Made by a program: the position numbers and the translations under genes | Shown here: positions 1-64,000 of the stretch, in pieces | How positions within the stretch are numbered: position 1 is the stretch's first letter | Layout of the letters: every line of letters begins with the position of its first letter | NCBI GenBank assembly: GCA_009782775.1 | Contig: WRIL01000003.1 | Location: forward strand, 1 to 64,000 | Direction of reading: 5' to 3' | DNA: 64,000 nucleotides | From: Desulfovibrionaceae bacterium | Lineage (GTDB): Bacteria > Desulfobacterota > Desulfovibrionia > Desulfovibrionales > Desulfovibrionaceae | Notes under the pieces: generated by a model | Seen by the model: the letters and a program-made list of their open reading frames with translations, nothing else | Database searches by the model: none | Told to the model about the DNA's origin: nothing

Positions 1-60
1 ATCAGCCGTGGAGTTGACGTTGATTACGCGCTTCTTCAGAGGCGGACAGTTACAGTTCAT
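1..60 (-). CDS. Start of a small unknown gene, truncated by the window edge
   Basis: An ATG lies at 60-58 on the minus strand and opens a frame that runs off the left end of the window (20 codons seen, beginning MNCNCPPLKKRVINVNS). A good ribosome binding site, AAGGAG, sits about nine bases upstream, which is the main support for calling it a gene. The CNC pair near the N-terminus is the only notable feature. It lies beside a recombinase gene, so it probably belongs to the integrated element. The family is not recognisable from 20 residues. Confidence 0.5.
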   Translation of the reverse strand, partial: MNCNCPPLKKRVINVNSTAD

Positions 61-139
61 GTCCGTATGCTCCTTTTTGGTTGATGGTTAAGTAGCCACC
101 CGCGTTTGCATGTGGCGATGGGGATGAGGATTGCCCGGC

Positions 140-508
140 ATGACGGCAGGCTTCCAAGGTGTCCAGGGCGAAAGGGCGGGGTGTAGGGGTATTCATGTCT
201 TTACCACCATTCACTTCATCAGCTTTCTGATCACCTGCATAACGTCTTTCACGGCGCTTCCGGTAGTGGCCGTTGCTATTATGGCCGAGAAGGGCGTTCT
301 GCCGGTAAACTTTGGCCGGGGGCGCGGGCGCGGGGTACGCTGGTATACCCAGGCCGTAGAAGCTATCTTGCGCCAGATGCATGACGATGCCCAGGCGAAA
401 AATCCACCCAAGAGATCCGCCCCCCGCCTGCCGAAGCCGGGCCTTGTTATGGGCCGCCCGATTGATGAACTCTATGCAGAGTTGACGGGCAGGCCCCAGA
501 TACAATAA
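140..508 (+). CDS. Small hypothetical protein upstream of the recombinase (possible excisionase or element accessory protein)
   Basis: A 122-residue frame ends 9 bases before the recombinase start and reads in the same direction, so the two may be co-transcribed. ATG 140 has AGGA about 10 bases upstream; an alternative start is ATG 281, giving a 75-residue basic protein. The C-terminal half is convincing as protein: a basic GRGRGRGVRW stretch, then a helical segment (YTQAVEAILRQMHDD) and an alanine/lysine/proline-rich linker. The N-terminal part is hydrophobic and may not be translated. A small basic protein next to an integrase suggests an excisionase or DNA-binding accessory protein, but this is position-based inference and I recognise no family. 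Confidence 0.45.
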   Translation: MTAGFQGVQGERAGCRGIHVFTTIHFISFLITCITSFTALPVVAVAIMAEKGVLPVNFGRGRGRGVRWYTQAVEAILRQMHDDAQAKNPPKRSAPRLPKPGLVMGRPIDELYAELTGRPQIQ

Positions 509-517
509 AACCTCCTC

Positions 518-1618
518 ATGGCGATACGTTTCCGCGAAGGCCGACGCGCCCCCTGGTCTGTGTACTGGAAGAACCCCTTTACCGGAAAGACGGAAGAGGA
601 GCCTTACGTCACAGAAGCCGAGGCGAAAAAGGCCAATTCCCTCTTGAAACACCGCCTGAAATTCGAGCGAGAATCCTTCCGGCCGGAGGAGAATGTTCAG
701 GAGCTGGACGGCGATACCTTGGAAGCCTGTTATTATTTGTATCTTAAGGAGAAGCGTTTTTCAAAAAAAGGGCTTACCTGGTCCAGGGATTCAATGCGCG
801 TAGCCTTGCAAATGTTGGGAAACATTCCAATTCAGGATATTTCCAGACAGCACATCGAGGCTTTGAAATCCACCCTGGCCGCATCAAGCGTCAAGCCGGT
901 AACTGTGAGATCTCGCCTGTCCGTGCTTCGTGCTGTTTTGCGTTGGTGTGCAGAAAAGAGCATCCTTGATCACGCCCCGGCCTTCCCCAAACTCCCGCCG
1001 CCCCATTACCAGCACTTCATCCCGCCTACGCCGGAAGAAACAGCCGCTATCCTTGCCTGTGCGTCTCAGCATCAAATCCGCGTGATCATTCTCGGCTCAC
1101 AACTCGGCATCCGCGTGGGGCCGTCCGAACTCTACAAACTCCGCTGGGAAGATGTGGATATTGACCGTGGCGTGATTCGCGTGACCGCGGCGCGGAAAAG
1201 GCCGGATCAGCCCTGGCGTGAAGTTCCCATTCGTGAAAGTCTGCGTCAAATTTTGTCAGACTGGAAGGGGCAGGATAAGGCTGCGGGGGCTGAATATGTG
1301 ATCCATTGGAAGGGGAACCCGGTACAAAGCACCAAGCGATCCTGGCAAACCGCGCTGAGACGCGCCGGAATCACCAGGCATATCCGGCCATACGACTTGC
1401 GTCACGCTTTTGCGACTGAGGCCATAGCCGCCGGGGCAGATGTAGGCACTGTGGCCCAGATTATGGGCAATGATCCCCAAACAATGCTGGCGCATTATCA
1501 GCATGTGGTTGACGCCAGGAAAAGAGCCGTGGTAGAGGCAATGCCGGATCTGCCCGGAAATGTTAAAGTAGCGGAGTTTTTACGGCAGAAAATTACGGCA
1601 GAAAATACGGCATTCTGA
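518..1618 (+). CDS. Tyrosine recombinase (phage/genomic-island integrase)
   Basis: A 366-residue site-specific recombinase that would integrate or excise a mobile element by strand exchange through a 3'-phosphotyrosine intermediate. An N-terminal arm (about 1-60, basic), a core-binding domain (about 68-155) and the catalytic domain (about 170-345) can be read. Catalytic motifs are visible: the first arginine in LGIRVGPSELYKLRW (about residue 198), the beta-hairpin lysine near RVTAARKRP, the second arginine box PYDLRHAFAT (about 291, with Tyr where the first His of HxLRH often is) and the nucleophilic tyrosine in MLAHYQHV (about 326). The gene reads toward a tRNA-Arg gene and stops 10 bases before it, the usual arrangement of an integrase beside its attachment site. 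The rest of the element presumably lies to the left, outside the window. It appears intact. Confidence 0.9.
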   Translation: MAIRFREGRRAPWSVYWKNPFTGKTEEEPYVTEAEAKKANSLLKHRLKFERESFRPEENVQELDGDTLEACYYLYLKEKRFSKKGLTWSRDSMRVALQMLGNIPIQDISRQHIEALKSTLAASSVKPVTVRSRLSVLRAVLRWCAEKSILDHAPAFPKLPPPHYQHFIPPTPEETAAILACASQHQIRVIILGSQLGIRVGPSELYKLRWEDVDIDRGVIRVTAARKRPDQPWREVPIRESLRQILSDWKGQDKAAGAEYVIHWKGNPVQSTKRSWQTALRRAGITRHIRPYDLRHAFATEAIAAGADVGTVAQIMGNDPQTMLAHYQHVVDARKRAVVEAMPDLPGNVKVAEFLRQKITAENTAF

Positions 1619-1628
1619 AACATCATAC

Positions 1629-1705
<77 letters not shown>

Positions 1706-1731
1706 AAAGCAATTCCGCTGGCGGGAACCGC

Positions 1732-4700
1732 TCACAGCATCATTAAGGCTTCGTCCACAACGCCTATGATTCCCTTGAATTGGCTATGCAGCAGGTATTC
1801 GGAGATGGTGTCCAGCAGTTCCCTGGTTGGGCGGGGCCAGGTTTTTCGTTCTATCTCGGCCAGCGCCTCCCTGGCGGCTTTTTTGTTGTAAGCCGCGCAG
1901 GCCGCCTTAAGAGCAAGCAGCTTTTCGCGCAGATAAGCCGGATCTTCATCGCCCGAACCGCCTCCAGCCTCTTCTTTGGGGGTAATCCTGACGATCAGTT
2001 CTTGTAACTCGTTCAACAGGGCCGGAGTTTGAGCAGAAATGCGCGCGGCATCCCCCTTCCGTCCGGCCTTTTCCAATTTAAGAGCTGCCGCGGCAAGCCC
2101 CGCTTCGCCGATATTGGCGAGGGCGCTTTTAAGCCCATGCACATTGATGACGTACATCCGCACATCTTCGTCATCATAGGCGCCCTGTTTTTCGCATAAC
2201 GCCTTCAAGACCTCGATGGATTTGGAGGCGTCCCGTATGAAAATTTTCGCCAATTTCGGATCCATAGCCGGCCCGCGGGACGGCTCCGGCACATCATCGC
2301 CTTTTTCAACGAAAAGGTTTTGCCCCCGGCGCGCGGCCTCAATAACTTCAGGGGGTTGCCGATCACGTATATACTTGTTCAGCAAAACATTCATATGGCG
2401 TATATCAATGGGCTTGGGGATAAAATCGTCAAACCCTTTTTCCAGGAAGATCTCTGCCTGTCCCGCCACGGCATTGGCGGTCAAGGCCACGATAGGCAAG
2501 GTGTACCCAAGATCGCGCAGCCTCCTGGTCGCCTCAAAACCGTCCATTCCCGGCATCATGTGATCCATGAACACGATGTCGTACGTCCTGCCCTGCCTGA
2601 TTTTCTCAATGGCCGCAGCCCCGCCGGTGGCGGAATCAAAAGCCAGACCATAAGGGGTCATGAGCCCCTGAGCGACATAGATGTTCGTTTCCACATCGTC
2701 AACGACCAGAACACTGCCATAGGGCATCGGCTCGCGGACGATCTGCGCCCTTTTCATGTGCGTACTGCTGTTTAGGCGAAATTGCCGCATGTTTTCCACA
2801 AGTTCCGGCCCCAACACCCCGGAACCGGATTTTTTCTGCGGCAAACGCACGGTAAAGATCGAACCCAGGCCCAATTCACTCTCCACAAAAATCTCGCCAC
2901 GCATCATCAGCACCAGACTGCGCGTGATATTCATGCCCAACCCCGTGCCTTCGGTCGCACGGTTGGCCTCCTGGTTAAAGCGGGTATATTCGTCAAAGAG
3001 CTTGGACACTTGCTCCGCCGTCATGCCTTGGCCCGTATCGCGCACCCGAAAAACCATGATGACCTCGTCCGGCGCGAGACCCTCCACGTTCCCGCTTTCG
3101 TGAGAAACAGACATGGTGACCAGCCCCTTGGCCGTGTATTTGAAGGCATTGGAAAGCACGTTGTTCAGGATCTGCTTGACGCGCAACGCATCGCCCACCA
3201 CCACCGCCGGCGTGTTTTCATCCACCCGCAGGTCAAACTCAATCTGTTTGCTGCCTATACGCATCATGTTCAGTTGCGCGGTATCGTTGATCAGGCTCAT
3301 GAGCTCGTATTCCTCTGGCACAAGTTCCAGCTTGCCCGCCTCTATTTTGGACATATCGAGGATATCGTTGATGATGCCGAGCAAAAGGTCGCTGGAACTG
3401 TGTATTCGGCCCAAGGCCTCTTTTATGCCAGATTCAAGGTTTTCGTTTTGCAGTTGAATTTCGGTAATACCCATGATGGCATTCATCGGTGTGCGTATTT
3501 CATGGCTCATGTTGGCCAGAAAAACCGATTTGGCGCGGCTGGCGACTTTAGCAGCCTCAACCGCGGTTTCCAGATCCCGTTGGAGCTTGACTGTTTCAGT
3601 CACATCGTCTGTGCTGCCTACAACGCCGATGGTTTCGCCGTCGCCATCGCGCATCGGCACCGTATAGGAGTGGAACACTCCCCCGTCTATTTCGCCTATC
3701 CAGTCCTGCGGTCCATCGCGGAAGGTCTTTTCCACGTTATCAATGATATCCAGGTGCCTGTTTTTAAGCCGAGCGATCTCCAGTTTTTTCCCTTCCAGGA
3801 AAGACGGCTCAACCCCGATGCTTTTCAAATACTGCCCGTTAAAGGTCGTGATTACACCCTTGTCGTCAACGCTCCAGATAACTCCCTTGTAATTGCCAAT
3901 TACGGCTTCCATCTTGGTGAGGGTTTGCCTCATGCGCCGCGCGATCTCGCCGCGCTGGACACTGCCCACGGCCAGCAGCCCCCACGAGCGCAGGGCATTT
4001 TCCTCGGAATCGGAAAAAACGCGCCGTCGATGGCAATCGTCAAAACTTACGAAACCCCAGAACTCGCCCCGCAGGAACAACGGGACGACCAGGAGGGACT
4101 GGAGCTGGTAGGGCGAAAAAAAACCTTGCGTGGCTTCCGGGAGGGTATCCAGAGGCCCGTTCAAAATTTCTCCCTTGGAAAGCAGCTCTTCCCAGCTCGG
4201 CAAGGTCTCCTGGTAGGAAAATTCAAATAAGCTGTCGTCCATTTTCCAGTCAGTATGCGTCCATTTGCACACCTGCCGGTAATAGAGCCTCCCGTCGTCT
4301 TTCCGGATATTTTGCCACAAATACACCCGGTCGGCCTCCAGGCAGTTGCAAAGCATTTCCATGCTGCGATTCAGCGCCCCCAGATAATCCTCCGCGCCGG
4401 ATTCCAGCAAAAGCACGGCGGCGTAATTGATTATGCCCATAATCGAATGCTGGCTGTCCAACTCTGCGGTGCGCTTCTCCAACTCTTGGGTGCGCTTGTG
4501 CACAAGGGCCTCAAGATCTCTTTCCTCACGGCGTTTTCTCTGAAATAAAACAAACAGGAGGACGAGCACGCTCCCAAGCAGGATGGATACGCCGATCAAC
4601 CACGGACGCTCCTCCCGGGCCAGCCTCCCCTGATAATCATAGGTATTGTGCACCCAATGGGCGGCTATTCCCTTTACGTCAATCATGCGCAGCGCTTTAT

Positions 4701-6216
4701 CCACTATGGAACAGAGCACGGCCTCGTCTTTATTGAATCCAAAAGTTGAGTGCGAGGCGAATTCAAAAACGATGTTGGCCTTGTAACCGGAAAATTCATG
4801 ATAATTGGTCAGGGCGAGAAGCCGGCGCTGGCTTGACATGACCATATCAATGTCGCCGCGATCCAAGGCGTTGAAAGCCTCGTCCGAGCTTTCATATTCC
4901 ACGATATTTTCATGGTTGGGAAACCAACTGCGAAACAACTCGGAATACACGGTGGCCTGGGTCAGGCCGACTTTGACATTCCTGACCTCGCTCATACTGA
5001 TATTGCGGAAATCCGACTTGGAGAGCAGGGCGTAATTATCCGACAAAAACATGGTCCTTGGCCATATGAAGCGGGCCGCCCGGTCTTCCGAATAAAGCAA
5101 TTCGGTGAGCATGGACGCTTCCCCGCTTTCAAGAATTCCCAATAAATCCGGCCACTCCGTGTACTGGTCGTTGACCCGTTCAAAGCTCAAACCAGTGAGC
5201 TTCTCCACTTCCCCGAGCACATCAAAGGCGACCCCCCGCCACTGCTTTTCATAAGTGTTGTAAAAACTGATCGGATAGTTGTAATGTTCCGCCGCAAAAC
5301 GCGCCACCGGCCGGTTATGTATATGCGCCTTCTCCTCTGCGCTAAGCTGTGTGTATAGCTTATGCCGCAAATAATCTTGCTGCCCGCGTTCATAGAGCCC
5401 GGTCAGATGGCGGGCGGCGCCGCTCTGCAGCGCTTTTTGCGCAACCGAGATAAGCGGCGCAAGTTCCGGGTTTTGCGTTGACAGGGCAACTGGGCTGTAA
5501 ATCAGCGGAAAAAAGTCTTCGGCAGCCACATCGCTATACTCGTCAAAGACAGCCGCCTCTGTGCCGCCCTTGGCGAAAATGGCATCGGCCCGCCCGTTTT
5601 TCAGCATAGCATAGGCCGCGTCAAAATTATCTATAAAGATCGTTTCAAAACGGTAAGACGCCCGCGCGGCAACGGCTTCGGCCGTGTCCGCGCCGCTCAG
5701 GAAGGCCAGACGCGGTAAACGCAAGGACGCGATATCGGCCAAGGGCACGCCATCCGCCAGACGCACATATTTCACCAGGCGTTCGGTGATGGCCCCGGTC
5801 ATGTAGCTGGTATCCGGACGTTGCTCGGCGGGCGCCAGTTCACCGGTGAAGTCAATCTCGTATCGCTCAAGGCCCGCGAGCAGATCCCCCCATCCATAAA
5901 GCGTGGGAATGAAGGAGACGCCGAAAAGTTCGGTAAGCCAGCCACAAACCAACGCGGCATACCCTCCGGTTTCGCCGTTCTCGTCAATGAAGGCCTCTGC
6001 GCCCGGAATCGCCCCGTAAACAAAAACGCGGCCTTGTTTTTGAAGAGCCTCAATGGCCCGTATTTCGCCGTCCGTCACGCCGGGAATCTCCCGGAACGAG
6101 GCATAGGTCACGGTTTCGCGCTGTCGTTTCGCGGCGGATTTTTCGCAGCCCGAAAACACAAACGGCAGAAGCAGGACGGCCAACGTCACGCACAGTATCC
6201 GCAAGATCGTTCGCAT
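1732..6216 (-). CDS. Hybrid sensor histidine kinase with two periplasmic solute-binding sensor domains, GAF, PAS, receiver and Hpt
   Basis: A 1494-residue membrane sensor kinase of the BvgS/EvgS-like type. Reading order: a lipoprotein-like signal (hydrophobic stretch ending FSGC, residues about 5-25); two tandem SBP_bac_3 ligand-binding domains (about 55-290 and 295-545); one membrane segment (about 555-580); a short coiled coil; a GAF domain (about 620-775); a PAS domain (about 785-900); HisKA with SHEIRTPMNAIMG; HATPase with GTGLGMNIT; a receiver domain (VLVVDDVET, acceptor Asp in IVFMDHMMPGMDG, PKPID); and a C-terminal Hpt with histidine in VHGLKSAL. A His-Asp-His phosphorelay is expected. 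I prefer ATG 6216, preceded by GGAG six bases upstream, over the TTG four codons earlier. A lipobox before a transmembrane kinase is unusual. The nearest upstream same-strand signalling gene is the HD-GYP regulator at 7566-8633, a likely relay partner. Confidence 0.9.
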   Translation of the reverse strand: MRTILRILCVTLAVLLLPFVFSGCEKSAAKRQRETVTYASFREIPGVTDGEIRAIEALQKQGRVFVYGAIPGAEAFIDENGETGGYAALVCGWLTELFGVSFIPTLYGWGDLLAGLERYEIDFTGELAPAEQRPDTSYMTGAITERLVKYVRLADGVPLADIASLRLPRLAFLSGADTAEAVAARASYRFETIFIDNFDAAYAMLKNGRADAIFAKGGTEAAVFDEYSDVAAEDFFPLIYSPVALSTQNPELAPLISVAQKALQSGAARHLTGLYERGQQDYLRHKLYTQLSAEEKAHIHNRPVARFAAEHYNYPISFYNTYEKQWRGVAFDVLGEVEKLTGLSFERVNDQYTEWPDLLGILESGEASMLTELLYSEDRAARFIWPRTMFLSDNYALLSKSDFRNISMSEVRNVKVGLTQATVYSELFRSWFPNHENIVEYESSDEAFNALDRGDIDMVMSSQRRLLALTNYHEFSGYKANIVFEFASHSTFGFNKDEAVLCSIVDKALRMIDVKGIAAHWVHNTYDYQGRLAREERPWLIGVSILLGSVLVLLFVLFQRKRREERDLEALVHKRTQELEKRTAELDSQHSIMGIINYAAVLLLESGAEDYLGALNRSMEMLCNCLEADRVYLWQNIRKDDGRLYYRQVCKWTHTDWKMDDSLFEFSYQETLPSWEELLSKGEILNGPLDTLPEATQGFFSPYQLQSLLVVPLFLRGEFWGFVSFDDCHRRRVFSDSEENALRSWGLLAVGSVQRGEIARRMRQTLTKMEAVIGNYKGVIWSVDDKGVITTFNGQYLKSIGVEPSFLEGKKLEIARLKNRHLDIIDNVEKTFRDGPQDWIGEIDGGVFHSYTVPMRDGDGETIGVVGSTDDVTETVKLQRDLETAVEAAKVASRAKSVFLANMSHEIRTPMNAIMGITEIQLQNENLESGIKEALGRIHSSSDLLLGIINDILDMSKIEAGKLELVPEEYELMSLINDTAQLNMMRIGSKQIEFDLRVDENTPAVVVGDALRVKQILNNVLSNAFKYTAKGLVTMSVSHESGNVEGLAPDEVIMVFRVRDTGQGMTAEQVSKLFDEYTRFNQEANRATEGTGLGMNITRSLVLMMRGEIFVESELGLGSIFTVRLPQKKSGSGVLGPELVENMRQFRLNSSTHMKRAQIVREPMPYGSVLVVDDVETNIYVAQGLMTPYGLAFDSATGGAAAIEKIRQGRTYDIVFMDHMMPGMDGFEATRRLRDLGYTLPIVALTANAVAGQAEIFLEKGFDDFIPKPIDIRHMNVLLNKYIRDRQPPEVIEAARRGQNLFVEKGDDVPEPSRGPAMDPKLAKIFIRDASKSIEVLKALCEKQGAYDDEDVRMYVINVHGLKSALANIGEAGLAAAALKLEKAGRKGDAARISAQTPALLNELQELIVRITPKEEAGGGSGDEDPAYLREKLLALKAACAAYNKKAAREALAEIERKTWPRPTRELLDTISEYLLHSQFKGIIGVVDEALMML

Positions 6217-6259
6217 ACGTGTCTCCAAACCTTCTTACGCCATAAGCCATGCTTTATTT

Positions 6260-6276
6260 AGGCTGTATCACAGTAA
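6260..6276 (+). repeat. Left terminal inverted repeat of the 1.3-kb segment
   Basis: AGGCTGTATCACAGTAA, 17 bases, matching the complement of 7549-7565 with one mismatch (A/G at position 8). It lies 43 bases upstream of the hybrid kinase start codon, so the insertion separates that gene from its original upstream sequence. The GGCTGTRTC terminus resembles the ends of several transposase-dependent insertion sequences. Confidence 0.6.
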
Positions 6277-6380
6277 ATGGCGCACACAACGACAAAGCGT
6301 TGACTTTACTGGTTATTTTCAAATTTTTCTGTTACGCTCGGGGTAACTCTCTGTTACATTTAATTACGTTATAAAAACAG

Positions 6381-7139
6381 CTAAAACAATTGGGGGTCAT
6401 TTATATGCTGAATAAATTCGCCCATAATGCTTTTTACCGTGATGTGGTGATTATGATTACCCCACTCTTTGGCCAGATTATTCTTGCTTTGTCTGGCTTT
6501 TCTATTTTTGACGCGGCGTTCAACAGCAAACGCGGGATCCGCCATCGCCCAGTGAGCGCCAAGCAACCCGACAGGAGATACTGTTAACGAGGTGGAAAAT
6601 TCGATTTTATGGCAGCCGACAGTCCAGTGCATATCCAGGCCTTTGCGCGCCAGAATTGGCTTATTGTACCAGGCATTTTCTCCTTCCGTGACGTTAGGAT
6701 CGCCGTGTCTGCGTTGCGGCACGGGATACATATCCGGATCAAGATCTGTGTCGTATGCGTGGCGGTATACTTGGTACAGCCTCACATAAAATAGGTCGTA
6801 TTTCGGATGGGCTGCCAAAAACATGTTAACGTCATAGCAAAAATTTTCGTTTGTCTTATAAAACACAAATTCGTCGGCATCAACACACAGTACCCAATCA
6901 CATTGTGTTTGTTTATACTGTGCGTTTAGAAGATCTCTTTTCTGTCCACTATCCATCATATCAGGGAATTGAAATGGTATAACATGGACATTATGGCAAG
7001 TTTTTACTATTTCAAGAGTATTATCCGTTGTATCGGAATCATATAACAATGTAATTTTGTCGGCATATGAGTAATGTTTCAAAAAAAATGGAGCCAGAAA
7101 CGCTTCATTATACCACATGGTCAGTATTTCAAGCGACAT
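6381..7139 (-). CDS. Glycosyltransferase, family 2-like (GT-A fold)
   Basis: A 252-residue protein with an A+T-rich gene that stands out from its neighbours. The N-terminus (SLEILTMWYNEAFLAPFF) is typical of family-2-like transferases that begin with the nucleotide-sugar binding strand. It is followed by LLYDSDTTDNTLEIV and by the metal-binding acidic motif CVDADEF (about residues 85-91) in the place of a DxD motif. No membrane segment is evident, so it should be cytosolic or peripheral. AAGGA lies about eight bases before the ATG. It is the only gene inside the inverted-repeat-bounded segment, isolated from any polysaccharide operon, which suggests acquisition as cargo. The sugar donor and acceptor cannot be inferred. 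Confidence 0.75.
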   Translation of the reverse strand: MSLEILTMWYNEAFLAPFFLKHYSYADKITLLYDSDTTDNTLEIVKTCHNVHVIPFQFPDMMDSGQKRDLLNAQYKQTQCDWVLCVDADEFVFYKTNENFCYDVNMFLAAHPKYDLFYVRLYQVYRHAYDTDLDPDMYPVPQRRHGDPNVTEGENAWYNKPILARKGLDMHWTVGCHKIEFSTSLTVSPVGLLGAHWAMADPAFAVERRVKNRKARQSKNNLAKEWGNHNHHITVKSIMGEFIQHINDPQLF

Positions 7140-7548
7140 GGTTTTTTCCTTAAGTTCCGAACTGCATGTGACCTTAAAACCGTTCTGACGGCATAGGACC
7201 TTACTAACTTACCCCATGTCCTCCGTCAATGTCGGCACTTCAACCATTCCTCACCGGTCATCACCATAAAAATTTTTCTAGACTTTGATTTTGTTGAATT
7301 TATCGTTCAGGTTAGTCCAGGAAGTAAAACCTAACCCGCCGATAGTGCCCCGGTTTGAACGGGGGCGATGCCAGCAGCCCGTCTTTGGAAACATTTTTAC
7401 TTCTGGCGGATGCGCCCGACGTGGACGCGGGGAGTGGTTTAGTAAAATCAGAAGCAAAATGGCCCATTTTCAAAGCCATAGCAAAAACAACTGATCTAAC
7501 TGCGAAGTCAGCCAGTGAAAAATAATGAAAATTTAGGCGACCAATCGC
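7140..7548. other. About 400 bases without a clear gene upstream of the glycosyltransferase
   Basis: This lies inside the inverted-repeat-bounded segment and should include the promoter of the minus-strand glycosyltransferase. A short minus-strand frame at 7312-7479 (55 codons, starting MALKMGHFASDF) has no recognisable family and no convincing ribosome binding site. A small hairpin, CCCCG at 7348-7352 pairing with CGGGG at 7360-7364, has no following T-run. No transposase motif was found in any frame I read. Confidence 0.4.
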
Positions 7549-7565
7549 TTACTGTGACACAGCCT
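7549..7565 (-). repeat. Right terminal inverted repeat of the 1.3-kb segment
   Basis: TTACTGTGACACAGCCT, inverted copy of 6260-6276 with one mismatch. It ends one base before the stop codon (7566-7568, minus strand) of the HD-GYP gene. Confidence 0.6.
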
Positions 7566-8633
7566 CTATTTATGCGTATTTACATCATGTAAAACAGGCG
7601 CTTCGTGGATGTACGCATGCAGCACCTCGCTGAAGCGCTCTTTTACCCCGGAAAACGCCTCCACAATCAAAGGGTCGAACATTTTGCCGGCATTGTCCAG
7701 GATCAGGCCGATCACTTCTTTTTCCGTGAAAGCCTTTTTGTAATAAGGCCGATCCGAAAGAAGAGCGTCGTACAGGTCGGCTATTGCCAAAATGCGTCCT
7801 TGGAGCGGAATATTCATTTCTTTCAAGCCGCGCGGATAACCCGAACCATCCCAACGTTCGTGATGGCTGCCCGCAAATAATTTGGCGTTGTGCAAAAACG
7901 CAAGATCGCCTATACGGGCGAGGACCTTTTCAATAATCCGCTCGCCCGCGACCGTGTGCGTCTTAACCATTTCAAATTCTTCCAGGGTCAGCGCCCCGAG
8001 CTTGTTCAATATCGTATCCGGAATGGCCAGTTTGCCCACATCGTGCAGACGCGCCGCCGAAGTGAAGGTCTCTAGGTCCAGGGCGCTTATTTCATCGGCA
8101 TAAATTCCACGCTCCACCATCTCACTCGTTAATATCCTGACATACTCCGAGGTGCGTTCGATATGCCCACCCGTCGCCTTGTCGCGATTCTCGACAATAT
8201 CCGCCAGAATGAACACCAAGCCGTTGCGCAACCGCTCCAGTTCCGCCGTCCGTTCACGGATCAGACCCTCGATATTCAGATGGCTTCTGATGCGGTTTTG
8301 TAGCACAGGCGCGGAAAAAGGTTTGGCGATGAAATCCGTCACCCCCATTTCAAAACCCTTGGCTTCCACGGCAGCGTCCACCATGCTGGTCAGAAAAACG
8401 ACCGGGATATCCCTGTATTCTTCATGTTCCTTTAAAGACCGCAAGGCCTCAAAACCGTCCATAACGGGCATTTCAATGTCCAGCAGGATCAAGTCCGGGA
8501 TTACTTCTTCCAAAAGCTCAAACATGGCCGCCGCGGAGGGCAGGGTCATCATCTGGTATTGTTCTTCAAGGGCTTGCTCCGCCGTGGACAGGTTGGTATC
8601 GTTGTCGTCCACCACAAAGATTGTTTTCGGCAT
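7566..8633 (-). CDS. Response regulator with HD-GYP domain (cyclic di-GMP phosphodiesterase)
   Basis: A 355-residue cytosolic two-component output protein. The receiver domain (about 1-120) has VDDND at the N-terminus, the phosphoacceptor aspartate in LILLDIEMPVMDG, and KPFSAP. The HD-GYP domain (about 145-335) carries the metal motif LHDVGKLAIPD, HHERWDGSGYPRG and a downstream DLYDALLSDRPYY segment, all expected of active enzymes that hydrolyse cyclic di-GMP. An AAGGGA ribosome binding site precedes the ATG. Removing the inverted-repeat segment just downstream would leave the hybrid kinase start about 40 bases after this stop codon, so the two probably formed one operon and may form a signalling pair. 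A divergent gene starts 285 bases upstream. Confidence 0.93.
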   Translation of the reverse strand: MPKTIFVVDDNDTNLSTAEQALEEQYQMMTLPSAAAMFELLEEVIPDLILLDIEMPVMDGFEALRSLKEHEEYRDIPVVFLTSMVDAAVEAKGFEMGVTDFIAKPFSAPVLQNRIRSHLNIEGLIRERTAELERLRNGLVFILADIVENRDKATGGHIERTSEYVRILTSEMVERGIYADEISALDLETFTSAARLHDVGKLAIPDTILNKLGALTLEEFEMVKTHTVAGERIIEKVLARIGDLAFLHNAKLFAGSHHERWDGSGYPRGLKEMNIPLQGRILAIADLYDALLSDRPYYKKAFTEKEVIGLILDNAGKMFDPLIVEAFSGVKERFSEVLHAYIHEAPVLHDVNTHK

Positions 8634-8918
8634 GTCATTGTCCCTTTTTTCGTGGAGGCAGCGTTAGAGTCAGAAAATTTTATCGTTACATAACACCCTT
8701 TTCTCCCAAAGGCTATCCTCAGCGCCCCGGCCTATTTTTCATAGCCGCGCACAGCCTCGGCGAGCAAATACCTGCAAAAGCACGTTGAAAAAGCCAAAAA
8801 AATAGCCGATAGTATCCCTCGGAGGGTTGATTCCAAGGCCGCCGGGAAAGCTCGGAGATACGGAGGCAGCGCCCGACGAGGTTGGCATGGAATTTTATTA
8901 CAAAGAGGATGATATTTA
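8634..8918. promoter_or_regulatory. Divergent intergenic region between the HD-GYP regulator and the DAC-like gene
   Basis: These 285 bases must contain promoters for both divergent genes. I could not identify convincing -35/-10 or sigma-54 elements. The G+C-rich right half has open frames on both strands, none with a good start, so I call it non-coding. Confidence 0.35.
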
Positions 8919-10259
8919 ATGCACAACAGATTTGCCGAACTGCTTGACAACTGGCCCGCCTATACACAAAAAATCGGCGAACTATACGTGCGTTTGGGCG
9001 AACTGTTGACGGATTTAGGCATAAACCGAAGCGATGTCCGGATAATAGCCTTTATCAGCAGCGCCTGGCGCGGCGAACTCATGTTTTATGATTCAAATGG
9101 AATTTCAGGAAGTTCACAGCAATACTTGAAAACAGATGATAAACATACAGATGAAGAACATCTTATAAAATTATTTGATATTAAAGCTGAACATACGTTA
9201 TTAAATTTAGAAAGCAATGCTGACGATCTTAAATCATATGATGAATTTGGTATTATTAATCACGGACATGAAAATATCTGCGCATATGGCATAATAATAC
9301 AATATCCTCAACTTGAATCTTCGAAAATTATCTTTGAATTATTAAATCAAATAAGTTTGTTTTGCAAAAATGTCTTAGATAATGAAAATTTTGTAATTGA
9401 AGAATATATGTTGTCAAATATTGTCTACGTCTCCCTTAAAAAACAAATAGACATAGATTTTTATAACACCCTGGCGTCAAGCCCATATGAAAAAAAAGTT
9501 GCGTCCGGAGGGATATTACTGGCAAACGCAGAACAGGACTATGACTTGAAATTAAGCTTTAACGAGACATACCCGCTAGAAGTTAAAAATGTTAAACAAA
9601 TACGAAAATTACTTGAGATGACTACCGACAAAATATTTTTGGTATCAAAAGACGGTCATGCCATAGGTGTGAGTGATTATATAAATTCAGACGATAATTT
9701 TGAATTATTTATATTCAATGGGCATCAGAGATGGTCTTATTATAAAAATGGCAAAGAACTTTTGTCATATAAAGAAGGTAAATACACTTTTGTTTTTGAA
9801 AGCAATAATAACTTTGTTTCTTACTTTCCAAATGGTTTCATAAATAAAAATAATTATGGATATTTAAATATTATTTTGCATGAAATAAAACAACTCAGAC
9901 ATGGAACATTATTGATAATTTCAGATGACGCGCAATCTGAAGTTGAACGGTTATGTATGCTAAGAAGGGGCTATTCCATAAAACCTGTTGATTTTAAGCT
10001 GCCTGTAAACAGATATTTACTATCAAGCATTACATCAATAGATGGCGCAGTATTCCTTGACACAAATTTTATTTGCCACGGAATAGGAATGATTCTGGAT
10101 GGCGTCGCCGTTAAGACCGGCGTGAGCGAACGCGGTGCAAGATATAACTCGGCGCAATGCTACATCGACAATAAACCTAATGAAAAATTCACCGCCGTGG
10201 TTGTTTCTGACGATGAAATCATAGATATACTTTATAATAAAAAACAAAGCGCGCCATAA
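8919..10259 (+). CDS. DisA_N/DAC-like protein, candidate cyclic dinucleotide synthase with atypical active site
   Basis: A 446-residue cytosolic protein. The last 120 residues resemble the diadenylate cyclase (DAC, DisA_N) fold: LRHGTLLIIS, then IDGAVFLDTNFICHG matching the DGA motif, then SERGARYNSAQ where classical enzymes have GTRHR, then AVVVSDDE resembling the VVSEE strand. The RHR triad is thus replaced by R-Y-N, so activity and product are uncertain. The first 300 residues match nothing I recognise and may be a sensor region. The ATG has AGAGGA upstream. Base composition is mosaic: the first 60 and last 60 codons are G+C-rich, the middle (about 9090-10080) is strongly A+T-rich. It is divergent from the HD-GYP gene, placing two nucleotide-second-messenger proteins side by side. 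It could also be a non-catalytic nucleotide-binding protein. Confidence 0.6.
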   Translation: MHNRFAELLDNWPAYTQKIGELYVRLGELLTDLGINRSDVRIIAFISSAWRGELMFYDSNGISGSSQQYLKTDDKHTDEEHLIKLFDIKAEHTLLNLESNADDLKSYDEFGIINHGHENICAYGIIIQYPQLESSKIIFELLNQISLFCKNVLDNENFVIEEYMLSNIVYVSLKKQIDIDFYNTLASSPYEKKVASGGILLANAEQDYDLKLSFNETYPLEVKNVKQIRKLLEMTTDKIFLVSKDGHAIGVSDYINSDDNFELFIFNGHQRWSYYKNGKELLSYKEGKYTFVFESNNNFVSYFPNGFINKNNYGYLNIILHEIKQLRHGTLLIISDDAQSEVERLCMLRRGYSIKPVDFKLPVNRYLLSSITSIDGAVFLDTNFICHGIGMILDGVAVKTGVSERGARYNSAQCYIDNKPNEKFTAVVVSDDEIIDILYNKKQSAP

Positions 10260-10309
10260 ACGCCCTGGACATTAAAAAAACTCGCGCCCCGAATTAGAGG
10301 AGCCTGTCT

Positions 10310-10894
10310 TTGCAAAGCTATATACAACAAAATCTGGATCTGGCCCTGGCCGCTCTGGAGGAAATCCGTTCTTCCGAATCTCTCCGAAAACAGTTGGAAA
10401 AAGCCGCCCGTCTCTGCCTGGAAGCCTTGGACCAGGGCAACAAGATTCTCCTGGCCGGCAACGGCGGCAGCGCGGCCGACTGCCAGCACATCGCCGCCGA
10501 GATGGTCGGCCGCTTCGCCTTAAACCGTCCCGGATTGCCTGCCGTTGCCCTGACCACGGACAGCTCCATCCTCACCGCTCTGGGCAATGATTACGGCTAT
10601 GAGCGCATTTTTGCCCGGCAGGTGGAAGCCTTGGGGAGAACCAGGGATGTTCTGGCGGTCTATTCCACCTCCGGTTCTTCGCCCAACATCCTGGCCGCCC
10701 TGGAACAAGCCGGGCGGCAAGGCCTCGTCCGCATCGGTTTCACCGGCAACCGGGGCGGCTCCATGAACGCGCTCTGCGAGATCCTGCTGGAGATCCCCTC
10801 GGACCTGACCCCCAGAATCCAGGAAGGACACCTCCTCCTGGGACACCTGCTCTGCGGCTTGGTGGAAAACGCCCTCTTCCGGCCCAAGACCTGA
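10310..10894 (+). CDS. gmhA: Phosphoheptose isomerase (sedoheptulose 7-phosphate isomerase)
   Basis: A 194-residue SIS-domain protein of normal GmhA length. It would convert sedoheptulose 7-phosphate to D-glycero-D-manno-heptose 7-phosphate, the first step toward lipopolysaccharide inner-core heptose. Visible motifs are NGGSAADCQHIAAEMVGRF near residues 46-64, the TTDSSILTALGNDYGYERIF segment, the STSGSSPN phosphate-binding loop and the C-terminal IQEGHLLLGHLLC helix with metal/active-site histidines. The start is TTG 10310, preceded by GAGGAG with good spacing. The metallophosphoesterase gene begins one base after the stop codon, so the genes are co-transcribed. The DnaA-binding DiaA is a related alternative, but the HxxE-type helix favours GmhA. 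Confidence 0.9.
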   Translation: MQSYIQQNLDLALAALEEIRSSESLRKQLEKAARLCLEALDQGNKILLAGNGGSAADCQHIAAEMVGRFALNRPGLPAVALTTDSSILTALGNDYGYERIFARQVEALGRTRDVLAVYSTSGSSPNILAALEQAGRQGLVRIGFTGNRGGSMNALCEILLEIPSDLTPRIQEGHLLLGHLLCGLVENALFRPKT

Positions 10895-10895
10895 A

Positions 10896-12032
10896 ATGTT
10901 CTTTCTGTTGCTGCCAGGGCTGATCTGCCTTTATCTTTTCCTGCGCCTGCTTTTACCTCTGCCTTTGCGCCCGCGCTGGAAACTGGCCCTGGGATCGCTT
11001 CTGCCGCTAATCTGTTTGCAGCAATTCCTTCTGCGGCTCTTCTTCGGCAACGGCCCTACCATAGAAATGCCCGCCTTCGCCGTGCTGCTCAGCGGCTGGA
11101 GCTTTGCCTCCATGCTGCTGCTCTTCTGCCTTACCCTGGGAACCGATATCCTGCTGCTGGCCCGCCGGCTGCTCCGCCCCAAGGCCAAGCCCTCCCCTAC
11201 ATCCGGCCCCTTGTCCCCCGGACGGCGGCAGGCCTTGCTGGCCCTGCTGGCCATAGCCCCGGCCGCCTACGGCGCCAGCAAAGTTATGCACTCTCCGGAA
11301 GTGTTCCGCCTGGAAGCGCGGCTGCCCCGCCTGCCTCGCGCCCTGGATGGGCTTACCCTCGCCCAGATCAGCGACCTGCACGCCAGTTCCCTGTTACAGG
11401 AAAAGTGGATCCGCCTGGTGGTGGAAAAAACCAATGCCCTGAAACCGGACCTCATCCTGCTCACCGGCGATATCGTGGACGGGTTGCCCGAGGCCAGGCG
11501 GACGGATGTGCTCCCTCTGAGAGAACTGCGCGCCGGGCTCGGCGTTTTCGGCTGCGCGGGGAACCATGAGTATTATTCGCATTTCGACTCCTGGATGAAA
11601 AGGTTCCCGGATTTGGGCGTGGATATGCTGCTCAACCGCCACGCCACCCTATCCTTGGACGGAGAAAAACTGGTGCTGGCCGGAGTTACCGATTTGGTAG
11701 CCGACCGCTATAAGCTCCCCTTGCCGAACGTGAGCGCGGCCCTGGCCGGTTCGCCGGAAGAGGGCGTACGCATCCTGCTCAAGCACCGGCCCGCCGGGCA
11801 GGAAGCCCGCCTTGCCGGAGTAGATTTGCAACTCTCCGGACATACCCACGGCGGGCAGATCCTCCTGCTGGACCAGGTGGTGGCCCGCTTCAACCAGGGC
11901 TACCTCCGCGGCTGGTACCAGATGGGCGACATGGGACTATATGTAAGTTCCGGGGCCGGGCTATGGAGCGGCATGCCGGTGCGCCTGGGCGTGCCTTCGG
12001 AAATCGCCCTGCTGACCCTGCGCCGGGGCTGA
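10896..12032 (+). CDS. Membrane-anchored metallophosphoesterase (YaeI-like)
   Basis: A 378-residue protein with a hydrophobic N-terminal third (about three membrane segments within residues 1-125) followed by a calcineurin-like phosphoesterase domain. The metal-binding series is complete: ISDLHAS, LTGDIVDG, CAGNHEYY, LKHRPAG and SGHTHGGQI. Proteins of this type hydrolyse phosphoesters, and YaeI members are linked to lipid substrates; the exact substrate here is unknown. The catalytic domain probably faces the periplasm or lies at the membrane. It follows gmhA by one base, suggesting a role in envelope synthesis, and the TrmO/aldolase gene follows after 10 bases. Confidence 0.85.
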   Translation: MFFLLLPGLICLYLFLRLLLPLPLRPRWKLALGSLLPLICLQQFLLRLFFGNGPTIEMPAFAVLLSGWSFASMLLLFCLTLGTDILLLARRLLRPKAKPSPTSGPLSPGRRQALLALLAIAPAAYGASKVMHSPEVFRLEARLPRLPRALDGLTLAQISDLHASSLLQEKWIRLVVEKTNALKPDLILLTGDIVDGLPEARRTDVLPLRELRAGLGVFGCAGNHEYYSHFDSWMKRFPDLGVDMLLNRHATLSLDGEKLVLAGVTDLVADRYKLPLPNVSAALAGSPEEGVRILLKHRPAGQEARLAGVDLQLSGHTHGGQILLLDQVVARFNQGYLRGWYQMGDMGLYVSSGAGLWSGMPVRLGVPSEIALLTLRRG

Positions 12033-12042
12033 GGAGAGCATA

Positions 12043-13068
12043 ATGAAAGACAATCACGACGACAGATTCAAAGTCATCGGCCGGGTGCGCTCACCCCTGC
12101 AACGCCCGGAAGACTGCCCGCGCCGCGAGGATCAAGGCCCCCCGGCCACCCTGGAAATCCTGCCGGAATACCGCGAAGCCCTGGAAGGCATGAGACCGGG
12201 GCAAAAAATCACCCTGCTCACCTGGTTGCACCTGGCAGGGCGTTCCACCTTGGGACACACGGCAAGCCCGCCGCTGCCTCCTCGCGGGGTTTTCTGCTCC
12301 CACAGCCCGGATCGACCCAATCCCATAGGCCTGCACCGCGCCACAGTCACCGGCCTGGATCTGCAATCCCCTTGCCCGCTGGTAAGCCTGAAAGCCCTTG
12401 AGGCCATCAACGGCACTCCTGTGCTGGATATCAAGACTGACCGGGAGGACTTTGCCGCCGTTCACGCCGATCCCTTCCTGCCCCAAGGGCAAGCCTGGCG
12501 GCTTATGGCCCGCCTGTGCCGCCTGGCCGGGAACAAGGGCTTTTTCCCCGGGCGCGGCGGCAACGCCAGCCTGCGCCTTGGAAAATACTGCCTGATCACC
12601 AGGAAGGGGGCCATCAAGTCCATGTTAAAACCTGACGACTTCACCGGCGTCCGCCTGGCCGACGGCCTCCCCCTGGACAGCGGGAAGGGGACCCCCTCCA
12701 GCGAACTGCGCCTGCACCTGGAAATTTACCGCAATCAGCCCCAGGCCGTCTGCGTTCTGCATACCCACCCCCCGTCCCTTCTGGCCCTCAGCCTGAACCG
12801 GCCCGGCGCCAACCTGAAAGAGCGCCTGAACCTGCCTCTCTTTGAGGCCCAGACTCTGCTGGAGCAGATCGCCACCCTGCCCCAACTGGCTCCGGGCGGC
12901 CATGAGTTGGGTCTGGCCGCTGGCCTGGCGGCCAAGGAAAAAAGCCTGATCTGGATGGAGGCGCACGGCTTGGCCGCCTGGGGGGAGACCCCGGAAGAGG
13001 CCCTCGCCCTCACCGACGAGGCCGAACACCTGGCCCGGATCGCCCTGGGGGCTTGGGGGGCATCTTAA
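12043..13068 (+). CDS. Fusion of TrmO-like (TsaA) tRNA methyltransferase domain and class II aldolase domain
   Basis: A 341-residue protein with two clear halves. Residues about 8-140 match the TsaA/TrmO family: FKVIGRVRSPL at the start, HSPDRPNPIGLHRATV in the middle and the closing NGTPVLDIKTD. TrmO methylates N6-threonylcarbamoyladenosine at tRNA position 37 using SAM. Residues about 147-341 match class II aldolase/adducin enzymes: GRGGNASLR, TPSSELRLHLEIY with the catalytic glutamate, the metal-binding HTHPPS and a later MEAHGL histidine. Such domains act on sugar phosphates such as fuculose or methylthioribulose 1-phosphate. The frame is continuous with no internal start site that stands out. 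It ends the gmhA operon. How the two activities relate is unknown. Confidence 0.8.
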   Translation: MKDNHDDRFKVIGRVRSPLQRPEDCPRREDQGPPATLEILPEYREALEGMRPGQKITLLTWLHLAGRSTLGHTASPPLPPRGVFCSHSPDRPNPIGLHRATVTGLDLQSPCPLVSLKALEAINGTPVLDIKTDREDFAAVHADPFLPQGQAWRLMARLCRLAGNKGFFPGRGGNASLRLGKYCLITRKGAIKSMLKPDDFTGVRLADGLPLDSGKGTPSSELRLHLEIYRNQPQAVCVLHTHPPSLLALSLNRPGANLKERLNLPLFEAQTLLEQIATLPQLAPGGHELGLAAGLAAKEKSLIWMEAHGLAAWGETPEEALALTDEAEHLARIALGAWGAS

Positions 13069-13212
13069 AATTCCCTGGAGAGCTTGCCTGGTTGTTGTAA
13101 GCGTATAAAAATGCTGCGCTGTACTCCGTAAAGTAAGGCAGGCTGGAGGCAAAACATGACCTGGCAGAGAAAGAGACGCACTTAAAAAAATGCCTCGCGG
13201 CTTTACTAAGAC

Positions 13213-13233
13213 GGCGCGAGCGCCGGTCGCGCC
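13213..13233. terminator. Stem-loop between two convergent genes, possible weak terminator
   Basis: GGCGCGA pairs perfectly with TCGCGCC across a seven-base loop. It lies between the convergent TrmO/aldolase and GT8 genes, where a terminator is expected. No T-run follows on either strand, so intrinsic termination is uncertain. Confidence 0.35.
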
Positions 13234-13249
13234 CGCGATATGAGTGATG

Positions 13250-14152
13250 TTATGGCCGCGAAGGAAGGCTCTCCAGCAGGCGTTTAATCATCTCATAAGG
13301 GCCGCTTCCGGCCAGGGCCGCGTTCACCGGCTCTCCCCGCCAGGGGCTGCCGCCCGAGGCCAGCCAGCGGGCATAATCCCGTTTCCATTCCGGGAAAAAA
13401 TAACCCGTCAGGCGATCATTCCAAAACTTGAACTCCCCGAAGGCGTGCACCAATACGGCGTCCTGGGCCTTGGTATTACAAGGGTGGGCATTGTAGATCT
13501 CAGCGGGAAAATAACTGACCAGGCCGCTTCCCTCGCTCAGAAAACGGTGCGCCATGAGATTGATTATGGCCTGATCTGGGAAAAGCATATTCCGCGCGTA
13601 CAACTTGAGCCATTTGCGAAAATTCTGGTACAGCCCCTCCGGCTCCGGCAGGCTGTCATGCAATACCAGCACACCGGCGTTTATGTTATGCGCTTCGGCG
13701 TCATAACCGGGAATAGGGGCGGTGATGTTCACTCCGGCCTTGTTGTGATAGCCCCCGACCAGGTAACCTGTGTCTTCCAAGGCCACGCCGAATGGACCAT
13801 AATCCAGCAGCGGCGTGATATCTCCCTGAATGGCTATATCCACGTCTAAAAAAAGGACCCTGTGGTAATGCCGCAAAAGGCGCAAGCCTTCAAAGCGCGT
13901 CATGATCAGAGGACTCATGCGCGCAAGATAGTCCGGGGCCAGATCCGCATCCAGGGGAACCGGCGGAAGAATGCGCGCCCCCAGACCGCGCAGCAGGGCG
14001 GCATCCTCTGTCTTCAGGGCATCATCGGCATATATAAGCGCCTCCGCGCGCAGGGCCGGGCTGTGCCTGCCCAGGGCCAAAAGCGCGCTGCCGGCCGCAA
14101 AGGCCAGATCGCCGGTTATGCCCATGAGAATCGCCAAGTCATTTTTCGCCAT
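13250..14152 (-). CDS. Glycosyltransferase family 8-like protein
   Basis: A 300-residue protein with the pattern of GT8 (LgtC-type) retaining transferases: a Rossmann-like N-terminus ending in a nucleotide-sugar region, RVLFLDVDIAIQGDI carrying the metal-binding DxD motif (about residues 98-112), then the NAGVLVLHDS segment and FPDQAIINLM typical of the family's acceptor-side region. Family members move galactose or glucose to lipopolysaccharide or glycogenin-like acceptors; the acceptor here is unknown. It is cytosolic with no signal peptide. It starts three bases after thiL and is the last gene of the minus-strand run. A metabolic connection to thiL is not obvious. Confidence 0.8.
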   Translation of the reverse strand: MAKNDLAILMGITGDLAFAAGSALLALGRHSPALRAEALIYADDALKTEDAALLRGLGARILPPVPLDADLAPDYLARMSPLIMTRFEGLRLLRHYHRVLFLDVDIAIQGDITPLLDYGPFGVALEDTGYLVGGYHNKAGVNITAPIPGYDAEAHNINAGVLVLHDSLPEPEGLYQNFRKWLKLYARNMLFPDQAIINLMAHRFLSEGSGLVSYFPAEIYNAHPCNTKAQDAVLVHAFGEFKFWNDRLTGYFFPEWKRDYARWLASGGSPWRGEPVNAALAGSGPYEMIKRLLESLPSRP

Positions 14153-14155
14153 AAA

Positions 14156-15223
14156 TCACCCGAAATGATCAAAGGCCCCGAGTTCGGCGCGCTGTTCCAG
14201 AGGCAGCCCCTGGCAGCGCAGACCAGGGATTTTTTCCACCCGCCCGATGCGGGTGAGGACGGGCGCGGAGGGGAGATCTCGCAGAGCCGCGTCCAGCCTT
14301 GGAAGAAGTTCGGAAGCGGCCGCGCCCAGAAGCAGGTAGTCGTCCCCGCCGGACAGGGCCAATCCCAAGGCAGGGTCCAAGGCCGGTTCCGAAGCGGGCG
14401 GGACGGGACAGGCGGCCGCAAAGGCGCGCAGTTCCGGGTGCAGGAGCCGGGAGGACAAATCCAGATCCGCTCCGGGGGGAATTCCCCGCACAGAACCGCG
14501 CAACAGACGAGGGAGATCCCGCATGAGCCCATCGGAAACATCCATCAGATACAGGTCTTCAGCCCGGCTGACCAGAGAGGCCAATGCTTTGCCCGCCTCC
14601 ACCTGGGGATCGGGCCGGAGCAGGGCGGTGCAGGCGCCGGGATAGTCCGCCAGGGCGGATCTCCCTTTTCCCTCCAGTAAAGAAAGGCCCAGGCGGGCAA
14701 GACCCAGGGAGCACGCGGAATTTTCCCGCTCCAGACCGGGGCCGACCACAAAAAGATCCTGCCCCGGCAGCGCCCCGCGGCGGAGCGCCCCCAGACGCCC
14801 GACGGGCCGCCCCCATAGAGTGATGCAAAAACCCAGGCGATCCCCGGCGGAGAGATCCCCTCCGCTCAACGCCAGCCCGTGCCTCCCGGCCAGGACGGAC
14901 ATGCCGCTGAAAAGGGCGCGCAGCCAGTCAACCTCCAGGTCCGGCGGGCAGATAAGCCCCAGGGAAAAGGCTAGGGGATCGGCTCCGGCGGCGGCCAGAT
15001 CACTCAAATTTACAGCCAAGGCCTTGTGCCCGATCTCCTCCGGCAAAAAATAACGGCGGCGAAAATGCGCGTCTTCCAGAAAAAGATCCGTGCTCAGGGC
15101 CAGAACGCCGGAAACGGAGAATTCCGCGCAGTCGTCTCCCCGGCCAAGGGTCAGGGTCGAAGGCGCGGGATCGAAATATTCATCCAGCAGGGCAAGGATT
15201 TGATCCTCAGAGGATATTTTCAC
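14156..15223 (-). CDS. thiL: Thiamine-monophosphate kinase
   Basis: A 355-residue enzyme that phosphorylates thiamine monophosphate to thiamine pyrophosphate with ATP, the last step of cofactor synthesis. Motifs of the ThiL/PurM superfamily are present: GRGDDCAEF with metal-binding aspartates (about 28-36), LSTDLFLEDAHF, NLSDLAAAGADPLAF (about 72-86), SGGDLSAGD (about 118-126), DVSDGLMRDLPR and a late SGGDDYLLL. Length is normal. Its start overlaps the helicase gene stop by four bases, indicating translational coupling, and the GT8 gene follows three bases after its stop. Intact and probably functional. Confidence 0.92.
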   Translation of the reverse strand: MKISSEDQILALLDEYFDPAPSTLTLGRGDDCAEFSVSGVLALSTDLFLEDAHFRRRYFLPEEIGHKALAVNLSDLAAAGADPLAFSLGLICPPDLEVDWLRALFSGMSVLAGRHGLALSGGDLSAGDRLGFCITLWGRPVGRLGALRRGALPGQDLFVVGPGLERENSACSLGLARLGLSLLEGKGRSALADYPGACTALLRPDPQVEAGKALASLVSRAEDLYLMDVSDGLMRDLPRLLRGSVRGIPPGADLDLSSRLLHPELRAFAAACPVPPASEPALDPALGLALSGGDDYLLLGAAASELLPRLDAALRDLPSAPVLTRIGRVEKIPGLRCQGLPLEQRAELGAFDHFG

Positions 15224-17469
15224 GCCTTATCTTCCACACTCAGGTAGGCGGCCAGGATCACCTTGAGCCCAAAGCCGGGAAAATGCACCTGGTATTTGTC
15301 CGGGGGCATGAAGCGCACCAGTTTCCCTCGTCCGAAGAGTTTATGGGTGCAGTAGCCGAGGGAAGAAGCAGGGGTCAGGGCGGCCGCGGCCGGCCTGTCC
15401 GCAAATACATCGGCGGAGGCATCCAGGGGAGCAAGAGCCTCATAGCCGGGCATTTCTGGGCCGGATCTTTCATAATCGCATGTTTCAACAGCGGACCGGG
15501 GTCGGGGGCTGGCAAGACCAAGAAAACCTTCCCGCCATTCCTCGTACAGCGTTGGCGGCAGTTCACGCACAAAAGGACTGGGCAGGGCCGGAAGGCGTCC
15601 CCCGCTCCGCCGGTCATGGAGCGAGGCGGGGACAAAGAGCCCGAGGTAGCTCTTGGCCCTGGTGCAGGCCACATACATGAGGCGGCGTTCTTCCTCAAAA
15701 TCCTCCTCGCGCAGGAGGGCCTGCCTGGAAGGGAAACGTTCCTCCACCAAATCCAGCACCAGCACCGCTTCCCACTCCAACCCCTTGGCCGAATGAATGG
15801 TGGAAAGGGTGACCTGTTCCCGGCGATCGCCTGAGAGAGGCCGGTTGTCCACTGACTCATCCGGCTCGCTGAGCGAGAGATCTGCCGCAAAGAGATCCAG
15901 ATCCTCATAGTTCAGGGCAATGCCGGCCAGCTCCTCCAGCCCCAGTAGGCGGCGAGGGTAATCATCCGGGTAGAGCTGTTCCAGAATGGGCTGGTAATGA
16001 TCCAGGATAGCGCGCAAGATCAGGGCCGGAGGCCCGGGATTCAGACGCAGTCCATCCAGAAACTCCAGTTGCGCCCCCAATTCCGGGTAGCGGAGACAGG
16101 CTTTTTCCAAGACGGCGCTCTCCCCGGCCTGCAAGGCCTGGTGCAACTTGAAGGCGGTCTTTCCTCCAATGCCCCGGATAAAGGCGGTGACCCGTCTGAA
16201 AGCGGCAAAATCCAGGGGGTTCAGGAGCAATCGCACAAAGGCCAGGACATCCCGGACATGGGCAGCCTCGGTATAGCGCTGTCCGCCGTATTTGCGAAAG
16301 GTAATCCCCAGCCGGTTCAGCCGCGCCTCGGTGTGATAGGATTGGTAGCCGGCCCGGAAAAGCACGGCGATCTCCCCTGGCGGATAAAGGCGCAGGAGTT
16401 CGGCTACCTTGGCGGCGGCCATTTCCCCCTGGCTGAGGTCCGAAAGCGGACGCAACACCTGGGGCAGGGCGCCGCCGGTTCGGCGGGTGAAGAGGTGCTT
16501 GCGGTAAGCGGATTTGGCGTTGTCCAACACGGTGTTGCACAAATCCAGCACCGGCTGGACCGAACGATAATTTTCTTCCAGGCGTATCAGTCTGGCCTGG
16601 GGCCAGACACCGGTGAAATCCAAAATATTGCGCACATTGGCCCCGCGAAAGGCGTAAATGGACTGGGCATCATCACCCACGGCCATAATATTGCCGCCTC
16701 CGGGCTCGGTCCCCGGCGGACCAGCCTCCCCCCCTGCCAGCAGGGCGGCCAAACGGGCCTGCACCAGGTTGGTATCCTGAAACTCGTCCACCATCAGATA
16801 ACGGTAACGGCGACGGCACCAATTCAGGGCCTCGGGCCTCCGTCGCAGAAGAGTTTCCAGTTCAAAGAGGAGATCATCGTAATCCAGAAGGGCGCGCTCC
16901 CGTTTCATGACGGCATAGGCCTTCTCCAACATGGCCAAATTATCGGCGTGTGGGAGGAGATGGGCGAAGTCCCGGCGCAGGACCTCTTCCAGTGGCTGCT
17001 CGCGGTTGCGGCTCTTGCTCAGGATGGCCAAAACAGCGCGATCCTGGGGGAAGGAGCGATCACCCTTGCCTAGGCGCAAATCCTCCCGACAAATCTGCAG
17101 CAGACCCAGGGCGTCGTCGGCATCCAGCACGGTGGCGGCGCGCCCGTAACCTTCAGGCTGGAAGAGGCGCAACACCAGATAGGCGAAACTGTGAAAAGTG
17201 CCGCCCTGCACCCAGGCCTCGCCCCCACACTCCTCTTGCCGGCCCAGGAGCCGCCCGGCCCGCTCCAGCATCTCCCGCGCCGCCTTGCGGGTAAAGGTCA
17301 GGAGCAGGATGGAGGAGGCGGGAACGCCACTCTCCACCAGTCTGGCCAAGCGATAAACAATGGTGCGGGTCTTGCCGCTACCGGCCCCGGCGATCACCAA
17401 CACCGCGCCTTCCAGGGAGTTAACCGCCTCCAGTTGGGCCGGATTCAGCTCCGCCCGGTAATCAATCAT
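15220..17469 (-). CDS. UvrD/PcrA-type 3'-5' DNA helicase
   Basis: A 749-residue superfamily 1A helicase. Motifs in order: Q-motif and Walker A NPAQLEAVN and IAGAGSGKTRTIVYRL (about 8-40), DYDDLLFELE, Walker B MVDEFQDTN, motif III VGDDAQSIYAFRGA, motif IV LEENYRS, motif V TIHSAKGLEWEAVLVLDL and motif VI EEERRLMYVACTRAK. These enzymes unwind DNA in repair and clear replication obstacles. The C-terminal region ends with LGYCTHKLFGRGKLVRF, a tail also common in PcrA proteins that contact RNA polymerase. Its ATG directly abuts the TPR protein stop codon, and its stop overlaps thiL by four bases. No partner nuclease is seen nearby. The call is secure; UvrD, PcrA or Rep cannot be separated by eye. 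Confidence 0.92.
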   Translation of the reverse strand: MIDYRAELNPAQLEAVNSLEGAVLVIAGAGSGKTRTIVYRLARLVESGVPASSILLLTFTRKAAREMLERAGRLLGRQEECGGEAWVQGGTFHSFAYLVLRLFQPEGYGRAATVLDADDALGLLQICREDLRLGKGDRSFPQDRAVLAILSKSRNREQPLEEVLRRDFAHLLPHADNLAMLEKAYAVMKRERALLDYDDLLFELETLLRRRPEALNWCRRRYRYLMVDEFQDTNLVQARLAALLAGGEAGPPGTEPGGGNIMAVGDDAQSIYAFRGANVRNILDFTGVWPQARLIRLEENYRSVQPVLDLCNTVLDNAKSAYRKHLFTRRTGGALPQVLRPLSDLSQGEMAAAKVAELLRLYPPGEIAVLFRAGYQSYHTEARLNRLGITFRKYGGQRYTEAAHVRDVLAFVRLLLNPLDFAAFRRVTAFIRGIGGKTAFKLHQALQAGESAVLEKACLRYPELGAQLEFLDGLRLNPGPPALILRAILDHYQPILEQLYPDDYPRRLLGLEELAGIALNYEDLDLFAADLSLSEPDESVDNRPLSGDRREQVTLSTIHSAKGLEWEAVLVLDLVEERFPSRQALLREEDFEEERRLMYVACTRAKSYLGLFVPASLHDRRSGGRLPALPSPFVRELPPTLYEEWREGFLGLASPRPRSAVETCDYERSGPEMPGYEALAPLDASADVFADRPAAAALTPASSLGYCTHKLFGRGKLVRFMPPDKYQVHFPGFGLKVILAAYLSVEDKA

Positions 17470-18297
17470 TCATCGGTCCGCCCACTTGTACAGGGCCTCG
17501 GCCTCAGGATTGCCCGGAGCCTCACGCAAGGCCATCTGGGCAATGACATAGGCCTCATCGCGCTTATTCCAGGCCTTATAGAGGTTGCCGAAATTAATCA
17601 AAGTCTTGTAATTCTTGCCAAAACGCTTGAGCACTAACTTGTAGATACGCTCCGCCTTGGGGAATTCGCGCATCTCCGCATAGATATTTGCCAGATAGCC
17701 ATACACCTTGACTTCTCCCGGCTCTTTCGCCATGGATTTTTCCAGAAATTCCACCGCGTCCGCCCCCAGCTCGGCCTGAAACAAGGCCTCGCCAACCATA
17801 AAGTTAACTCCCGGCTCCTCTCCGTACTCTTCGGCCAGACGGCGTAACAAGGCCTTGCCCCGTGGGGCGTTGCCGGATTTGAGCATCTCCGTGCCCTTCC
17901 TCCAAAGGGAGGCCTTGCGTTCATCGCTGTTGCCGGATATCTCCTGCTCCTTTTTTTCCACCTCTTCTTTGAGGGCCTTGAGGATCAGCGGCAGGATCGC
18001 GGCTAACTGCTCTTCCTGCCCCGGAACGTAGGCAATGCGCGGCTCCTTGCTCTTGGTGATCGATTTGAGAAAAGTCGCGATCTTGGGACTGTTGCTGAGG
18101 TCAACCACAACTTCCATGAGCAGGATTTCCGTCTCATATTTGCCCTTGCCCACAATCTTCTTGGGATCAAAAAGGTCCAGGGCGGCCATGACCGCTTCCA
18201 CCGCCCGTATGGCCTCCCCTTTATGCAAAAAGGCCTTGGCCCGGGCAATGTTCTGCGTCACTGAAGCCGGTACGGAAAAAATCTGGCCTTGCGACAT
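17470..18297 (-). CDS. Tetratricopeptide repeat protein
   Basis: A 275-residue cytosolic protein with no signal peptide. An N-terminal helical region (about 1-105) is followed by a charged coiled-coil-like stretch (about 105-140, rich in K/E) and then at least four TPR-like helical repeats (about 140-270), for example PGEVKVYGYLANIYAEM and KNYKTLINFGNLYKAW. ATG 18297 with GGAGG five bases upstream is preferred over a TTG four codons earlier. It lies between nadD and the helicase in a tight run, so it is probably co-expressed. A protein-interaction scaffold role is likely; partners are unknown. Confidence 0.8.
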   Translation of the reverse strand: MSQGQIFSVPASVTQNIARAKAFLHKGEAIRAVEAVMAALDLFDPKKIVGKGKYETEILLMEVVVDLSNSPKIATFLKSITKSKEPRIAYVPGQEEQLAAILPLILKALKEEVEKKEQEISGNSDERKASLWRKGTEMLKSGNAPRGKALLRRLAEEYGEEPGVNFMVGEALFQAELGADAVEFLEKSMAKEPGEVKVYGYLANIYAEMREFPKAERIYKLVLKRFGKNYKTLINFGNLYKAWNKRDEAYVIAQMALREAPGNPEAEALYKWADR

Positions 18298-18316
18298 ACT
18301 GACCTCCAATTACAGC

Positions 18317-19006
18317 CTATGCCCAATAACGCCGCACCTCCCCAGCCCTTTGGGCCAGGAAGTCGCGCACCGGGGCCGGAGCGAGAAAATCAATCTCCCG
18401 GCCGGACAACCAAAGGGCGCGGATGAGCGAAGAATTGACGTCCAGGCGGGTGACGGGAATATAACATACTTCACGATTCGCGAAAAGGGTAAAACTAAGT
18501 CCCCCGCCCGTTCGCGGCCGGCCTGGAGAACAATCCGGCCAAAGCCGGGAGAGGGCACGGAATACCTGCTCCTCTTCCTCTCCGTTACGGGAGGCTACCG
18601 CCAAAATAGCCAGATCCGGCAAATCCCGCCAGTCTTTCCAGCTGTCCAGCCCGGCCAAGTCTTCGGCGCTCAAGATAAAATAAAGACGCGCGCCGGAATA
18701 CGCGCCCCGGCAAGCGCGCAAGGTGGCGCAGGTAAAGGATGGCCCCGGAAGATCCGCTTCCAGCCGGTTCACCCCGAAACGCCAGGGCAAAGGCAAGGCG
18801 GCCAGGCTATCCTCCAGCATGGCGCAACGCCAGTCAAAGGGAAGAAGCGACGGCGCCTCTTTGTGCGGCGGCACGGCGCATGGCACAAAATCCAGACGAT
18901 CCGGCCGCAGGGCTTCAAACATCTCCAGGGCCAAGCGCAAATGCCCGAAATGCGGCGGGTTGAAACTTCCGCCCAGAAGAGCCAGGCTGGAGATGCCTGT
19001 CAACAT
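18317..19006 (-). CDS. nadD: Nicotinate-nucleotide adenylyltransferase
   Basis: A 229-residue enzyme that joins nicotinate mononucleotide and ATP to make deamido-NAD, in NAD synthesis. Motifs of the nucleotidyltransferase fold are present: LLGGSFNPPHFGHLRLALE (about 9-27) with the HxGH-type motif, DFVPCAVPPHKE for substrate binding, ILSAEDLAGLDSWKDW, and the C-terminal VNSSLIRALWLSG, equivalent to the ISSTxIR ATP-binding signature. Its start codon overlaps the stop of the upstream adenine methyltransferase by one base. Length is normal. Confidence 0.92.
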   Translation of the reverse strand: MLTGISSLALLGGSFNPPHFGHLRLALEMFEALRPDRLDFVPCAVPPHKEAPSLLPFDWRCAMLEDSLAALPLPWRFGVNRLEADLPGPSFTCATLRACRGAYSGARLYFILSAEDLAGLDSWKDWRDLPDLAILAVASRNGEEEEQVFRALSRLWPDCSPGRPRTGGGLSFTLFANREVCYIPVTRLDVNSSLIRALWLSGREIDFLAPAPVRDFLAQRAGEVRRYWA

Positions 19007-20262
19007 TATATCCTTTCCATCATAAACAGGTATTCATAATTTTTTTCCGCAACATCTTTAGCCCAATCATTAGTCCATTTCATTGTCGCCATAATATTTT
19101 TTTTATAATCTATTTTTTTTATTTCAACAATTTTCCCATACATATTCAACACCTCGTTCAACTCATCGGTCGTTGCCCGGCCTCCTGAACTATACGACAA
19201 AATTATATAATCGGACCTAGTTTCTTTAATCAGTTTTTCCAGCGCTTCGGTAGCGATAAATCTTCCGGACGCGCCTTTTCTGAAATCTTCAAATACCGAA
19301 CCCGCGATGGCGTCCGAGGTATCCGCCCGGCGTCCGGCCTTGCCGAAAAGCTCAGGACGATCGTTCAGGCATATGGTGGTCCATATATGATAATAGGAGG
19401 CGTACCTAATCCTGGAAGGGGGCATTTTTTCATTATTTGAGCCGTACGGAGGATCGAAATAGGCGATGATTATGTTATCGGGCAATTGCCTGAGCGCGTC
19501 GAAGATATCGTCATGCATCACCACATTCCGGCGTTGATTGACCCATAAAGCCGGCACTTCCAAAAGCAAATCCCTGTATGAGCGCACGGACCAGTCGTTC
19601 AAATAGGCCGCGAAATGCCCCAGGGTGCTGTCCACCCGGTCCAGGGCCAATATCAGGCTGGTCAGGGCCACGGCCCTGCTGACTTCATCAAGATTCAGCC
19701 TGTCTATCTCCTCCCGTATCGCGTCCAGTTTGGCCGTATTTTTTCTTTGCCACGGCTTCTTCAGCCCGTCCCCGTTACACGAAGCCTTGTTAAAAGCGTC
19801 TCCGCCGTAATGCTCGGTAAACCACCCCTCCACAGGTTTCAGGGCGTTCAAATGGTCTATTAACCCCTGGTAAGCTTCAGGAGGTTTGCTGTTCAATAAA
19901 AAAGCCGTATTGAACACCCGGGAATAGGACGCCGAATCATTGGCATACACCGTATAACCGCTTTTGGCATAAAGCTGGCTGACACGGGTGGAACCTGAAA
20001 AACCGTCAAACACCGTAATATTATCTATATTTTCGCTTACTTTTTGAGACATGGACAGTATGTAAGGCAACAGTTTCAGTTTGGATCCGGCATATTTAAC
20101 AGCCTGGGTCGAAGAAGAAATATTACCGTTCATAATGCTGGCGGATTGCAAAATAGTCAGTGTGTCCTTTGTGTTGTCCCAGGTGTAAACAAGGCGTTGT
20201 TCCCGGTCAACAGGATATTTTTGACTTTTTTCCTCCAGGCGTTTAAGAAGATGGTTTCCCAT
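19006..20262 (-). CDS. DNA adenine-N6 methyltransferase, D12 class, without visible restriction partner
   Basis: A 418-residue DNA methyltransferase. The SAM-binding motif appears as KYAGSKLKLLPYI (about 55-67), followed by TVFDGFSGSTRVSQ (about 81-94), and the catalytic motif is YFDPPYGSN (about 250). This motif order is that of D12-class (alpha) Dam/M.FokI-type enzymes that methylate adenine in a short DNA site. The ends of the gene are A+T-rich and the middle is closer to neighbours. No endonuclease or specificity gene is adjacent; the next genes are nadD and, divergently, a YfgM-like gene 20 bases away. It could be a solitary regulatory or cell-cycle methyltransferase, or the survivor of a restriction system. 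Confidence 0.88.
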   Translation of the reverse strand: MGNHLLKRLEEKSQKYPVDREQRLVYTWDNTKDTLTILQSASIMNGNISSSTQAVKYAGSKLKLLPYILSMSQKVSENIDNITVFDGFSGSTRVSQLYAKSGYTVYANDSASYSRVFNTAFLLNSKPPEAYQGLIDHLNALKPVEGWFTEHYGGDAFNKASCNGDGLKKPWQRKNTAKLDAIREEIDRLNLDEVSRAVALTSLILALDRVDSTLGHFAAYLNDWSVRSYRDLLLEVPALWVNQRRNVVMHDDIFDALRQLPDNIIIAYFDPPYGSNNEKMPPSRIRYASYYHIWTTICLNDRPELFGKAGRRADTSDAIAGSVFEDFRKGASGRFIATEALEKLIKETRSDYIILSYSSGGRATTDELNEVLNMYGKIVEIKKIDYKKNIMATMKWTNDWAKDVAEKNYEYLFMMERI

Positions 20263-20282
20263 CGAAGGAGATCCTCACAGCC

Positions 20283-20981
20283 ATGAGCAAGAGCGCCAAA
20301 AAATCCGGAACAACGCCCAGCGAACCCGACCGGAAGCATGAACAAACCCTGCTGGATTCCATTCAATCCGAGGTTTCCAGAGAAGCCTCGCCTTTGCTGG
20401 AATTTCTGGTGGCCCGCTCCAGGCTGATCTTTTTTTTCCTCATCGGACTGATCCTGCTGATCTTCGTGGTCGGGATCTGGAACCACCTGGCCGGAAACCG
20501 GAGCAAAGACCGGGAGGAAGCCCTGGGCAGGATCATCATCCTGCCTGAAAGTCCGGATAAATTATCCCAACTGGAAGAATTCGCGAACAAGGCGGATGAG
20601 CGCATGAAAAACGCGGCCATCCTGGCCTTGGCGCACAGCGCCTCCGAACAGGGCGAATATGAAACAGCCCTCCGGGCCTGGAGACGGCTTTCCACCCCGG
20701 CCAACGCCCCCTTGGGCATAATTGTCGGACTGGGCGAGGCCGAAACACTGGCTAAACTGGGGCAGCCCGCCGAGGGCGTCGCCCGCCTGGAAGCCCTGCT
20801 CCCCCAAACCTCGCCTCAAGAAAGATCCCTGATCAATTACCTAGTGGTGGAAATGGCCGAACAAGCCGGAGACTGGAGCAAGGCCGAGACGGTATGCGAG
20901 GAAATGATCAAGCAGGCCGGGTCCGGAACGGTTCGGGACTCCTGGGAACAGCGTCTGGTTTATTTCCAGGCCAAAAAGTAG
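20283..20981 (+). CDS. YfgM-like single-pass membrane protein with TPR-type repeats
   Basis: A 232-residue protein with a charged N-terminal tail, one membrane segment (about 48-68, LIFFFLIGLILLIFVVGIW) and a C-terminal helical-repeat domain (about 75-230) containing GEYETALRAWRRL and KAETVCEEMIKQ. This is the layout of YfgM/TPR_21 proteins, which sit at the SecYEG translocon and hand exported proteins to periplasmic chaperones; the assignment is by layout. AAGGAG precedes the ATG. It is the first gene of a run with hisD, purC and fabI. Its ribosome binding site overlaps the divergent methyltransferase upstream region. Confidence 0.7.
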   Translation: MSKSAKKSGTTPSEPDRKHEQTLLDSIQSEVSREASPLLEFLVARSRLIFFFLIGLILLIFVVGIWNHLAGNRSKDREEALGRIIILPESPDKLSQLEEFANKADERMKNAAILALAHSASEQGEYETALRAWRRLSTPANAPLGIIVGLGEAETLAKLGQPAEGVARLEALLPQTSPQERSLINYLVVEMAEQAGDWSKAETVCEEMIKQAGSGTVRDSWEQRLVYFQAKK

Positions 20982-21030
20982 CCGTCCGGGCCATCCGCGG
21001 CTTATCCTTTTTTTGCCCAAGGTAATCGCC

Positions 21031-22359
21031 ATGTCTTGTTTTGTGTTTGACGCCGGCCGGCCGGAAGAACGCGCCGGACTGCTCGCCCTCCTGGAGGAAC
21101 GACGACGCCTGAGCCTGGGAGGGGACGCGGAGGTGGAAACCCAAACCCGCGCCATTCTGGAAGATGTCAGGAACGACAAACTCCGGGCGGTGATCAAATA
21201 TAACCGCCTCCACGACGCCCCGGACTTCACCTCCAGCATGTTCCACCACAACAGACGCCGCCTGCGCCGGGCGGCCGCCGTAGTAAGCGACGAAGAACTC
21301 GCCCCGGTCCTGGAAGCGGCGGAACATATCCGGGCCTTTCACCAGGAACAAAAGGAAAAGGCCTGGTTCATCCGTGGACCGGCAGGCGCGCTGCTGGGGC
21401 AGATCCCTCACCCGGTGCGCCGGGCCGGGCTGTATGTGCCCGGAGGCAAGGGCGGAGAAACCCCGTTGATCTCCAGTCTGCTTATGACCGCCATCCCGGC
21501 CCTGGTAGCCGGGGTAAAGGAAATCGCGGTAGTCACCCCGCCCCGTCCGGACGGCTCTGTAAATCCGCTCCTTTTGGCCACGGCCGCAGCCTTGGGCCTT
21601 ACGGATGTCTTTGCCTGCGGCAGCGCCTGGGGTATCGGCGCCCTGGCTTACGGCGCCGGCCCCCTGGCCCCGGTGGATGTCATCGCGGGGCCCGGCAACC
21701 TCTGGGTGAGCACGGCCAAACGCCTGCTCCTTGGAAGGGTGGGGCTGGACCTCCTGGCCGGTCCCAGCGAAATCGTGATCATCGCGGATCACACCGCGGA
21801 CCCGGCCTGGCTGGCCGCGGACATGCTCAGCCAAGCCGAACACGACCCCCTGGCCAGCGCCGTCTGTCTGCTCACCGACCTCGACCTGCTCCCCAAACTG
21901 CAAAAAGAACTGGAGGGGCAGCTCGCTTCCCTGCCCAAGGCCGCCACCGCCGCGGCCTCCCTGGGGCGCTGGGGGGCGGCGGTTCTGCTGCCGGATCTGC
22001 GCGCGGCCTGCTCCCTGGCCAACGCCATCGCCCCGGAACACCTGGAATTAATGTGCGCCGACCCTTGGGAACTGCTCCCGGAAATCCACGCCGCCGGGGC
22101 CATCTTCATAGGGCGCCACTCCGCCGAAGCCTTGGGCGATTATTACGCCGGCCCCAACCATGTGCTGCCCACCCTTGGCACGGCCCGCTTCTCATCCGGT
22201 CTGGGCGTGCACACCTTTATGACGCGCAGCAACGTGATCTGCGCCGGGAGTGCTTTCGCCGCCAAGGCCGCGCCCGACGTGGCCCGCCTGGCGCGCCTGG
22301 AGGGACTGGAGGCCCATGCCCGTTCGGCGGAACTGCGCGGCCGGCAAACCACCTTATAA
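21031..22359 (+). CDS. hisD: Histidinol dehydrogenase
   Basis: A 442-residue zinc enzyme that oxidises L-histidinol to L-histidine in two NAD-dependent steps. Visible signatures are VRRAGLYVPGG (substrate region), VIAGPGNLWVSTAKR, LLAGPSEIVIIADHTADP, the zinc-ligand region MLSQAEHDPLASA, APEHLEL and GPNHVLPT near the end. ATG 21031 with AAGG upstream is preferred to TTG 21013. Length and motif order are normal. purC starts eight bases after its stop. Histidine and purine genes are often linked because AICAR is a by-product of histidine synthesis. Confidence 0.95.
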   Translation: MSCFVFDAGRPEERAGLLALLEERRRLSLGGDAEVETQTRAILEDVRNDKLRAVIKYNRLHDAPDFTSSMFHHNRRRLRRAAAVVSDEELAPVLEAAEHIRAFHQEQKEKAWFIRGPAGALLGQIPHPVRRAGLYVPGGKGGETPLISSLLMTAIPALVAGVKEIAVVTPPRPDGSVNPLLLATAAALGLTDVFACGSAWGIGALAYGAGPLAPVDVIAGPGNLWVSTAKRLLLGRVGLDLLAGPSEIVIIADHTADPAWLAADMLSQAEHDPLASAVCLLTDLDLLPKLQKELEGQLASLPKAATAAASLGRWGAAVLLPDLRAACSLANAIAPEHLELMCADPWELLPEIHAAGAIFIGRHSAEALGDYYAGPNHVLPTLGTARFSSGLGVHTFMTRSNVICAGSAFAAKAAPDVARLARLEGLEAHARSAELRGRQTTL

Positions 22360-22367
22360 GGATACAT

Positions 22368-23075
22368 ATGAGCAAGCTGATCTATCGCGGAAAGACCAAA
22401 GACGTTTACGAACTGGATGCCGATTCCATACGCCTGGTATTCACGGATCGGGTGACCAAGAACGATGCCGGAGAGATTGACCCCGGCGGCAACAATCCGG
22501 CCGAAGAAACGCTCCCCGGACAGGGCGAGGCCTGTCTGGTCATGTCCGCGACCATTTTCAGCGAGCTTGAGGCCAAAAAGACCGCCAGGACCCACATGAT
22601 TTCCCATGACCCGATCGCGCTGTCCATGGACGTGCGTAAGGTCAGGACCTTTACCCCCGGCCTGGAATGGGTGGCCCGCTGGATATGCACGGGCAGTTTC
22701 CTCCGCCGCTACAAGATGGTTCCGGGCATACGCGACGGCCTGGTTCTTCCCTCCCCGGTATTTGAGATCACCCTGAAGGACGACGCCACCGGAGACCCGC
22801 CCATCGTTCCCTCGGCCCTGGTGGCCCTGGGCATAATTGAGGCCACGGTTATGGACAGGCTGCTGGCGATGAACGCGGAGGCCATGCGGGCCATAAGGGA
22901 AATGTTCACGGCCAGGGACCTGTCCCTTTGGGACATCAAAATTGAGTGGGGACTGGACGCGACTGGCGAACCCTTGATCATCGACGAGATCTCCCCTGGA
23001 TGTTGCCGGGCCTTTGAAGCCGGGAGCGGAGTCCGGGTCGAGGGCGCAAAGCTGGCGGAGCGCTTCCGCCGATGA
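22368..23075 (+). CDS. purC: SAICAR synthetase (phosphoribosylaminoimidazole-succinocarboxamide synthase), divergent
   Basis: A 235-residue enzyme that ligates aspartate to CAIR in purine synthesis, using ATP. YRGKTKDVYELDAD forms the nucleotide-binding N-terminus. ARWICTGSFLRRYKMVPG matches the substrate-binding R-x-x-x-GS-x-x-(K/R)R-like region, and SLWDIKIEWGLD and IDEISPGCCRAFE form the C-terminal signature. The last motif has Gly where the family usually has Asp (SPD-x-x-R), and part of the N-terminal loop (AGEIDPGGN) is unusual, so activity should be treated with some reserve. The ATG 22368 has AAGGA upstream. It lies between hisD and fabI. Confidence 0.85.
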   Translation: MSKLIYRGKTKDVYELDADSIRLVFTDRVTKNDAGEIDPGGNNPAEETLPGQGEACLVMSATIFSELEAKKTARTHMISHDPIALSMDVRKVRTFTPGLEWVARWICTGSFLRRYKMVPGIRDGLVLPSPVFEITLKDDATGDPPIVPSALVALGIIEATVMDRLLAMNAEAMRAIREMFTARDLSLWDIKIEWGLDATGEPLIIDEISPGCCRAFEAGSGVRVEGAKLAERFRR

Positions 23076-23129
23076 GGCTTGGCAAAATTTTACGTCACCA
23101 ATACGATAAATTCCTTCCGGAGGAACAGC

Positions 23130-23900
23130 ATGTTACTAAAAGGCAAAAAAGCTCTGATTTTCGGCTTGGCCAACAATCGCAGCATCGCTTACGGCATTGC
23201 CGGGGCCTTGCGGAGGAACGGGGCTGAATGCGCCTTTTCCTGGCCCAATGACGCCATCAAAAAACGGGTTCTCCCTCTGGTGGAGGAATTGGGCGGCGCC
23301 TTTACCTTTCCCTGCGATGTGACCAGTGACCGGCAGATTGACTACGCGGTGCAAGCCGTGCGGCAACATTGGGAAAAAATTGACATCCTGGTGCACGCCG
23401 TGGCCTATGCCGAAAAAGAGGACTTGAGCGGACGCTTCATCGACACCAGCCGCGCCGGCTACACCAAGGCCCTGGATATCTCGGCCTTTTCCTTGGTGGC
23501 CCTATGCAAGGCCTTTGAACCCCTGATGAACGATCATTCTGCGGTGGTCACTCTCACCTATTACGGCGCGGATAAATGGATCTCCAACTACAATGTCATG
23601 GGCGTGGCCAAGGCCGCCCTTCAGGCCTCGGTGCGCTACCTGGCCTACGATTTTGGAAGCAGGGGCATCCGGATCAACGCCATCAGCGCCGGCCCCATCA
23701 AAACCCTGGCCGCCTCCGGCGTCTCCGGCTTTTCCAAAATTCTACGGCACATGGAGAACTATACCCCGCTGCAGAAAAACGTCACCATTGAAGAGGTAGG
23801 AAACGCCGCTCTCTTCCTGGCCTCGGACCTGAGCGTGGGCATGACCGGGGAGGTCATGTTTGTGGACGCCGGGTACAACACCTCCGGCATCCAGATTTAA
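23130..23900 (+). CDS. fabI: Enoyl-[acyl-carrier-protein] reductase (NADH)
   Basis: A 256-residue short-chain dehydrogenase-type enzyme that performs the last reduction in each fatty acid elongation cycle. Family signatures: GLANNRSIAYGIAGAL (N-terminal dinucleotide-binding motif), FPCDVTSD, VHAVAYAEKEDLSG, and the catalytic Tyr-x6-Lys in YNVMGVAKAAL, followed by RINAISAGPIKTLAASG and MFVDAGYNTSG. These distinguish FabI from FabG. ATG 23130 has a strong GGAGGA site, so the upstream in-frame extension is not used. It is the last gene of the hisD run and converges on the radical SAM gene, 8 bases away. Confidence 0.95.
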   Translation: MLLKGKKALIFGLANNRSIAYGIAGALRRNGAECAFSWPNDAIKKRVLPLVEELGGAFTFPCDVTSDRQIDYAVQAVRQHWEKIDILVHAVAYAEKEDLSGRFIDTSRAGYTKALDISAFSLVALCKAFEPLMNDHSAVVTLTYYGADKWISNYNVMGVAKAALQASVRYLAYDFGSRGIRINAISAGPIKTLAASGVSGFSKILRHMENYTPLQKNVTIEEVGNAALFLASDLSVGMTGEVMFVDAGYNTSGIQI

Positions 23901-23908
23901 GCGAACAA

Positions 23909-24805
23909 CTAAAAAGCCCGCATCCATTCCGGGCGCAGTTCCACGTTGCCCTCCAGGGCGCGGCGAATGAGCCCCAGGGTCTTCTCCTTGTCCTCCGGCA
24001 AATAGGCCCGGATGGGCAGGTAGTTGCTGGCGTGGTTGGCCGTGAACATACCGTTGCTTAAAGTGGTGCCCGCGAAGATCACCCCGAGTTCGGCCAGAAG
24101 TTCGGCCTGCCCGGGCAGTTCAAATTCGCCGTTGACGTATTCGTCATAGATGGGCGTGCCCGGCTGGAGCATCAGGGTGAGCGCGCCCACATAGTCCGGA
24201 TCTATGCGGGTGAGCAGCTCGCCGGTGGCCCGGGCGTGTTCCAGACTACCCGCGCGCCCGCCCAGCCCCACGATGACCGTCACCGAGAGGACGAACCCGG
24301 CCTCCTTAAGCCGCCTGGCCTGGAGATAGAGTTTTTCCGGGTCAGATCCCTTACGCGCCTTCTTGAGCACCTCCGGATGCCCGCTTTCCACCCCATAATA
24401 AAGCATGTCCAGACCCAGTTCGCGCAAACGGGCCAAATCCTCGTCGTTCTTCAAGGCCACATCCTTGGCGTTGGCATAGGTGGCGATTCTCCTGACCCAG
24501 GGCAGGCGGGCGGTAATATTGCCGAGCAGCCATTCCCAACGCCGCATGGGCATAATCAGGGCATCCCCGTCCATAATGAAAACCCGGTCCTGGTTCCGGC
24601 AATATTTGGAGGCAAAGTCCAGATCCCGCTCCCAGACAGCCTGGTCTTTAATGGCAAAGCGCTTATCCTTGTAGGCCTCGCAAAAGGTACACTTGTTGTG
24701 CGAACATCCCAGGGTGGCCTGCAACAGGATGCTGTACGCCTCGCTGGGCGGCCTGATGCAGTAGCCCTGATGATCCAGACCTTCCGGTTCTTCCATTTTA
24801 TTCAT
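23909..24805 (-). CDS. Radical SAM protein of unknown substrate
   Basis: A 298-residue protein with the cluster motif CSHNKCTFC near residue 35, coordinating a [4Fe-4S] cluster that cleaves SAM. The spacing is C-x4-C-x2-C rather than the classical C-x3-C. A barrel-like continuation (FIMDGDALIMPMRRWEWLL, YYGVESGHPEVLKKARKGS, VTVIVGLGGRAGSLEHA) follows, as in Elp3/B12-independent radical SAM proteins. ATG 24805 with AGGA six bases upstream is preferred to a start 16 codons earlier. It precedes fabI convergently and follows argC. The substrate is unknown; sequence motifs alone do not allow a name. Confidence 0.82.
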   Translation of the reverse strand: MNKMEEPEGLDHQGYCIRPPSEAYSILLQATLGCSHNKCTFCEAYKDKRFAIKDQAVWERDLDFASKYCRNQDRVFIMDGDALIMPMRRWEWLLGNITARLPWVRRIATYANAKDVALKNDEDLARLRELGLDMLYYGVESGHPEVLKKARKGSDPEKLYLQARRLKEAGFVLSVTVIVGLGGRAGSLEHARATGELLTRIDPDYVGALTLMLQPGTPIYDEYVNGEFELPGQAELLAELGVIFAGTTLSNGMFTANHASNYLPIRAYLPEDKEKTLGLIRRALEGNVELRPEWMRAF

Positions 24806-24819
24806 TTTTATTCCTGTAA

Positions 24820-25875
24820 TTATGGCGCCAGGGGCGCGGCCTCCAGCCCGCACTCCAACGGCAGGCCGGACATGAGGTTGGCGTTGGCCACGGCCTGGCC
24901 GGAAGCCCCCCGGCAGAGATTGTCAATGGCGCTGAAGACCATGAGCCTCCCGGAGCGCTTATCCATAACCAAGCCGATGTCGCAGTACATGGAGCCGCGC
25001 ACGTAACGCAATTCCGGAAGTGAGCCCGGCGGAAGCAGGCGCACGAAACGGCTCCCGGCATAGGCTCCGGCGAAAGCGGCGCGCAGGCTCTCCTCTTCCG
25101 CCCCAGCCGTTGGCCTTAGGTAAATGCTGCTCAAGATGCCCCGGTTCACCGGCAGAAGATGCGGTGTAAAGGTGACCAGCACCTCCCGGCCGGCAACGAG
25201 GCTCAGCTCCTGCTCGATCTCCGGGGTATGCCGGTGTCTGGGTACGGAATAAGGCCGGAAGCTCTCGCCCACTTCGCTGAAAAGATGCGCCTGGCTGGCC
25301 TTGCGGCCCGCCCCGCTTACCCCGGACTTGGCGTCGATGATCACGCTCCCGGTCTCCACCAGTCCTTGGCGCAAAAGCGGGTACAAGGCCAGAATCACCG
25401 AGGTGGGGTAACAGCCGGGGTTGGCCACGAGACCGGCGCCGGCGATCTCCCCGGCATAAAGCTCAGGCAACCCGTACACCGCTTCCTTCAGACGGGCCGG
25501 CTGCGTATGCTCCTGCCCATACCATTCCCGGTAGATTCCCGCCTCCCGCAGACGAAAATCCGCCGAAAGATCCACCACCTTCACTCCCAGAGCGCGCAAG
25601 GTGGCGGCCAGTTCCATGGCCGCTCCGTGCGGCACGGCCAGAAAAGCCAGATCACAACTTTTCGCCAACGCTTCCGGATCCGGCGCGATCAAACACAGCT
25701 TCCCGCAGGCAAAACCGCGCAAAAAAGGGTATATATCCTCCAGCGCCCGGCCGGCCTCCTCCCGCGAAGTGACCGCCGTGAGACGGATGACCGGGTGCGC
25801 GGCCAGGATCCGGGCCAGTTCCATGCCGGTATAGCCGGTCACCCCGACCAGCCCGGCCCTGATTATCTCGGACAT
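24820..25875 (-). CDS. argC: N-acetyl-gamma-glutamyl-phosphate reductase
   Basis: A 351-residue NADPH-dependent enzyme of arginine synthesis. It reduces N-acetylglutamyl phosphate to the semialdehyde. Motifs: GVTGYTGMELARILAAHP (dinucleotide binding, about 11-28), VVDLSADFRLR, and the active-site cysteine in ANPGCYPTSVILALYP (about 148-163), then DAKSGVSGAGRK, HRHTPEIEQEL and a C-terminal NLCRGASGQAVANANLM. Length is normal. It lies five bases after the DUF1844 gene. No other arginine genes are visible nearby, so it is a separated member of the pathway. Confidence 0.95.
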   Translation of the reverse strand: MSEIIRAGLVGVTGYTGMELARILAAHPVIRLTAVTSREEAGRALEDIYPFLRGFACGKLCLIAPDPEALAKSCDLAFLAVPHGAAMELAATLRALGVKVVDLSADFRLREAGIYREWYGQEHTQPARLKEAVYGLPELYAGEIAGAGLVANPGCYPTSVILALYPLLRQGLVETGSVIIDAKSGVSGAGRKASQAHLFSEVGESFRPYSVPRHRHTPEIEQELSLVAGREVLVTFTPHLLPVNRGILSSIYLRPTAGAEEESLRAAFAGAYAGSRFVRLLPPGSLPELRYVRGSMYCDIGLVMDKRSGRLMVFSAIDNLCRGASGQAVANANLMSGLPLECGLEAAPLAP

Positions 25876-25880
25876 CTTTT

Positions 25881-26147
25881 CTACCCCGCCTTGATCACGT
25901 ATTTAAGGCGCAACTCATAAAGCACGCCTTCCAACAGCCTGGTTTCCTCCGGAGTCAGGCCGTTTTGGATCTTGTTCTGGAGCATTTCCAGCATGTCAAT
26001 GTTATGCCGGGCGATCTCCAGGTTGTTTTCCGGCTGTCCGGTTTCCGGGTTGGGAACTTCACCCAGATAGACCATGGCGCTGGAGGCCAGGGAAAGCACG
26101 AAGGTGGAAAAATCCACCTGGGGCAACGGGGGTTGTTGTTCATTCAT
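25881..26147 (-). CDS. DUF1844-family small protein
   Basis: An 88-residue soluble protein that matches the DUF1844 pattern I know: VDFSTFVLSLASSAMVYLGE near the N-terminus, then a proline-rich PNPETGQPENNLEIARHNID segment and a helical C-terminus (LEMLQNKIQNGL, LLEGVLYELRL). Function of the family is unknown. It lies in a minus-strand run between the class V aminotransferase and argC, with gaps of about 18 and five bases, so it is probably co-transcribed. Confidence 0.85.
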   Translation of the reverse strand: MNEQQPPLPQVDFSTFVLSLASSAMVYLGEVPNPETGQPENNLEIARHNIDMLEMLQNKIQNGLTPEETRLLEGVLYELRLKYVIKAG

Positions 26148-26165
26148 GGTCTTGCTTCCTTTATG

Positions 26166-27329
26166 TCAGGATGGGTAACCCTGTTCCATGGCCAGCCAGT
26201 ACTCGGCCAGGGCCTGTTCCAGGTAATCCGGCGCCCCGGACGGACCGCCCAGAGCCCGGCAGGATCGTTGCAGGGCGTGCAGGGCCGCGGCCAAATCCGC
26301 CCAGTCCACCCAACCCATGTGGCCGATGCGGATCAGGTTTTCTTTGAATTCTCCCTGCCCGGCGGCCAGCACCAGATTATAATTTCTAAATATCTCCGCC
26401 AGAAGCGCGGAGGACTTCAGCCCTTCGGGCAAGCGCACAGCGGTTACTCCCCAGGCCGGAGCCTCCGGAGCGAAAGGCTTCAGCCCTATGGCCCTTACCC
26501 CCCGATGGGCCATGCTGCACAGCGCCCATTGTTTGCGATAAATCTCCTCCAGCCCGGCGCTGAAAAAGAGATCCAGGCTCTGGTTCAGACCCAGAAGCAG
26601 GCTCACCGGCGGGGTAAAACAGGTCTGCTGCCGGAGAACCTGCTCTTTCTCCTTGCCCAGGTCAAAATAGAAGTTGCCGGAGTCCACCTTGGCCGCCTTG
26701 CCCCAGGCCCTGGCGGAAAAAGCCACGAAAGAAAGGCCGGGAGGGAGCATCAGACCCTTTTGCGAACCGGTCAGCAGGCAGTCAATACCCCATTGGTCCA
26801 TGGGACAGGGGGAGATGCCCACTCCGGAAATGCCGTCCACCAGAAGAAGCGCATCCCCGATGGAGGTTATGGCGGCCAGTTCGCGCACCGGGTGTTGCAC
26901 CCCGGTGGAGGTTTCGCATAGTTGCACACAGACCCCGCGCAGTTCCGGGTGCAGTTTCAAGAGAGCGGCCAGACGCTCCGGATCCGCGGCCTGTCCGGGG
27001 GTGATGCTTTCCACCACCGTCTTCAGGCCGCGGGAATGGGCGATTTCCGCCCAACGCCGCCCGAAATTGCCCCCTTCCAGGATCAGTACCTTTTCACCTG
27101 GCTGAAAAAGATTGCACAGGGCCGCGGTCATAGCCCCGGTGCCGGAAGATGACAGGGGCAGCACCGGCTGCTCGGTGCCGAAAAGGTGGCGGAGCTTGAC
27201 CTGAATCTCGGCCATGACTTGTTTGAAGGCCGGTTTGCGATGGTGGATCATGTCCACGGCCATCGCCAGCCGGACACTTTCCGGCAGGGCGGTGGGGCCG
27301 GGAGTGAGCAGACGGGGTTTATTCAACAT
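26166..27329 (-). CDS. Class V aminotransferase (alanine/serine-glyoxylate aminotransferase-like)
   Basis: A 387-residue PLP enzyme. LLTPGPTALPESVRLAMA is the N-terminal signature of the AGT/SGT family. SSSGTGAMTAAL (about 65-76) is the phosphate-binding region and SQKGLMLPPGLSFVAFS has the PLP-binding lysine (about residue 196). The C-terminal half holds the small domain. Substrate preference cannot be read: candidates are alanine, serine or aspartate with glyoxylate or related keto acids. It is the first gene of a minus-strand run with DUF1844 and argC, and is divergent from the NtrY-like kinase 105 bases away. Confidence 0.85.
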   Translation of the reverse strand: MLNKPRLLTPGPTALPESVRLAMAVDMIHHRKPAFKQVMAEIQVKLRHLFGTEQPVLPLSSSGTGAMTAALCNLFQPGEKVLILEGGNFGRRWAEIAHSRGLKTVVESITPGQAADPERLAALLKLHPELRGVCVQLCETSTGVQHPVRELAAITSIGDALLLVDGISGVGISPCPMDQWGIDCLLTGSQKGLMLPPGLSFVAFSARAWGKAAKVDSGNFYFDLGKEKEQVLRQQTCFTPPVSLLLGLNQSLDLFFSAGLEEIYRKQWALCSMAHRGVRAIGLKPFAPEAPAWGVTAVRLPEGLKSSALLAEIFRNYNLVLAAGQGEFKENLIRIGHMGWVDWADLAAALHALQRSCRALGGPSGAPDYLEQALAEYWLAMEQGYPS

Positions 27330-27434
27330 CTTGCCAAAATCCTCTCAGGTATGCGAAAAGAATGGGCGGCTTCCACAGCGACGTGCTTACCGCCCGGAAT
27401 GACGGTATGAATTTTTAATATTACAAGGCTCCCA

Positions 27435-29690
27435 ATGTCCCTGTCAACCAGCAGCCCCAAACACCGCCGCGAAGGCCAGACCGCGCCGCCTGCCGGAGCG
27501 TCATCCTCCATGGCCCTGACCGAGGAAGAGGAATCGCTGGCCGCCCGCCGCCGCCGCCGTGAACTAGGCATCGCCGCCGCCGCCTTCGGGCTGATGCTCG
27601 CGCTCATCTTCATCCAGCTACGCTACTTCGGTTCCGGTTCCATACTCTTCTTCGCCCTGTTCAACCTGAACGTCCTTCTTCTCATAGGCATCCTGATCGT
27701 GGTGCTGCGCAACGCCATCAAAATCATCCTGGAGCGTAAACAACGGATTATCGGCTCCCGCCTGCGCACTCGCCTGATCCTGGTCATTGCCGGAATGACC
27801 CTGATCCCCTGTCTGCTCATGTTCCTGGTAACCACACAATTCGTGAAACTGTCAGTGGATTTTTGGTTCAAAAACCAGGTGGAAAGCGCCATGGAGGCGG
27901 CCACGGATTTGACCGACGGCTTCCTGCAAAAAAATTCCGAACGTCTGCGCCGGCAGGCGGAAAATATCCTTAAAGGACTCTCCTCCAGCGGCTATATCTG
28001 GGGAGGCCCGCAAATGGACGCCTTTTTGAGCGCCAAAAGCAATGAATACAACCTGATCCTGGCCGGCTTTCTGGACAGCGAAAAATTCGAACGCAACTGG
28101 CGGCTCAGTCCGGCCCTGAGCGCTTCCTGGAAGGAGCTCAAGGGAAAGATCCGCTGGGAAGAACTGGCCGGACAGAATTACCAGGACTACCTGGGCGACA
28201 GGCTCCACGGCGATTTCCTATACGGGCTTCTGCCAATTGATCACGGGCGCGGCGGTTACCTGGTTCTGAGCGAGGATTTGGGCGACGGTTTTCAGGACAG
28301 ACAGGAGCTGGTCGCCGGCGGTTTTGACGAATACAGGCAATTGCGCAACCTCCAGAGACCCATCAAAAGCATGCTCTACCTGACTTTAAGCATCCTCACT
28401 TCGCTGATCATGCTCTCGATCATCTGGTTCGCCTTGAAAATGGTCAAGGGACTTACCGACCCCATCCTGGTGCTGGTGGACGCCACGGGCAAGCTGGCCC
28501 GGGGCGAAGAAAACGTGCGTGTTGAAGACAGTTCCGACGATGAAATCAGCCTCCTGGTAAATTCTTTCAACAGTATGGCCTCGGAGATCATGGAAAAACG
28601 CCAGGAACTGACCGCCACCAACGCCGCCCTGCTGCAAAGAAACCTTTCCCTGGACCAGCAGCGCCAATATGTGGAAACCGTGCTGGATAACCTGGCCGCC
28701 GGGGTCATTTCCTTCAACGCGGACTGGAAGGTAAGCACCATCAACCGGGTGGCCTGCCAAATTCTGGGACAGAAGGCCCAGGAACTTGTCGGGCTGCCCA
28801 TCAGGCGTCTCCTCAATAAAAAAGAACTGACCCAGGTGCATGACCTAGCTCAGTCCCTGGCCAGCAACCACACCGGTTCGCTCCAGCGGCAGTTCAAGTA
28901 CAACCGGGATGGGCATGAATACAGCCTGTTGGCCACCGTGGCCGCCATGGCTGATTCTGATCAGCGTTTTTCCGGGGCGGTGGTGGTCTTTGAAGACGTG
29001 ACCGAACTGGAAAAAATGCAGCGCATGGCCGCCTGGCAGGAAGTGGCCCGGCGTATAGCCCACGAAATCAAAAACCCCCTCACCCCCATAAAACTCTCCG
29101 CCCAACGCCTGGAAAAAAAATTCGCCCCCACGGTGCATGACCCGGTTTTTGTCCAGAGCACCCAGCTCATCATTCATCAGGTGGAACAACTCCAGAGCAT
29201 GGTCCAGGAATTTTCCGCCTTTGCCAAAATGCCGACCATCAACCTCAAGCGCGGACGCCCCGGACAGCTTCTCACTGAAGTCTTCGACATCTTCCGGCAA
29301 ACCCTGCCCGTCATTGGCTGGTCCATGAACCTCCCTGAAGATCTGCCGGAACTGAACATGGATGAGGCCGCCCTGCACCGGGCCTTTATGAATATCCTGA
29401 CCAACGCCGCCGAGGCCCTGGACAAAACCGAACACCCCGCTGTATTCCTCCGGGCGAAGGTGGACCAGGAACTGAAACGCCTGCGGGTGGAAGTGGGGGA
29501 TAACGGACCGGACCTGCTTAGCGAGGAAGAACGCGGACGCCTGTTCGAACCCTACTTTTCACGTAAAAAAGGCGGCACCGGCCTTGGGTTGACCATCGTG
29601 CGATCCATCATCATCGCCCATCTCGGATCCGTGCGCGCCTCCCGCCTGGAAAACGGCGGAACCCTGGTCACCGTGGAACTGCCGCTATAA
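27435..29690 (+). CDS. NtrY-like membrane sensor histidine kinase
   Basis: A 751-residue kinase resembling NtrY of nitrogen regulation. Membrane segments lie at about 45-95 and 115-135, with a periplasmic region (about 140-310), another membrane segment (about 315-340), a HAMP domain (about 345-400), a PAS domain (about 415-525), HisKA with RRIAHEIKNPLTPIKLSAQ and a HATPase domain ending GTGLGLTIVRSII. The divergent promoter region lies between 27330 and 27434. No response regulator or NtrX-type gene is adjacent; folD follows after 17 bases. The partner must be elsewhere. Its signal cannot be read. Confidence 0.87.
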   Translation: MSLSTSSPKHRREGQTAPPAGASSSMALTEEEESLAARRRRRELGIAAAAFGLMLALIFIQLRYFGSGSILFFALFNLNVLLLIGILIVVLRNAIKIILERKQRIIGSRLRTRLILVIAGMTLIPCLLMFLVTTQFVKLSVDFWFKNQVESAMEAATDLTDGFLQKNSERLRRQAENILKGLSSSGYIWGGPQMDAFLSAKSNEYNLILAGFLDSEKFERNWRLSPALSASWKELKGKIRWEELAGQNYQDYLGDRLHGDFLYGLLPIDHGRGGYLVLSEDLGDGFQDRQELVAGGFDEYRQLRNLQRPIKSMLYLTLSILTSLIMLSIIWFALKMVKGLTDPILVLVDATGKLARGEENVRVEDSSDDEISLLVNSFNSMASEIMEKRQELTATNAALLQRNLSLDQQRQYVETVLDNLAAGVISFNADWKVSTINRVACQILGQKAQELVGLPIRRLLNKKELTQVHDLAQSLASNHTGSLQRQFKYNRDGHEYSLLATVAAMADSDQRFSGAVVVFEDVTELEKMQRMAAWQEVARRIAHEIKNPLTPIKLSAQRLEKKFAPTVHDPVFVQSTQLIIHQVEQLQSMVQEFSAFAKMPTINLKRGRPGQLLTEVFDIFRQTLPVIGWSMNLPEDLPELNMDEAALHRAFMNILTNAAEALDKTEHPAVFLRAKVDQELKRLRVEVGDNGPDLLSEEERGRLFEPYFSRKKGGTGLGLTIVRSIIIAHLGSVRASRLENGGTLVTVELPL

Positions 29691-29707
29691 GCGGCAAAGG
29701 AGAGCCT

Positions 29708-30565
29708 ATGCTTTTGGACGGCAAGGCCGTGGCCATGCGGCTCCGGGAAGAAATCCGGACGGAGGTTGAGACGCTCCGGCCAGCCTTGGGGCGCGCCCCC
29801 GGCCTGACGGTGATCCTGGCCGGCGGAGAACCGGCTTCGCGGGTATATGTGCGCAATAAACGCCTGGCTTGCCAGGATGCGGGCTTTAACTCGGAGCTTG
29901 TGGAATTGCCCCCGTCCGCCGCCCAGCGGGACTTGGAACGCCTGATAGATAAACTGAACGGGCTGGATGAAGTGGACGGCATCCTCTTGCAGTTGCCTCT
30001 GTACCCCGGCCTGGACAGCCAAGCCCTGTTGGAACGCCTTGACCCCTCCAAGGATGTGGACGGGTTTCACCCGCAAAACATGGGCAGGCTGGCCCTCGGT
30101 CTGCCAGGCCCCAGGCCCTGCACCCCAGCCGGGGTCATGGCCCTGCTGAAGCACTACGGGTTGTCTCCATCCGGACAAAGAGCCGTGGTGGTGGGGCGCA
30201 GCAATATTGTAGGCAAACCCCTGGCCCTGATGCTGGGGGCGAACAGCCTGGAAGCCAACGCCACCGTGACTCTCTGCCATTCCCAAACCCCGGACTTACG
30301 GGAAGAATGCCGGCGGGCGGATTTTCTTTTTCTGGCCCTGGGCCGTCCCAAGGCCGTAAGCGCGGATATGGTCAAGGACAACGCTGTGGTCGTGGACATA
30401 GGTCTGAACCGGACGGAACAAGGACTCACGGGCGACTGCGACTTTGAGGCCATCCGCCCCAAAACCACGGCCATCACTCCGGTTCCTGGAGGGGTTGGTC
30501 CCATGACCGTGACCATGCTCCTGCGCAATACCCTGGAGGCCTGCAAGCGCAGAAACAAGCTTTGA
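29708..30565 (+). CDS. folD: Methylenetetrahydrofolate dehydrogenase/cyclohydrolase
   Basis: A 285-residue bifunctional enzyme interconverting 5,10-methylene- and 10-formyl-tetrahydrofolate. Conserved blocks: VYVRNKRLACQDAGF with the catalytic lysine (about 42-57), VDGILLQLPLYPGLD (about 96-110), KDVDGFHPQNMGRL, PCTPAGVMALL, the NADP-binding VVGRSNIVGKPLALML, and TPVPGGVGPMTVTML at the end. Length is normal. AGGAG precedes the ATG. It lies 17 bases downstream of the NtrY-like kinase, so it may be co-transcribed with it. Confidence 0.95.
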   Translation: MLLDGKAVAMRLREEIRTEVETLRPALGRAPGLTVILAGGEPASRVYVRNKRLACQDAGFNSELVELPPSAAQRDLERLIDKLNGLDEVDGILLQLPLYPGLDSQALLERLDPSKDVDGFHPQNMGRLALGLPGPRPCTPAGVMALLKHYGLSPSGQRAVVVGRSNIVGKPLALMLGANSLEANATVTLCHSQTPDLREECRRADFLFLALGRPKAVSADMVKDNAVVVDIGLNRTEQGLTGDCDFEAIRPKTTAITPVPGGVGPMTVTMLLRNTLEACKRRNKL

Positions 30566-30683
30566 AAATACGCGAAGCCTGTTTTTCCGGTTGTGCAAGC
30601 TGGACTATTTTGGTATGAGGAAGCCCACCTTGTGAGAATCATCCAAAAGATCCGCAGGGGAATTCTGTGTGGGAGGAACGGCA

Positions 30684-32432
30684 ATGCCCGTAACGCCAAA
30701 ACCGGATGCCGGACTTGACGGCGAATTGATTTTTGAAAGCGCCCTGGAAAATTATCTGAACCCGGACTTTGGCGACCTGGACGAAGGTTCCATTGTCAAG
30801 GGCGAAGTGGTGCGTATTGATGCGGATACCGTGCTGGTGGACGTCAATTTCAAATCCGAAGGACAGATCCCTCTGGCGGAATTTACCGATTCCCTCGGCC
30901 AGGTCGGCATAGCCGTCGGCGACAAAGTGGATGTTTTTGTCGTGCGCAAAAACGAGCAAGAAGGCTCGATCATCCTTTCTTACGAAAAAGCCAAACGCAT
31001 GCAGGTCTTTGATCAACTGGAAGACATGCTGGACAAGGGCGGGATCTGTTCAGGGCGGATCCTGCGCCGCATCAAGGGCGGCTATACCGTGGACCTGGGC
31101 GGCGTGGAAGCCTTTTTGCCCGGTTCGCACGTGGATCTGCGCCCGGTTCCGGACATGGACGCCCTGGTTAACCAGACCTATGAGTTCCGGGTACTCAAGA
31201 TTAACCGCCGGCGCAGCAATGTCATCGTCTCCCGCCGGGTGCTTCTGGAAGAAGATCGCGATTCCAAACGCCATGATCTCCTGACCACCCTGGAGGAAGG
31301 GCAGCTCGTCTCCGGCAGGGTCAAAAACATCACGGAATACGGCGTATTCGTGGACTTGGGGGGCCTTGACGGTCTCCTGCACATTACCGACATGTCCTGG
31401 CGGCGCATCCGCCACCCCAAGGAGCTGGTCAGCCTGGGGCAGGATCTGCAATTAAAGGTGCTTTCCTTTGACAAGGACAACAATAAAGTCTCTCTGGGCC
31501 TGAAACAAATGGTGGAAGACCCCTGGCATGACATCAACGCCAAGTTTCCCTCCGGGGCGACCTTCAATGGCAAAGTTACCAACCTGGTGGATTACGGCGC
31601 CTTTGTGGAGCTGGAATCCGGAGTGGAAGGCCTGGTGCATATCTCTGAAATGTCCTGGACGCGCAAACTGCGCCACCCTTCGCAAATGGTTCATCCGGGC
31701 GATGAGGTGGAGGTGGTCGTCCTGGGGGTGGATTCCTCAAAAAAACGTATCTCCTTGGGCATGAAGCAAATCAAGGAAAATCCCTGGGAAGTGGTGGCGG
31801 TCAAATTTCCGGAAGGCACCATCCTGGAAGGGGCCATCAAAAATATCACTGAATTCGGCATCTTCATAGGCATTGAAGACGGCATTGACGGCCTGATCCA
31901 CGTCTCCGACATCAGTTGGACCAAAAAGATACGCCACCCCAACGAACTCTATAAGGTCGGCGACATGGTGCAGGCCAAGGTGCTCACCGTGGACCAGGAA
32001 AACGAAAAATTCACTTTGGGCATAAAACAGTTGCAGGAAGACCCCTGGGCCTATGTACCGGACAAATTCCCCGAAGGCACGATGATCAGCGGCGTAATCA
32101 CCAATATTACCGACTTCGGCCTCTTTGTGGAAGTGCAGGAAGGCATTGAAGGCCTAGTGCATGTCTCGGAAATAAGCAGCAAAAAAATCAAAAGCCCTGC
32201 GGAATTGTACAAGGAAGGAGCGACCATTGATGCCAAGGTCATCCATGTCTCCGCCGAAGAGCGCCGTCTGGGGCTCTCCATAAAACAGATCAAGGAAGAT
32301 ACTGAAGAGCGCAAAAAGCCGGCAAAGGAACTCCGGGCCGTGGGGCCGGACGCCGGGGGGGGCGGCCAGAACCTTGGGGATCTTCTTAAGCAGAAACTGG
32401 AAGACGGCGAGGAAGACAACGAAAAAAGCTGA
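30684..32432 (+). CDS. rpsA: 30S ribosomal protein S1
   Basis: A 582-residue protein with six S1 (OB-fold) RNA-binding repeats, from about residue 45 to 540. Repeats are readable by their GxVxxItdfGaFV patterns: EGQLVSGRVKNITEYGVFVD, GATFNGKVTNLVDYGAFVEL, GTILEGAIKNITEFGIFIG and GTMISGVITNITDFGLFVEV. It holds mRNA at the ribosome during initiation. I chose ATG 30684 with GGAGGA upstream over the GTG five codons earlier. The gene stands alone and is followed by a strong intrinsic terminator. Length is normal. Confidence 0.95.
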   Translation: MPVTPKPDAGLDGELIFESALENYLNPDFGDLDEGSIVKGEVVRIDADTVLVDVNFKSEGQIPLAEFTDSLGQVGIAVGDKVDVFVVRKNEQEGSIILSYEKAKRMQVFDQLEDMLDKGGICSGRILRRIKGGYTVDLGGVEAFLPGSHVDLRPVPDMDALVNQTYEFRVLKINRRRSNVIVSRRVLLEEDRDSKRHDLLTTLEEGQLVSGRVKNITEYGVFVDLGGLDGLLHITDMSWRRIRHPKELVSLGQDLQLKVLSFDKDNNKVSLGLKQMVEDPWHDINAKFPSGATFNGKVTNLVDYGAFVELESGVEGLVHISEMSWTRKLRHPSQMVHPGDEVEVVVLGVDSSKKRISLGMKQIKENPWEVVAVKFPEGTILEGAIKNITEFGIFIGIEDGIDGLIHVSDISWTKKIRHPNELYKVGDMVQAKVLTVDQENEKFTLGIKQLQEDPWAYVPDKFPEGTMISGVITNITDFGLFVEVQEGIEGLVHVSEISSKKIKSPAELYKEGATIDAKVIHVSAEERRLGLSIKQIKEDTEERKKPAKELRAVGPDAGGGGQNLGDLLKQKLEDGEEDNEKS

Positions 32433-32466
32433 TTATGCCTTAAATAGGACTGGTTTTTATGGCGAT

Positions 32467-32503
32467 GGGCCGCTCTGACGAAGGTCAGCGGCCCGTTTTT
32501 TTT
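32467..32503 (+). terminator. Rho-independent terminator of rpsA
   Basis: GGGCCGCTCTGAC pairs with GTCAGCGGCCC (one bulged base) around a GAA(G) loop, followed by eight T residues on the plus strand. It lies 35 bases after the rpsA stop codon. It ends five bases before the pit stop codon, so it mainly serves rpsA. Confidence 0.92.
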
Positions 32504-32508
32504 ACAGG

Positions 32509-33519
32509 CTATCCAGCGCCCAAGACCAGCTCCAACAACATAAAACTGACGGCGGCCACGGAGGCCGAGGCCGGGATGGTGATCACCCAGGCAATGACCA
32601 GGTTGCCGGCCACGCCCCAGTGCACGGCGGACAAGCGCCGGGTGGAGCCTACTCCGAAAATGCAGGCCGTGATGGTGTGCGTGGTGCTGATCGGCGCGCC
32701 AATCACGGAGGCGGCGCTGATAACTATGGACGCCGAAGTTTCGGCGGCAAAGCCGTGCACCGGCTCCAACTTGCAAATCTTATGTCCCATGGTTCTGACA
32801 ATCTTCCAGCCGCCCACGGCCGTGCCCCCGGCCATGGCCATAGCGCATACCAGTTTGACCCAGAGGGGCACGGCGATGACATCGATTTCGCCAAAAATGA
32901 GCAAGGCCAAAGTTATCACTCCCATAGTCTTCTGGGCGTCGTTCAGACCGTGGCTTAAAGCCATGAACCCCGCCGAAGCTATCTGGGCCTTTTGAAAAAA
33001 ACCATTGGCCGATTTCCGGTTGATCCTGGCAAAGACAATGCAAATCAAGTTCATGAGCAAGAGGCCCATGAAAAAACCTACCAGGGGGGAACCCAGCAGG
33101 GGGAAAACCACCTTGTTGATGATAGAGGAACCGTTCAGGGCTGCCGACCCCACATGCGCCAGGGCCGCGCCCATCAGGCCGCCGATCAGGGCATGGGATG
33201 AAGAGGACGGGATGCCGAAATACCAGGTCAGGCAATTCCAGGTGATCGCCCCGATGAGAGCGGCCAGCACCAGGATGTGGCTACCGGATACAATATCTGG
33301 ACGCACGATGCCGCCGCCCAGGGTCTGCGCCACCTCCGTGCCCAAAAGCGCGCCTAACAGATTCAAGGCTGCGGCCATGCCCACGGCCGCACGCGGCGTC
33401 AGCACCTTGGTGGAAACCACGGTGGCGATGGCGTTGGCGCAGTCGTGCGCGCCGTTGGTAAAGTCGAAGATCAGGGCCGTGACGACAATCACGACCAGCA
33501 GCATAGGCGCTTCAAACAT
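32509..33519 (-). CDS. Inorganic phosphate transporter, Pit family
   Basis: A 336-residue polytopic membrane protein with about ten hydrophobic segments. The N-terminal repeat has FDFTNGAHDCANAIATVVST (about residues 19-38) and a second copy near FMALSHGLNDAQKTMG (about 208-224); both are the characteristic GxxDxANA/GxNDA duplications of PiT transporters. They import phosphate as a metal-phosphate complex or with ions. The gene overlaps the DUF47 gene by eight bases; DUF47 proteins are regularly paired with Pit and thought to regulate it. The pair closes the proB-proA run. Confidence 0.92.
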   Translation of the reverse strand: MFEAPMLLVVIVVTALIFDFTNGAHDCANAIATVVSTKVLTPRAAVGMAAALNLLGALLGTEVAQTLGGGIVRPDIVSGSHILVLAALIGAITWNCLTWYFGIPSSSSHALIGGLMGAALAHVGSAALNGSSIINKVVFPLLGSPLVGFFMGLLLMNLICIVFARINRKSANGFFQKAQIASAGFMALSHGLNDAQKTMGVITLALLIFGEIDVIAVPLWVKLVCAMAMAGGTAVGGWKIVRTMGHKICKLEPVHGFAAETSASIVISAASVIGAPISTTHTITACIFGVGSTRRLSAVHWGVAGNLVIAWVITIPASASVAAVSFMLLELVLGAG

Positions 33520-34138
33520 GTTTCAGCACCGCTTCTTCAACAGCCTCATCCACTTCCACCAAGTAGACAATAAGCTTTTCCATACGGTCATAGGTCCGGC
33601 TCCACTTGATTATCTCCAGCACGGACCCATCCGTGGCTTTCCCCAGTTCATACAGTTCCGCTATGCCTGTGCTGAGCAGCATCTCGCATTCATTGCGCAG
33701 AGTCCGAAACTCTCTGGTATTGTGGCTGTCCCGCTTTTCAGACAGCCCTACCAGCATGGAGCGGGTCAGCATGGTCATCGCCTGTACCGTCTTCGCCAGT
33801 TGCAACATGGGAACACGGGCCTGTTTGAATCCCAGAAAGGACAGCCTGGTGGACAAATTGTTGAAGAGATCAATGGCTTCTTCCTGCGCCTTGTTGATGT
33901 GCAGGATATCCTCGCGATCAATGGGGGTGAGGAAGCTCTGGGAAAGGTGCTTGGTGATGGTCAGGTAGATATGGTCCGCTTCATCTTCCAGCGCCAGAAT
34001 TTTTTCGCGCTGATCTTTCGGGTTGTCCAGGCGTTCGATAAGCGCCGCGAGTTCGTTGGCCACCGTGCACAAAATCTGGTTCTGCTGCAACAGGAGCTCA
34101 AAAAACGGCGCCCCTTTGGGCAAAAGTGAATTGAACAT
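33512..34138 (-). CDS. DUF47/PhoU-like protein paired with Pit transporter
   Basis: A 208-residue all-helical protein that begins MFNSLLPKGAPFFELLLQQ, the usual DUF47 N-terminus, followed by the PhoU-like helical core with EDEADHIYLTITKHLSQSF and TPIDREDILHI (metal-binding acidic residues). It probably regulates phosphate uptake. It overlaps the Pit gene start by eight bases and lies two bases after proB, so it is part of the same transcript. The functional link to Pit is a family pattern rather than shown here. Confidence 0.88.
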   Translation of the reverse strand: MFNSLLPKGAPFFELLLQQNQILCTVANELAALIERLDNPKDQREKILALEDEADHIYLTITKHLSQSFLTPIDREDILHINKAQEEAIDLFNNLSTRLSFLGFKQARVPMLQLAKTVQAMTMLTRSMLVGLSEKRDSHNTREFRTLRNECEMLLSTGIAELYELGKATDGSVLEIIKWSRTYDRMEKLIVYLVEVDEAVEEAVLKHV

Positions 34139-34140
34139 AA

Positions 34141-34983
34141 CTAGCGACTCCCAGGTGAAACATCTGATCGGTCAGAGGATTCCAAATTTGTCATTTGTGC
34201 CAAAAAAATCGTTCCTTTTTGTCTTCCCGCCGCCAGGGCTTCCAGCGAACGGGGCCTGCCCCCATGGGTCAGAACCGTAGGGATACCGTAAAGCAAGGCC
34301 AACCTGGCCGCATCAAGCTTGGTGGCAATGCCGCCGGTGCCGAAACTGTTGGTCTGTCCTATACTGATGCTTTGGCGCGCGGCTTCTATATCCCGCACTT
34401 CCTCAAGCAGGGCCGCCTCCGGGAACTCCTTGGGATTTTTGTCATACAACCCGTCAATGTCGCTGAAAAGGATAAGCAGGTCCGCGCTCCAGAGAATCGC
34501 CGATTGCGCCGCCAGGGTGTCGTTGTCGCCTATCTTGATCTCTTCCACCGAAACGCTGTCATTTTCGTTGATAATGGGGATAACCCCCTCGTCCACCAAA
34601 GTGAACAGCGTATTCCGCATATTCAGGGTTCTGATAGGATCGCCGAAGTCGTCCTGAGTCAGCAGGATTTGGGCAATGTGCAGACTGTGCTTATCAAAAG
34701 CGCGCCGCCAAGCGCTCATGAGCTCCACCTGTCCGATGGCGCATAGAGCCTGCCGGTAATGAAGATCCCGCTTGCGGGCCCATTTGCCCATGGTGGAAAG
34801 CCCGGCCACCTGGGCGCCGGATGAAACAATGACCAGATGCTTGCCGCCTTTGATCAAGCCCGCAGCCTGATCCGCGAATTCCGCGAGATAGTCGGAATTT
34901 ATTTTCCCATCTTTATCGGCCAGCGTAGTGGAGCCGAACTTGCAAATTACTTTGCGCGCATCCGCTATAAGCCTAGCAATCAT
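34141..34983 (-). CDS. proB: Glutamate 5-kinase (without PUA domain)
   Basis: A 280-residue amino acid kinase that phosphorylates glutamate, the first step of proline synthesis. Signatures: VICKFGSTTLADKDGKI (ATP-binding N-terminus), LVIVSSGAQVAGL, the active-site region INENDSVSVEEIKIGDNDTL, ILFSDIDGLYDKNP and GTGGIATKLDAARLA. Residues continue only to about 280, so the C-terminal PUA domain found in the longer bacterial ProB (about 370 residues) is absent. The short form exists in other bacteria. It lies eight bases downstream of proA. proA and proB in the same run confirm the call. Confidence 0.9.
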   Translation of the reverse strand: MIARLIADARKVICKFGSTTLADKDGKINSDYLAEFADQAAGLIKGGKHLVIVSSGAQVAGLSTMGKWARKRDLHYRQALCAIGQVELMSAWRRAFDKHSLHIAQILLTQDDFGDPIRTLNMRNTLFTLVDEGVIPIINENDSVSVEEIKIGDNDTLAAQSAILWSADLLILFSDIDGLYDKNPKEFPEAALLEEVRDIEAARQSISIGQTNSFGTGGIATKLDAARLALLYGIPTVLTHGGRPRSLEALAAGRQKGTIFLAQMTNLESSDRSDVSPGSR

Positions 34984-34991
34984 TTTTTCAT

Positions 34992-36257
34992 CTAGCTCCG
35001 TACCTGTCCGCTGCCGCTTACCAGGTATTTTATAGTGGTCAGAGCCTCCAGACCCATGGGGCCCCTGGCGTGGAATTTCTGGGTGCTGATCCCCAATTCC
35101 GCGCCAAAGCCGAATTCGCCCCCATCGGTAAAACGAATCGAGGCATTGACATACACACAGGCCGCGTCCACCAGGGCGCGGAATTTTTCCGCCGCCCGCA
35201 AGTCTCTGGTAAGAATCGCCTCGGAGTGTTTCGTCCCGAAACGGTTGATATGCGAAATAGCTTCATCGCAGGAAGAGACGGTCTTAACCGCGAGAATATA
35301 ATCTAAAAACTCGCGCTCCCAGTCTTCCTCGGTGGCTTCTTTCAACGCCAGGCCAGCGGGAAGGATGCCCACGGCCTCCATGGCCCCGGCATCGCAACGC
35401 AGTTCCACCTTGCCAGCCAATCTTGCCGCCAGAACCGGCATGAGGGCGTCCAGGGCCTCCCGTTGCACCAGCAGGGTTTCCACCGCATTACAGGCGCCGG
35501 GCTTTTGCAGCTTCGCGTTGATGATTATTTCCACCGCCTGAAGCATGTCCGCGCTACCCTCCACATAGATGTGGCAGTTCCCTTCGCCGGTTTCAATTAC
35601 CGGAACGCGGGCGTTCTCCACCACCCGGCGGATCAATTCTTTCCCTCCCCTAGGCAGAAGCGCGTCAATCCAGCCTCGCGCCCCTAATATCTCCTCAACT
35701 TCGTCCCTGCTGCCCGATTCCGCCAGCCCCACCGCCTCCGCAAGGCCGCCGCCTTCCTTAAGGCCCGCCTTGATTGAACGCACCAAGGCCTTGTTCGATT
35801 CCAGCGCCGAAGAAGACCCACGCAACAGAATCGAACAGCCCGCCTTATAGGCCAGGGCCGCGCAATCGGCGGTAACATTGGGCCGCGATTCATAAATGAT
35901 GGCCGCGACTCCCAGCGGCACGCTGATTTGTTCGATCAACAAGCCATTGGGCAGGGTCCACCCCCCCCGCACCTTGCCTATGGGGTCTTCCTGCCGGATA
36001 ACAACATCAATGCCCAGGATAATGTCGTCTATCCGCCGGTCATTGAGCAACAGCCGGTCAACCAGGCTTTCCTTCATGCCTTCCGCCCTGGCCCGATCCA
36101 CGTCATGGGCATTGGCCTCCAGAATGAACGCCCGGTCCCGTTCAATGGCCGCGGCCGCCGCTGTCAGGGCCTTATCCTTGGCCATGCGGTTTTCCAAGGC
36201 CAGTTTCACCTGGGCTTGCCTGAGAGAAGGAAATATTGTTTCCGCCAAAAAACTCAT
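34992..36257 (-). CDS. proA: Gamma-glutamyl phosphate reductase
   Basis: A 421-residue NADPH-dependent reductase that converts glutamyl phosphate to glutamate semialdehyde. Aldehyde-dehydrogenase-like blocks include EDPIGKVRGGWTLPNGLLIE, IYESRPNVTADCAALAYKAG (cofactor region), VPVIETGEGNCHIYV and the catalytic cysteine in KPGACNAVETLLV, with late EFGFGAELGISTQKFHARGP. Length is normal. Its start overlaps the TRAP binding protein stop by four bases, indicating coupling. With proB it supplies the glutamate semialdehyde that cyclises on the way to proline. Confidence 0.95.
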   Translation of the reverse strand: MSFLAETIFPSLRQAQVKLALENRMAKDKALTAAAAAIERDRAFILEANAHDVDRARAEGMKESLVDRLLLNDRRIDDIILGIDVVIRQEDPIGKVRGGWTLPNGLLIEQISVPLGVAAIIYESRPNVTADCAALAYKAGCSILLRGSSSALESNKALVRSIKAGLKEGGGLAEAVGLAESGSRDEVEEILGARGWIDALLPRGGKELIRRVVENARVPVIETGEGNCHIYVEGSADMLQAVEIIINAKLQKPGACNAVETLLVQREALDALMPVLAARLAGKVELRCDAGAMEAVGILPAGLALKEATEEDWEREFLDYILAVKTVSSCDEAISHINRFGTKHSEAILTRDLRAAEKFRALVDAACVYVNASIRFTDGGEFGFGAELGISTQKFHARGPMGLEALTTIKYLVSGSGQVRS

Positions 36258-37276
36258 CTTGCCTCCGTCATGATTCGGCGCATGCGTTCGTAGACCGCAC
36301 GAGGATTGTTCATGCCGGCGACCTGGGCGTTATTCTGCCACTGCTCCAGAAGATTATCCTGAAAGGCCTTGCGCAGGACGGCCCGTTCTCCGGCGGAGAG
36401 ATAGTGGACGCGCAGACTCCCGGCGCGCAGATCATCCATATCCATACGGTGGGCGGCGCGCAGAACCCTGCCCAGTTCTTGCGACAGCTTTAAACCGCTG
36501 GCGTCAGCGAGAATTTTACGCAGATCCAGGGGCAGGATATCCCAAAGCCCCTGGTTAATGCCCAGCCAGCACATGCCCCCGGGCAGATCCACCAGGGCGG
36601 CCTGGGAAAATTCTTTTTCCGCCTGTATCTGTCCGGCCTGATCCAGGGTGAGCAGGGCGCCGTCCGCCTCTTGCTCGTTCAAATACATGGAAAAATCGCC
36701 CAAGGGAACGGTCAGGGGGTAAGCGCCCAGAAAGGCCAGGGCTTCGGCCGCGGCCGGAGTCTCCGCCAGGATGCGCCGTCCGCGCAGATCCGCCGTCCCG
36801 TAAAGACCATCCCGGACGGCATAGAGGTTGTACGGTTGCCGGGCATGCAAGGCCAGGATCCTGATACCTTTGAATTCTTTCTGCAATTCCGGCAAATCCT
36901 GGTATATACGCCAAAAAGCCGTGCTTTTCCGTGCCAGGGTTTCCTCACCCAAGTCCAGAGCCGTGCTCTGGCCAAGGGGAAAGTGAGTCCAAGCGGCGCT
37001 CAAGGCTCCGTGTCCCATGGCGATTTGCCCCAGGCGCACGGCCTGGAGCACTTCATCGTCCTGGCAAAGTGCGCCAGGATTATACAGACGGATGATCAAC
37101 CGCCCCTTGCTCTGGCGCAACATTTCGCCGGCCCAGGGCAGGAGAACCTCTTTGACCACAGGATGATCCTCGGGATAGAGGCAGGCCAGATTCAAGACGA
37201 GGCTCTCCGGCTCGGCGGCGCGTAGTGGAGCGGCCAACAGGGCCATAAGGAAAAAAGCGAAAGAAACTCCTCTCAT
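36254..37276 (-). CDS. TRAP transporter solute-binding protein (DctP-like), no transporter partners nearby
   Basis: A 340-residue secreted protein. A signal peptide is visible (MRGVSFAFFLMALLAAPLRA, cleavage after ARA). The mature domain resembles the DctP/TAXI-type binding proteins: LACLYPEDHPVVKEVLLPWA near the start, GRLIIRLYNPGALCQDDEVLQ, and LRGRRILAETPAAAEALAFL where the ligand-contacting arginine lies. It would bind small organic acids in the periplasm. No DctQ or DctM membrane genes occur in the window; proA overlaps its stop by four bases. The start is uncertain: an upstream extension exists, but the signal peptide favours ATG 37276. Confidence 0.78.
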   Translation of the reverse strand: MRGVSFAFFLMALLAAPLRAAEPESLVLNLACLYPEDHPVVKEVLLPWAGEMLRQSKGRLIIRLYNPGALCQDDEVLQAVRLGQIAMGHGALSAAWTHFPLGQSTALDLGEETLARKSTAFWRIYQDLPELQKEFKGIRILALHARQPYNLYAVRDGLYGTADLRGRRILAETPAAAEALAFLGAYPLTVPLGDFSMYLNEQEADGALLTLDQAGQIQAEKEFSQAALVDLPGGMCWLGINQGLWDILPLDLRKILADASGLKLSQELGRVLRAAHRMDMDDLRAGSLRVHYLSAGERAVLRKAFQDNLLEQWQNNAQVAGMNNPRAVYERMRRIMTEAR

Positions 37277-37365
37277 GGATTGCTTATTAACCTTGCCCCG
37301 GACAAAAGCCAAGGGTAAAAAACAGAATAACTTGTCAAACACGGGTAAATAGGTCAATTTACCCC

Positions 37366-37968
37366 ATGCGCATCATCTCCGGGGCATACAGGGGGAGAGA
37401 ACTGAAAACCGCCAGCGGTCCAGGTTATCGCCCGGCCATGAGCAAGGTGCGCTCCGCGCTTTTTTCCATGCTGGAGGCCCGGGGAATGGATTGGCCGACA
37501 TGCCGGGTTCTGGATTTGTTCGCGGGCAGCGGCAGCCTGGGGTTTGAGGCCTTGAGCCGTGGCGCGGCCTTGGTGTGTTTTGTGGAATCGCTCCCCAAAG
37601 CCGTGGCCGGAATCCGCAAAAATGCGGAAATGCTGGGCATCAATGGAAGACGTTGCCTGATCCTGGAAGAAGAGGCTGGGCGAATGCTGGGGCGCGGCTC
37701 TCCCTTGGCCTATGATTTGATTTTCATTGATCCGCCGTATGGCCAGGACTTATTTTCCTCCTCCCTTAAAGCCGTTTTACGCCGCGGCTGGCTTAAGGAG
37801 GGCGGTTTTCTCAACGCGGAGCTTGAAAGCGGCTTTAGATTCGACCCTGAACAGGCGGACCCACTTTTGACCTTGGAAGCAGACCGCCACTACGGACAGA
37901 CGAGGCTCTTGCTATGGATCAAAAAAACTCCAGAATCGCCATCTATCCAGGCACCTTCGACCCTCTGA
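37366..37968 (+). CDS. rsmD: 16S rRNA (guanine(966)-N2)-methyltransferase
   Basis: A 200-residue SAM-dependent methyltransferase. Visible elements: MRIISGAYRGRELKT at the N-terminus, RPAMSKVRSALFSML, motif I VLDLFAGSGSLGFEALSRGA (about 48-67) and the catalytic DPPYGQD (about 123-129). It methylates G966 of 16S rRNA in the small subunit. Its 3' end overlaps the coaD start by 55 bases in a different frame; the same pair is adjacent in many bacteria. The gene is divergent from the TRAP protein, with about 90 bases between starts. Confidence 0.92.
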   Translation: MRIISGAYRGRELKTASGPGYRPAMSKVRSALFSMLEARGMDWPTCRVLDLFAGSGSLGFEALSRGAALVCFVESLPKAVAGIRKNAEMLGINGRRCLILEEEAGRMLGRGSPLAYDLIFIDPPYGQDLFSSSLKAVLRRGWLKEGGFLNAELESGFRFDPEQADPLLTLEADRHYGQTRLLLWIKKTPESPSIQAPSTL

Positions 37969-38417
37969 CCAACGGGCATGTCAGCCTGATCCGCCGGGGT
38001 TGCGAAATTTTTGACCGGCTCATCGTGGCCGTGGCCAAGGATACGACCAAAACCACCCTTTTCAGCCTGGATGAACGGAAAGAGCTTATCCGGCTGGTTT
38101 TCGCCGACCATCCCCAAGTACAGGTGGAGCCTTTCAGCGGTCTGCTGGTGGAGTATGCGGAAAGCCTGGGGGCCAGGGTGATTCTGCGCGGCCTGCGCGC
38201 GGTTTCAGACTTTGATTACGAATTTCAGATGACCCTGATGAACCGCAAATTGACCCGCAATGTGCAGACGGTTTTCTTGGCGACCGACTACCAATGGCTT
38301 TTCACCAGCTCCACCCTGGTCAAGCACACCGCCTCCGTAGGGGGCGATGTCCGCGACCTGGTTCCGGAAGAAGTGTTCAGAGCCCTGCGCGGCAAATACG
38401 CCGCGAACCTCTCCTGA
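37914..38417 (+). CDS. coaD: Phosphopantetheine adenylyltransferase
   Basis: A 167-residue enzyme that makes dephospho-CoA from phosphopantetheine and ATP, the penultimate step of coenzyme A synthesis. Motifs: IYPGTFDPLTNGHVSLIRR with the HxGH-equivalent NGH, SDFDYEFQMTLMNR and the C-terminal TSSTLVKHTASVGGDVRDLV. It overlaps rsmD by 55 bases, which is longer than usual but both frames are well supported. It converges on tamB, whose stop codon is four bases away. Length is typical. Confidence 0.95.
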   Translation: MDQKNSRIAIYPGTFDPLTNGHVSLIRRGCEIFDRLIVAVAKDTTKTTLFSLDERKELIRLVFADHPQVQVEPFSGLLVEYAESLGARVILRGLRAVSDFDYEFQMTLMNRKLTRNVQTVFLATDYQWLFTSSTLVKHTASVGGDVRDLVPEEVFRALRGKYAANLS

Positions 38418-38420
38418 GCC

Positions 38421-41400
38421 TCAATAATCCCTCTTCCAGCCCAGCCCCACTTCGCTGGAGCGCGTACTGCTGCGGCCCTGAAGGATCGTATTTGGCCTAA
38501 GCTCCACCTCCACCCGCACGCCGGTGCTGTCTTCCGTAACCCCCTGCTCCACTCCCACATAAATGGCGTTATTGATATACTTGCCGGCTTCCAGATGAGG
38601 TATGGCATCCGTATTGTCTTCCGCTCCGGAGGAGGCCCCCATAGCCTCGGCGCCGGGGGCGCCGTAGGTATTGCGCTGCCCCCCGCCGGTAGCGCCGCTG
38701 CTGAGACGCAGCATATCAACCCCCAGGGTTTGACGCATGCCGCCAAGCAGACCCGACCCGCCCTCGGAAAGCTCACGCAGGCTGTTGGCCAGCTGCAAGG
38801 CCTCAAAGTGGCTCAGGCCGGTGGAATTTTTGCCGAAGAGCACTTGGGAAAGCACCTGATCCTGGGGCAAAGGCGGAATACTGCTCAAGTGGATACGCGG
38901 ACGTCTGGCCCGGCCCTGTATGAAGGCCAGAGCCTTGATGTCCGAACCCGTATAAGTCAATTCCAGGTTCAGTATTGGATCGATCTCCCGTCCGCTGTTA
39001 AGAACGATCTCTCCGCCGGTAAAGACAAAGGGCCTGGAAAGCAGATCAAAAGCCCCGCGCACCGGGCGGAAGCTGCCGCTCAGGAGAGGTTCGTCCGGGG
39101 AACCGAACACGTTTATCGCCCCGGCCCATTCGCTGTCCAGGCCCAGACCCCGGACATAGAAACGTCCGGGAATGTTTATCGTCACGCGCAACGACGGCCC
39201 GGACACGTTTTTTTCCGAGACTACGGCATCCATCCGGCTAATCTCCAGCGTCTCCACCGAACCGCCCAATGAGGCAAGCAAGGTATATTCCCCCCGCTCC
39301 ACTTCAATATTCGCCGTAACCTCCGGAGCGTTGAGCGGCCCGTCTATATCCAGCAGTCCGGAAAGACGCACATTGAGGTCATCACGGCGCAAAGGCTGTA
39401 AATGGACAACCCGGCCGTGCAGACGCAGCCTGGGGACAAATGCCTCCTGGCCCGTCCTTTCAGGCGCATCCAACATCCCTTGCAGGGCAAGGCTCCCGCG
39501 CCCTCCGTCAGAGGCGGCCAGCAATAATTCCAATTGCCGGTTCTTGCCCTGGGCCTCCAGGCTGATGTCATCCAAAAACAGGCCCAGGATACGGTCCGCG
39601 TAACGCCCCTGCGTCAAGTAGGCGCTGCCTGTATAAAGCGGGGCCTCCAAGCTGCCGGACAAAGAAAGGTCAATACGGCTGTAGCCGCTGAGTTCGCGGT
39701 CAGCCATAGGCAGGATGCGGCAAAAAGGATCCAGGGGACCCTGCCAAAAGACATTCGCCTCCAGCGGGGCCGCCCTGTCCGGGAGAGGAAAGGACCCACC
39801 GGCAGGCAGGATCAAGGGCAACGCAAATTCCAGCCGGCCTTCCTGTGTGTCTGCCGGCGCTCCCGCATAAATCAGCCGCCCCTGGCCTGACAAATACATG
39901 CGCCCCGTTTGTCCGCTCAAGCGCGGAAAGGCGGAGGAAGGGGGCGCCCCCAGACCGGCCGTAAGCCGGAACAACAGCGGCGTATCTTCCGGATGGCCGG
40001 AGCCCGCCCCCCGGCCCGCATCTTTTTCGTCCAGGGGCTTACGATCCAGCACACTTTCCGGCATGATCTCGGATCGCAAATCCAGTTGCCCATTCCACTC
40101 CTCTCCCTGGCGGGCAAGATGCAAATCCAGGCTCATAGCGCCCTCCGGGAAGGAGGAGTCCACCAGCAGAGAAGCCAGGCCAAAGGGCATGTTCTGCACC
40201 TGGAGTATAAATTTATCCTGCTTCCGGCCAAAATCCAGGGAAGCGGCAAGCGCGCCGCGCACAGCCGGTATGCCCGTTGCCCCCCGGATCCTGCTTTGCC
40301 CGGAATGAGCAGGCGCGGTCAGATTAAGGCGCAGTTCCGGCAAAAACAAACCCCGGCTGAAATCAAGGGTCGCGGGCGCGTCCAACTCTATACCCGCGCT
40401 CTGATCCGGGGTGCGCAACAAAAAAGACCGCACGGTCAGCGTTGATTTTACCCAGTCAAAATACCCGGCCAGGAGGGCGATTTCAGCGGCGCGCGGCGAC
40501 GATGATGCTGGAGAGGCCCCGCTTCTGGAAGACTGCCCCCCGCGCCAGCTTCCCAACAGGGACAGGTTAAAGGCTCCACCCATGGGGCTTGAATGGACGG
40601 CCAATTCTCCCTGCCGCCAACGAAAACGGCCCCACTGTCCGCGTTTCACCGTGGAACGCATGATTAACACCGGTTCCTGAAAAAGATCGGAAATATACGC
40701 GGATCCGCTGGAGCCATCCACGCTGAAAAAAACATCCCGGATGTCGAACTCATGGTGTTCGGCCAAGGCCACATCCAGCCTCCCGGCGCGCCAGCTTATA
40801 TCCAGGCGTTGCCCTAGGGATTCGGGGACGAAAGACAGGCTCACGCTGGCCGGATCACCGCTGCAATGCACACCGCTCAAGATCATCAGCGGCCGCCAGC
40901 CGAAGATGTCCAACTGGACCTCTCCGGCCAGACGCGGCGACTGCCGGCGATCCGCCGGCAATTCAAAGTCCAGGTCCGCCGCCAGCAATAAATCCGTCCC
41001 CGTAACCCGGAACCCGCTCAAAGCGGCCCGCAGGCCTCGAACATCCGAATGCAGGTAAAAGGCGCTTTCCAAGTGTACCGGTCCGCCATCCTGGTAAGAA
41101 AAATCCAGAGAACTCCGGCCCTGAATCTTTCCCTGATCCATGGCGAACTCCAAATCCGCGCTCACCTCGCGCAGAATCACCGATGAAGGGGCGCGGAGAT
41201 CCGCCAGGTTCAGGGATATTTCCACCTGTGGGGCAAACAGGGGACCATATAGGGAAATATCCGCGAGGCTAGCTTCGCCCCGCCGGGCCTGGCTGAACAA
41301 TCCGCCCCGGATCAAGGGGTCCAGGTCATCCAGGTGCAGGTTCAGACCGGCCTTGAGCCAGGCCTTGGATAAACCGGCGGAAACGCCCCTGAGGTCCGCC

Positions 41401-43151
41401 TGCCCCTCCAGATGCGCGAGACCGCTGGCCAACTTGGTCAGATGCAGGGCGTAAGCGTCATTCTGTATTGAAAGATCCGCCTCCAAGGCCAGTTCGTCTC
41501 CCAGAAACTCCGCAGGCCAGGACGCGGGCCAGAGCATCTTCCGACCCGCGAAGTTCACGGCCAGGGAACCGCCGGAAGCGAACCCGGACGCCCATCCGGA
41601 CGCCCCCCGGCTCAGAGGCGGTTCAACGGAGGCCAACCGCAGGTCCAAGGCCAGATCGCCGTCAGGAATACCCCCCGGCTGATCCAGCAGCTCTTCCAGC
41701 CGGGCTTTCCAGGCCCCTCCGGCCGCCGCCCGCAAATCCGCCTGAGCGGTCATCCCGCCGTTATCCAGATTCAGGTCGCCTTGGGCCAGGGCGTTAATCC
41801 CGGCGCCGGAGCAACGGAAAGATCGCAGGGTGAGGACATTTCCACGCAAGGAGCTGTCCAGGGCATAGTCCAGGGAAATATCCCCGCCGTCAAGGCGCAG
41901 CGCCGCCTCCCCCTCAAGCCCCAGAGAGAGCGCCCTGCCCAGCCTCGCCTGAAAACGCGTCTCCAGACGCAAATCTCCAGGCAAATACTGGCGCAGGGCC
42001 GGAGATTCCCGCCTTAGCGAAGCCTGGAACCCTCCTTGCGCCAGCAAGCCTCCGGGGCGAGTCCGCAGGGAAAGCTCACGCAGATCCAACTCCCAGGCCA
42101 TCCCGGAATGCGCCAGGGCGTTTACCCGTAAAGACTGGTCCTCATACCTGGCCTCGGCCCGCAGGTCCAGGGACGGCTGAAAAAAGGCTCTCCAATCCTC
42201 AGGCAAGGCCGGTCCGGGAGTAGCCTGCAAGGTCAAATCCATGTACAGCCGGGCATCCAAAATCCGGCTGAAATCAATGTCCGGGACGAGGGCGGCCAGA
42301 CTCATGCGCCCCTGCCCGCTGATCAACTCGCCGTTTCCGGATTCGGCCATAAAGGTAATCGCCCCCTGCCAGCTTTGTGGAGAACCGCTCCCTTCCACAA
42401 GCAGGTCATAAGCCGGCGTATCGGACCGGCCGATCAACCCTGCCAGAAAGCCGTTTTCAGCCTCGCGGGCGCTGAGGCGCAAATGCAGGTAATCATGACC
42501 ATGTATGGACAACGGCCTATGGATATTCTCATCCATAGGCCGCGGCTCGGTGCGCAATTCCAGGCTAAAGCCCGTGCCGTCCGGATGCAGCAAAGAGGCA
42601 TCCAGGTTGGCGGCCAGACCGCTGGAAGAGAGAAAGGCCCCTCCCCGCGCGTTTATCAACATGCTCCGCAGGGCTTCCCCGATCCGCCCGTTCCGGATAT
42701 CCACCATGCCCAAACGCAGATCCAGGGGCAGGGACATCTCCTGGCCCTCTTCTTCCTCATTCTCGGATTCCGGAGCTTGGGGCAGCGCCGGCGCGCGAAG
42801 CAACTCCGGTTCCAGGATCCGGAGCAGTTCCACATGGATTTCGCCCTGCAAAAGAGCCGTCGCTTGCAGGCGAATTTCCATTTCCCTGGCGGTGAAGCAA
42901 AGCCCCTGCCCATCCAGGAGCCTTACCCCGCGCAAAGATAAGACCAGGGGCAGAGGGCCGCGGAATTCATCCAGCTCCAGGTTCAGGCTATATCCGGCCA
43001 GTTCCGAGCGCGCAAGCCCAAGCAGCACACGTTCGGCATACGGGGTGCGCAACCAGAGAGCTAAGGCCAGGGCAGCCACCATGATGGCCGCCAGGCTCCC
43101 TCCCAGGATTTTCAGAAACCTCTTGCCCCATTTAAATATGGCCGGACGCAT
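38421..43151 (-). CDS. tamB: TamB-like inner-membrane translocation/lipid-transport protein
   Basis: A 1576-residue protein, long like other TamB/AsmA-superfamily members. One N-terminal membrane segment (about 17-40, ILGGSLAAIMVAALALALWL) anchors it, and most of the protein is extended beta-helix-like repeat with alternating hydrophobic strands. The C-terminal about 400 residues match the DUF490 domain with INIPGRFYVRGLGLDSEW, INVFGSPDEPLLSGSFRP and LPQDQVLSQVLFG. TamB spans the periplasm and, with TamA, moves outer-membrane proteins or phospholipids. Its ATG overlaps the tamA stop codon, so the two are translationally coupled. Intact. Confidence 0.9.
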   Translation of the reverse strand: MRPAIFKWGKRFLKILGGSLAAIMVAALALALWLRTPYAERVLLGLARSELAGYSLNLELDEFRGPLPLVLSLRGVRLLDGQGLCFTAREMEIRLQATALLQGEIHVELLRILEPELLRAPALPQAPESENEEEEGQEMSLPLDLRLGMVDIRNGRIGEALRSMLINARGGAFLSSSGLAANLDASLLHPDGTGFSLELRTEPRPMDENIHRPLSIHGHDYLHLRLSAREAENGFLAGLIGRSDTPAYDLLVEGSGSPQSWQGAITFMAESGNGELISGQGRMSLAALVPDIDFSRILDARLYMDLTLQATPGPALPEDWRAFFQPSLDLRAEARYEDQSLRVNALAHSGMAWELDLRELSLRTRPGGLLAQGGFQASLRRESPALRQYLPGDLRLETRFQARLGRALSLGLEGEAALRLDGGDISLDYALDSSLRGNVLTLRSFRCSGAGINALAQGDLNLDNGGMTAQADLRAAAGGAWKARLEELLDQPGGIPDGDLALDLRLASVEPPLSRGASGWASGFASGGSLAVNFAGRKMLWPASWPAEFLGDELALEADLSIQNDAYALHLTKLASGLAHLEGQADLRGVSAGLSKAWLKAGLNLHLDDLDPLIRGGLFSQARRGEASLADISLYGPLFAPQVEISLNLADLRAPSSVILREVSADLEFAMDQGKIQGRSSLDFSYQDGGPVHLESAFYLHSDVRGLRAALSGFRVTGTDLLLAADLDFELPADRRQSPRLAGEVQLDIFGWRPLMILSGVHCSGDPASVSLSFVPESLGQRLDISWRAGRLDVALAEHHEFDIRDVFFSVDGSSGSAYISDLFQEPVLIMRSTVKRGQWGRFRWRQGELAVHSSPMGGAFNLSLLGSWRGGQSSRSGASPASSSPRAAEIALLAGYFDWVKSTLTVRSFLLRTPDQSAGIELDAPATLDFSRGLFLPELRLNLTAPAHSGQSRIRGATGIPAVRGALAASLDFGRKQDKFILQVQNMPFGLASLLVDSSFPEGAMSLDLHLARQGEEWNGQLDLRSEIMPESVLDRKPLDEKDAGRGAGSGHPEDTPLLFRLTAGLGAPPSSAFPRLSGQTGRMYLSGQGRLIYAGAPADTQEGRLEFALPLILPAGGSFPLPDRAAPLEANVFWQGPLDPFCRILPMADRELSGYSRIDLSLSGSLEAPLYTGSAYLTQGRYADRILGLFLDDISLEAQGKNRQLELLLAASDGGRGSLALQGMLDAPERTGQEAFVPRLRLHGRVVHLQPLRRDDLNVRLSGLLDIDGPLNAPEVTANIEVERGEYTLLASLGGSVETLEISRMDAVVSEKNVSGPSLRVTINIPGRFYVRGLGLDSEWAGAINVFGSPDEPLLSGSFRPVRGAFDLLSRPFVFTGGEIVLNSGREIDPILNLELTYTGSDIKALAFIQGRARRPRIHLSSIPPLPQDQVLSQVLFGKNSTGLSHFEALQLANSLRELSEGGSGLLGGMRQTLGVDMLRLSSGATGGGQRNTYGAPGAEAMGASSGAEDNTDAIPHLEAGKYINNAIYVGVEQGVTEDSTGVRVEVELRPNTILQGRSSTRSSEVGLGWKRDY

Positions 43152-45217
43152 CAGAAACTCTGCCCTATGCTGCAATATAGCTGCAGGACGCCGTCCCCGG
43201 ATCGCGGGGTCAGGGGAGTAGCCAGATCCACACGCAAAGGCCCGATCACCGTATAATAACGCAGACCAATCCCGGCTCCCCAGCGCAAGGACTCCTGAAA
43301 ATCAGGCGTAGACTCCGGATAAACCATGCCGGCATCCACAAAAGTCGTGATCCCCCAAGTCTCATTTATTTTCCAGCGGGTTTCCATACCGAATTCCATC
43401 AGGGAAGCGCCTCCCAAGGGTTCATCGTGGCGGTTGCGCGGCCCCAGGGACTGATAGGCATAGCCGCGCACCGAGCCGCCGCCGCCGCTGTAAAAACGTA
43501 TGGAGGTGGGAATGCCCTCGGCCTTGGCCCCCATGACGCTGCCGATGCTCCCCCTCAAGGCCAGGGTAAGGGTGTTTTCCTCCGCGATCAGGGGCAGATA
43601 GGTGCCTATGTCAAACCTTCCGCGCAAGGCGGTGAATTTGTCGCCATAGGTTCCGACATACGGTCCCAGAGCGAAATTCAGCTTGACGCCGGACACGGCA
43701 TCCAGCGGGTTATTTGTATCGTTGTATGCCAGAGAGGCAGGCAGGCCGAAAAGGGTATATTCACGCCTGGGTTCATCCGCTGCGGTCAATCTGCCCGCTT
43801 CCGCGCTGACCTTCAAGCTGCCGCTGACCTTGCGCGAAAAACGGCGTTCCAAACCGGCGGCCACCGACAAAGAAGAAAGGCTGTAGGCCTTCACATCTTC
43901 ATTGCGCAAGGCGGCCTGGGCCACGAAATCCTGGGCCGGGCTCCCGACAAAAGGACGCCGGTATTGAGTGAAAAAAATCTGCATATCCTGCCAGAGAGGC
44001 ATATCCAGCTTCAACTCGTCACCATGACCGCTGAAATTGCGATGCGTCCAGGAGCTTTCCACTCCCGCCCCGAAATCGGAATTATACTTGAGCGCCCCGC
44101 TCAGGGTGCGCTCCGGCGCTGGAGAAAGGGTCAGGACTACCGGTAAGAGATCCTCCCCGGACGCGCTTTCCCCGGGCGAAACCTCCAGGGTCTGGAAGAG
44201 GCCGGTGCGGCGCAGATTGTCCACAAAACGCTCCGCCTGGTTCTCCCGCCAGACCTGTCCGGGCCGCCAAGTGCGCATGGCTTCCAGGTAAGCCCGACTG
44301 ACCCGGTTTTCGCCCTGGATCTCCAGGTCGCCCATGCGGCAAAACGGCCCTGCCATGAGGCTGATATTGGCTTCCAAGGTTTTATGGTCATGATCCACCA
44401 AATAGCGGGTGCCGGTGATCTCCGCAAAAGGATAGCCGCTGTTGCGCAGGATATTTTTGCTTCGGGCCACTGCCTCCAGAACGGCCTGGGTAGTGGCGGG
44501 TTCTCCGTCGGCCAGCCCGGCGTCGGCCAAACTGGTCAAGTTTCTGCCCCTGGATGATAACACGCTTGTAAGCTGCTCGTCGGCATCGCCGATGTTAATC
44601 ACGCTCCGCCCAAGGGTAAATTGCTGCCCAAGACGAAAATGTATCCACACCGTCACCCGCCTGACCAGCACATGCCTTGTGAAAGAGCCTTCCCCGGAAG
44701 CCTCTTCCAGCAGTTCTTCGCTCTCCTGAGTAATGCGGCTCCAACAGCGGCCGTCATAATAGGCAAAGGAATGCATTACGGCTCGCGCATCTTCCAGGTC
44801 GCTCTTGATCCGTTGATTCAAGTTGGCGAAGCTGGCCGGAGGCGACCCTTTCAGACGCTCCAGCAGGCTGGATTTAAGAAAGACCTCCGCCACTTCCGGG
44901 GCATCCGGACTGCTCGCCTCTACCTGGTAAATCCAGCGCGCGGATGTCCGTGAATTCGCCCCGTTGTTTCCTTCCGCCTGGTAGACGCGGTAGGCCTCGG
45001 CCTGGGCCAGAAGGTCCGCCGGCACCCTGGGGAGGACGGGCGCAGGGAAGGGATCGCGACTGAGCAAATCCGGAAGCTCATCTTCTTGTTCCGGCATGAT
45101 CGACTCCGGCAAAAGGGCCAGATTTTCTTCAGAGCAAGCTGCCGACAACGCGAACAACAGGCAGAACACGGCCAGCGCTAGACCCGTGCCCTGATCCCGT
45201 TCTCCCGGCGCCCTCAA
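43151..45217 (-). CDS. tamA: TamA/BamA-like Omp85 outer-membrane protein with POTRA domains
   Basis: A 688-residue outer-membrane barrel precursor. The N-terminus carries a signal sequence (about 10-32) that ends near SAAC; lipoprotein processing is possible but the lipobox is imperfect. POTRA-type domains lie at about 60-330, and the C-terminal about 350 residues form an Omp85 barrel, with RFYSGGGGSVRGYAYQSLGP matching the surface-loop signature and GRPFV-like RRPFVGSPAQDFV strands. The last residue is Phe, as in most outer-membrane barrels. The start is TTG 45217, with AGGA eight bases upstream. It precedes tamB in the same operon. Confidence 0.9.
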   Translation of the reverse strand: MRAPGERDQGTGLALAVFCLLFALSAACSEENLALLPESIMPEQEDELPDLLSRDPFPAPVLPRVPADLLAQAEAYRVYQAEGNNGANSRTSARWIYQVEASSPDAPEVAEVFLKSSLLERLKGSPPASFANLNQRIKSDLEDARAVMHSFAYYDGRCWSRITQESEELLEEASGEGSFTRHVLVRRVTVWIHFRLGQQFTLGRSVINIGDADEQLTSVLSSRGRNLTSLADAGLADGEPATTQAVLEAVARSKNILRNSGYPFAEITGTRYLVDHDHKTLEANISLMAGPFCRMGDLEIQGENRVSRAYLEAMRTWRPGQVWRENQAERFVDNLRRTGLFQTLEVSPGESASGEDLLPVVLTLSPAPERTLSGALKYNSDFGAGVESSWTHRNFSGHGDELKLDMPLWQDMQIFFTQYRRPFVGSPAQDFVAQAALRNEDVKAYSLSSLSVAAGLERRFSRKVSGSLKVSAEAGRLTAADEPRREYTLFGLPASLAYNDTNNPLDAVSGVKLNFALGPYVGTYGDKFTALRGRFDIGTYLPLIAEENTLTLALRGSIGSVMGAKAEGIPTSIRFYSGGGGSVRGYAYQSLGPRNRHDEPLGGASLMEFGMETRWKINETWGITTFVDAGMVYPESTPDFQESLRWGAGIGLRYYTVIGPLRVDLATPLTPRSGDGVLQLYCSIGQSF

Positions 45218-45323
45218 GAGGCGATCCTGTTCTGGAAATTTTTCACACGTAACGGCATATCATGTTTACGCGCGGGCAGGAAGATACAAAACCATAAGAA
45301 AACGGCGGCTACTGGGAAGAACG

Positions 45324-45351
45324 CCGGTACGGGCGAAAGCGCCCGCACCGG
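45324..45351 (-). terminator. Intrinsic terminator-like hairpin after zraP
   Basis: CCGGTACGGGCG pairs with CGCCCGCACCGG around a four-base AAAG loop, with one internal mismatch in the 12-base stem. On the minus strand it comes directly after zraP and is followed by a T-rich tract, consistent with termination of zraP before tamA. Confidence 0.75.
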
Positions 45352-45365
45352 TCAGCTATGGTTTC

Positions 45366-45788
45366 TTAGCGCATGCCGCGGCTCATGCGGCCGAAACCCT
45401 TCTTGCCTCCGCCGCAGCCGCCTCTGCCGTTACGATGGTCGCCATACCCCGTGGGCAGGCCTTCCTGGGCAAGCCTGAGGTTCAGGCCGGCCCTAGCGGA
45501 ATAAATCTTGCCTTTCAGGACGCCCAGCTCCTTGGACAGGGCTTCGATCTTGCCCTGATCCGGACTGGCGCTGTGCACTTGGGCATCCCATTCAGCTTTC
45601 TTGACGCGGATCTCCTGCATGATGGGATCCATCAGCGCACGATTCTCCTTAAAAATCTGCTGCATCTTCGTGGTCTGTTCCGGGGTGAGGCCAGCGCCCT
45701 GCCAGCGGCCTCCGCCATAACCAAGAGCGGAACCGGCGAAAGCCATAACCAGCATAACGGCCAGAGACAAGGACAGTAAACGTTTCAT
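45366..45788 (-). CDS. zraP: ZraP-like zinc-binding periplasmic protein
   Basis: A 140-residue periplasmic protein. A signal peptide is clear (MKRLLSLSLAVMLVMAFAGSALG). The mature part has the ZraP/heavy-metal-resistance helical core with LTPEQTTKMQQIFKENRALM (about 33-52) and QGKIEALSKELGVLKGKIYSAR. The C-terminus is glycine- and basic-rich with CGGGKKGF. ZraP binds zinc and restrains the ZraS kinase in E. coli. ATG 45788 has GGAGG just upstream. It is divergent from zraSR, across a region with a sigma-54 promoter facing zraP and a dyad that could bind ZraR. Identification rests on motifs plus context. Confidence 0.88.
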   Translation of the reverse strand: MKRLLSLSLAVMLVMAFAGSALGYGGGRWQGAGLTPEQTTKMQQIFKENRALMDPIMQEIRVKKAEWDAQVHSASPDQGKIEALSKELGVLKGKIYSARAGLNLRLAQEGLPTGYGDHRNGRGGCGGGKKGFGRMSRGMR

Positions 45789-45854
45789 GGTATCCTCCAG
45801 GATGGTTTGTGTCATGAGTTTTGCATAGCATCCACATGGTCTTGCTTGCCTTAA

Positions 45855-45872
45855 AGCAAAGCCCGTACCAAA
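45855..45872 (-). promoter_or_regulatory. Sigma-54 promoter (-24/-12) for zraP
   Basis: The minus strand reads TTGGTACGGGCTTTGCTT, matching the sigma-54 consensus TGGCAC-N5-TTGC with GG and GC separated by exactly 10 bases. Transcription would start near 45844, about 55 bases before the zraP start codon. The adjacent ZraR-type regulator is a sigma-54 activator with GAFTGA, which supports the call. Confidence 0.75.
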
Positions 45873-45938
45873 ACTGTAACGTAGTGTAATGTTTGTAGTT
45901 ATTTTGTCTTTCGGTTATTGACCCACCCCCGGGGCAGT

Positions 45939-45959
45939 GTTACTTTTTTTCTCAGTAAC
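45939..45959. promoter_or_regulatory. GTTACT-N9-AGTAAC dyad, candidate ZraR binding site
   Basis: A perfect six-base inverted repeat with a nine-base spacer. A third AGTAAC lies at 45979-45984. The dyad is about 95-115 bases upstream of the predicted zraP start, a normal distance for an enhancer of a sigma-54 activator, and also upstream of zraS. Specific binding is inference. Confidence 0.55.
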
Positions 45960-46003
45960 CTGCCTAACTGGGGCAAAAAGTAACTCCCGCCACAGGAAAA
46001 ATT

Positions 46004-47779
46004 ATGCGGACGATCTTAAATTTTCCCCGATGGCTGTACGCCGGCATCGTCTTTATCGTCATCTGCGTGGCCGGTCTCCTGGCCCTGCGCAATACGGATC
46101 AGCAAAGAGAACAAATGATCGCCAACCTTAAGGACAGGGCCGATGTGCTAATCTGGGCGCTGGAAGGCTCGGCCAGGGCCATGGGGCGCATGGGGCAAAA
46201 TCACCTGCCCGAGCTGCTTGAAGAAATCGGTGATGAGCCGGATGTGGCCTATATGGCGATTTTGGACGGCCAAGGGCGCATCCTGATCCACAGCGACAGC
46301 GCTGAAAGCGGGAACCTTCGCCGCCTGCCCCCCTTGCACGAAGAAATGGACAAAGAACCGTCCGTGTCCAGAGGGACATTTATAACGGACGGCGAAAAAC
46401 CCCTGTATGAAGTCTGGAAGATTTTCGCCCCCAAGCGGCCCGGCCCGGTATTCGCGCCGGGGGATCCGCGTTTGACCAGACGCTGGCTACACCCAACAAG
46501 AAAATGGCCTTGGGATGAAGGCCGGTTTTATATCGCCGTGGGCATGGATGCTTCCCATTTTGAGCCGCGCTTGCGTCGTTATGTCGCCCAGACCATGATG
46601 ATGGCCGCGCTGATTACCGCAGCCGGGCTCGCTGGCATCGCCCTGCTCTTTTTCTTCCAAAACTACAAGCGTTCCAGGCGCATGCTGGAGGATACCCAGG
46701 CCTTGGCGGAGCAAGTGATCAGCAACCTCCCGGTGGGACTGGTGGTGACGGATCTCCATGGAAAGATCTCCCTGCGCAACCGGCCGGCCGAACAGATCCT
46801 GGGGATCCCCCATGAGCAGGAGAATCACCCCCCCCTTCAGGATCTCACCTTTTTCGACTGGCGGAGTCTCATGGATGAACTGGACAGCGGAGGGCTGATC
46901 CTGGAAAAAGAGCTGGACGCCTTTGCCTCCAAAACCAGGAACATGCCGGTCAGCCTGAGCGCGGCCAAACTCACCGACAGCGAAGGCGGAAAATCCGGCT
47001 ATCTCTTTATCTTGCGGGATTTGGACGAAGTACGGCGGTTGCGGAGACAGGTGAAGCTTAACGAACGCCTCTCGGCTCTGGGTAATCTGGCGGCCGGCGT
47101 AGCCCACGAAATACGCAACCCGCTCAGTTCCATCAAAGGATATGCCACCTACCTTACGGAAAAAGTCAAAGAAGACAAAATGGCCCACGCTACCGGGATG
47201 ATCCTGATCCAGGAAACCGACCGCCTGAACCGGGTGGTCTCGGACCTTCTCAGCGTGGCCAAGCCGTTAAATTTACGCATCGAATCCGCCTCCATCACCC
47301 CTCTCCTGCAACAGGCCATACGCCTGATCACCCCGGAAGCCGAAGAAAACATGGTGACCGTAGAATTGGACCTGCCCCCTGAACAAACACCACAAAAAGA
47401 CCGGATCATGCTTGATGCCGACCGTTTCACCCAGGCCCTGCTCAACCTGCTGGTCAATGCGGTACAGGCCGCCGGGGGCGCCGGATCCGGGGGCACGGTG
47501 CGTCTGACCCTGGAAAAAACAACGGAACACGGCGGTCCCGAATTCCTGGCTGTCAGCGTGAGCGACAACGGCCAGGGGATCGCCCCGCGGGATATGGAGA
47601 ACCTGTTTACGCCTTACTTCACGACCAAGGCTACGGGCACCGGCCTCGGACTGACCATCGCCCAACGGATTATCGAACAGCATGGCGGTGAAATCAAGGT
47701 TTACAGCCGGCAGGGACAGGGCGCCGCCTTTACCATCCTGTTGCCCGTTACGGCAGAGCCGCGCGGGAGTGACGCATGA
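46004..47779 (+). CDS. zraS: Zinc/envelope-stress sensor histidine kinase, ZraS-like
   Basis: A 591-residue membrane kinase. Two membrane segments (about 10-30 and 195-220) enclose a periplasmic sensor region of about 160 residues. A PAS domain (about 235-345) precedes HisKA with GVAHEIRNPLSSIKGYATYL (about 363-385) and a HATPase ending GTGLGLTIAQRII. The ATG has AGGA eight bases upstream. Its stop overlaps zraR by four bases. The divergent zraP gene and a downstream sigma-54 regulator make the ZraPSR assignment strong; in E. coli the system senses zinc and envelope stress through ZraP. Confidence 0.9.
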   Translation: MRTILNFPRWLYAGIVFIVICVAGLLALRNTDQQREQMIANLKDRADVLIWALEGSARAMGRMGQNHLPELLEEIGDEPDVAYMAILDGQGRILIHSDSAESGNLRRLPPLHEEMDKEPSVSRGTFITDGEKPLYEVWKIFAPKRPGPVFAPGDPRLTRRWLHPTRKWPWDEGRFYIAVGMDASHFEPRLRRYVAQTMMMAALITAAGLAGIALLFFFQNYKRSRRMLEDTQALAEQVISNLPVGLVVTDLHGKISLRNRPAEQILGIPHEQENHPPLQDLTFFDWRSLMDELDSGGLILEKELDAFASKTRNMPVSLSAAKLTDSEGGKSGYLFILRDLDEVRRLRRQVKLNERLSALGNLAAGVAHEIRNPLSSIKGYATYLTEKVKEDKMAHATGMILIQETDRLNRVVSDLLSVAKPLNLRIESASITPLLQQAIRLITPEAEENMVTVELDLPPEQTPQKDRIMLDADRFTQALLNLLVNAVQAAGGAGSGGTVRLTLEKTTEHGGPEFLAVSVSDNGQGIAPRDMENLFTPYFTTKATGTGLGLTIAQRIIEQHGGEIKVYSRQGQGAAFTILLPVTAEPRGSDA

Positions 47780-49137
47780 GCCAGTCTTTGCAGATCCTCG
47801 TGGTGGATGACGATTACACGCACCGGAATATGTTGCTGACCCTGCTGCGGGACTGGGGATACCTGGCGGAGGAAGCGGCGGACGGGGAAATGGCCGTGGA
47901 AAAATGCCGGGCTCAGTCTTTTGATTTGGTGCTCATGGACGTGCGCATGCCCAGAAAAACCGGCCTGGAAGCCCTGAAAGACATACATTCGCTCAATCCG
48001 GCCTTGCCGGTGCTGATCATGACGGCCTTCTCCAATATTGAGGCGGCGGTGGAGGCCATCAAAAACGGGGCCTACGATTACCTGACCAAGCCCCTGGATT
48101 TTGAAAAACTAAAGGTGGTGCTGCGCAATGTCTTTGAACATGCCGGGCTGATCCAGGCCAACGCCTCTTTGTCCAGCGCCCTTGCCGCCACGGAACTCCG
48201 TTCCAATATCATCGGCCGGAGCGATTCCATGCGCCGCCTGTTGGAGATGGCGCGGGCCATCGCCCCTTCGGAAGCGACCGTCTTGATCACCGGTGAATCC
48301 GGCACCGGCAAGGAATTGGTGGCCAAGGCCATCCACGCGAACAGCGGCCGGGCGCGGGGGCCGTATGTGGCCGTGAACTGCGCCGCCATTACCGAATCTC
48401 TCCTGGAATCCGAACTCTTCGGCCATGAAAAAGGGGCCTTTACCGGGGCCGATAAACGGCATGACGGCTATTTCATCAAGGCCGACAAGGGATCCATCTT
48501 TCTGGATGAAATAGGGGAACTGCCTCTGCCAATGCAGGCCAAACTCCTCCGGGTCATTCAGGAACGGGAGGTTCAGCGCGTTGGCGGCGGCGGCCCCGTG
48601 CCCGTGGATATGCGGATCATTGCGGCCACCAACCGGGACTTGCAGCAAGAAGTAAACGCTGGCAAGTTCAGGGAGGATCTGTATTACCGGCTGAATGTAG
48701 TTTCCCTGCCCCTGCCGGCCCTACGGGAGCGCCCCGAGGACATCCCCCTGCTGGCGCAGTATTTCCTGGAACGCTTCTCCCAAAAAAATAATAAAATAGT
48801 CCGGGGTGTTACACCAGGAGCCATGGATCGGCTGATCCGTTACGAATGGCCGGGCAATGTCCGGGAACTGGAAAACGTCATGGAACGGGCGGTGGTCTTG
48901 CTCATCGGAGAGCATATAGGCGAAAGGGAGCTTCCGCCCAAGCTCCTTAAAAGCGCTTCCGCTGAACAGGCTTCCGAGCCTATGTCCATGACCGGACTTA
49001 CCCTGGAGGAAGTCGAGCGCACGGTGATCCTGGAAACCCTGAAAAACTGCGACGGCAACAAGAGCGAAGCGGCCAAGGCCCTGGGAATCAACCGCAAGAC
49101 CCTGCATTTGAAACTTGCCAGATATGGCGGAGAATGA
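47776..49137 (+). CDS. zraR: Sigma-54-dependent response regulator, ZraR-like
   Basis: A 453-residue NtrC-family activator. Receiver domain (about 1-125) with phosphoacceptor aspartate in LVLMDVRMPRKTG; AAA+ domain (about 145-380) with Walker A GESGTGKELVAKAIH, the sigma-54-contacting loop GAFTGADKR and Walker B GSIFLDEIGELP; and a Fis-type DNA-binding helix at the C-terminus (NKSEAAKALGINRKTLHLKL). It should activate the sigma-54 promoter of zraP when phosphorylated by ZraS. It overlaps zraS by four bases and ends in a bidirectional terminator. Confidence 0.92.
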   Translation: MSQSLQILVVDDDYTHRNMLLTLLRDWGYLAEEAADGEMAVEKCRAQSFDLVLMDVRMPRKTGLEALKDIHSLNPALPVLIMTAFSNIEAAVEAIKNGAYDYLTKPLDFEKLKVVLRNVFEHAGLIQANASLSSALAATELRSNIIGRSDSMRRLLEMARAIAPSEATVLITGESGTGKELVAKAIHANSGRARGPYVAVNCAAITESLLESELFGHEKGAFTGADKRHDGYFIKADKGSIFLDEIGELPLPMQAKLLRVIQEREVQRVGGGGPVPVDMRIIAATNRDLQQEVNAGKFREDLYYRLNVVSLPLPALRERPEDIPLLAQYFLERFSQKNNKIVRGVTPGAMDRLIRYEWPGNVRELENVMERAVVLLIGEHIGERELPPKLLKSASAEQASEPMSMTGLTLEEVERTVILETLKNCDGNKSEAAKALGINRKTLHLKLARYGGE

Positions 49138-49168
49138 ATAATCCCGGTCGCAAGCGGCCGGGATTATT
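49137..49168. terminator. Bidirectional intrinsic terminator between zraR and hynA
   Basis: AATAATCCCGG pairs with CCGGGATTATT around a ten-base loop, directly at the zraR stop codon. The A-rich left arm and T-rich right arm let it act on both strands. It separates convergent zraR and hynA. Confidence 0.85.
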
Positions 49169-49204
49169 TGGGGAGCTAGAGGGTGGGCCGACAGCCCAGC
49201 CTGT

Positions 49205-50866
49205 TTACAGCACTTTGAAAACGCGTTCTTCGTTGCTTTGCGGGTCAATTACATGAACGGCACAGGCCATGCAGGGGTCAAAAGAATGCACGGTGCGCAG
49301 GATTTCCACCGGCCGTTTGGGATCGGCGATGGGGGTGCCCAGCAGGGCGGTTTCCAGCGGGCCGGGTTTGTCGGCGGCGCAGCGTGGCCCCAGGTTCCAG
49401 GTGGAGGGGACGACCAATTGGAAGTTTTCAATAGCCTGGCCCTTGATTCTGATCCAATGGCTGAGCCCGCCGCGCGGGGCGTTGACGAAGCCGACGCCCT
49501 CGCCGGCATTGGGAACTTCGCAGTCAACGGCCACCTTGTTGTCTTTCTGGGCATTGGCCGCGAATTCATCGATCCATTGCCCGGTCTGTCCAGCCAGCAC
49601 CGCAGCCTGCACCGCCCTGGCCGCGGTGCGACCCAAGGTGGAGAAAAGGGCTTCGGGGCCGACGCCCAGGGCCTTGAGCACGGCGTCAATGCCTTTTTTC
49701 ACCTCCGGATGTCCTTGCTGGTAAGAAATGAGCATCTGGGCCAGAGGGCCGGTTTCCATGGGTTCACCCTGGTAACGCGGGGCCTTGGACCAGGAATAGC
49801 GATCCAGGTCATCCTGCTTGGTGAACTTGGGCTCGGTCTCTCCGTTATAGGGGTGCTGGGCCTTATCCCCGTTGAACCAGCTATGCCGGACATGTTCCTG
49901 GATGTTTTCCGGAACAAAGGGCTGAATGGCATCCAGTTTACGGTTTAAGATTATTCCGGGCTTGAGCCAGCGGCTGTTCAGATCCCTTTCATTCGTGGGG
50001 AATTCGCCAAAAGTCATGAAGTTGGAGGTTCCGCCGAAGGCTGTCCAGTCTTTGTATTCAGCGCCTATGGCCAGCAGATCCGGAAGGTAAACCTGCTCCA
50101 CGAAGTCTTTGGCTTCCTTGATCAGGCCGCGGAATTCGTCAATGCGGGCCTTGGTGAGGGATTCATAACTGCTCACCCCGCCCATAACCAGGAACTGGGG
50201 GTGGGGGTTCTTGCCGCCGAAGGCGGCTATGGCCCTGGCGCAACGCGCCTGGACACGCAGGGCTTCCAGGTAATGGGCCGTACCGATGAGGTTGAGTTCC
50301 GGAGAGAGGCAATAGGCCGGGTGTCCGCCCAGGAAATAGGCCCCGGCAAAGGGGCCTAGCTGGCCTGATTCCACAAAACCCTTCAATTTGTCCTGTACGG
50401 CCTTGAGGTCAGCGGCCTTGGTCTGGCGGGCGGAGATGTTGGAAGCTATCTGGGCGGCCTTGGCCGGGTCCGCCTGCAAGGCGGAGGTGATGTCCACAAA
50501 ATCCAAGGCGTGCAGGGTATAAAAATGCACGATATGGTCATGCAGGTACAGGGCGGCCAGCACCAGGTTGCGGATCAGGGTGGCGTTTTTGGGAATATCC
50601 ACGCCTACGGCCATTTCCACAGCCCGGGTGGAGGCCAGGGCGTGGGTATAGGTGCATACGCCGCAGGTACGCTGGGTAAAATGCTGGGCATCCCTTGGGT
50701 CGCGGCCCTTGAGAATGGTTTCCAGCCCGCGGAACAGGGTGGCGGTGGACCAGGCGTTTTTGATCTTTCCCTGCTCCACTTCCACGTTGATGCGCAGATG
50801 TCCTTCTATCCGGGTGACCGGGTCAACCACGACCCTCCCGGTATATGTGCTTTGGGGAGTTGCCAT
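49205..50866 (-). CDS. hynA: Periplasmic [NiFe] hydrogenase large subunit
   Basis: A 553-residue catalytic subunit. The N-terminal cysteine pair is in RTCGVCTYTH (L1 motif) and the C-terminal pair in DPCMACAVH; the four cysteines bind the Ni-Fe centre. The C-terminal 15 residues after that histidine form the peptide that a maturation protease removes. The second pair is cysteine-encoded (TGC), so it is not a selenocysteine [NiFeSe] enzyme. It has no signal peptide of its own and is exported with HynB by the Tat route. It oxidises or makes hydrogen, exchanging electrons with cytochrome c3-type carriers. GGAGG precedes the ATG; 21 bases separate it from hynB. No maturation genes (hynC, hyp) are in the window. 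Confidence 0.96.
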   Translation of the reverse strand: MATPQSTYTGRVVVDPVTRIEGHLRINVEVEQGKIKNAWSTATLFRGLETILKGRDPRDAQHFTQRTCGVCTYTHALASTRAVEMAVGVDIPKNATLIRNLVLAALYLHDHIVHFYTLHALDFVDITSALQADPAKAAQIASNISARQTKAADLKAVQDKLKGFVESGQLGPFAGAYFLGGHPAYCLSPELNLIGTAHYLEALRVQARCARAIAAFGGKNPHPQFLVMGGVSSYESLTKARIDEFRGLIKEAKDFVEQVYLPDLLAIGAEYKDWTAFGGTSNFMTFGEFPTNERDLNSRWLKPGIILNRKLDAIQPFVPENIQEHVRHSWFNGDKAQHPYNGETEPKFTKQDDLDRYSWSKAPRYQGEPMETGPLAQMLISYQQGHPEVKKGIDAVLKALGVGPEALFSTLGRTAARAVQAAVLAGQTGQWIDEFAANAQKDNKVAVDCEVPNAGEGVGFVNAPRGGLSHWIRIKGQAIENFQLVVPSTWNLGPRCAADKPGPLETALLGTPIADPKRPVEILRTVHSFDPCMACAVHVIDPQSNEERVFKVL

Positions 50867-50887
50867 CTTCTTGCTTCCTCCTGGGTC

Positions 50888-51838
50888 CTAACTTTCGTAG
50901 AACGGGGTGAATTCATCCCAAAAATCGGGTTCGCTACAGCCGATACACGGGTGTCCGGCCTGGACGGGCCAGTTGGTCTGGTTGAACTTGAGCTTGGGGC
51001 AGTTGTTATAGGTATTGGGGCCTTTGCAGCCCAGTTCGTACAGACACCAGCCTTTCCGGGCCTCTTCGGAATCAAAGGAAGGGGCGAATTCACCATTTTC
51101 AAAATGGGTGAGCCGCTCGCACTGTTCATGCACAGGTATGCCGTAAAACAGGACCGGACGGTCGTTTTCGTCCAGTTCCGGGGCGGCGCCGTTTTTGATC
51201 CAATGCACCAGAGCGGCCGCGAAGTTCAGCGGGTTGGGCGGGCAACCGGGCAGATTGACGGCCTTGACCCCGAGCTTGCCCAAAGCCTCGTTCACCCCTT
51301 GGGCCCCGGTGGGGTTCGGTTTGGCCGCCTGGATGCCGCCATAGGCGGAGCAAGTGCCATAGGACAAAACCAGCTTGGCCTTGGGGGCGATCTCCGAGCA
51401 GAGTTGCAGGATGGTCTTGCCTCCCACGGTGCCGAAAGCGCCGTTCATGGCGGTGGGGATGGCTCCCTCGATAACGCAGATATAACCTTCCGGGGAAGTT
51501 ACGGCCTTGTGCAGAGCCTCCTCCACCGCGTCACCGGCGCCGGCCATTAGGGTTTCGTGGTAATCCATGGAAATGGTGTCCAGAATAAGCTCGTCAATGA
51601 AGGGATCATAGACGCGCAACAGGGATTCGGAGCAGCCGGTGCATTCGGCCCCGTGCAGGTAAACCACGGAAGGACGTTTGCCGGTGATGGCCTCGGCCAC
51701 CTGGGCGGCAAATCCCGGCCCCATGCCCATGGCCACGGCCACGGCGGAACAGAATTTCAGAAAATCGCGGCGGCTGATGCCGCGCTGTTCAAGACGCTCC
51801 AAGGCGTCTTCCTTGCCCAGACCAACGGAAAAGCGCAT
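50888..51838 (-). CDS. hynB: Periplasmic [NiFe] hydrogenase small subunit with Tat signal
   Basis: A 316-residue iron-sulfur subunit. The Tat signal has the twin-arginine motif SRRDFLKF (about 23-30) followed by a hydrophobic stretch. The mature protein has the cluster-binding sites [26 protein letters not shown] and the distal [10 protein letters not shown] and [12 protein letters not shown] groups, giving proximal, medial and distal clusters for electron transfer to cytochromes. ATG 51838 has a strong AAGGAGG site; a longer frame upstream is ignored because it lacks a site and the Tat signal fits this start. hynA follows after 21 bases. The order small then large is usual. Confidence 0.96.
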
Positions 51839-51863
51839 AGCTATGCCTCCTTGTTCGTCGGAA

Positions 51864-51885
51864 GCGCCGGTCTTCACCCCGGCGC
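51864..51885 (-). promoter_or_regulatory. Hairpin in the hynB mRNA leader
   Basis: GCGCCGG pairs perfectly with CCGGCGC around an eight-base loop, with its inner edge about 25 bases upstream of the hynB start codon and just upstream of the ribosome binding site. There is no T-run, so it may be an mRNA-stabilising or regulatory structure rather than a terminator. The surrounding 51839-52081 region holds the promoters of hynB and the chemoreceptor gene, which I could not pin down. Confidence 0.4.
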
Positions 51886-52081
51886 GAAATATGAAACGTT
51901 TAACAATATGCCATTTACGGCTCCGACACAATATTTTTCCAAGCCCAAGGCGGGTGGCGAACATAATCCCCTTGAGGTTGCAAGCCTTAAAAAGACAATA
52001 TAAGGTAAAACCCGGCAATAACAACGCATCCGGAATCTTCGCGATGGCCCTCCGTAGCGGACTCTATAAGGGAGCTTACTT

Positions 52082-54118
52082 ATGTGGAATTTGCGGAACC
52101 GCCTTTTGGTCCCCATACTGTTTGTGGCTGGTCTGGGCTTGGGTATCGCCAGTTTCAGCAGCTATTATATAGCCAAGAACGCCTTTGATGAAGCGATTGA
52201 AGCGGATGCGATGGGCAGCGTAAAAAGCCTGACGAATATCATGACGCTTATTTTTCAGTCCGCGATGACGGATGTGGAGCAGATCGCCATGACTCTTCAG
52301 GCGCGTGATATCTTGAACCACCCCAATGACCCCGAAAAAATTCCGCCTTTTCTGGAATTCTTGTCGGCGCTGAGCAAAAGCAAACCCTATTACCAGCTTG
52401 CCATCATCCTGGACAAAACGGGAATCGTTTTGGCCAGCACGGCGGGCAGCGGCGTGGGGGACAGCCGCGGCGACCGCGCCTATTTCAAAAGCGCGATGCA
52501 GGGACAGACGGTCATTTCCGACCCCATCTACAGCCGCACCACGCAAAAAAGCGTGATCATCATCTGCGCCCCGGTCCGCCAGGATAAGGAAATAATCGGC
52601 TGTGTGTACGTCAGCGTCGATCTCCAGACACTAAGCGACATGTATGTAAAAAACATCGTCCTTGGGGAACGCGGCTATGCAGCCATGTTTACCAATAAAG
52701 GGGATGTCGTCGCCCATCGTGACGCCGGGCAGATTATGTCGGAAGAGTTGAGCAAATCGGAAGTGGCCCAGCGTATAAAAAACCTCGCCGATCCGGCTGG
52801 AAGCTTTACCGCGCATTTCGGCGGAAAGGAGATCGTATATTTTTATCAGCAGGATCCACTGACGAAATGGTGGTGCCTGATACGCGCCGAACCGGAGGAC
52901 ATCCATTCCCCGGTGCTCTTCCTGGGTAGAATAAACATGGTTATCGCCATTTCCGTGGCCCTGGCCATTGCCCTGGTCGTATTCCTCGTCGTGCGCAAAA
53001 TAGTATTCGCGCTGGATCAGGGCGTCCATTTCGCCAGCGCGATCGCGGGAGGAGATTTACAGAGGACGCTCAACGTGGAACGTAGCGATGAAATCGGCGA
53101 ATTAGCTGATGCGCTGCGGCACATGGTGATGAATCTGAAAGGGATGATCGCCACGGCGGAACAGAAGGGCGAGGAAGCCGCGGAGCAGTCCGAAAAGGCG
53201 AAAAACGCCATGCGGGAAGCCGAAGAAGCGCGGCATGCCGCCGAACGGGCCAAAAGCGAGGGTATGCGCCAAGCGGGTGAACGTCTGGCGGCTATCGCCG
53301 GAAAGATGCAAACCACTACGGAGCAACTGATCGATAATATACAACGGGCCGAAGACGGAGCCGACGTGCAGCGGACGCGCGCCGAAGCAAACGCCGCCTC
53401 CATGGAGGAAATGAACGGCACGGTGCTGGAAGTAGCCAGAAACGCAGGCTCGGCTGCCGGAAGCGCGGAAGAAACCAGGGGCAACGCCGTTGAAGGCGCG
53501 AAAATCGTAACCAGCGTGGTACAGGCCATTGGCGAGGTGGTTCAGAAAACCACCTCCCTGAAAGGCGATCTCGACCAACTGGGTAAACAGGCCGATGGCA
53601 TAGGCCAGATTATGAACGTAATCACCGACATAGCCGACCAAACCAACCTGCTGGCCCTGAACGCCGCGATAGAGGCCGCCAGGGCCGGCGAGGCCGGCCG
53701 CGGTTTCGCCGTGGTAGCCGACGAAGTGCGCAAGCTGGCGGAAAAAACCATGCAGGCCACCAAGGAAGTCGGCGATGCGGTGAAGGCAATCCAGGCCGGA
53801 ACACGCGGCAGCATCCAGGGCATGGAAGAGGCCTCCGTCTCCGTCGACAAAAGCACGGAGATGGTGCGGCAGGCGGGCGCGTCTTTACAGACCATTGTGG
53901 AAATCGCCGAATCCACGGCCGACAGGGTGCGTTCCATAGCCACGGCTAGTGAGGAACAGTCCGCCGCCAGCGAGGAGATCAACCGGGGAACGACGGAAAT
54001 CCATCGGATCGCGGAAGAAACCACGGGCTTGATGCGCCGCGCCCACGATGAGATGGAGGGGCTGCATGTGCTGGTCGATGAAATCCAGCACCTCGTCGAT
54101 GAATTGAAAAACGCATGA
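52082..54118 (+). CDS. Methyl-accepting chemotaxis protein
   Basis: A 678-residue chemoreceptor. One membrane segment near the N-terminus (about 8-29), a periplasmic dCache-like sensor domain (about 35-275, with [17 protein letters not shown] and [13 protein letters not shown]), a second membrane segment (about 283-306), HAMP (about 307-360), a long coiled coil and the signalling tip with [20 protein letters not shown] and [18 protein letters not shown]. It would bind a small ligand and control the flagellar motor through CheA. Its stop overlaps radC by four bases. No C-terminal CheR-binding pentapeptide is evident. AAGGGAG lies upstream. Confidence 0.92.
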
Positions 54119-54858
54119 AGAGCCCCGACGGCAGATTCCGCATGAGCGACAGGGCAAAACCGCGCCCAACGGAGTACAAATCAGTGCCGACCATGCATTA
54201 CCACGGACATCGTGAACGCCTGCGCGCCAGGCTCCGGGAGAACCCGGAGGGCCTTGCGGATTACGAGACGCTGGAGTTATTGCTGGCCCAAGTTCTGCCA
54301 CGGCGGGATACCAAGCCCCTGGCCAAGGAGCTGCTCCGGCGCTTCCAGTCGGTCAAAGGAGCGCTGGACGCGAAACCGGCGGAGCTCATGACCCTGAAAG
54401 GCTTTGGCCCGGCCTTGAGCGACGCCTGGCTACTCTGGCGCGAGATCCTGGCCCGCTACGCCGAATCCGCCCCCCGGCGGCACGAAACCTTGGCCTCTCC
54501 GGAGGAAGTGGCCCGCATGGCCAAGGCGCGCCTGGCCGGCCAGGATCGGGAAGAAGTCTGGCTGGCCTTTGTGGACGCCCAAAACCGCTTGCTGGCCTGG
54601 GAAAAAGGACAAAAAGGCAGCATTGACGAGGCCGCCTTTTACCCCAGGGAGATTTTGGAACGGGCCTTGACCCTGAAGGCTTCCGGCTTCATCCTGGTGC
54701 ACAACCACCCTGGAGGCAAGGCCGCCCCCTCCGGGGCGGACCTGGAGGCTACCAAAAGACTGCAAGAGGCCGCCAGGACCGTGGACCTGCGTTTTCTTGA
54801 CCATCTCATCGTCACCGCGGACGAAAGCTTCAGCATCATGGGCGATAGACGGCTTTAA
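54115..54858 (+). CDS. radC: RadC-like JAB/MPN domain protein
   Basis: A 247-residue cytosolic protein. The N-terminal part (about 30-110) is a helix-hairpin-helix-like region including [12 protein letters not shown]. The C-terminal part (about 125-245) has the metal-binding MPN signature [20 protein letters not shown] and a later [13 protein letters not shown]. RadC proteins are common in bacteria, once thought to act in DNA repair but with unknown molecular function. It starts with an ATGA overlap at the chemoreceptor stop, an unusual partner for a housekeeping gene. Confidence 0.88.
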
Positions 54859-55119
54859 TCCAAAAAACGCCCCGTCTATTGCCTTTTCCAAGGTATGGCG
54901 TTATACATCCCCCAATCATCATGCGGAGTCTGCGGTGGTAACTGTATCGCGGAACGCTATCTCATTTCCGATGATGACCAGGTCCGGAATTCATAGCTCC
55001 GGCCTAATTTTTGTACATATACATACTATGCAACGCTTTCTTGACTCCGCCGCACACACGCCCGTGCGCAGACGCCGCGCGGTTTTTGCCGTTCCTTCCA
55101 GACCACTGCGAGATATCGC
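54859..55119. other. Intergenic region before the polysaccharide locus
   Basis: These 261 bases lie between radC and the first glycosyltransferase gene. I see no clear terminator and no gene with a convincing start. The stretch near 55010-55025 (TTTTTGTACATATACATAC) is A+T-rich and may contain a promoter for the polysaccharide locus, but no confident -35/-10 pair could be assigned. Confidence 0.3.
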
Positions 55120-55920
55120 ATGACGGCCGGGCTCACGATCATTGTGGCATTTCACCAGCCGTGCCGTCTGCCGGAAGATCCGGCATACCTCCCGGTGCTG
55201 GTCGGCGGTAGCGAATGCGACCATGCCTGCGTGCGCGACAACACAGGCGATCATATCGCGGGAAAAAATCCCTGGTACAGTGAATTGACCGCCCTGTACT
55301 GGGCCTGGAAAAACCTGGATGTGGAATACCTGGGTCTTGCACATTACCGCCGGTATTTCGCCACCTCTCCCTTTCTTTTGAACAGAGAACAAAAATGGCG
55401 GGGCATTCTGACCGGCAAACAGGCCGCGCGGATTTTGGAACAACAGCCAGTCATCCTGCCGCGGCCCCGTCATTACTATATCGAAAGCAAATACAGCCAT
55501 TTCGCGCACGCGCATGGGAAAAACGCGCTCATTGCCGCACGCCAGACCATCCAGGATCGCTTCCCCGGCTATCTGTCCGCCTGGGACACGACCATGGCCA
55601 GCAGATCCGGCCATATTTTCAATATGTTCATCATGCGCCGGGATATCCTGGATACCTACTGCGCCTGGTTCTTTGAAATCCTGTTCGCGGCGGAGGATGC
55701 CCTACGCAAGACCACCGCCGCCATGAACCCGCGCATCATGGGCTATTTGGGGGAACGCCTGTTGGATGTGTGGCTGGAAGTACACAAGCCCCCTTGCGCG
55801 GAACTGCCGGTGGTCAATACGGAAACGCTCAACTGGCCGTCCAAGGTAACCGCGTTCCTGCTACGCGCGATCCGGAGACAACGCGAGGAGAAGCCTGAAA
55901 ATGGCCTTAGCGCTCTTTGA
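55120..55920 (+). CDS. DUF4422-family glycosyltransferase
   Basis: A 266-residue cytosolic protein with the DUF4422 pattern seen in capsule and O-antigen loci: an N-terminal strand (LTIIVAFHQPC), then NPWYSELTALYWAWKNLDVEYLGLAHYRRYF (given here in two parts: NPWYSELTALYWAWKN and YLGLAHYRRYF, about 50-85), and a later MASRSGHIFNMFIMRRDIL. Members are thought to transfer galactofuranose or similar sugars; the substrate here is unknown. The ATG lacks a strong ribosome binding site. It is the first gene of a polysaccharide cluster and overlaps the next small frame by 20 bases. Confidence 0.78.
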   Translation: MTAGLTIIVAFHQPCRLPEDPAYLPVLVGGSECDHACVRDNTGDHIAGKNPWYSELTALYWAWKNLDVEYLGLAHYRRYFATSPFLLNREQKWRGILTGKQAARILEQQPVILPRPRHYYIESKYSHFAHAHGKNALIAARQTIQDRFPGYLSAWDTTMASRSGHIFNMFIMRRDILDTYCAWFFEILFAAEDALRKTTAAMNPRIMGYLGERLLDVWLEVHKPPCAELPVVNTETLNWPSKVTAFLLRAIRRQREEKPENGLSAL

Positions 55921-56137
55921 CATGCTTTTTCCGGATGCCGCCTCCCCTGGCGAAGCGCCCGGTATGTACGCGCGAAAATCTCTCAACGCCAAGATTGGTT
56001 ATGAAGAAAACGCCGGACTGCGCCTGACCGGGCAGGGGCATATCGAACTTTTCAGCATCTCTGCCGTCGAAGAAAAACGTCTCCTGCTGGAACAGCCTTT
56101 TTCCGGAGTCAAGACTGGGGACTTGCCATGGCGATGA
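55901..56137 (+). CDS. Small unknown protein or gene remnant between two glycosyltransferases
   Basis: A 78-residue frame overlaps the end of the DUF4422 gene and the start of the GT2 gene. GAGGAG lies about ten bases upstream of the ATG. It has no recognised domain, signal peptide or membrane segment; a mid-part (NAKIGYEENAGLRLTGQGH) has no family that I know. Both overlaps suit a translationally coupled gene, but it could also be a decayed fragment. Confidence 0.35.
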   Translation: MALALFDMLFPDAASPGEAPGMYARKSLNAKIGYEENAGLRLTGQGHIELFSISAVEEKRLLLEQPFSGVKTGDLPWR

Positions 56138-57474
56138 CCATGTTGCAAACAATGCGGTCAGACATAGGGCGGTTACCAGATCAAAAAACTGTTTCCGTGA
56201 TTGTTCCGACTTACAATTATGCCTTTTTTCTACCCACCGCCATAGCCAGTGTCTTGGCGCAAGGCTGGAAAGATGAGGAATTGGAAATCTTGATTGTGGA
56301 TGATGGCTCTACGGATAATACAGAAGAGATTGCGCGACATTTTCAAAATCTTCATCTTTCCGTCAGATATGTTCGACAGGATAACGCCGGGTTGTCCGCA
56401 GCCCGCAACTGCGGCATTCAAATGGCGCAGGGCGACTATATTGTCTTTTTAGATGCCGACGACATGCTTGCGCCAGGCTATCTGCGTTCACAACTTGGTT
56501 ACCTTGAAGAACATCCAGAGGTGGATATCGCCGTTGCGGCCAATCAACTGGTACGTTCGCTAGGGCCTGTTTCCCTGTTCAGGTCCATTGGCACGTGGCG
56601 TTTGTGCCGGGACTGGCAGGAAATTCATTTGTATTGCAGCAATATCGCTCCACCTCATGCCTTCACCATGCGTAAAAAAGTCTTCAACAAAGAACGTTTT
56701 TTCGATACAAGCCTGGCGGCCTGCGAGGATTATGATTTTTGGTTCACATGTTGCCAGGATGGATTGAAATTCGGCAGCAACGCCCAGGCAATGGTTCTGT
56801 ATCGCAGACATCCATCCAGTATGTCCGCCAATACCGCCCGCCAGAGCCTTCATGATTGTATATTACTTGAAAGAGTATTCCAGGCGCTATGTTCAGCACC
56901 AGATGATAACCTGACCTATGGCAAGCTGATTGCCTGCATATATGGCTGTCTGAAGGTCATACGGCGCATTCTCCCCTTTGATGTGCGGCTCGCGAAGGAT
57001 ATCGTCACCCAAAAGCTTGTGCCTCTACTGGACCGCACGAACGATTATCACATCGATTATGCGCAAATACAGCCATATGCTCATATTGTACAACATTATC
57101 AAAATATGTCCAGCATAGCTGCACGGTTGCCACGATTAATCAGCCCAGTAGGAAAATATCTTACATTGCTTCAAGCTGAAGGGATCAATACTTTAAAACT
57201 AATGTACCACACAAAGCAGAAAAATATACATTTTACTCAATCACAGCAGTATTGGTTTATCTTATATCATCTAATTCTGACGCTCTACACGAAACAAAAA
57301 AATGTATATTTTGTTCTAACACGACTTCAGTGTCTTGCCTTATATCGTCTGGTTTCTGAAATTAACCGTCATAATCCCTTTTTTGTTTCGCTAGTGCGAT
57401 ATTGCCTGGAGCGACTAACGCGTTTCCCGCACATTTTGGAGCAAAAAATTTTCAAAATTTTTTGCTCCCGGTAG
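56128..57474 (+). CDS. Family 2 glycosyltransferase
   Basis: A 448-residue protein. The GT-A domain (about 20-240) has SVIVPTYNYAFFLPTAIASV, LIVDDGSTDNTEEI and DNAGLSAARNCGI, then VFLDADDML (the metal-binding DxD region) near residue 110. The C-terminal 180 residues are of unknown fold and the codons there become A+T-rich. Such enzymes add a sugar to a lipid-linked glycan. It starts ten bases before the end of the small preceding frame. The last codons contain a 14-base inverted repeat that could form a hairpin. Sugar specificity is unknown. Confidence 0.87.
   Translation: MAMTMLQTMRSDIGRLPDQKTVSVIVPTYNYAFFLPTAIASVLAQGWKDEELEILIVDDGSTDNTEEIARHFQNLHLSVRYVRQDNAGLSAARNCGIQMAQGDYIVFLDADDMLAPGYLRSQLGYLEEHPEVDIAVAANQLVRSLGPVSLFRSIGTWRLCRDWQEIHLYCSNIAPPHAFTMRKKVFNKERFFDTSLAACEDYDFWFTCCQDGLKFGSNAQAMVLYRRHPSSMSANTARQSLHDCILLERVFQALCSAPDDNLTYGKLIACIYGCLKVIRRILPFDVRLAKDIVTQKLVPLLDRTNDYHIDYAQIQPYAHIVQHYQNMSSIAARLPRLISPVGKYLTLLQAEGINTLKLMYHTKQKNIHFTQSQQYWFILYHLILTLYTKQKNVYFVLTRLQCLALYRLVSEINRHNPFFVSLVRYCLERLTRFPHILEQKIFKIFCSR
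57439..57467. repeat. Perfect 14-bp inverted repeat at the end of the GT2 gene
   Basis: GAGCAAAAAATTTT and AAAATTTTTTGCTC flank a single base. It lies inside the last codons of the GT2 gene, eight codons to two codons before the stop, and the next gene starts 13 bases after the repeat. It could form a strong hairpin on either strand and resembles a terminator arm pair without a separate T-run. Confidence 0.6.
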
Positions 57475-57479
57475 CTGTT

Positions 57480-58973
57480 ATGCGTAAATCACAGCATATT
57501 CTGCGCAATGTGAAAAAGATTCTCCTTTGCATTCCAATACTCTCTCTTTTTATTCGGGCTTGCAGAAAACTTCTGCGCATAACGCTGAGCGCTCGCTATA
57601 ACTGCCTATGGGCGGAAAAAAGCATCGCGCCGGCCCGTAGGCCAAGCATGGGCTATTTTTGGCGCTTGCAGGCCGACATACATTTCATACGGTACAGGCA
57701 GCCGGACGCCTCATCGCCAGCCATCCCCGGATTGTCGCATCCTGGAGAATTGCCGCCGATGCTCAGCAAGGGTAAACCAAAAGTGACATTATTTACCGGC
57801 ACAATGGGGCCCGGGGGAGCTGAGTGGCAGGTTTGTCTGCTGGCCAGAGAATTGCAAAGAAAAGGCTGCCCTGTCCGGGTTGTGGTTATGAACAGTTATG
57901 GCTCTGGAGGGCATCGGACGCCGTGGCTGCACAAGAATGGCATACCCTGCGTTGCCATGCATACCGACCCGCCTCTTTTTCTCCTCCCGACAAAACCTCT
58001 GCCGCATCAGGCTGACATTCTGGCCATGCTGCCCCGGCGTGCCCGCACGGATTGCATGAATTTGTGCGCCCACCTGGCTCTGGATCCGCCGGACATTCTG
58101 CACTGCTTTCTGGATTACTCCAATATTATCGGGGCCTACGCCGGACTGCTCAGCGGCGTCCCTGCCCTGCGCCTGTCCTTACGCTCTATGAATCCTAGCT
58201 CCTATCTGTACTACGAGAACTGGTGGCGGCCAAGTTATCGTTACCTGCTGCAATACCCGCAAATACGCCTGGAGGCTAACTCGCATTTTGCCGCGCTGGA
58301 TTACCAGGATTGGCTGGAGTCGTCCCCCATGCCGGAGGTCATTCCAAATGCCGTGGATACTGCTCCCTTCGATTTCCAGCCTTCCGACACTCGTGAGCAA
58401 ATACGCCAAAACCTTGGCCTGGAAGTCGATACACCACTGGTGTTGACCGTGTTGCGCCTGGAAGAAGAAAAATGCCCACTGGACATGTTGCGGATCTTTG
58501 CGGAACTGCGCAAAAGCCGGATCAACGCGCGCTTGATTCATGTGGGCATCGGCTATATGCTGAAAGAGGCGACGCAGTTTGCCCGCTCTCTGAACCTTGG
58601 GGATAGCGTGCTGTTTTTAGGCGCGCGGCATGACATTCCGGCCCTGATGGCGGCGGCGGACGCTCTTCTCCTCACTTCGCGCGTGGAAAGCTCCCCCAAT
58701 GTGCTGCTGGAAGCCATGGCTGCCGGCCTACCCTTTGTCGCGCCGCGTGTGGGCGGGGTGCCGGAATTGGCCTCTAACGGTGAAAATGGCTTCCTGGAGG
58801 CTCACGGCGATATTGCGGCTATGGCGAAGCGCTTGGGCTTGCTGCTGGAAAATAAAGAACTGGCCCGAAGCATGGGGGCAAAGGGCAGGGGCAATGTTGC
58901 CGCCATGTACACACCTGAACGGCTGGTTGATAATGTTCTGGCCGCCTATGGCCGGCAATTCGCCGCCTTGTAA
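57480..58973 (+). CDS. Family 4 glycosyltransferase
   Basis: A 497-residue GT-B-type transferase. A hydrophobic segment lies near residues 13-27, then an unrelated N-terminal extension. The glycosyltransferase part starts near VTLFTGTMGPGGAEWQVCLLA (about 101-121, the glycine-rich donor/acceptor loop). The C-terminal domain contains VLTVLRLEEEKCPLDML, the family's lysine site, and ESSPNVLLEAMAAGLPFVA (about 428-446, with the E-x7-E motif), all typical of GT4. It lies in the polysaccharide locus. The start at ATG 57480 has no clear ribosome binding site; an upstream in-frame start is possible. Confidence 0.86.
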   Translation: MRKSQHILRNVKKILLCIPILSLFIRACRKLLRITLSARYNCLWAEKSIAPARRPSMGYFWRLQADIHFIRYRQPDASSPAIPGLSHPGELPPMLSKGKPKVTLFTGTMGPGGAEWQVCLLARELQRKGCPVRVVVMNSYGSGGHRTPWLHKNGIPCVAMHTDPPLFLLPTKPLPHQADILAMLPRRARTDCMNLCAHLALDPPDILHCFLDYSNIIGAYAGLLSGVPALRLSLRSMNPSSYLYYENWWRPSYRYLLQYPQIRLEANSHFAALDYQDWLESSPMPEVIPNAVDTAPFDFQPSDTREQIRQNLGLEVDTPLVLTVLRLEEEKCPLDMLRIFAELRKSRINARLIHVGIGYMLKEATQFARSLNLGDSVLFLGARHDIPALMAAADALLLTSRVESSPNVLLEAMAAGLPFVAPRVGGVPELASNGENGFLEAHGDIAAMAKRLGLLLENKELARSMGAKGRGNVAAMYTPERLVDNVLAAYGRQFAAL

Positions 58974-59014
58974 TGAAACCCGTTAATAGACAATGAGCTG
59001 CGGAAAATAAAACC

Positions 59015-60988
59015 ATGTGCGGCATAACCGGATTCTGGAATCTGCGGACGGATGAGAGCGTTGAGGTCATGCGCGGCCGCATCACGCCCATGACCAACAG
59101 CATGTTCGCACGCGGGCCGGACAGCGGCGGTCTGTGGCTGTCGCCGCAAAACGGCCTGGCGCTCGGACATCGGCGACTGGCCATACAAGACCTTTCGCCG
59201 GCCGGGCCTCAGCCCATGACCACGGCGGACGGCCGTTATGTCCTCTGCTGCAACGGCGAAATTTACCACCACGAGCCGCTCCGAACGGAACTGGAGGCCG
59301 CCGGGGCATGCTTCCGAGGGCATACAGACACGGAAACCCTGTTATACGGTTGCGCCCTGCTGGGCGTGGAGCAAGCCATATCCCGGCTTAACGGCGTATT
59401 CGCCTTCGCCTTCTGGGATAACCGGGGAAAAATACTGACCCTGGCCCGCGACAGAATGGGGGTAAAACCTCTCTATTGGGGCAAATTCGGCGACCTCTTC
59501 CTGTTCGGGTCGGAACTCAAACCCCTGACGCTCCACAGCGGCTGGGAAAAGCGCGTCAACCTAGATGCCGTGGCCGGCCTGATGGATGTCTGCTACATAC
59601 CGGCCCCGCTCTCCATTTACGAGGGCATCCAAAAACTGCGGCCCGGGCATCTGCTGGAAGTGACGGGTGATGGAAACATACGCGAGCGTTGCTGGTGGAA
59701 CCCCCTGAATACCCTGCTCTCATGCCGGCAAAACCGGCTGCGCGGCGATGACAGAGAGTTGATTGACGGCCTGGATGAACTGCTGCGCGATGCCGTTAAA
59801 ACCCGCATGGCTTCGAACGTGCCTCCGGGCGCCTTTCTCTCGGGCGGGGTTGATTCCTCCGCGGTGGCAGCGCTCATGCAGGTTCAGTCCGGCAGGCCCA
59901 TCAGGACCTTTTCCATCGGTTTCGATGAAAAGGACTACAATGAAGCGCCTTTTGCCAGGGCCGTAGCCGAACATCTGGGCACGGATCATACTGAAGAATA
60001 CATGACGGCAGGAGAGGCTCTGGAGATTATCCCGCAACTGGCCTCTTTTTATGACGAACCCTTTGCCGACTCTTCCCAGCTGCCGACTTTTCTGCTTTCG
60101 CGCCTTGCCAAAAAGCATGTATCCGTGGCCCTTTCCGGAGACGGGGGGGACGAATTTTTTTGCGGCTATGCCCGATATGCCCATTGCGTCCACGCTTACG
60201 AGCACGGCAGCCGCCCGCGCTGGCAGCAGGCGATCATTCTTGGCCTGGCAGCCGCTTTTTCTGAAAACACCCTCAACCGTCTAGCCTACCTGTTGCCGGC
60301 CTCCGCGCGTCCGCCGCATTTTGGCAGGCGCGTCAAAAACTTCGCCGCCAAATTCGCGGATCCGATCAGCTTCTACCGGGCAAGCTATATGCGCCATTGG
60401 CCGGACGCGGCCTCCATGGTCATAGGCGCAACATTGCCTGAACCAGAGTACGCCGACGCGTCCCTGACCAAACGCATTCCCGATATGTACGGCCTCATGC
60501 AGTTTTTGGACATAGTGAGCTACCTGCCCGATGACTGCCTGGTCAAGGTGGATCGTGCCGGCATGGCTGTATCGCTGGAAACCAGAGCGCCGCTTCTGGA
60601 TAGTCGGGTCTATGATTTTGTATGGAGCCTGCCGGAGGGGGCATTGACCCGCGGCGGGCAAAGCAAATGGCCGTTACGTGAGGTTCTGTACCGCTATGTG
60701 CCCAAAGAACTGATTGAAAGACCCAAAATGGGGTTTGGCGTGCCTATTGAACACTGGCTGCGCGGCCCCCTGCGGGAGTGGTGTTCCGATCTGCTGGATC
60801 CGGCGCGGCTGAAGAAAGATGGATTTCTGCGTCCCGAAACTATTCAGCCCGTGTGGCAAAAGCATCTGGCCGGAAAAAATTACCACTACTGGCTGTGGAA
60901 TGTGCTGATGTTCCAGGCTTGGCTGGAAGAGCGGAGCAAGATGCCGGCTATTCGTGAGGCGCCCCTTGCGGAGGTGGCAGTTGCATAA
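59015..60988 (+). CDS. asnB: Asparagine synthase (glutamine-hydrolysing)-like amidotransferase
   Basis: A 657-residue protein. The N-terminal glutaminase begins MCGITGFWN with the catalytic cysteine at position 2 after Met removal, followed by HRRLAIQDLSPAG and CNGEIYHHEPLR. The C-terminal ATP-pyrophosphatase synthase domain has FLSGGVDSSAVAALMQ and SGDGGDEFFCGYARY. These enzymes make asparagine, but copies inside polysaccharide loci often amidate sugar acids. Its position between a GT4 gene and ABC exporter genes favours the second role here. The ABC permease start overlaps its stop codon. Confidence 0.88.
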   Translation: MCGITGFWNLRTDESVEVMRGRITPMTNSMFARGPDSGGLWLSPQNGLALGHRRLAIQDLSPAGPQPMTTADGRYVLCCNGEIYHHEPLRTELEAAGACFRGHTDTETLLYGCALLGVEQAISRLNGVFAFAFWDNRGKILTLARDRMGVKPLYWGKFGDLFLFGSELKPLTLHSGWEKRVNLDAVAGLMDVCYIPAPLSIYEGIQKLRPGHLLEVTGDGNIRERCWWNPLNTLLSCRQNRLRGDDRELIDGLDELLRDAVKTRMASNVPPGAFLSGGVDSSAVAALMQVQSGRPIRTFSIGFDEKDYNEAPFARAVAEHLGTDHTEEYMTAGEALEIIPQLASFYDEPFADSSQLPTFLLSRLAKKHVSVALSGDGGDEFFCGYARYAHCVHAYEHGSRPRWQQAIILGLAAAFSENTLNRLAYLLPASARPPHFGRRVKNFAAKFADPISFYRASYMRHWPDAASMVIGATLPEPEYADASLTKRIPDMYGLMQFLDIVSYLPDDCLVKVDRAGMAVSLETRAPLLDSRVYDFVWSLPEGALTRGGQSKWPLREVLYRYVPKELIERPKMGFGVPIEHWLRGPLREWCSDLLDPARLKKDGFLRPETIQPVWQKHLAGKNYHYWLWNVLMFQAWLEERSKMPAIREAPLAEVAVA

Positions 60989-61817
60989 CTCCGGCCCTGT
61001 GAAAAAAAATATTATCACCCCCGACAAAGCGTGGTGGATGCCCCCGTTAACTGAAGTGTGGGAGAAGCGCGAACTTTTCAGCATGTTCGTCCGGCGACAG
61101 TTTCTTGTCCGCTACAAGCAGTCGATTCTCGGCGTACTGTGGTCCGTGCTCACGCCCCTGGGGACGCTCTTCGTATTCTGGCTGCTCTTCGGCCTTGTGC
61201 TGAAGGTGCCTTCCGATGGCTATCCTTATGTACTCTTCGCCTTTGCGGGGCTGACGCCTTGGAACATTTTCAATTCCTCCGCCATGAGCACCGCGAGTTC
61301 TCTGCAGGAGCAAATGGGCATTGTCTCCAAGGTGTATTTTCCGCGCATTATGCTGCCCTTTGTAACATTGACGCGCGAATTTCTGGACGCGTCCATTGCC
61401 ATGCTGCTGGTGATTATGTTCTTCGCGTTACACGGCTATTTGCCCACCTGGCGTTTTTTGCTGCTGCCGGTTGTTCTGGGGGCGGCGCTTTTCAGCGGGC
61501 TTGCCGTTGGTCTCGCCTTTGCCGGCCCCATCGTGCGCTTCCGTGACCTGCGCGTTCCTTTGAACTACGTGTTGCAGCTTGCCATGTATATCACCCCTGT
61601 CATCTATCCCCCGACGGTGATTCCCGAAGCCTACCGCTGGATTATCGAGCTGAACCCCATGTATTGGGTCATTCAGGTCTCGCGCTGGTGCCTTTTGGGG
61701 CAAAGTTTCGCGGTAAGCGGCCTGCTCTATGGCTGCCTGTGCTTCATGGTCTTTATGCTGCTGATCGGCTGGCTGCTCTTTGCCTACACGGAACGGAGAA
61801 TCGTGGATGTCCAGTGA
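60981..61817 (+). CDS. wzm: Polysaccharide ABC transporter permease (Wzm-like)
   Basis: A 278-residue membrane protein with about six membrane segments. FVRRQFLVRYKQSILGVLWS (about 35-54) is the signature of ABC-2 type polysaccharide permeases, with FAFAGLTPWNIFNSSAMS and VRFRDLRVPLNYVLQLAMYI after it. With Wzt it exports lipid-linked O-antigen or capsule chains. I chose the TTG at 60981, preceded by GGAGG with a six-base gap, inside the asnB stop region; an alternative GTG start lies at 60954. It overlaps wzt by 11 bases. Confidence 0.88.
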   Translation: MHNSGPVKKNIITPDKAWWMPPLTEVWEKRELFSMFVRRQFLVRYKQSILGVLWSVLTPLGTLFVFWLLFGLVLKVPSDGYPYVLFAFAGLTPWNIFNSSAMSTASSLQEQMGIVSKVYFPRIMLPFVTLTREFLDASIAMLLVIMFFALHGYLPTWRFLLLPVVLGAALFSGLAVGLAFAGPIVRFRDLRVPLNYVLQLAMYITPVIYPPTVIPEAYRWIIELNPMYWVIQVSRWCLLGQSFAVSGLLYGCLCFMVFMLLIGWLLFAYTERRIVDVQ

Positions 61818-63069
61818 TCTTGCCATTCGCGTGGAACAGCTTGGAAAACGCTATTACACGCCGCAGCGCAGCGCCGCCCGGGAGGGTATTGTCAAGCGCC
61901 ACCTGAAAAGCCTGGGATTGTGGAGACGTTCCGAGGAAGACTATTTCTGGGCGTTGCGCGACCTCTGTTTTGAGGTCAAACAGGGTGAAATACTCGGTAT
62001 CCTGGGACAGAACGGCTCCGGCAAAAGCACCCTGCTCAAGATACTCAGCGGGGTGACGCCGCCCACAACGGGACGCGCCGAAATACACGGGCGCATCGGC
62101 TCCCTGCTTGAGGTGGGAACCGGCTTTCACCCCGATATGTCCGGTCGGGAGAATGTTTACATGAACGGCGCGCTGCTCGGTATCCCCAAGGACGAAATCC
62201 GGGCGCGCTTCGATGAAATTGTGAATTTTTCCGGCATTGAGGAGTTCATTGACGTGCCGGTCAAGCGTTACTCATCGGGCATGTACGTGCGCCTGGCCTA
62301 TGCCGTGGCCAGCATGCTGCGCTCGGACATACTGATTCTGGACGAGGTGCTGGCGGTGGGGGATGTGGCATTTCAAGAGAAGGCCAGAGAGAATATGCGT
62401 CAAGCTGTAAACGCCGGAAGAACAATTTTATTTGTCAGCCATAACTGGCATCAGATTACAAATATTTGTACACAAGCAATCGCGTTGAACCATGGTCGTA
62501 TTATTGCACAAGGTGGTGTTCGTGAAGTAACGATGCATTTATTGCGTAATGTTTTTCGTATAGACAAGAATAAAGATAATTGTTTTTGTACTTCTGCTGA
62601 TTTACGCACGGTGAGTAGAGAATTTGGATGTAATGCTGGTGTATTGACAAAGATAAAAGTTTTTGATGGGAATATGAAACCAACAACTTTCTTTAAGACA
62701 GGGAAACCATTTGTTGTGCAATTATACTATAGTAATGCACATTGTAATATGCCATATTTTATGCTGACTATCGTTAATCAATATGGTAATTATATGACGA
62801 CTTTATTTTCAACACATAATTCTCTTGATTTGATTTACCCATCAAATGGAGTTATTGAATGTCGTGTTGAATCACTTCAAATTCCTGAAGGTGACTATGT
62901 AATTACAGCATGTTATGGATGTTGGTCTGGATATGAAGGATCACATAGACACTTGGATTATATTCCAAATGCATTAAAAATAAAAATTGATACTGATGGA
63001 TATGTACGATATCCTGCTACGCGAGATATTGATGGCACTGTACATAAATCAACATGGGCGATAAAATGA
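61807..63069 (+). CDS. wzt: Polysaccharide ABC transporter ATPase (Wzt-like) with C-terminal specificity domain
   Basis: A 420-residue protein. The ATPase domain (about 5-240) has Walker A LGQNGSGKSTLLKILSG (about 73-89), the signature YSSGMYVRLAYAVASM and Walker B ILILDEVLAVGD. The C-terminal region (about 275-410) resembles Wzt carbohydrate-binding domains, which recognise the end of the glycan to be exported. Composition changes sharply near base 62,390, from G+C-rich to strongly A+T-rich, inside the ATPase after Walker B. This suggests that the 3' part was recombined in with a different glycan module. ATG 61807 has GGAG eight bases upstream. Confidence 0.9.
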   Translation: MSSDLAIRVEQLGKRYYTPQRSAAREGIVKRHLKSLGLWRRSEEDYFWALRDLCFEVKQGEILGILGQNGSGKSTLLKILSGVTPPTTGRAEIHGRIGSLLEVGTGFHPDMSGRENVYMNGALLGIPKDEIRARFDEIVNFSGIEEFIDVPVKRYSSGMYVRLAYAVASMLRSDILILDEVLAVGDVAFQEKARENMRQAVNAGRTILFVSHNWHQITNICTQAIALNHGRIIAQGGVREVTMHLLRNVFRIDKNKDNCFCTSADLRTVSREFGCNAGVLTKIKVFDGNMKPTTFFKTGKPFVVQLYYSNAHCNMPYFMLTIVNQYGNYMTTLFSTHNSLDLIYPSNGVIECRVESLQIPEGDYVITACYGCWSGYEGSHRHLDYIPNALKIKIDTDGYVRYPATRDIDGTVHKSTWAIK

Positions 63070-63824
63070 TTAGATTGCGTGAAATAAAGAATAAAATGCA
63101 ATATAGAAAAAGCAAAACCTATAAACTTAGTGCTTCTTTTATTTTAAATAAATACGTTTCTTTTTTAAAAAATTGCCATTTATTATTGCCGCTCAATGAT
63201 AAAATTTTGCTGTATTATAACCTAAAGATGAATATAGAATTTCATATTAACTCTCTTATTCAAAATTATAAATTAAAACAAGAATTTGAATTTTCATTTT
63301 CAAATTTTATACTTGAGCAGTTATGTAATTATAAAAGTGATAGCATAAAAATCTGTGACCTTGGGAGCGGTAAAACGATTCTTCCAGATTTGATATTGAA
63401 GACTTTTCCTAATATAGCACAGTATGTTTGTGTTGATACAATATTATCTAATTCAAATAATGGCAAATTACAGTATGTTAATTCGATGATTCAAGATTTT
63501 ATTGATATACATAGAACCTATAATTTTGATGTAATAATACTGGGAGCAACACTATCTCTTCTAAATAAAAATGACCGTGATACAGTTATCAAATGGTGTA
63601 GCGATATTGGTGCAAATATTTTTGTAAGAGAAGTTCCTAGAATCACTTGTTTAGTAGATCATTACGCCGAAATGCAAAAAATACCTAGACAATATGATAA
63701 TTTTACTCAATCAGAATTACACTCTTTGCTAGAAAAATATAGATATGCTATTGTGAAATTTGAGCGTGAATATGACATATATATCCACGCTACAATTAAT
63801 AATGATTTGTTACTGAATACATGA
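63066..63824 (+). CDS. SAM-dependent methyltransferase-like protein of the polysaccharide locus
   Basis: A 252-residue protein, strongly A+T-rich. A Rossmann-type segment starts at about residue 95 with IKICDLGSGKTILPDLI, matching motif I of class I methyltransferases, and continues with a hydrophobic strand (YVCVDTILSN) and FDVIILGATLSLL in motif IV position. The substrate is unknown; methylation of a sugar residue would fit the locus and Wzt end-recognition. I chose ATG 63066, which overlaps the wzt stop (ATGA), rather than ATG 63054. The N-terminal about 90 residues have no recognised domain. The same frame remains open after the TGA stop. Confidence 0.5.
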   Translation: MIRLREIKNKMQYRKSKTYKLSASFILNKYVSFLKNCHLLLPLNDKILLYYNLKMNIEFHINSLIQNYKLKQEFEFSFSNFILEQLCNYKSDSIKICDLGSGKTILPDLILKTFPNIAQYVCVDTILSNSNNGKLQYVNSMIQDFIDIHRTYNFDVIILGATLSLLNKNDRDTVIKWCSDIGANIFVREVPRITCLVDHYAEMQKIPRQYDNFTQSELHSLLEKYRYAIVKFEREYDIYIHATINNDLLLNT

Positions 63825-64000
63825 ATATTATATAGTACGTTTTTAAAAACTGAATGCCTATATCGTTCCGTATTATTAATTGACCTTTATGGCAATTATG
63901 AAACAGCTTGTAGTTTTTTTGCGGAAATAAACGGCAAGGTAATCGCTGCAGATAATGAGGCCTGGTATAAGAAAATCATGTCAGGATGGACTGCAGCCGG
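63825..64000 (+). other. Open, protein-like stretch after the methyltransferase-like gene, running off the window
   Basis: After the stop at 63822-63824 the same frame continues open to the window end (58 codons), with protein-like text such as RSVLLIDLYGNYETACSFF and NGKVIAADNEAWYKK. No ATG with a ribosome binding site opens it; the first in-frame ATG is at 63978. The final 110 bases are richer in G+C than the upstream gene. It may be a partial or broken gene whose remainder lies outside, or chance. Confidence 0.3.

Follow-up and report, generated by a model that had tools for sequence, protein, structure and literature searches.

A 1,304-bp segment of the 64-kb window (the whole stretch of DNA that was analysed) is very probably a mobile insertion cassette, a kind of non-autonomous transposable element, presumed to be mobilised in trans. 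It is bounded by IS-type terminal inverted repeats and a target-site duplication, it carries one intact passenger gene between two intact neighbours, and its ends recur in a family of MITEs in a related genome. With such ends and a passenger gene unaccompanied by a transposase, the segment agrees with how mobile insertion cassettes are defined. The features concerned are listed here by their positions in the window.

1732-6228, minus strand: hybrid sensor kinase with periplasmic SBP_bac_3, GAF, HisKA, HATPase and receiver domains and a weak Hpt domain
6253-6260, no strand: left copy of the target duplication, TTTATTTA, matching 7565-7572 at 7/8 positions
6261-7564, no strand: whole cassette, 1,304 bp, single copy in the genome
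6261-6276, plus strand: left terminal inverted repeat, GGCTGTATCACAGTAA, 15/16 against the right end
6381-7139, minus strand: intact family-2-like glycosyltransferase, 252 aa, PF13704 (Glyco_tranf_2_4), E = 7.8e-11
7140-7548, no strand: non-coding stretch upstream of the glycosyltransferase, with no transposase, Rfam or fold signal
7549-7564, minus strand: right terminal inverted repeat, GGCTGTGTCACAGTAA, with GCGATTG adjoining it on the inner side
7565-7572, no strand: right copy of the target duplication, TCTATTTA, holding the regulator stop codon
7566-8633, minus strand: response regulator with an HD-GYP-type HD domain, 355 aa, now ending His-Lys-TAG

The cassette and its insertion site

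The initial annotation had proposed an inverted-repeat-bounded cassette of 1.3 kb; the element is real, and its limits, as read from the sequence, are corrected to 6261-7564. The ends are 16-nt terminal inverted repeats identical at 15 of 16 positions, and addition of the outer base gives the 17-mer pair 6260-6276/7549-7565, which indeed matches at 16 of 17 positions. The TATTT duplication suggested at the same time is better read as the inner part of an 8-bp target duplication, TTTATTTA/TCTATTTA, lying directly outside the GG...CC tips and agreeing at 7/8 positions; its length of 8 bp is backed by the 8-bp duplications at MITEs with the same ends, described below. The G+C content is 0.43 in the cassette, compared with 0.52 and 0.55 in its two neighbours and 0.57 in the window. 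In the host genome (1.74 Mb in 36 contigs, 84.6% complete) the cassette occurs once. The same repeats and gene order in distantly related genomes, which had been named as grounds for abandoning this interpretation, were not encountered: the cassette was absent from 98 other related genomes, and it gave no match in plasmid and phage collections.

When the flanks are joined, the regulator gene regains the predicted His-Lys-TAA end (...ACG CAT AAA TAA), and the kinase ATG falls 37 nt past that stop, close to the 40 bases or so that had been anticipated. This ATG, at 6216 behind a GGAG, is a likelier start than the TTG of the kinase ORF as listed. With the cassette in place, 1.35 kb separate the kinase start from the regulator stop, as against 37 nt without it. 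The duplicated target includes the regulator stop codon, which has changed from TAA to TAG and leaves the protein untruncated. Insertion at a stop codon has left both neighbours intact, yet has parted the regulator from its probable kinase.

The earlier proposal that the cassette sits between two signalling genes is supported: the regulator and kinase genes share one strand, and the regulator is untruncated. Of the closer kinases, the two nearest with a readable upstream neighbourhood (L136 and L148) are preceded by other genes, which lends no backing to an old operon (L135 and L137, near contig ends, were left out of this comparison). As for the empty site that was to be looked for, L139 and L149 in G122 and L141 in G574, all from a sister genus, each have a related regulator gene followed directly by that of a related kinase; at about 40-44% identity, these three loci show the arrangement and not the same locus.

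Two other parts of the window deserve mention. A phage-type integrase gene lies directly before a tRNA-Arg gene (518-1705, with the tRNA gene at 1629-1705), a spot that is a possible island attachment site. The gene at 8919-10259 has DACNH and DisA-type DAC domains and a G+C content of 0.34, against 0.57 for the window; it is probably foreign and possibly encodes a diadenylate cyclase.

Recurrence of the ends in a MITE family

Taken by itself, a 16-nt inverted repeat is weak evidence in this window. Counting 16-nt inverted repeats with at most one mismatch that span 500-3000 bp, we obtained 26 in the real window (a raw count that includes overlapping ones) and 0-12 in 30 dinucleotide shuffles. 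Since repeats of such length are not rare here, the repeat alone is insufficient for the claim, which is carried by the independent recurrence of the ends elsewhere. Their absence from the rest of the genome had been put forward as an argument against the cassette; at one mismatch or fewer, the genome has two more sites of the 16-mer end (reversed control, 0). Both copies are single and unpaired (L003:1501-1516 on contig C18 and L004:1501-1516 on contig C24), one of them directly upstream of a thymidylate kinase gene and the other between lepA-like and rpsB-like genes.

A longer pattern, GGCTNTGTCACAGTAANNGATTG with at most two mismatches, extended to the GATTG of the right end, was searched in 288 genomes of the family and gave 15 sites in four of them (nine in G117, three in G036, two in the own genome and one in G662), compared with none in the control. 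Most of the sites in G117, a relative from the same family, are ends of a MITE of about 158 bp, present there in at least 17 copies or large parts within 2.04 Mb, and the MITE ends are the cassette ends (consensus GGCTCTGTCATAGCAAATGATTG). These elements were collected from loci L161, L164, L166-L171, L182, L201, L203, L207, L217 and L226 and further from L233, L237, L241, L253, L260, L266, L269, L275 and L281, some of which overlap; the family has GGCTCTGTCAYAG ends and A+T-rich 8-bp duplications. The 8-mers flanking 19 examined copies match at 8/8 positions in five cases and at 7/8 in two, so that 7/19 agree at seven or more positions, versus 1.7% of randomly re-paired flanks. On a matrix built from 36 G117 MITE ends, the right end of the cassette is the best site in the 64 kb, with 25.2 bits (runner-up, 14.6). 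The left end, with weaker inner bases, scores 9.6 bits and agrees with the MITE ends over the outer 16 nt or so only. The MITE flanks and the matrix test together indicate that these are the ends of a family of transposable elements that duplicate 8 bp on insertion, and the window element shows this geometry of ends and duplication too.

Farther afield, a phylum-wide scan with the 16-mer added one genome, which holds a single site. The 16-mer matches in IMG/VR were seemingly unrelated single sites, several of them repeated in one contig, with no extended ends, and the longer pattern was absent from that collection; matches to the ends or to the MITE in plasmid and phage collections were short and probably spurious.

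Two readings that dispense with transposition have to be weighed against these data. An ordinary horizontally acquired gene caught inside a chance inverted repeat would agree with the abundance of such repeats in the window, and the low G+C alone points to foreign origin. This is nevertheless highly improbable, as elements with these ends form a MITE family with 8-bp duplications, the 7/8 duplication falls exactly at the tip positions, and joining the flanks gives back tidy gene ends. The ends might also be regulator-binding palindromes (CTGTGWCACAG) and not transposon tips, an idea suggested by the 11-bp palindrome held in the tip and by the lone copy that directly precedes the thymidylate kinase gene; however, in the MITEs both tips bear the motif, the outermost bases are nearly always GG, and many copies are flanked by 8-bp duplications, so that we give this idea very little credence.

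The passenger gene and the search for a transposase

The glycosyltransferase is the sole recognisable gene in the cassette, as had been stated, and it is intact: it retains a DADE (DxD-type) motif and the residues that are invariant in its two nearest relatives. The nearest genomic relative, 64% identical, belongs to a Desulfovibrio MAG (L013), where it follows a radical-SAM gene and lacks the cassette ends; the next, at 37%, comes from a Geobacter MAG, and relatives at 44-48% occur on viral contigs. A search of 148 other related genomes gave no close relative (E <= 1e-20). Upstream of the gene, the 425 bp of non-coding sequence have no transposase similarity in any frame, in keeping with the earlier remark that no transposase was visible, and gave no Rfam match and no significant RNA fold. 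A radical-SAM remnant and a decayed transposase were both sought upstream of the gene and were absent.

Transposases of the IS1595 family (PF12762, DDE_Tnp_IS1595) were searched in the own genome and 149 relatives, and those of the ISL3 family (PF01610) in 59 genomes. PF12762 is absent from the element and from the own genome, which is 84.6% complete, and PF01610 is absent from the own genome. The own genome yielded no full-length element with a transposase such as was to be sought, and the 2.04 Mb read from G117 yielded neither such an element nor an autonomous partner of the MITE. The ISL3 family was set aside: the readable ISL3 ends of relatives are mostly GGTTCTTC-like and none resembles those in the window. 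Like the cassette, complete elements of the IS1595 family in relatives combine GG tips with A+T-rich duplications of 8 bp (at L045, GGGGCTGTACCAGATAAC with AACTTTAT); as to the repeat sequences known from this family, the cassette ends show a partial likeness to GGGGCTGTACYAGA only.

Membership of the IS1595 family, a refinement of the mobile-cassette interpretation that would name the transposase, is a possibility that we view with some doubt. It draws on the tips and duplications just mentioned, on ISApl4 with its GGGGCTGTACTAGA and its 8-bp repeats rich in A/T (PMC12561309), and on the passenger genes on record in transporter ISs (PMC3129680, citing the IS1595 paper); against it, the cassette ends are unlike the IS1595 ends recovered from relatives, the own genome has no DDE_Tnp_IS1595 gene, and 2.04 Mb of G117 hold no full-length element. 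A variant that differs on origin supposes a degenerate or transporter IS whose own transposase was deleted, leaving the 425-bp stretch. This would make sense of a stretch otherwise without explanation and of the lack of an autonomous partner in the own genome and 2.04 Mb of G117, but that stretch is devoid of transposase similarity in every frame and both cassette ends are still well preserved, so that we hold such an origin to be unlikely. Only tentatively do we suggest a new non-autonomous family in this Desulfovibrio-like bacterial family, marked by 8-bp duplications and by ends of the GGCTSTGTCAYAG...GATTG kind, spreading as MITEs of about 158 bp and as cassettes with surface-sugar or other accessory genes, and served by a transposase whose family is undescribed or untypical.

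For a mobile insertion cassette, the following course can be envisaged. Terminal repeats of the GGCTSTGTCAYAG...GATTG kind, flanking the single glycosyltransferase gene, would be bound by a transposase supplied in trans from a full-length element with the same ends. The cassette would have entered an A+T-rich 8-mer at the regulator stop codon, with duplication of the 8 bp, leaving the genes on either side intact and moving the kinase start away from the regulator stop. The glycosyltransferase gene, which runs in the same direction as the operon, may be transcribed along with it, and a putative effect on signalling could follow. The initial annotation had likewise viewed the gene as cargo moved in trans: a cargo gene between transposon-type ends is what is found, and the movement in trans is what we infer, given that no cognate transposase was detected in the own genome or in 2.04 Mb of G117. 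This result counts against the preferred interpretation, as do the single mismatch in the duplication, the short match of the left end and the other genes that precede kinases L136 and L148.

Relation to known mobile elements

Mobile insertion cassettes are known from MIC231 of Bacillus cereus, in the IS231/IS4 family (Chen 1999; De Palmenaer 2004; both as cited in PMC6542083, PMC2266710 and PMC3129680). MIC231-type cassettes share with the window element IS-type terminal repeats, a passenger gene, the lack of a transposase and a presumed mobilisation in trans, and differ from it in their ends and in their cargo, which here is a glycosyltransferase gene. The IS1595 family, as represented by ISApl4 (PMC12561309), shares the GG tips and the A+T-rich 8-bp duplications and, on record for the family, the carriage of passenger genes; in contrast, the window repeat is GGCTGTGTCACAGTAA where ISApl4 has GGGGCTGTACTAGA, and the own genome has no IS1595 transposase. 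The G117 elements (about 158 bp, with the cassette ends and 8-bp duplications) are a MITE family like those of other bacteria, whereas the window element, at 1.3 kb and with a gene, has the ends alone in common with them. In the qnrS2 mobile insertion cassette of Aeromonas plasmid pAC3 (PMC5444012), too, a gene cassette is tied to a MITE family that also occurs alone, although there the cargo is a resistance gene on a plasmid and here a chromosomal glycosyltransferase gene.

The cassette ends gave no match in the papers and sequence collections that were searched. The element is of a known kind, and its end family, with the matching MITEs in related bacteria, is apparently undescribed. It is a compact example of a lone gene for a surface-sugar enzyme that is apparently mobile without a transposase of its own, and the ends that it shares with the MITEs allow the relation between MITEs and gene cassettes to be studied within one bacterial group. 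A second gene cassette is possibly present in G036, where three end-like sites lie within 714 bp (L012:1410-2123) around a 107-bp miniature element and an ORF of 169 aa that belongs to no known family; this region has no clear duplication.
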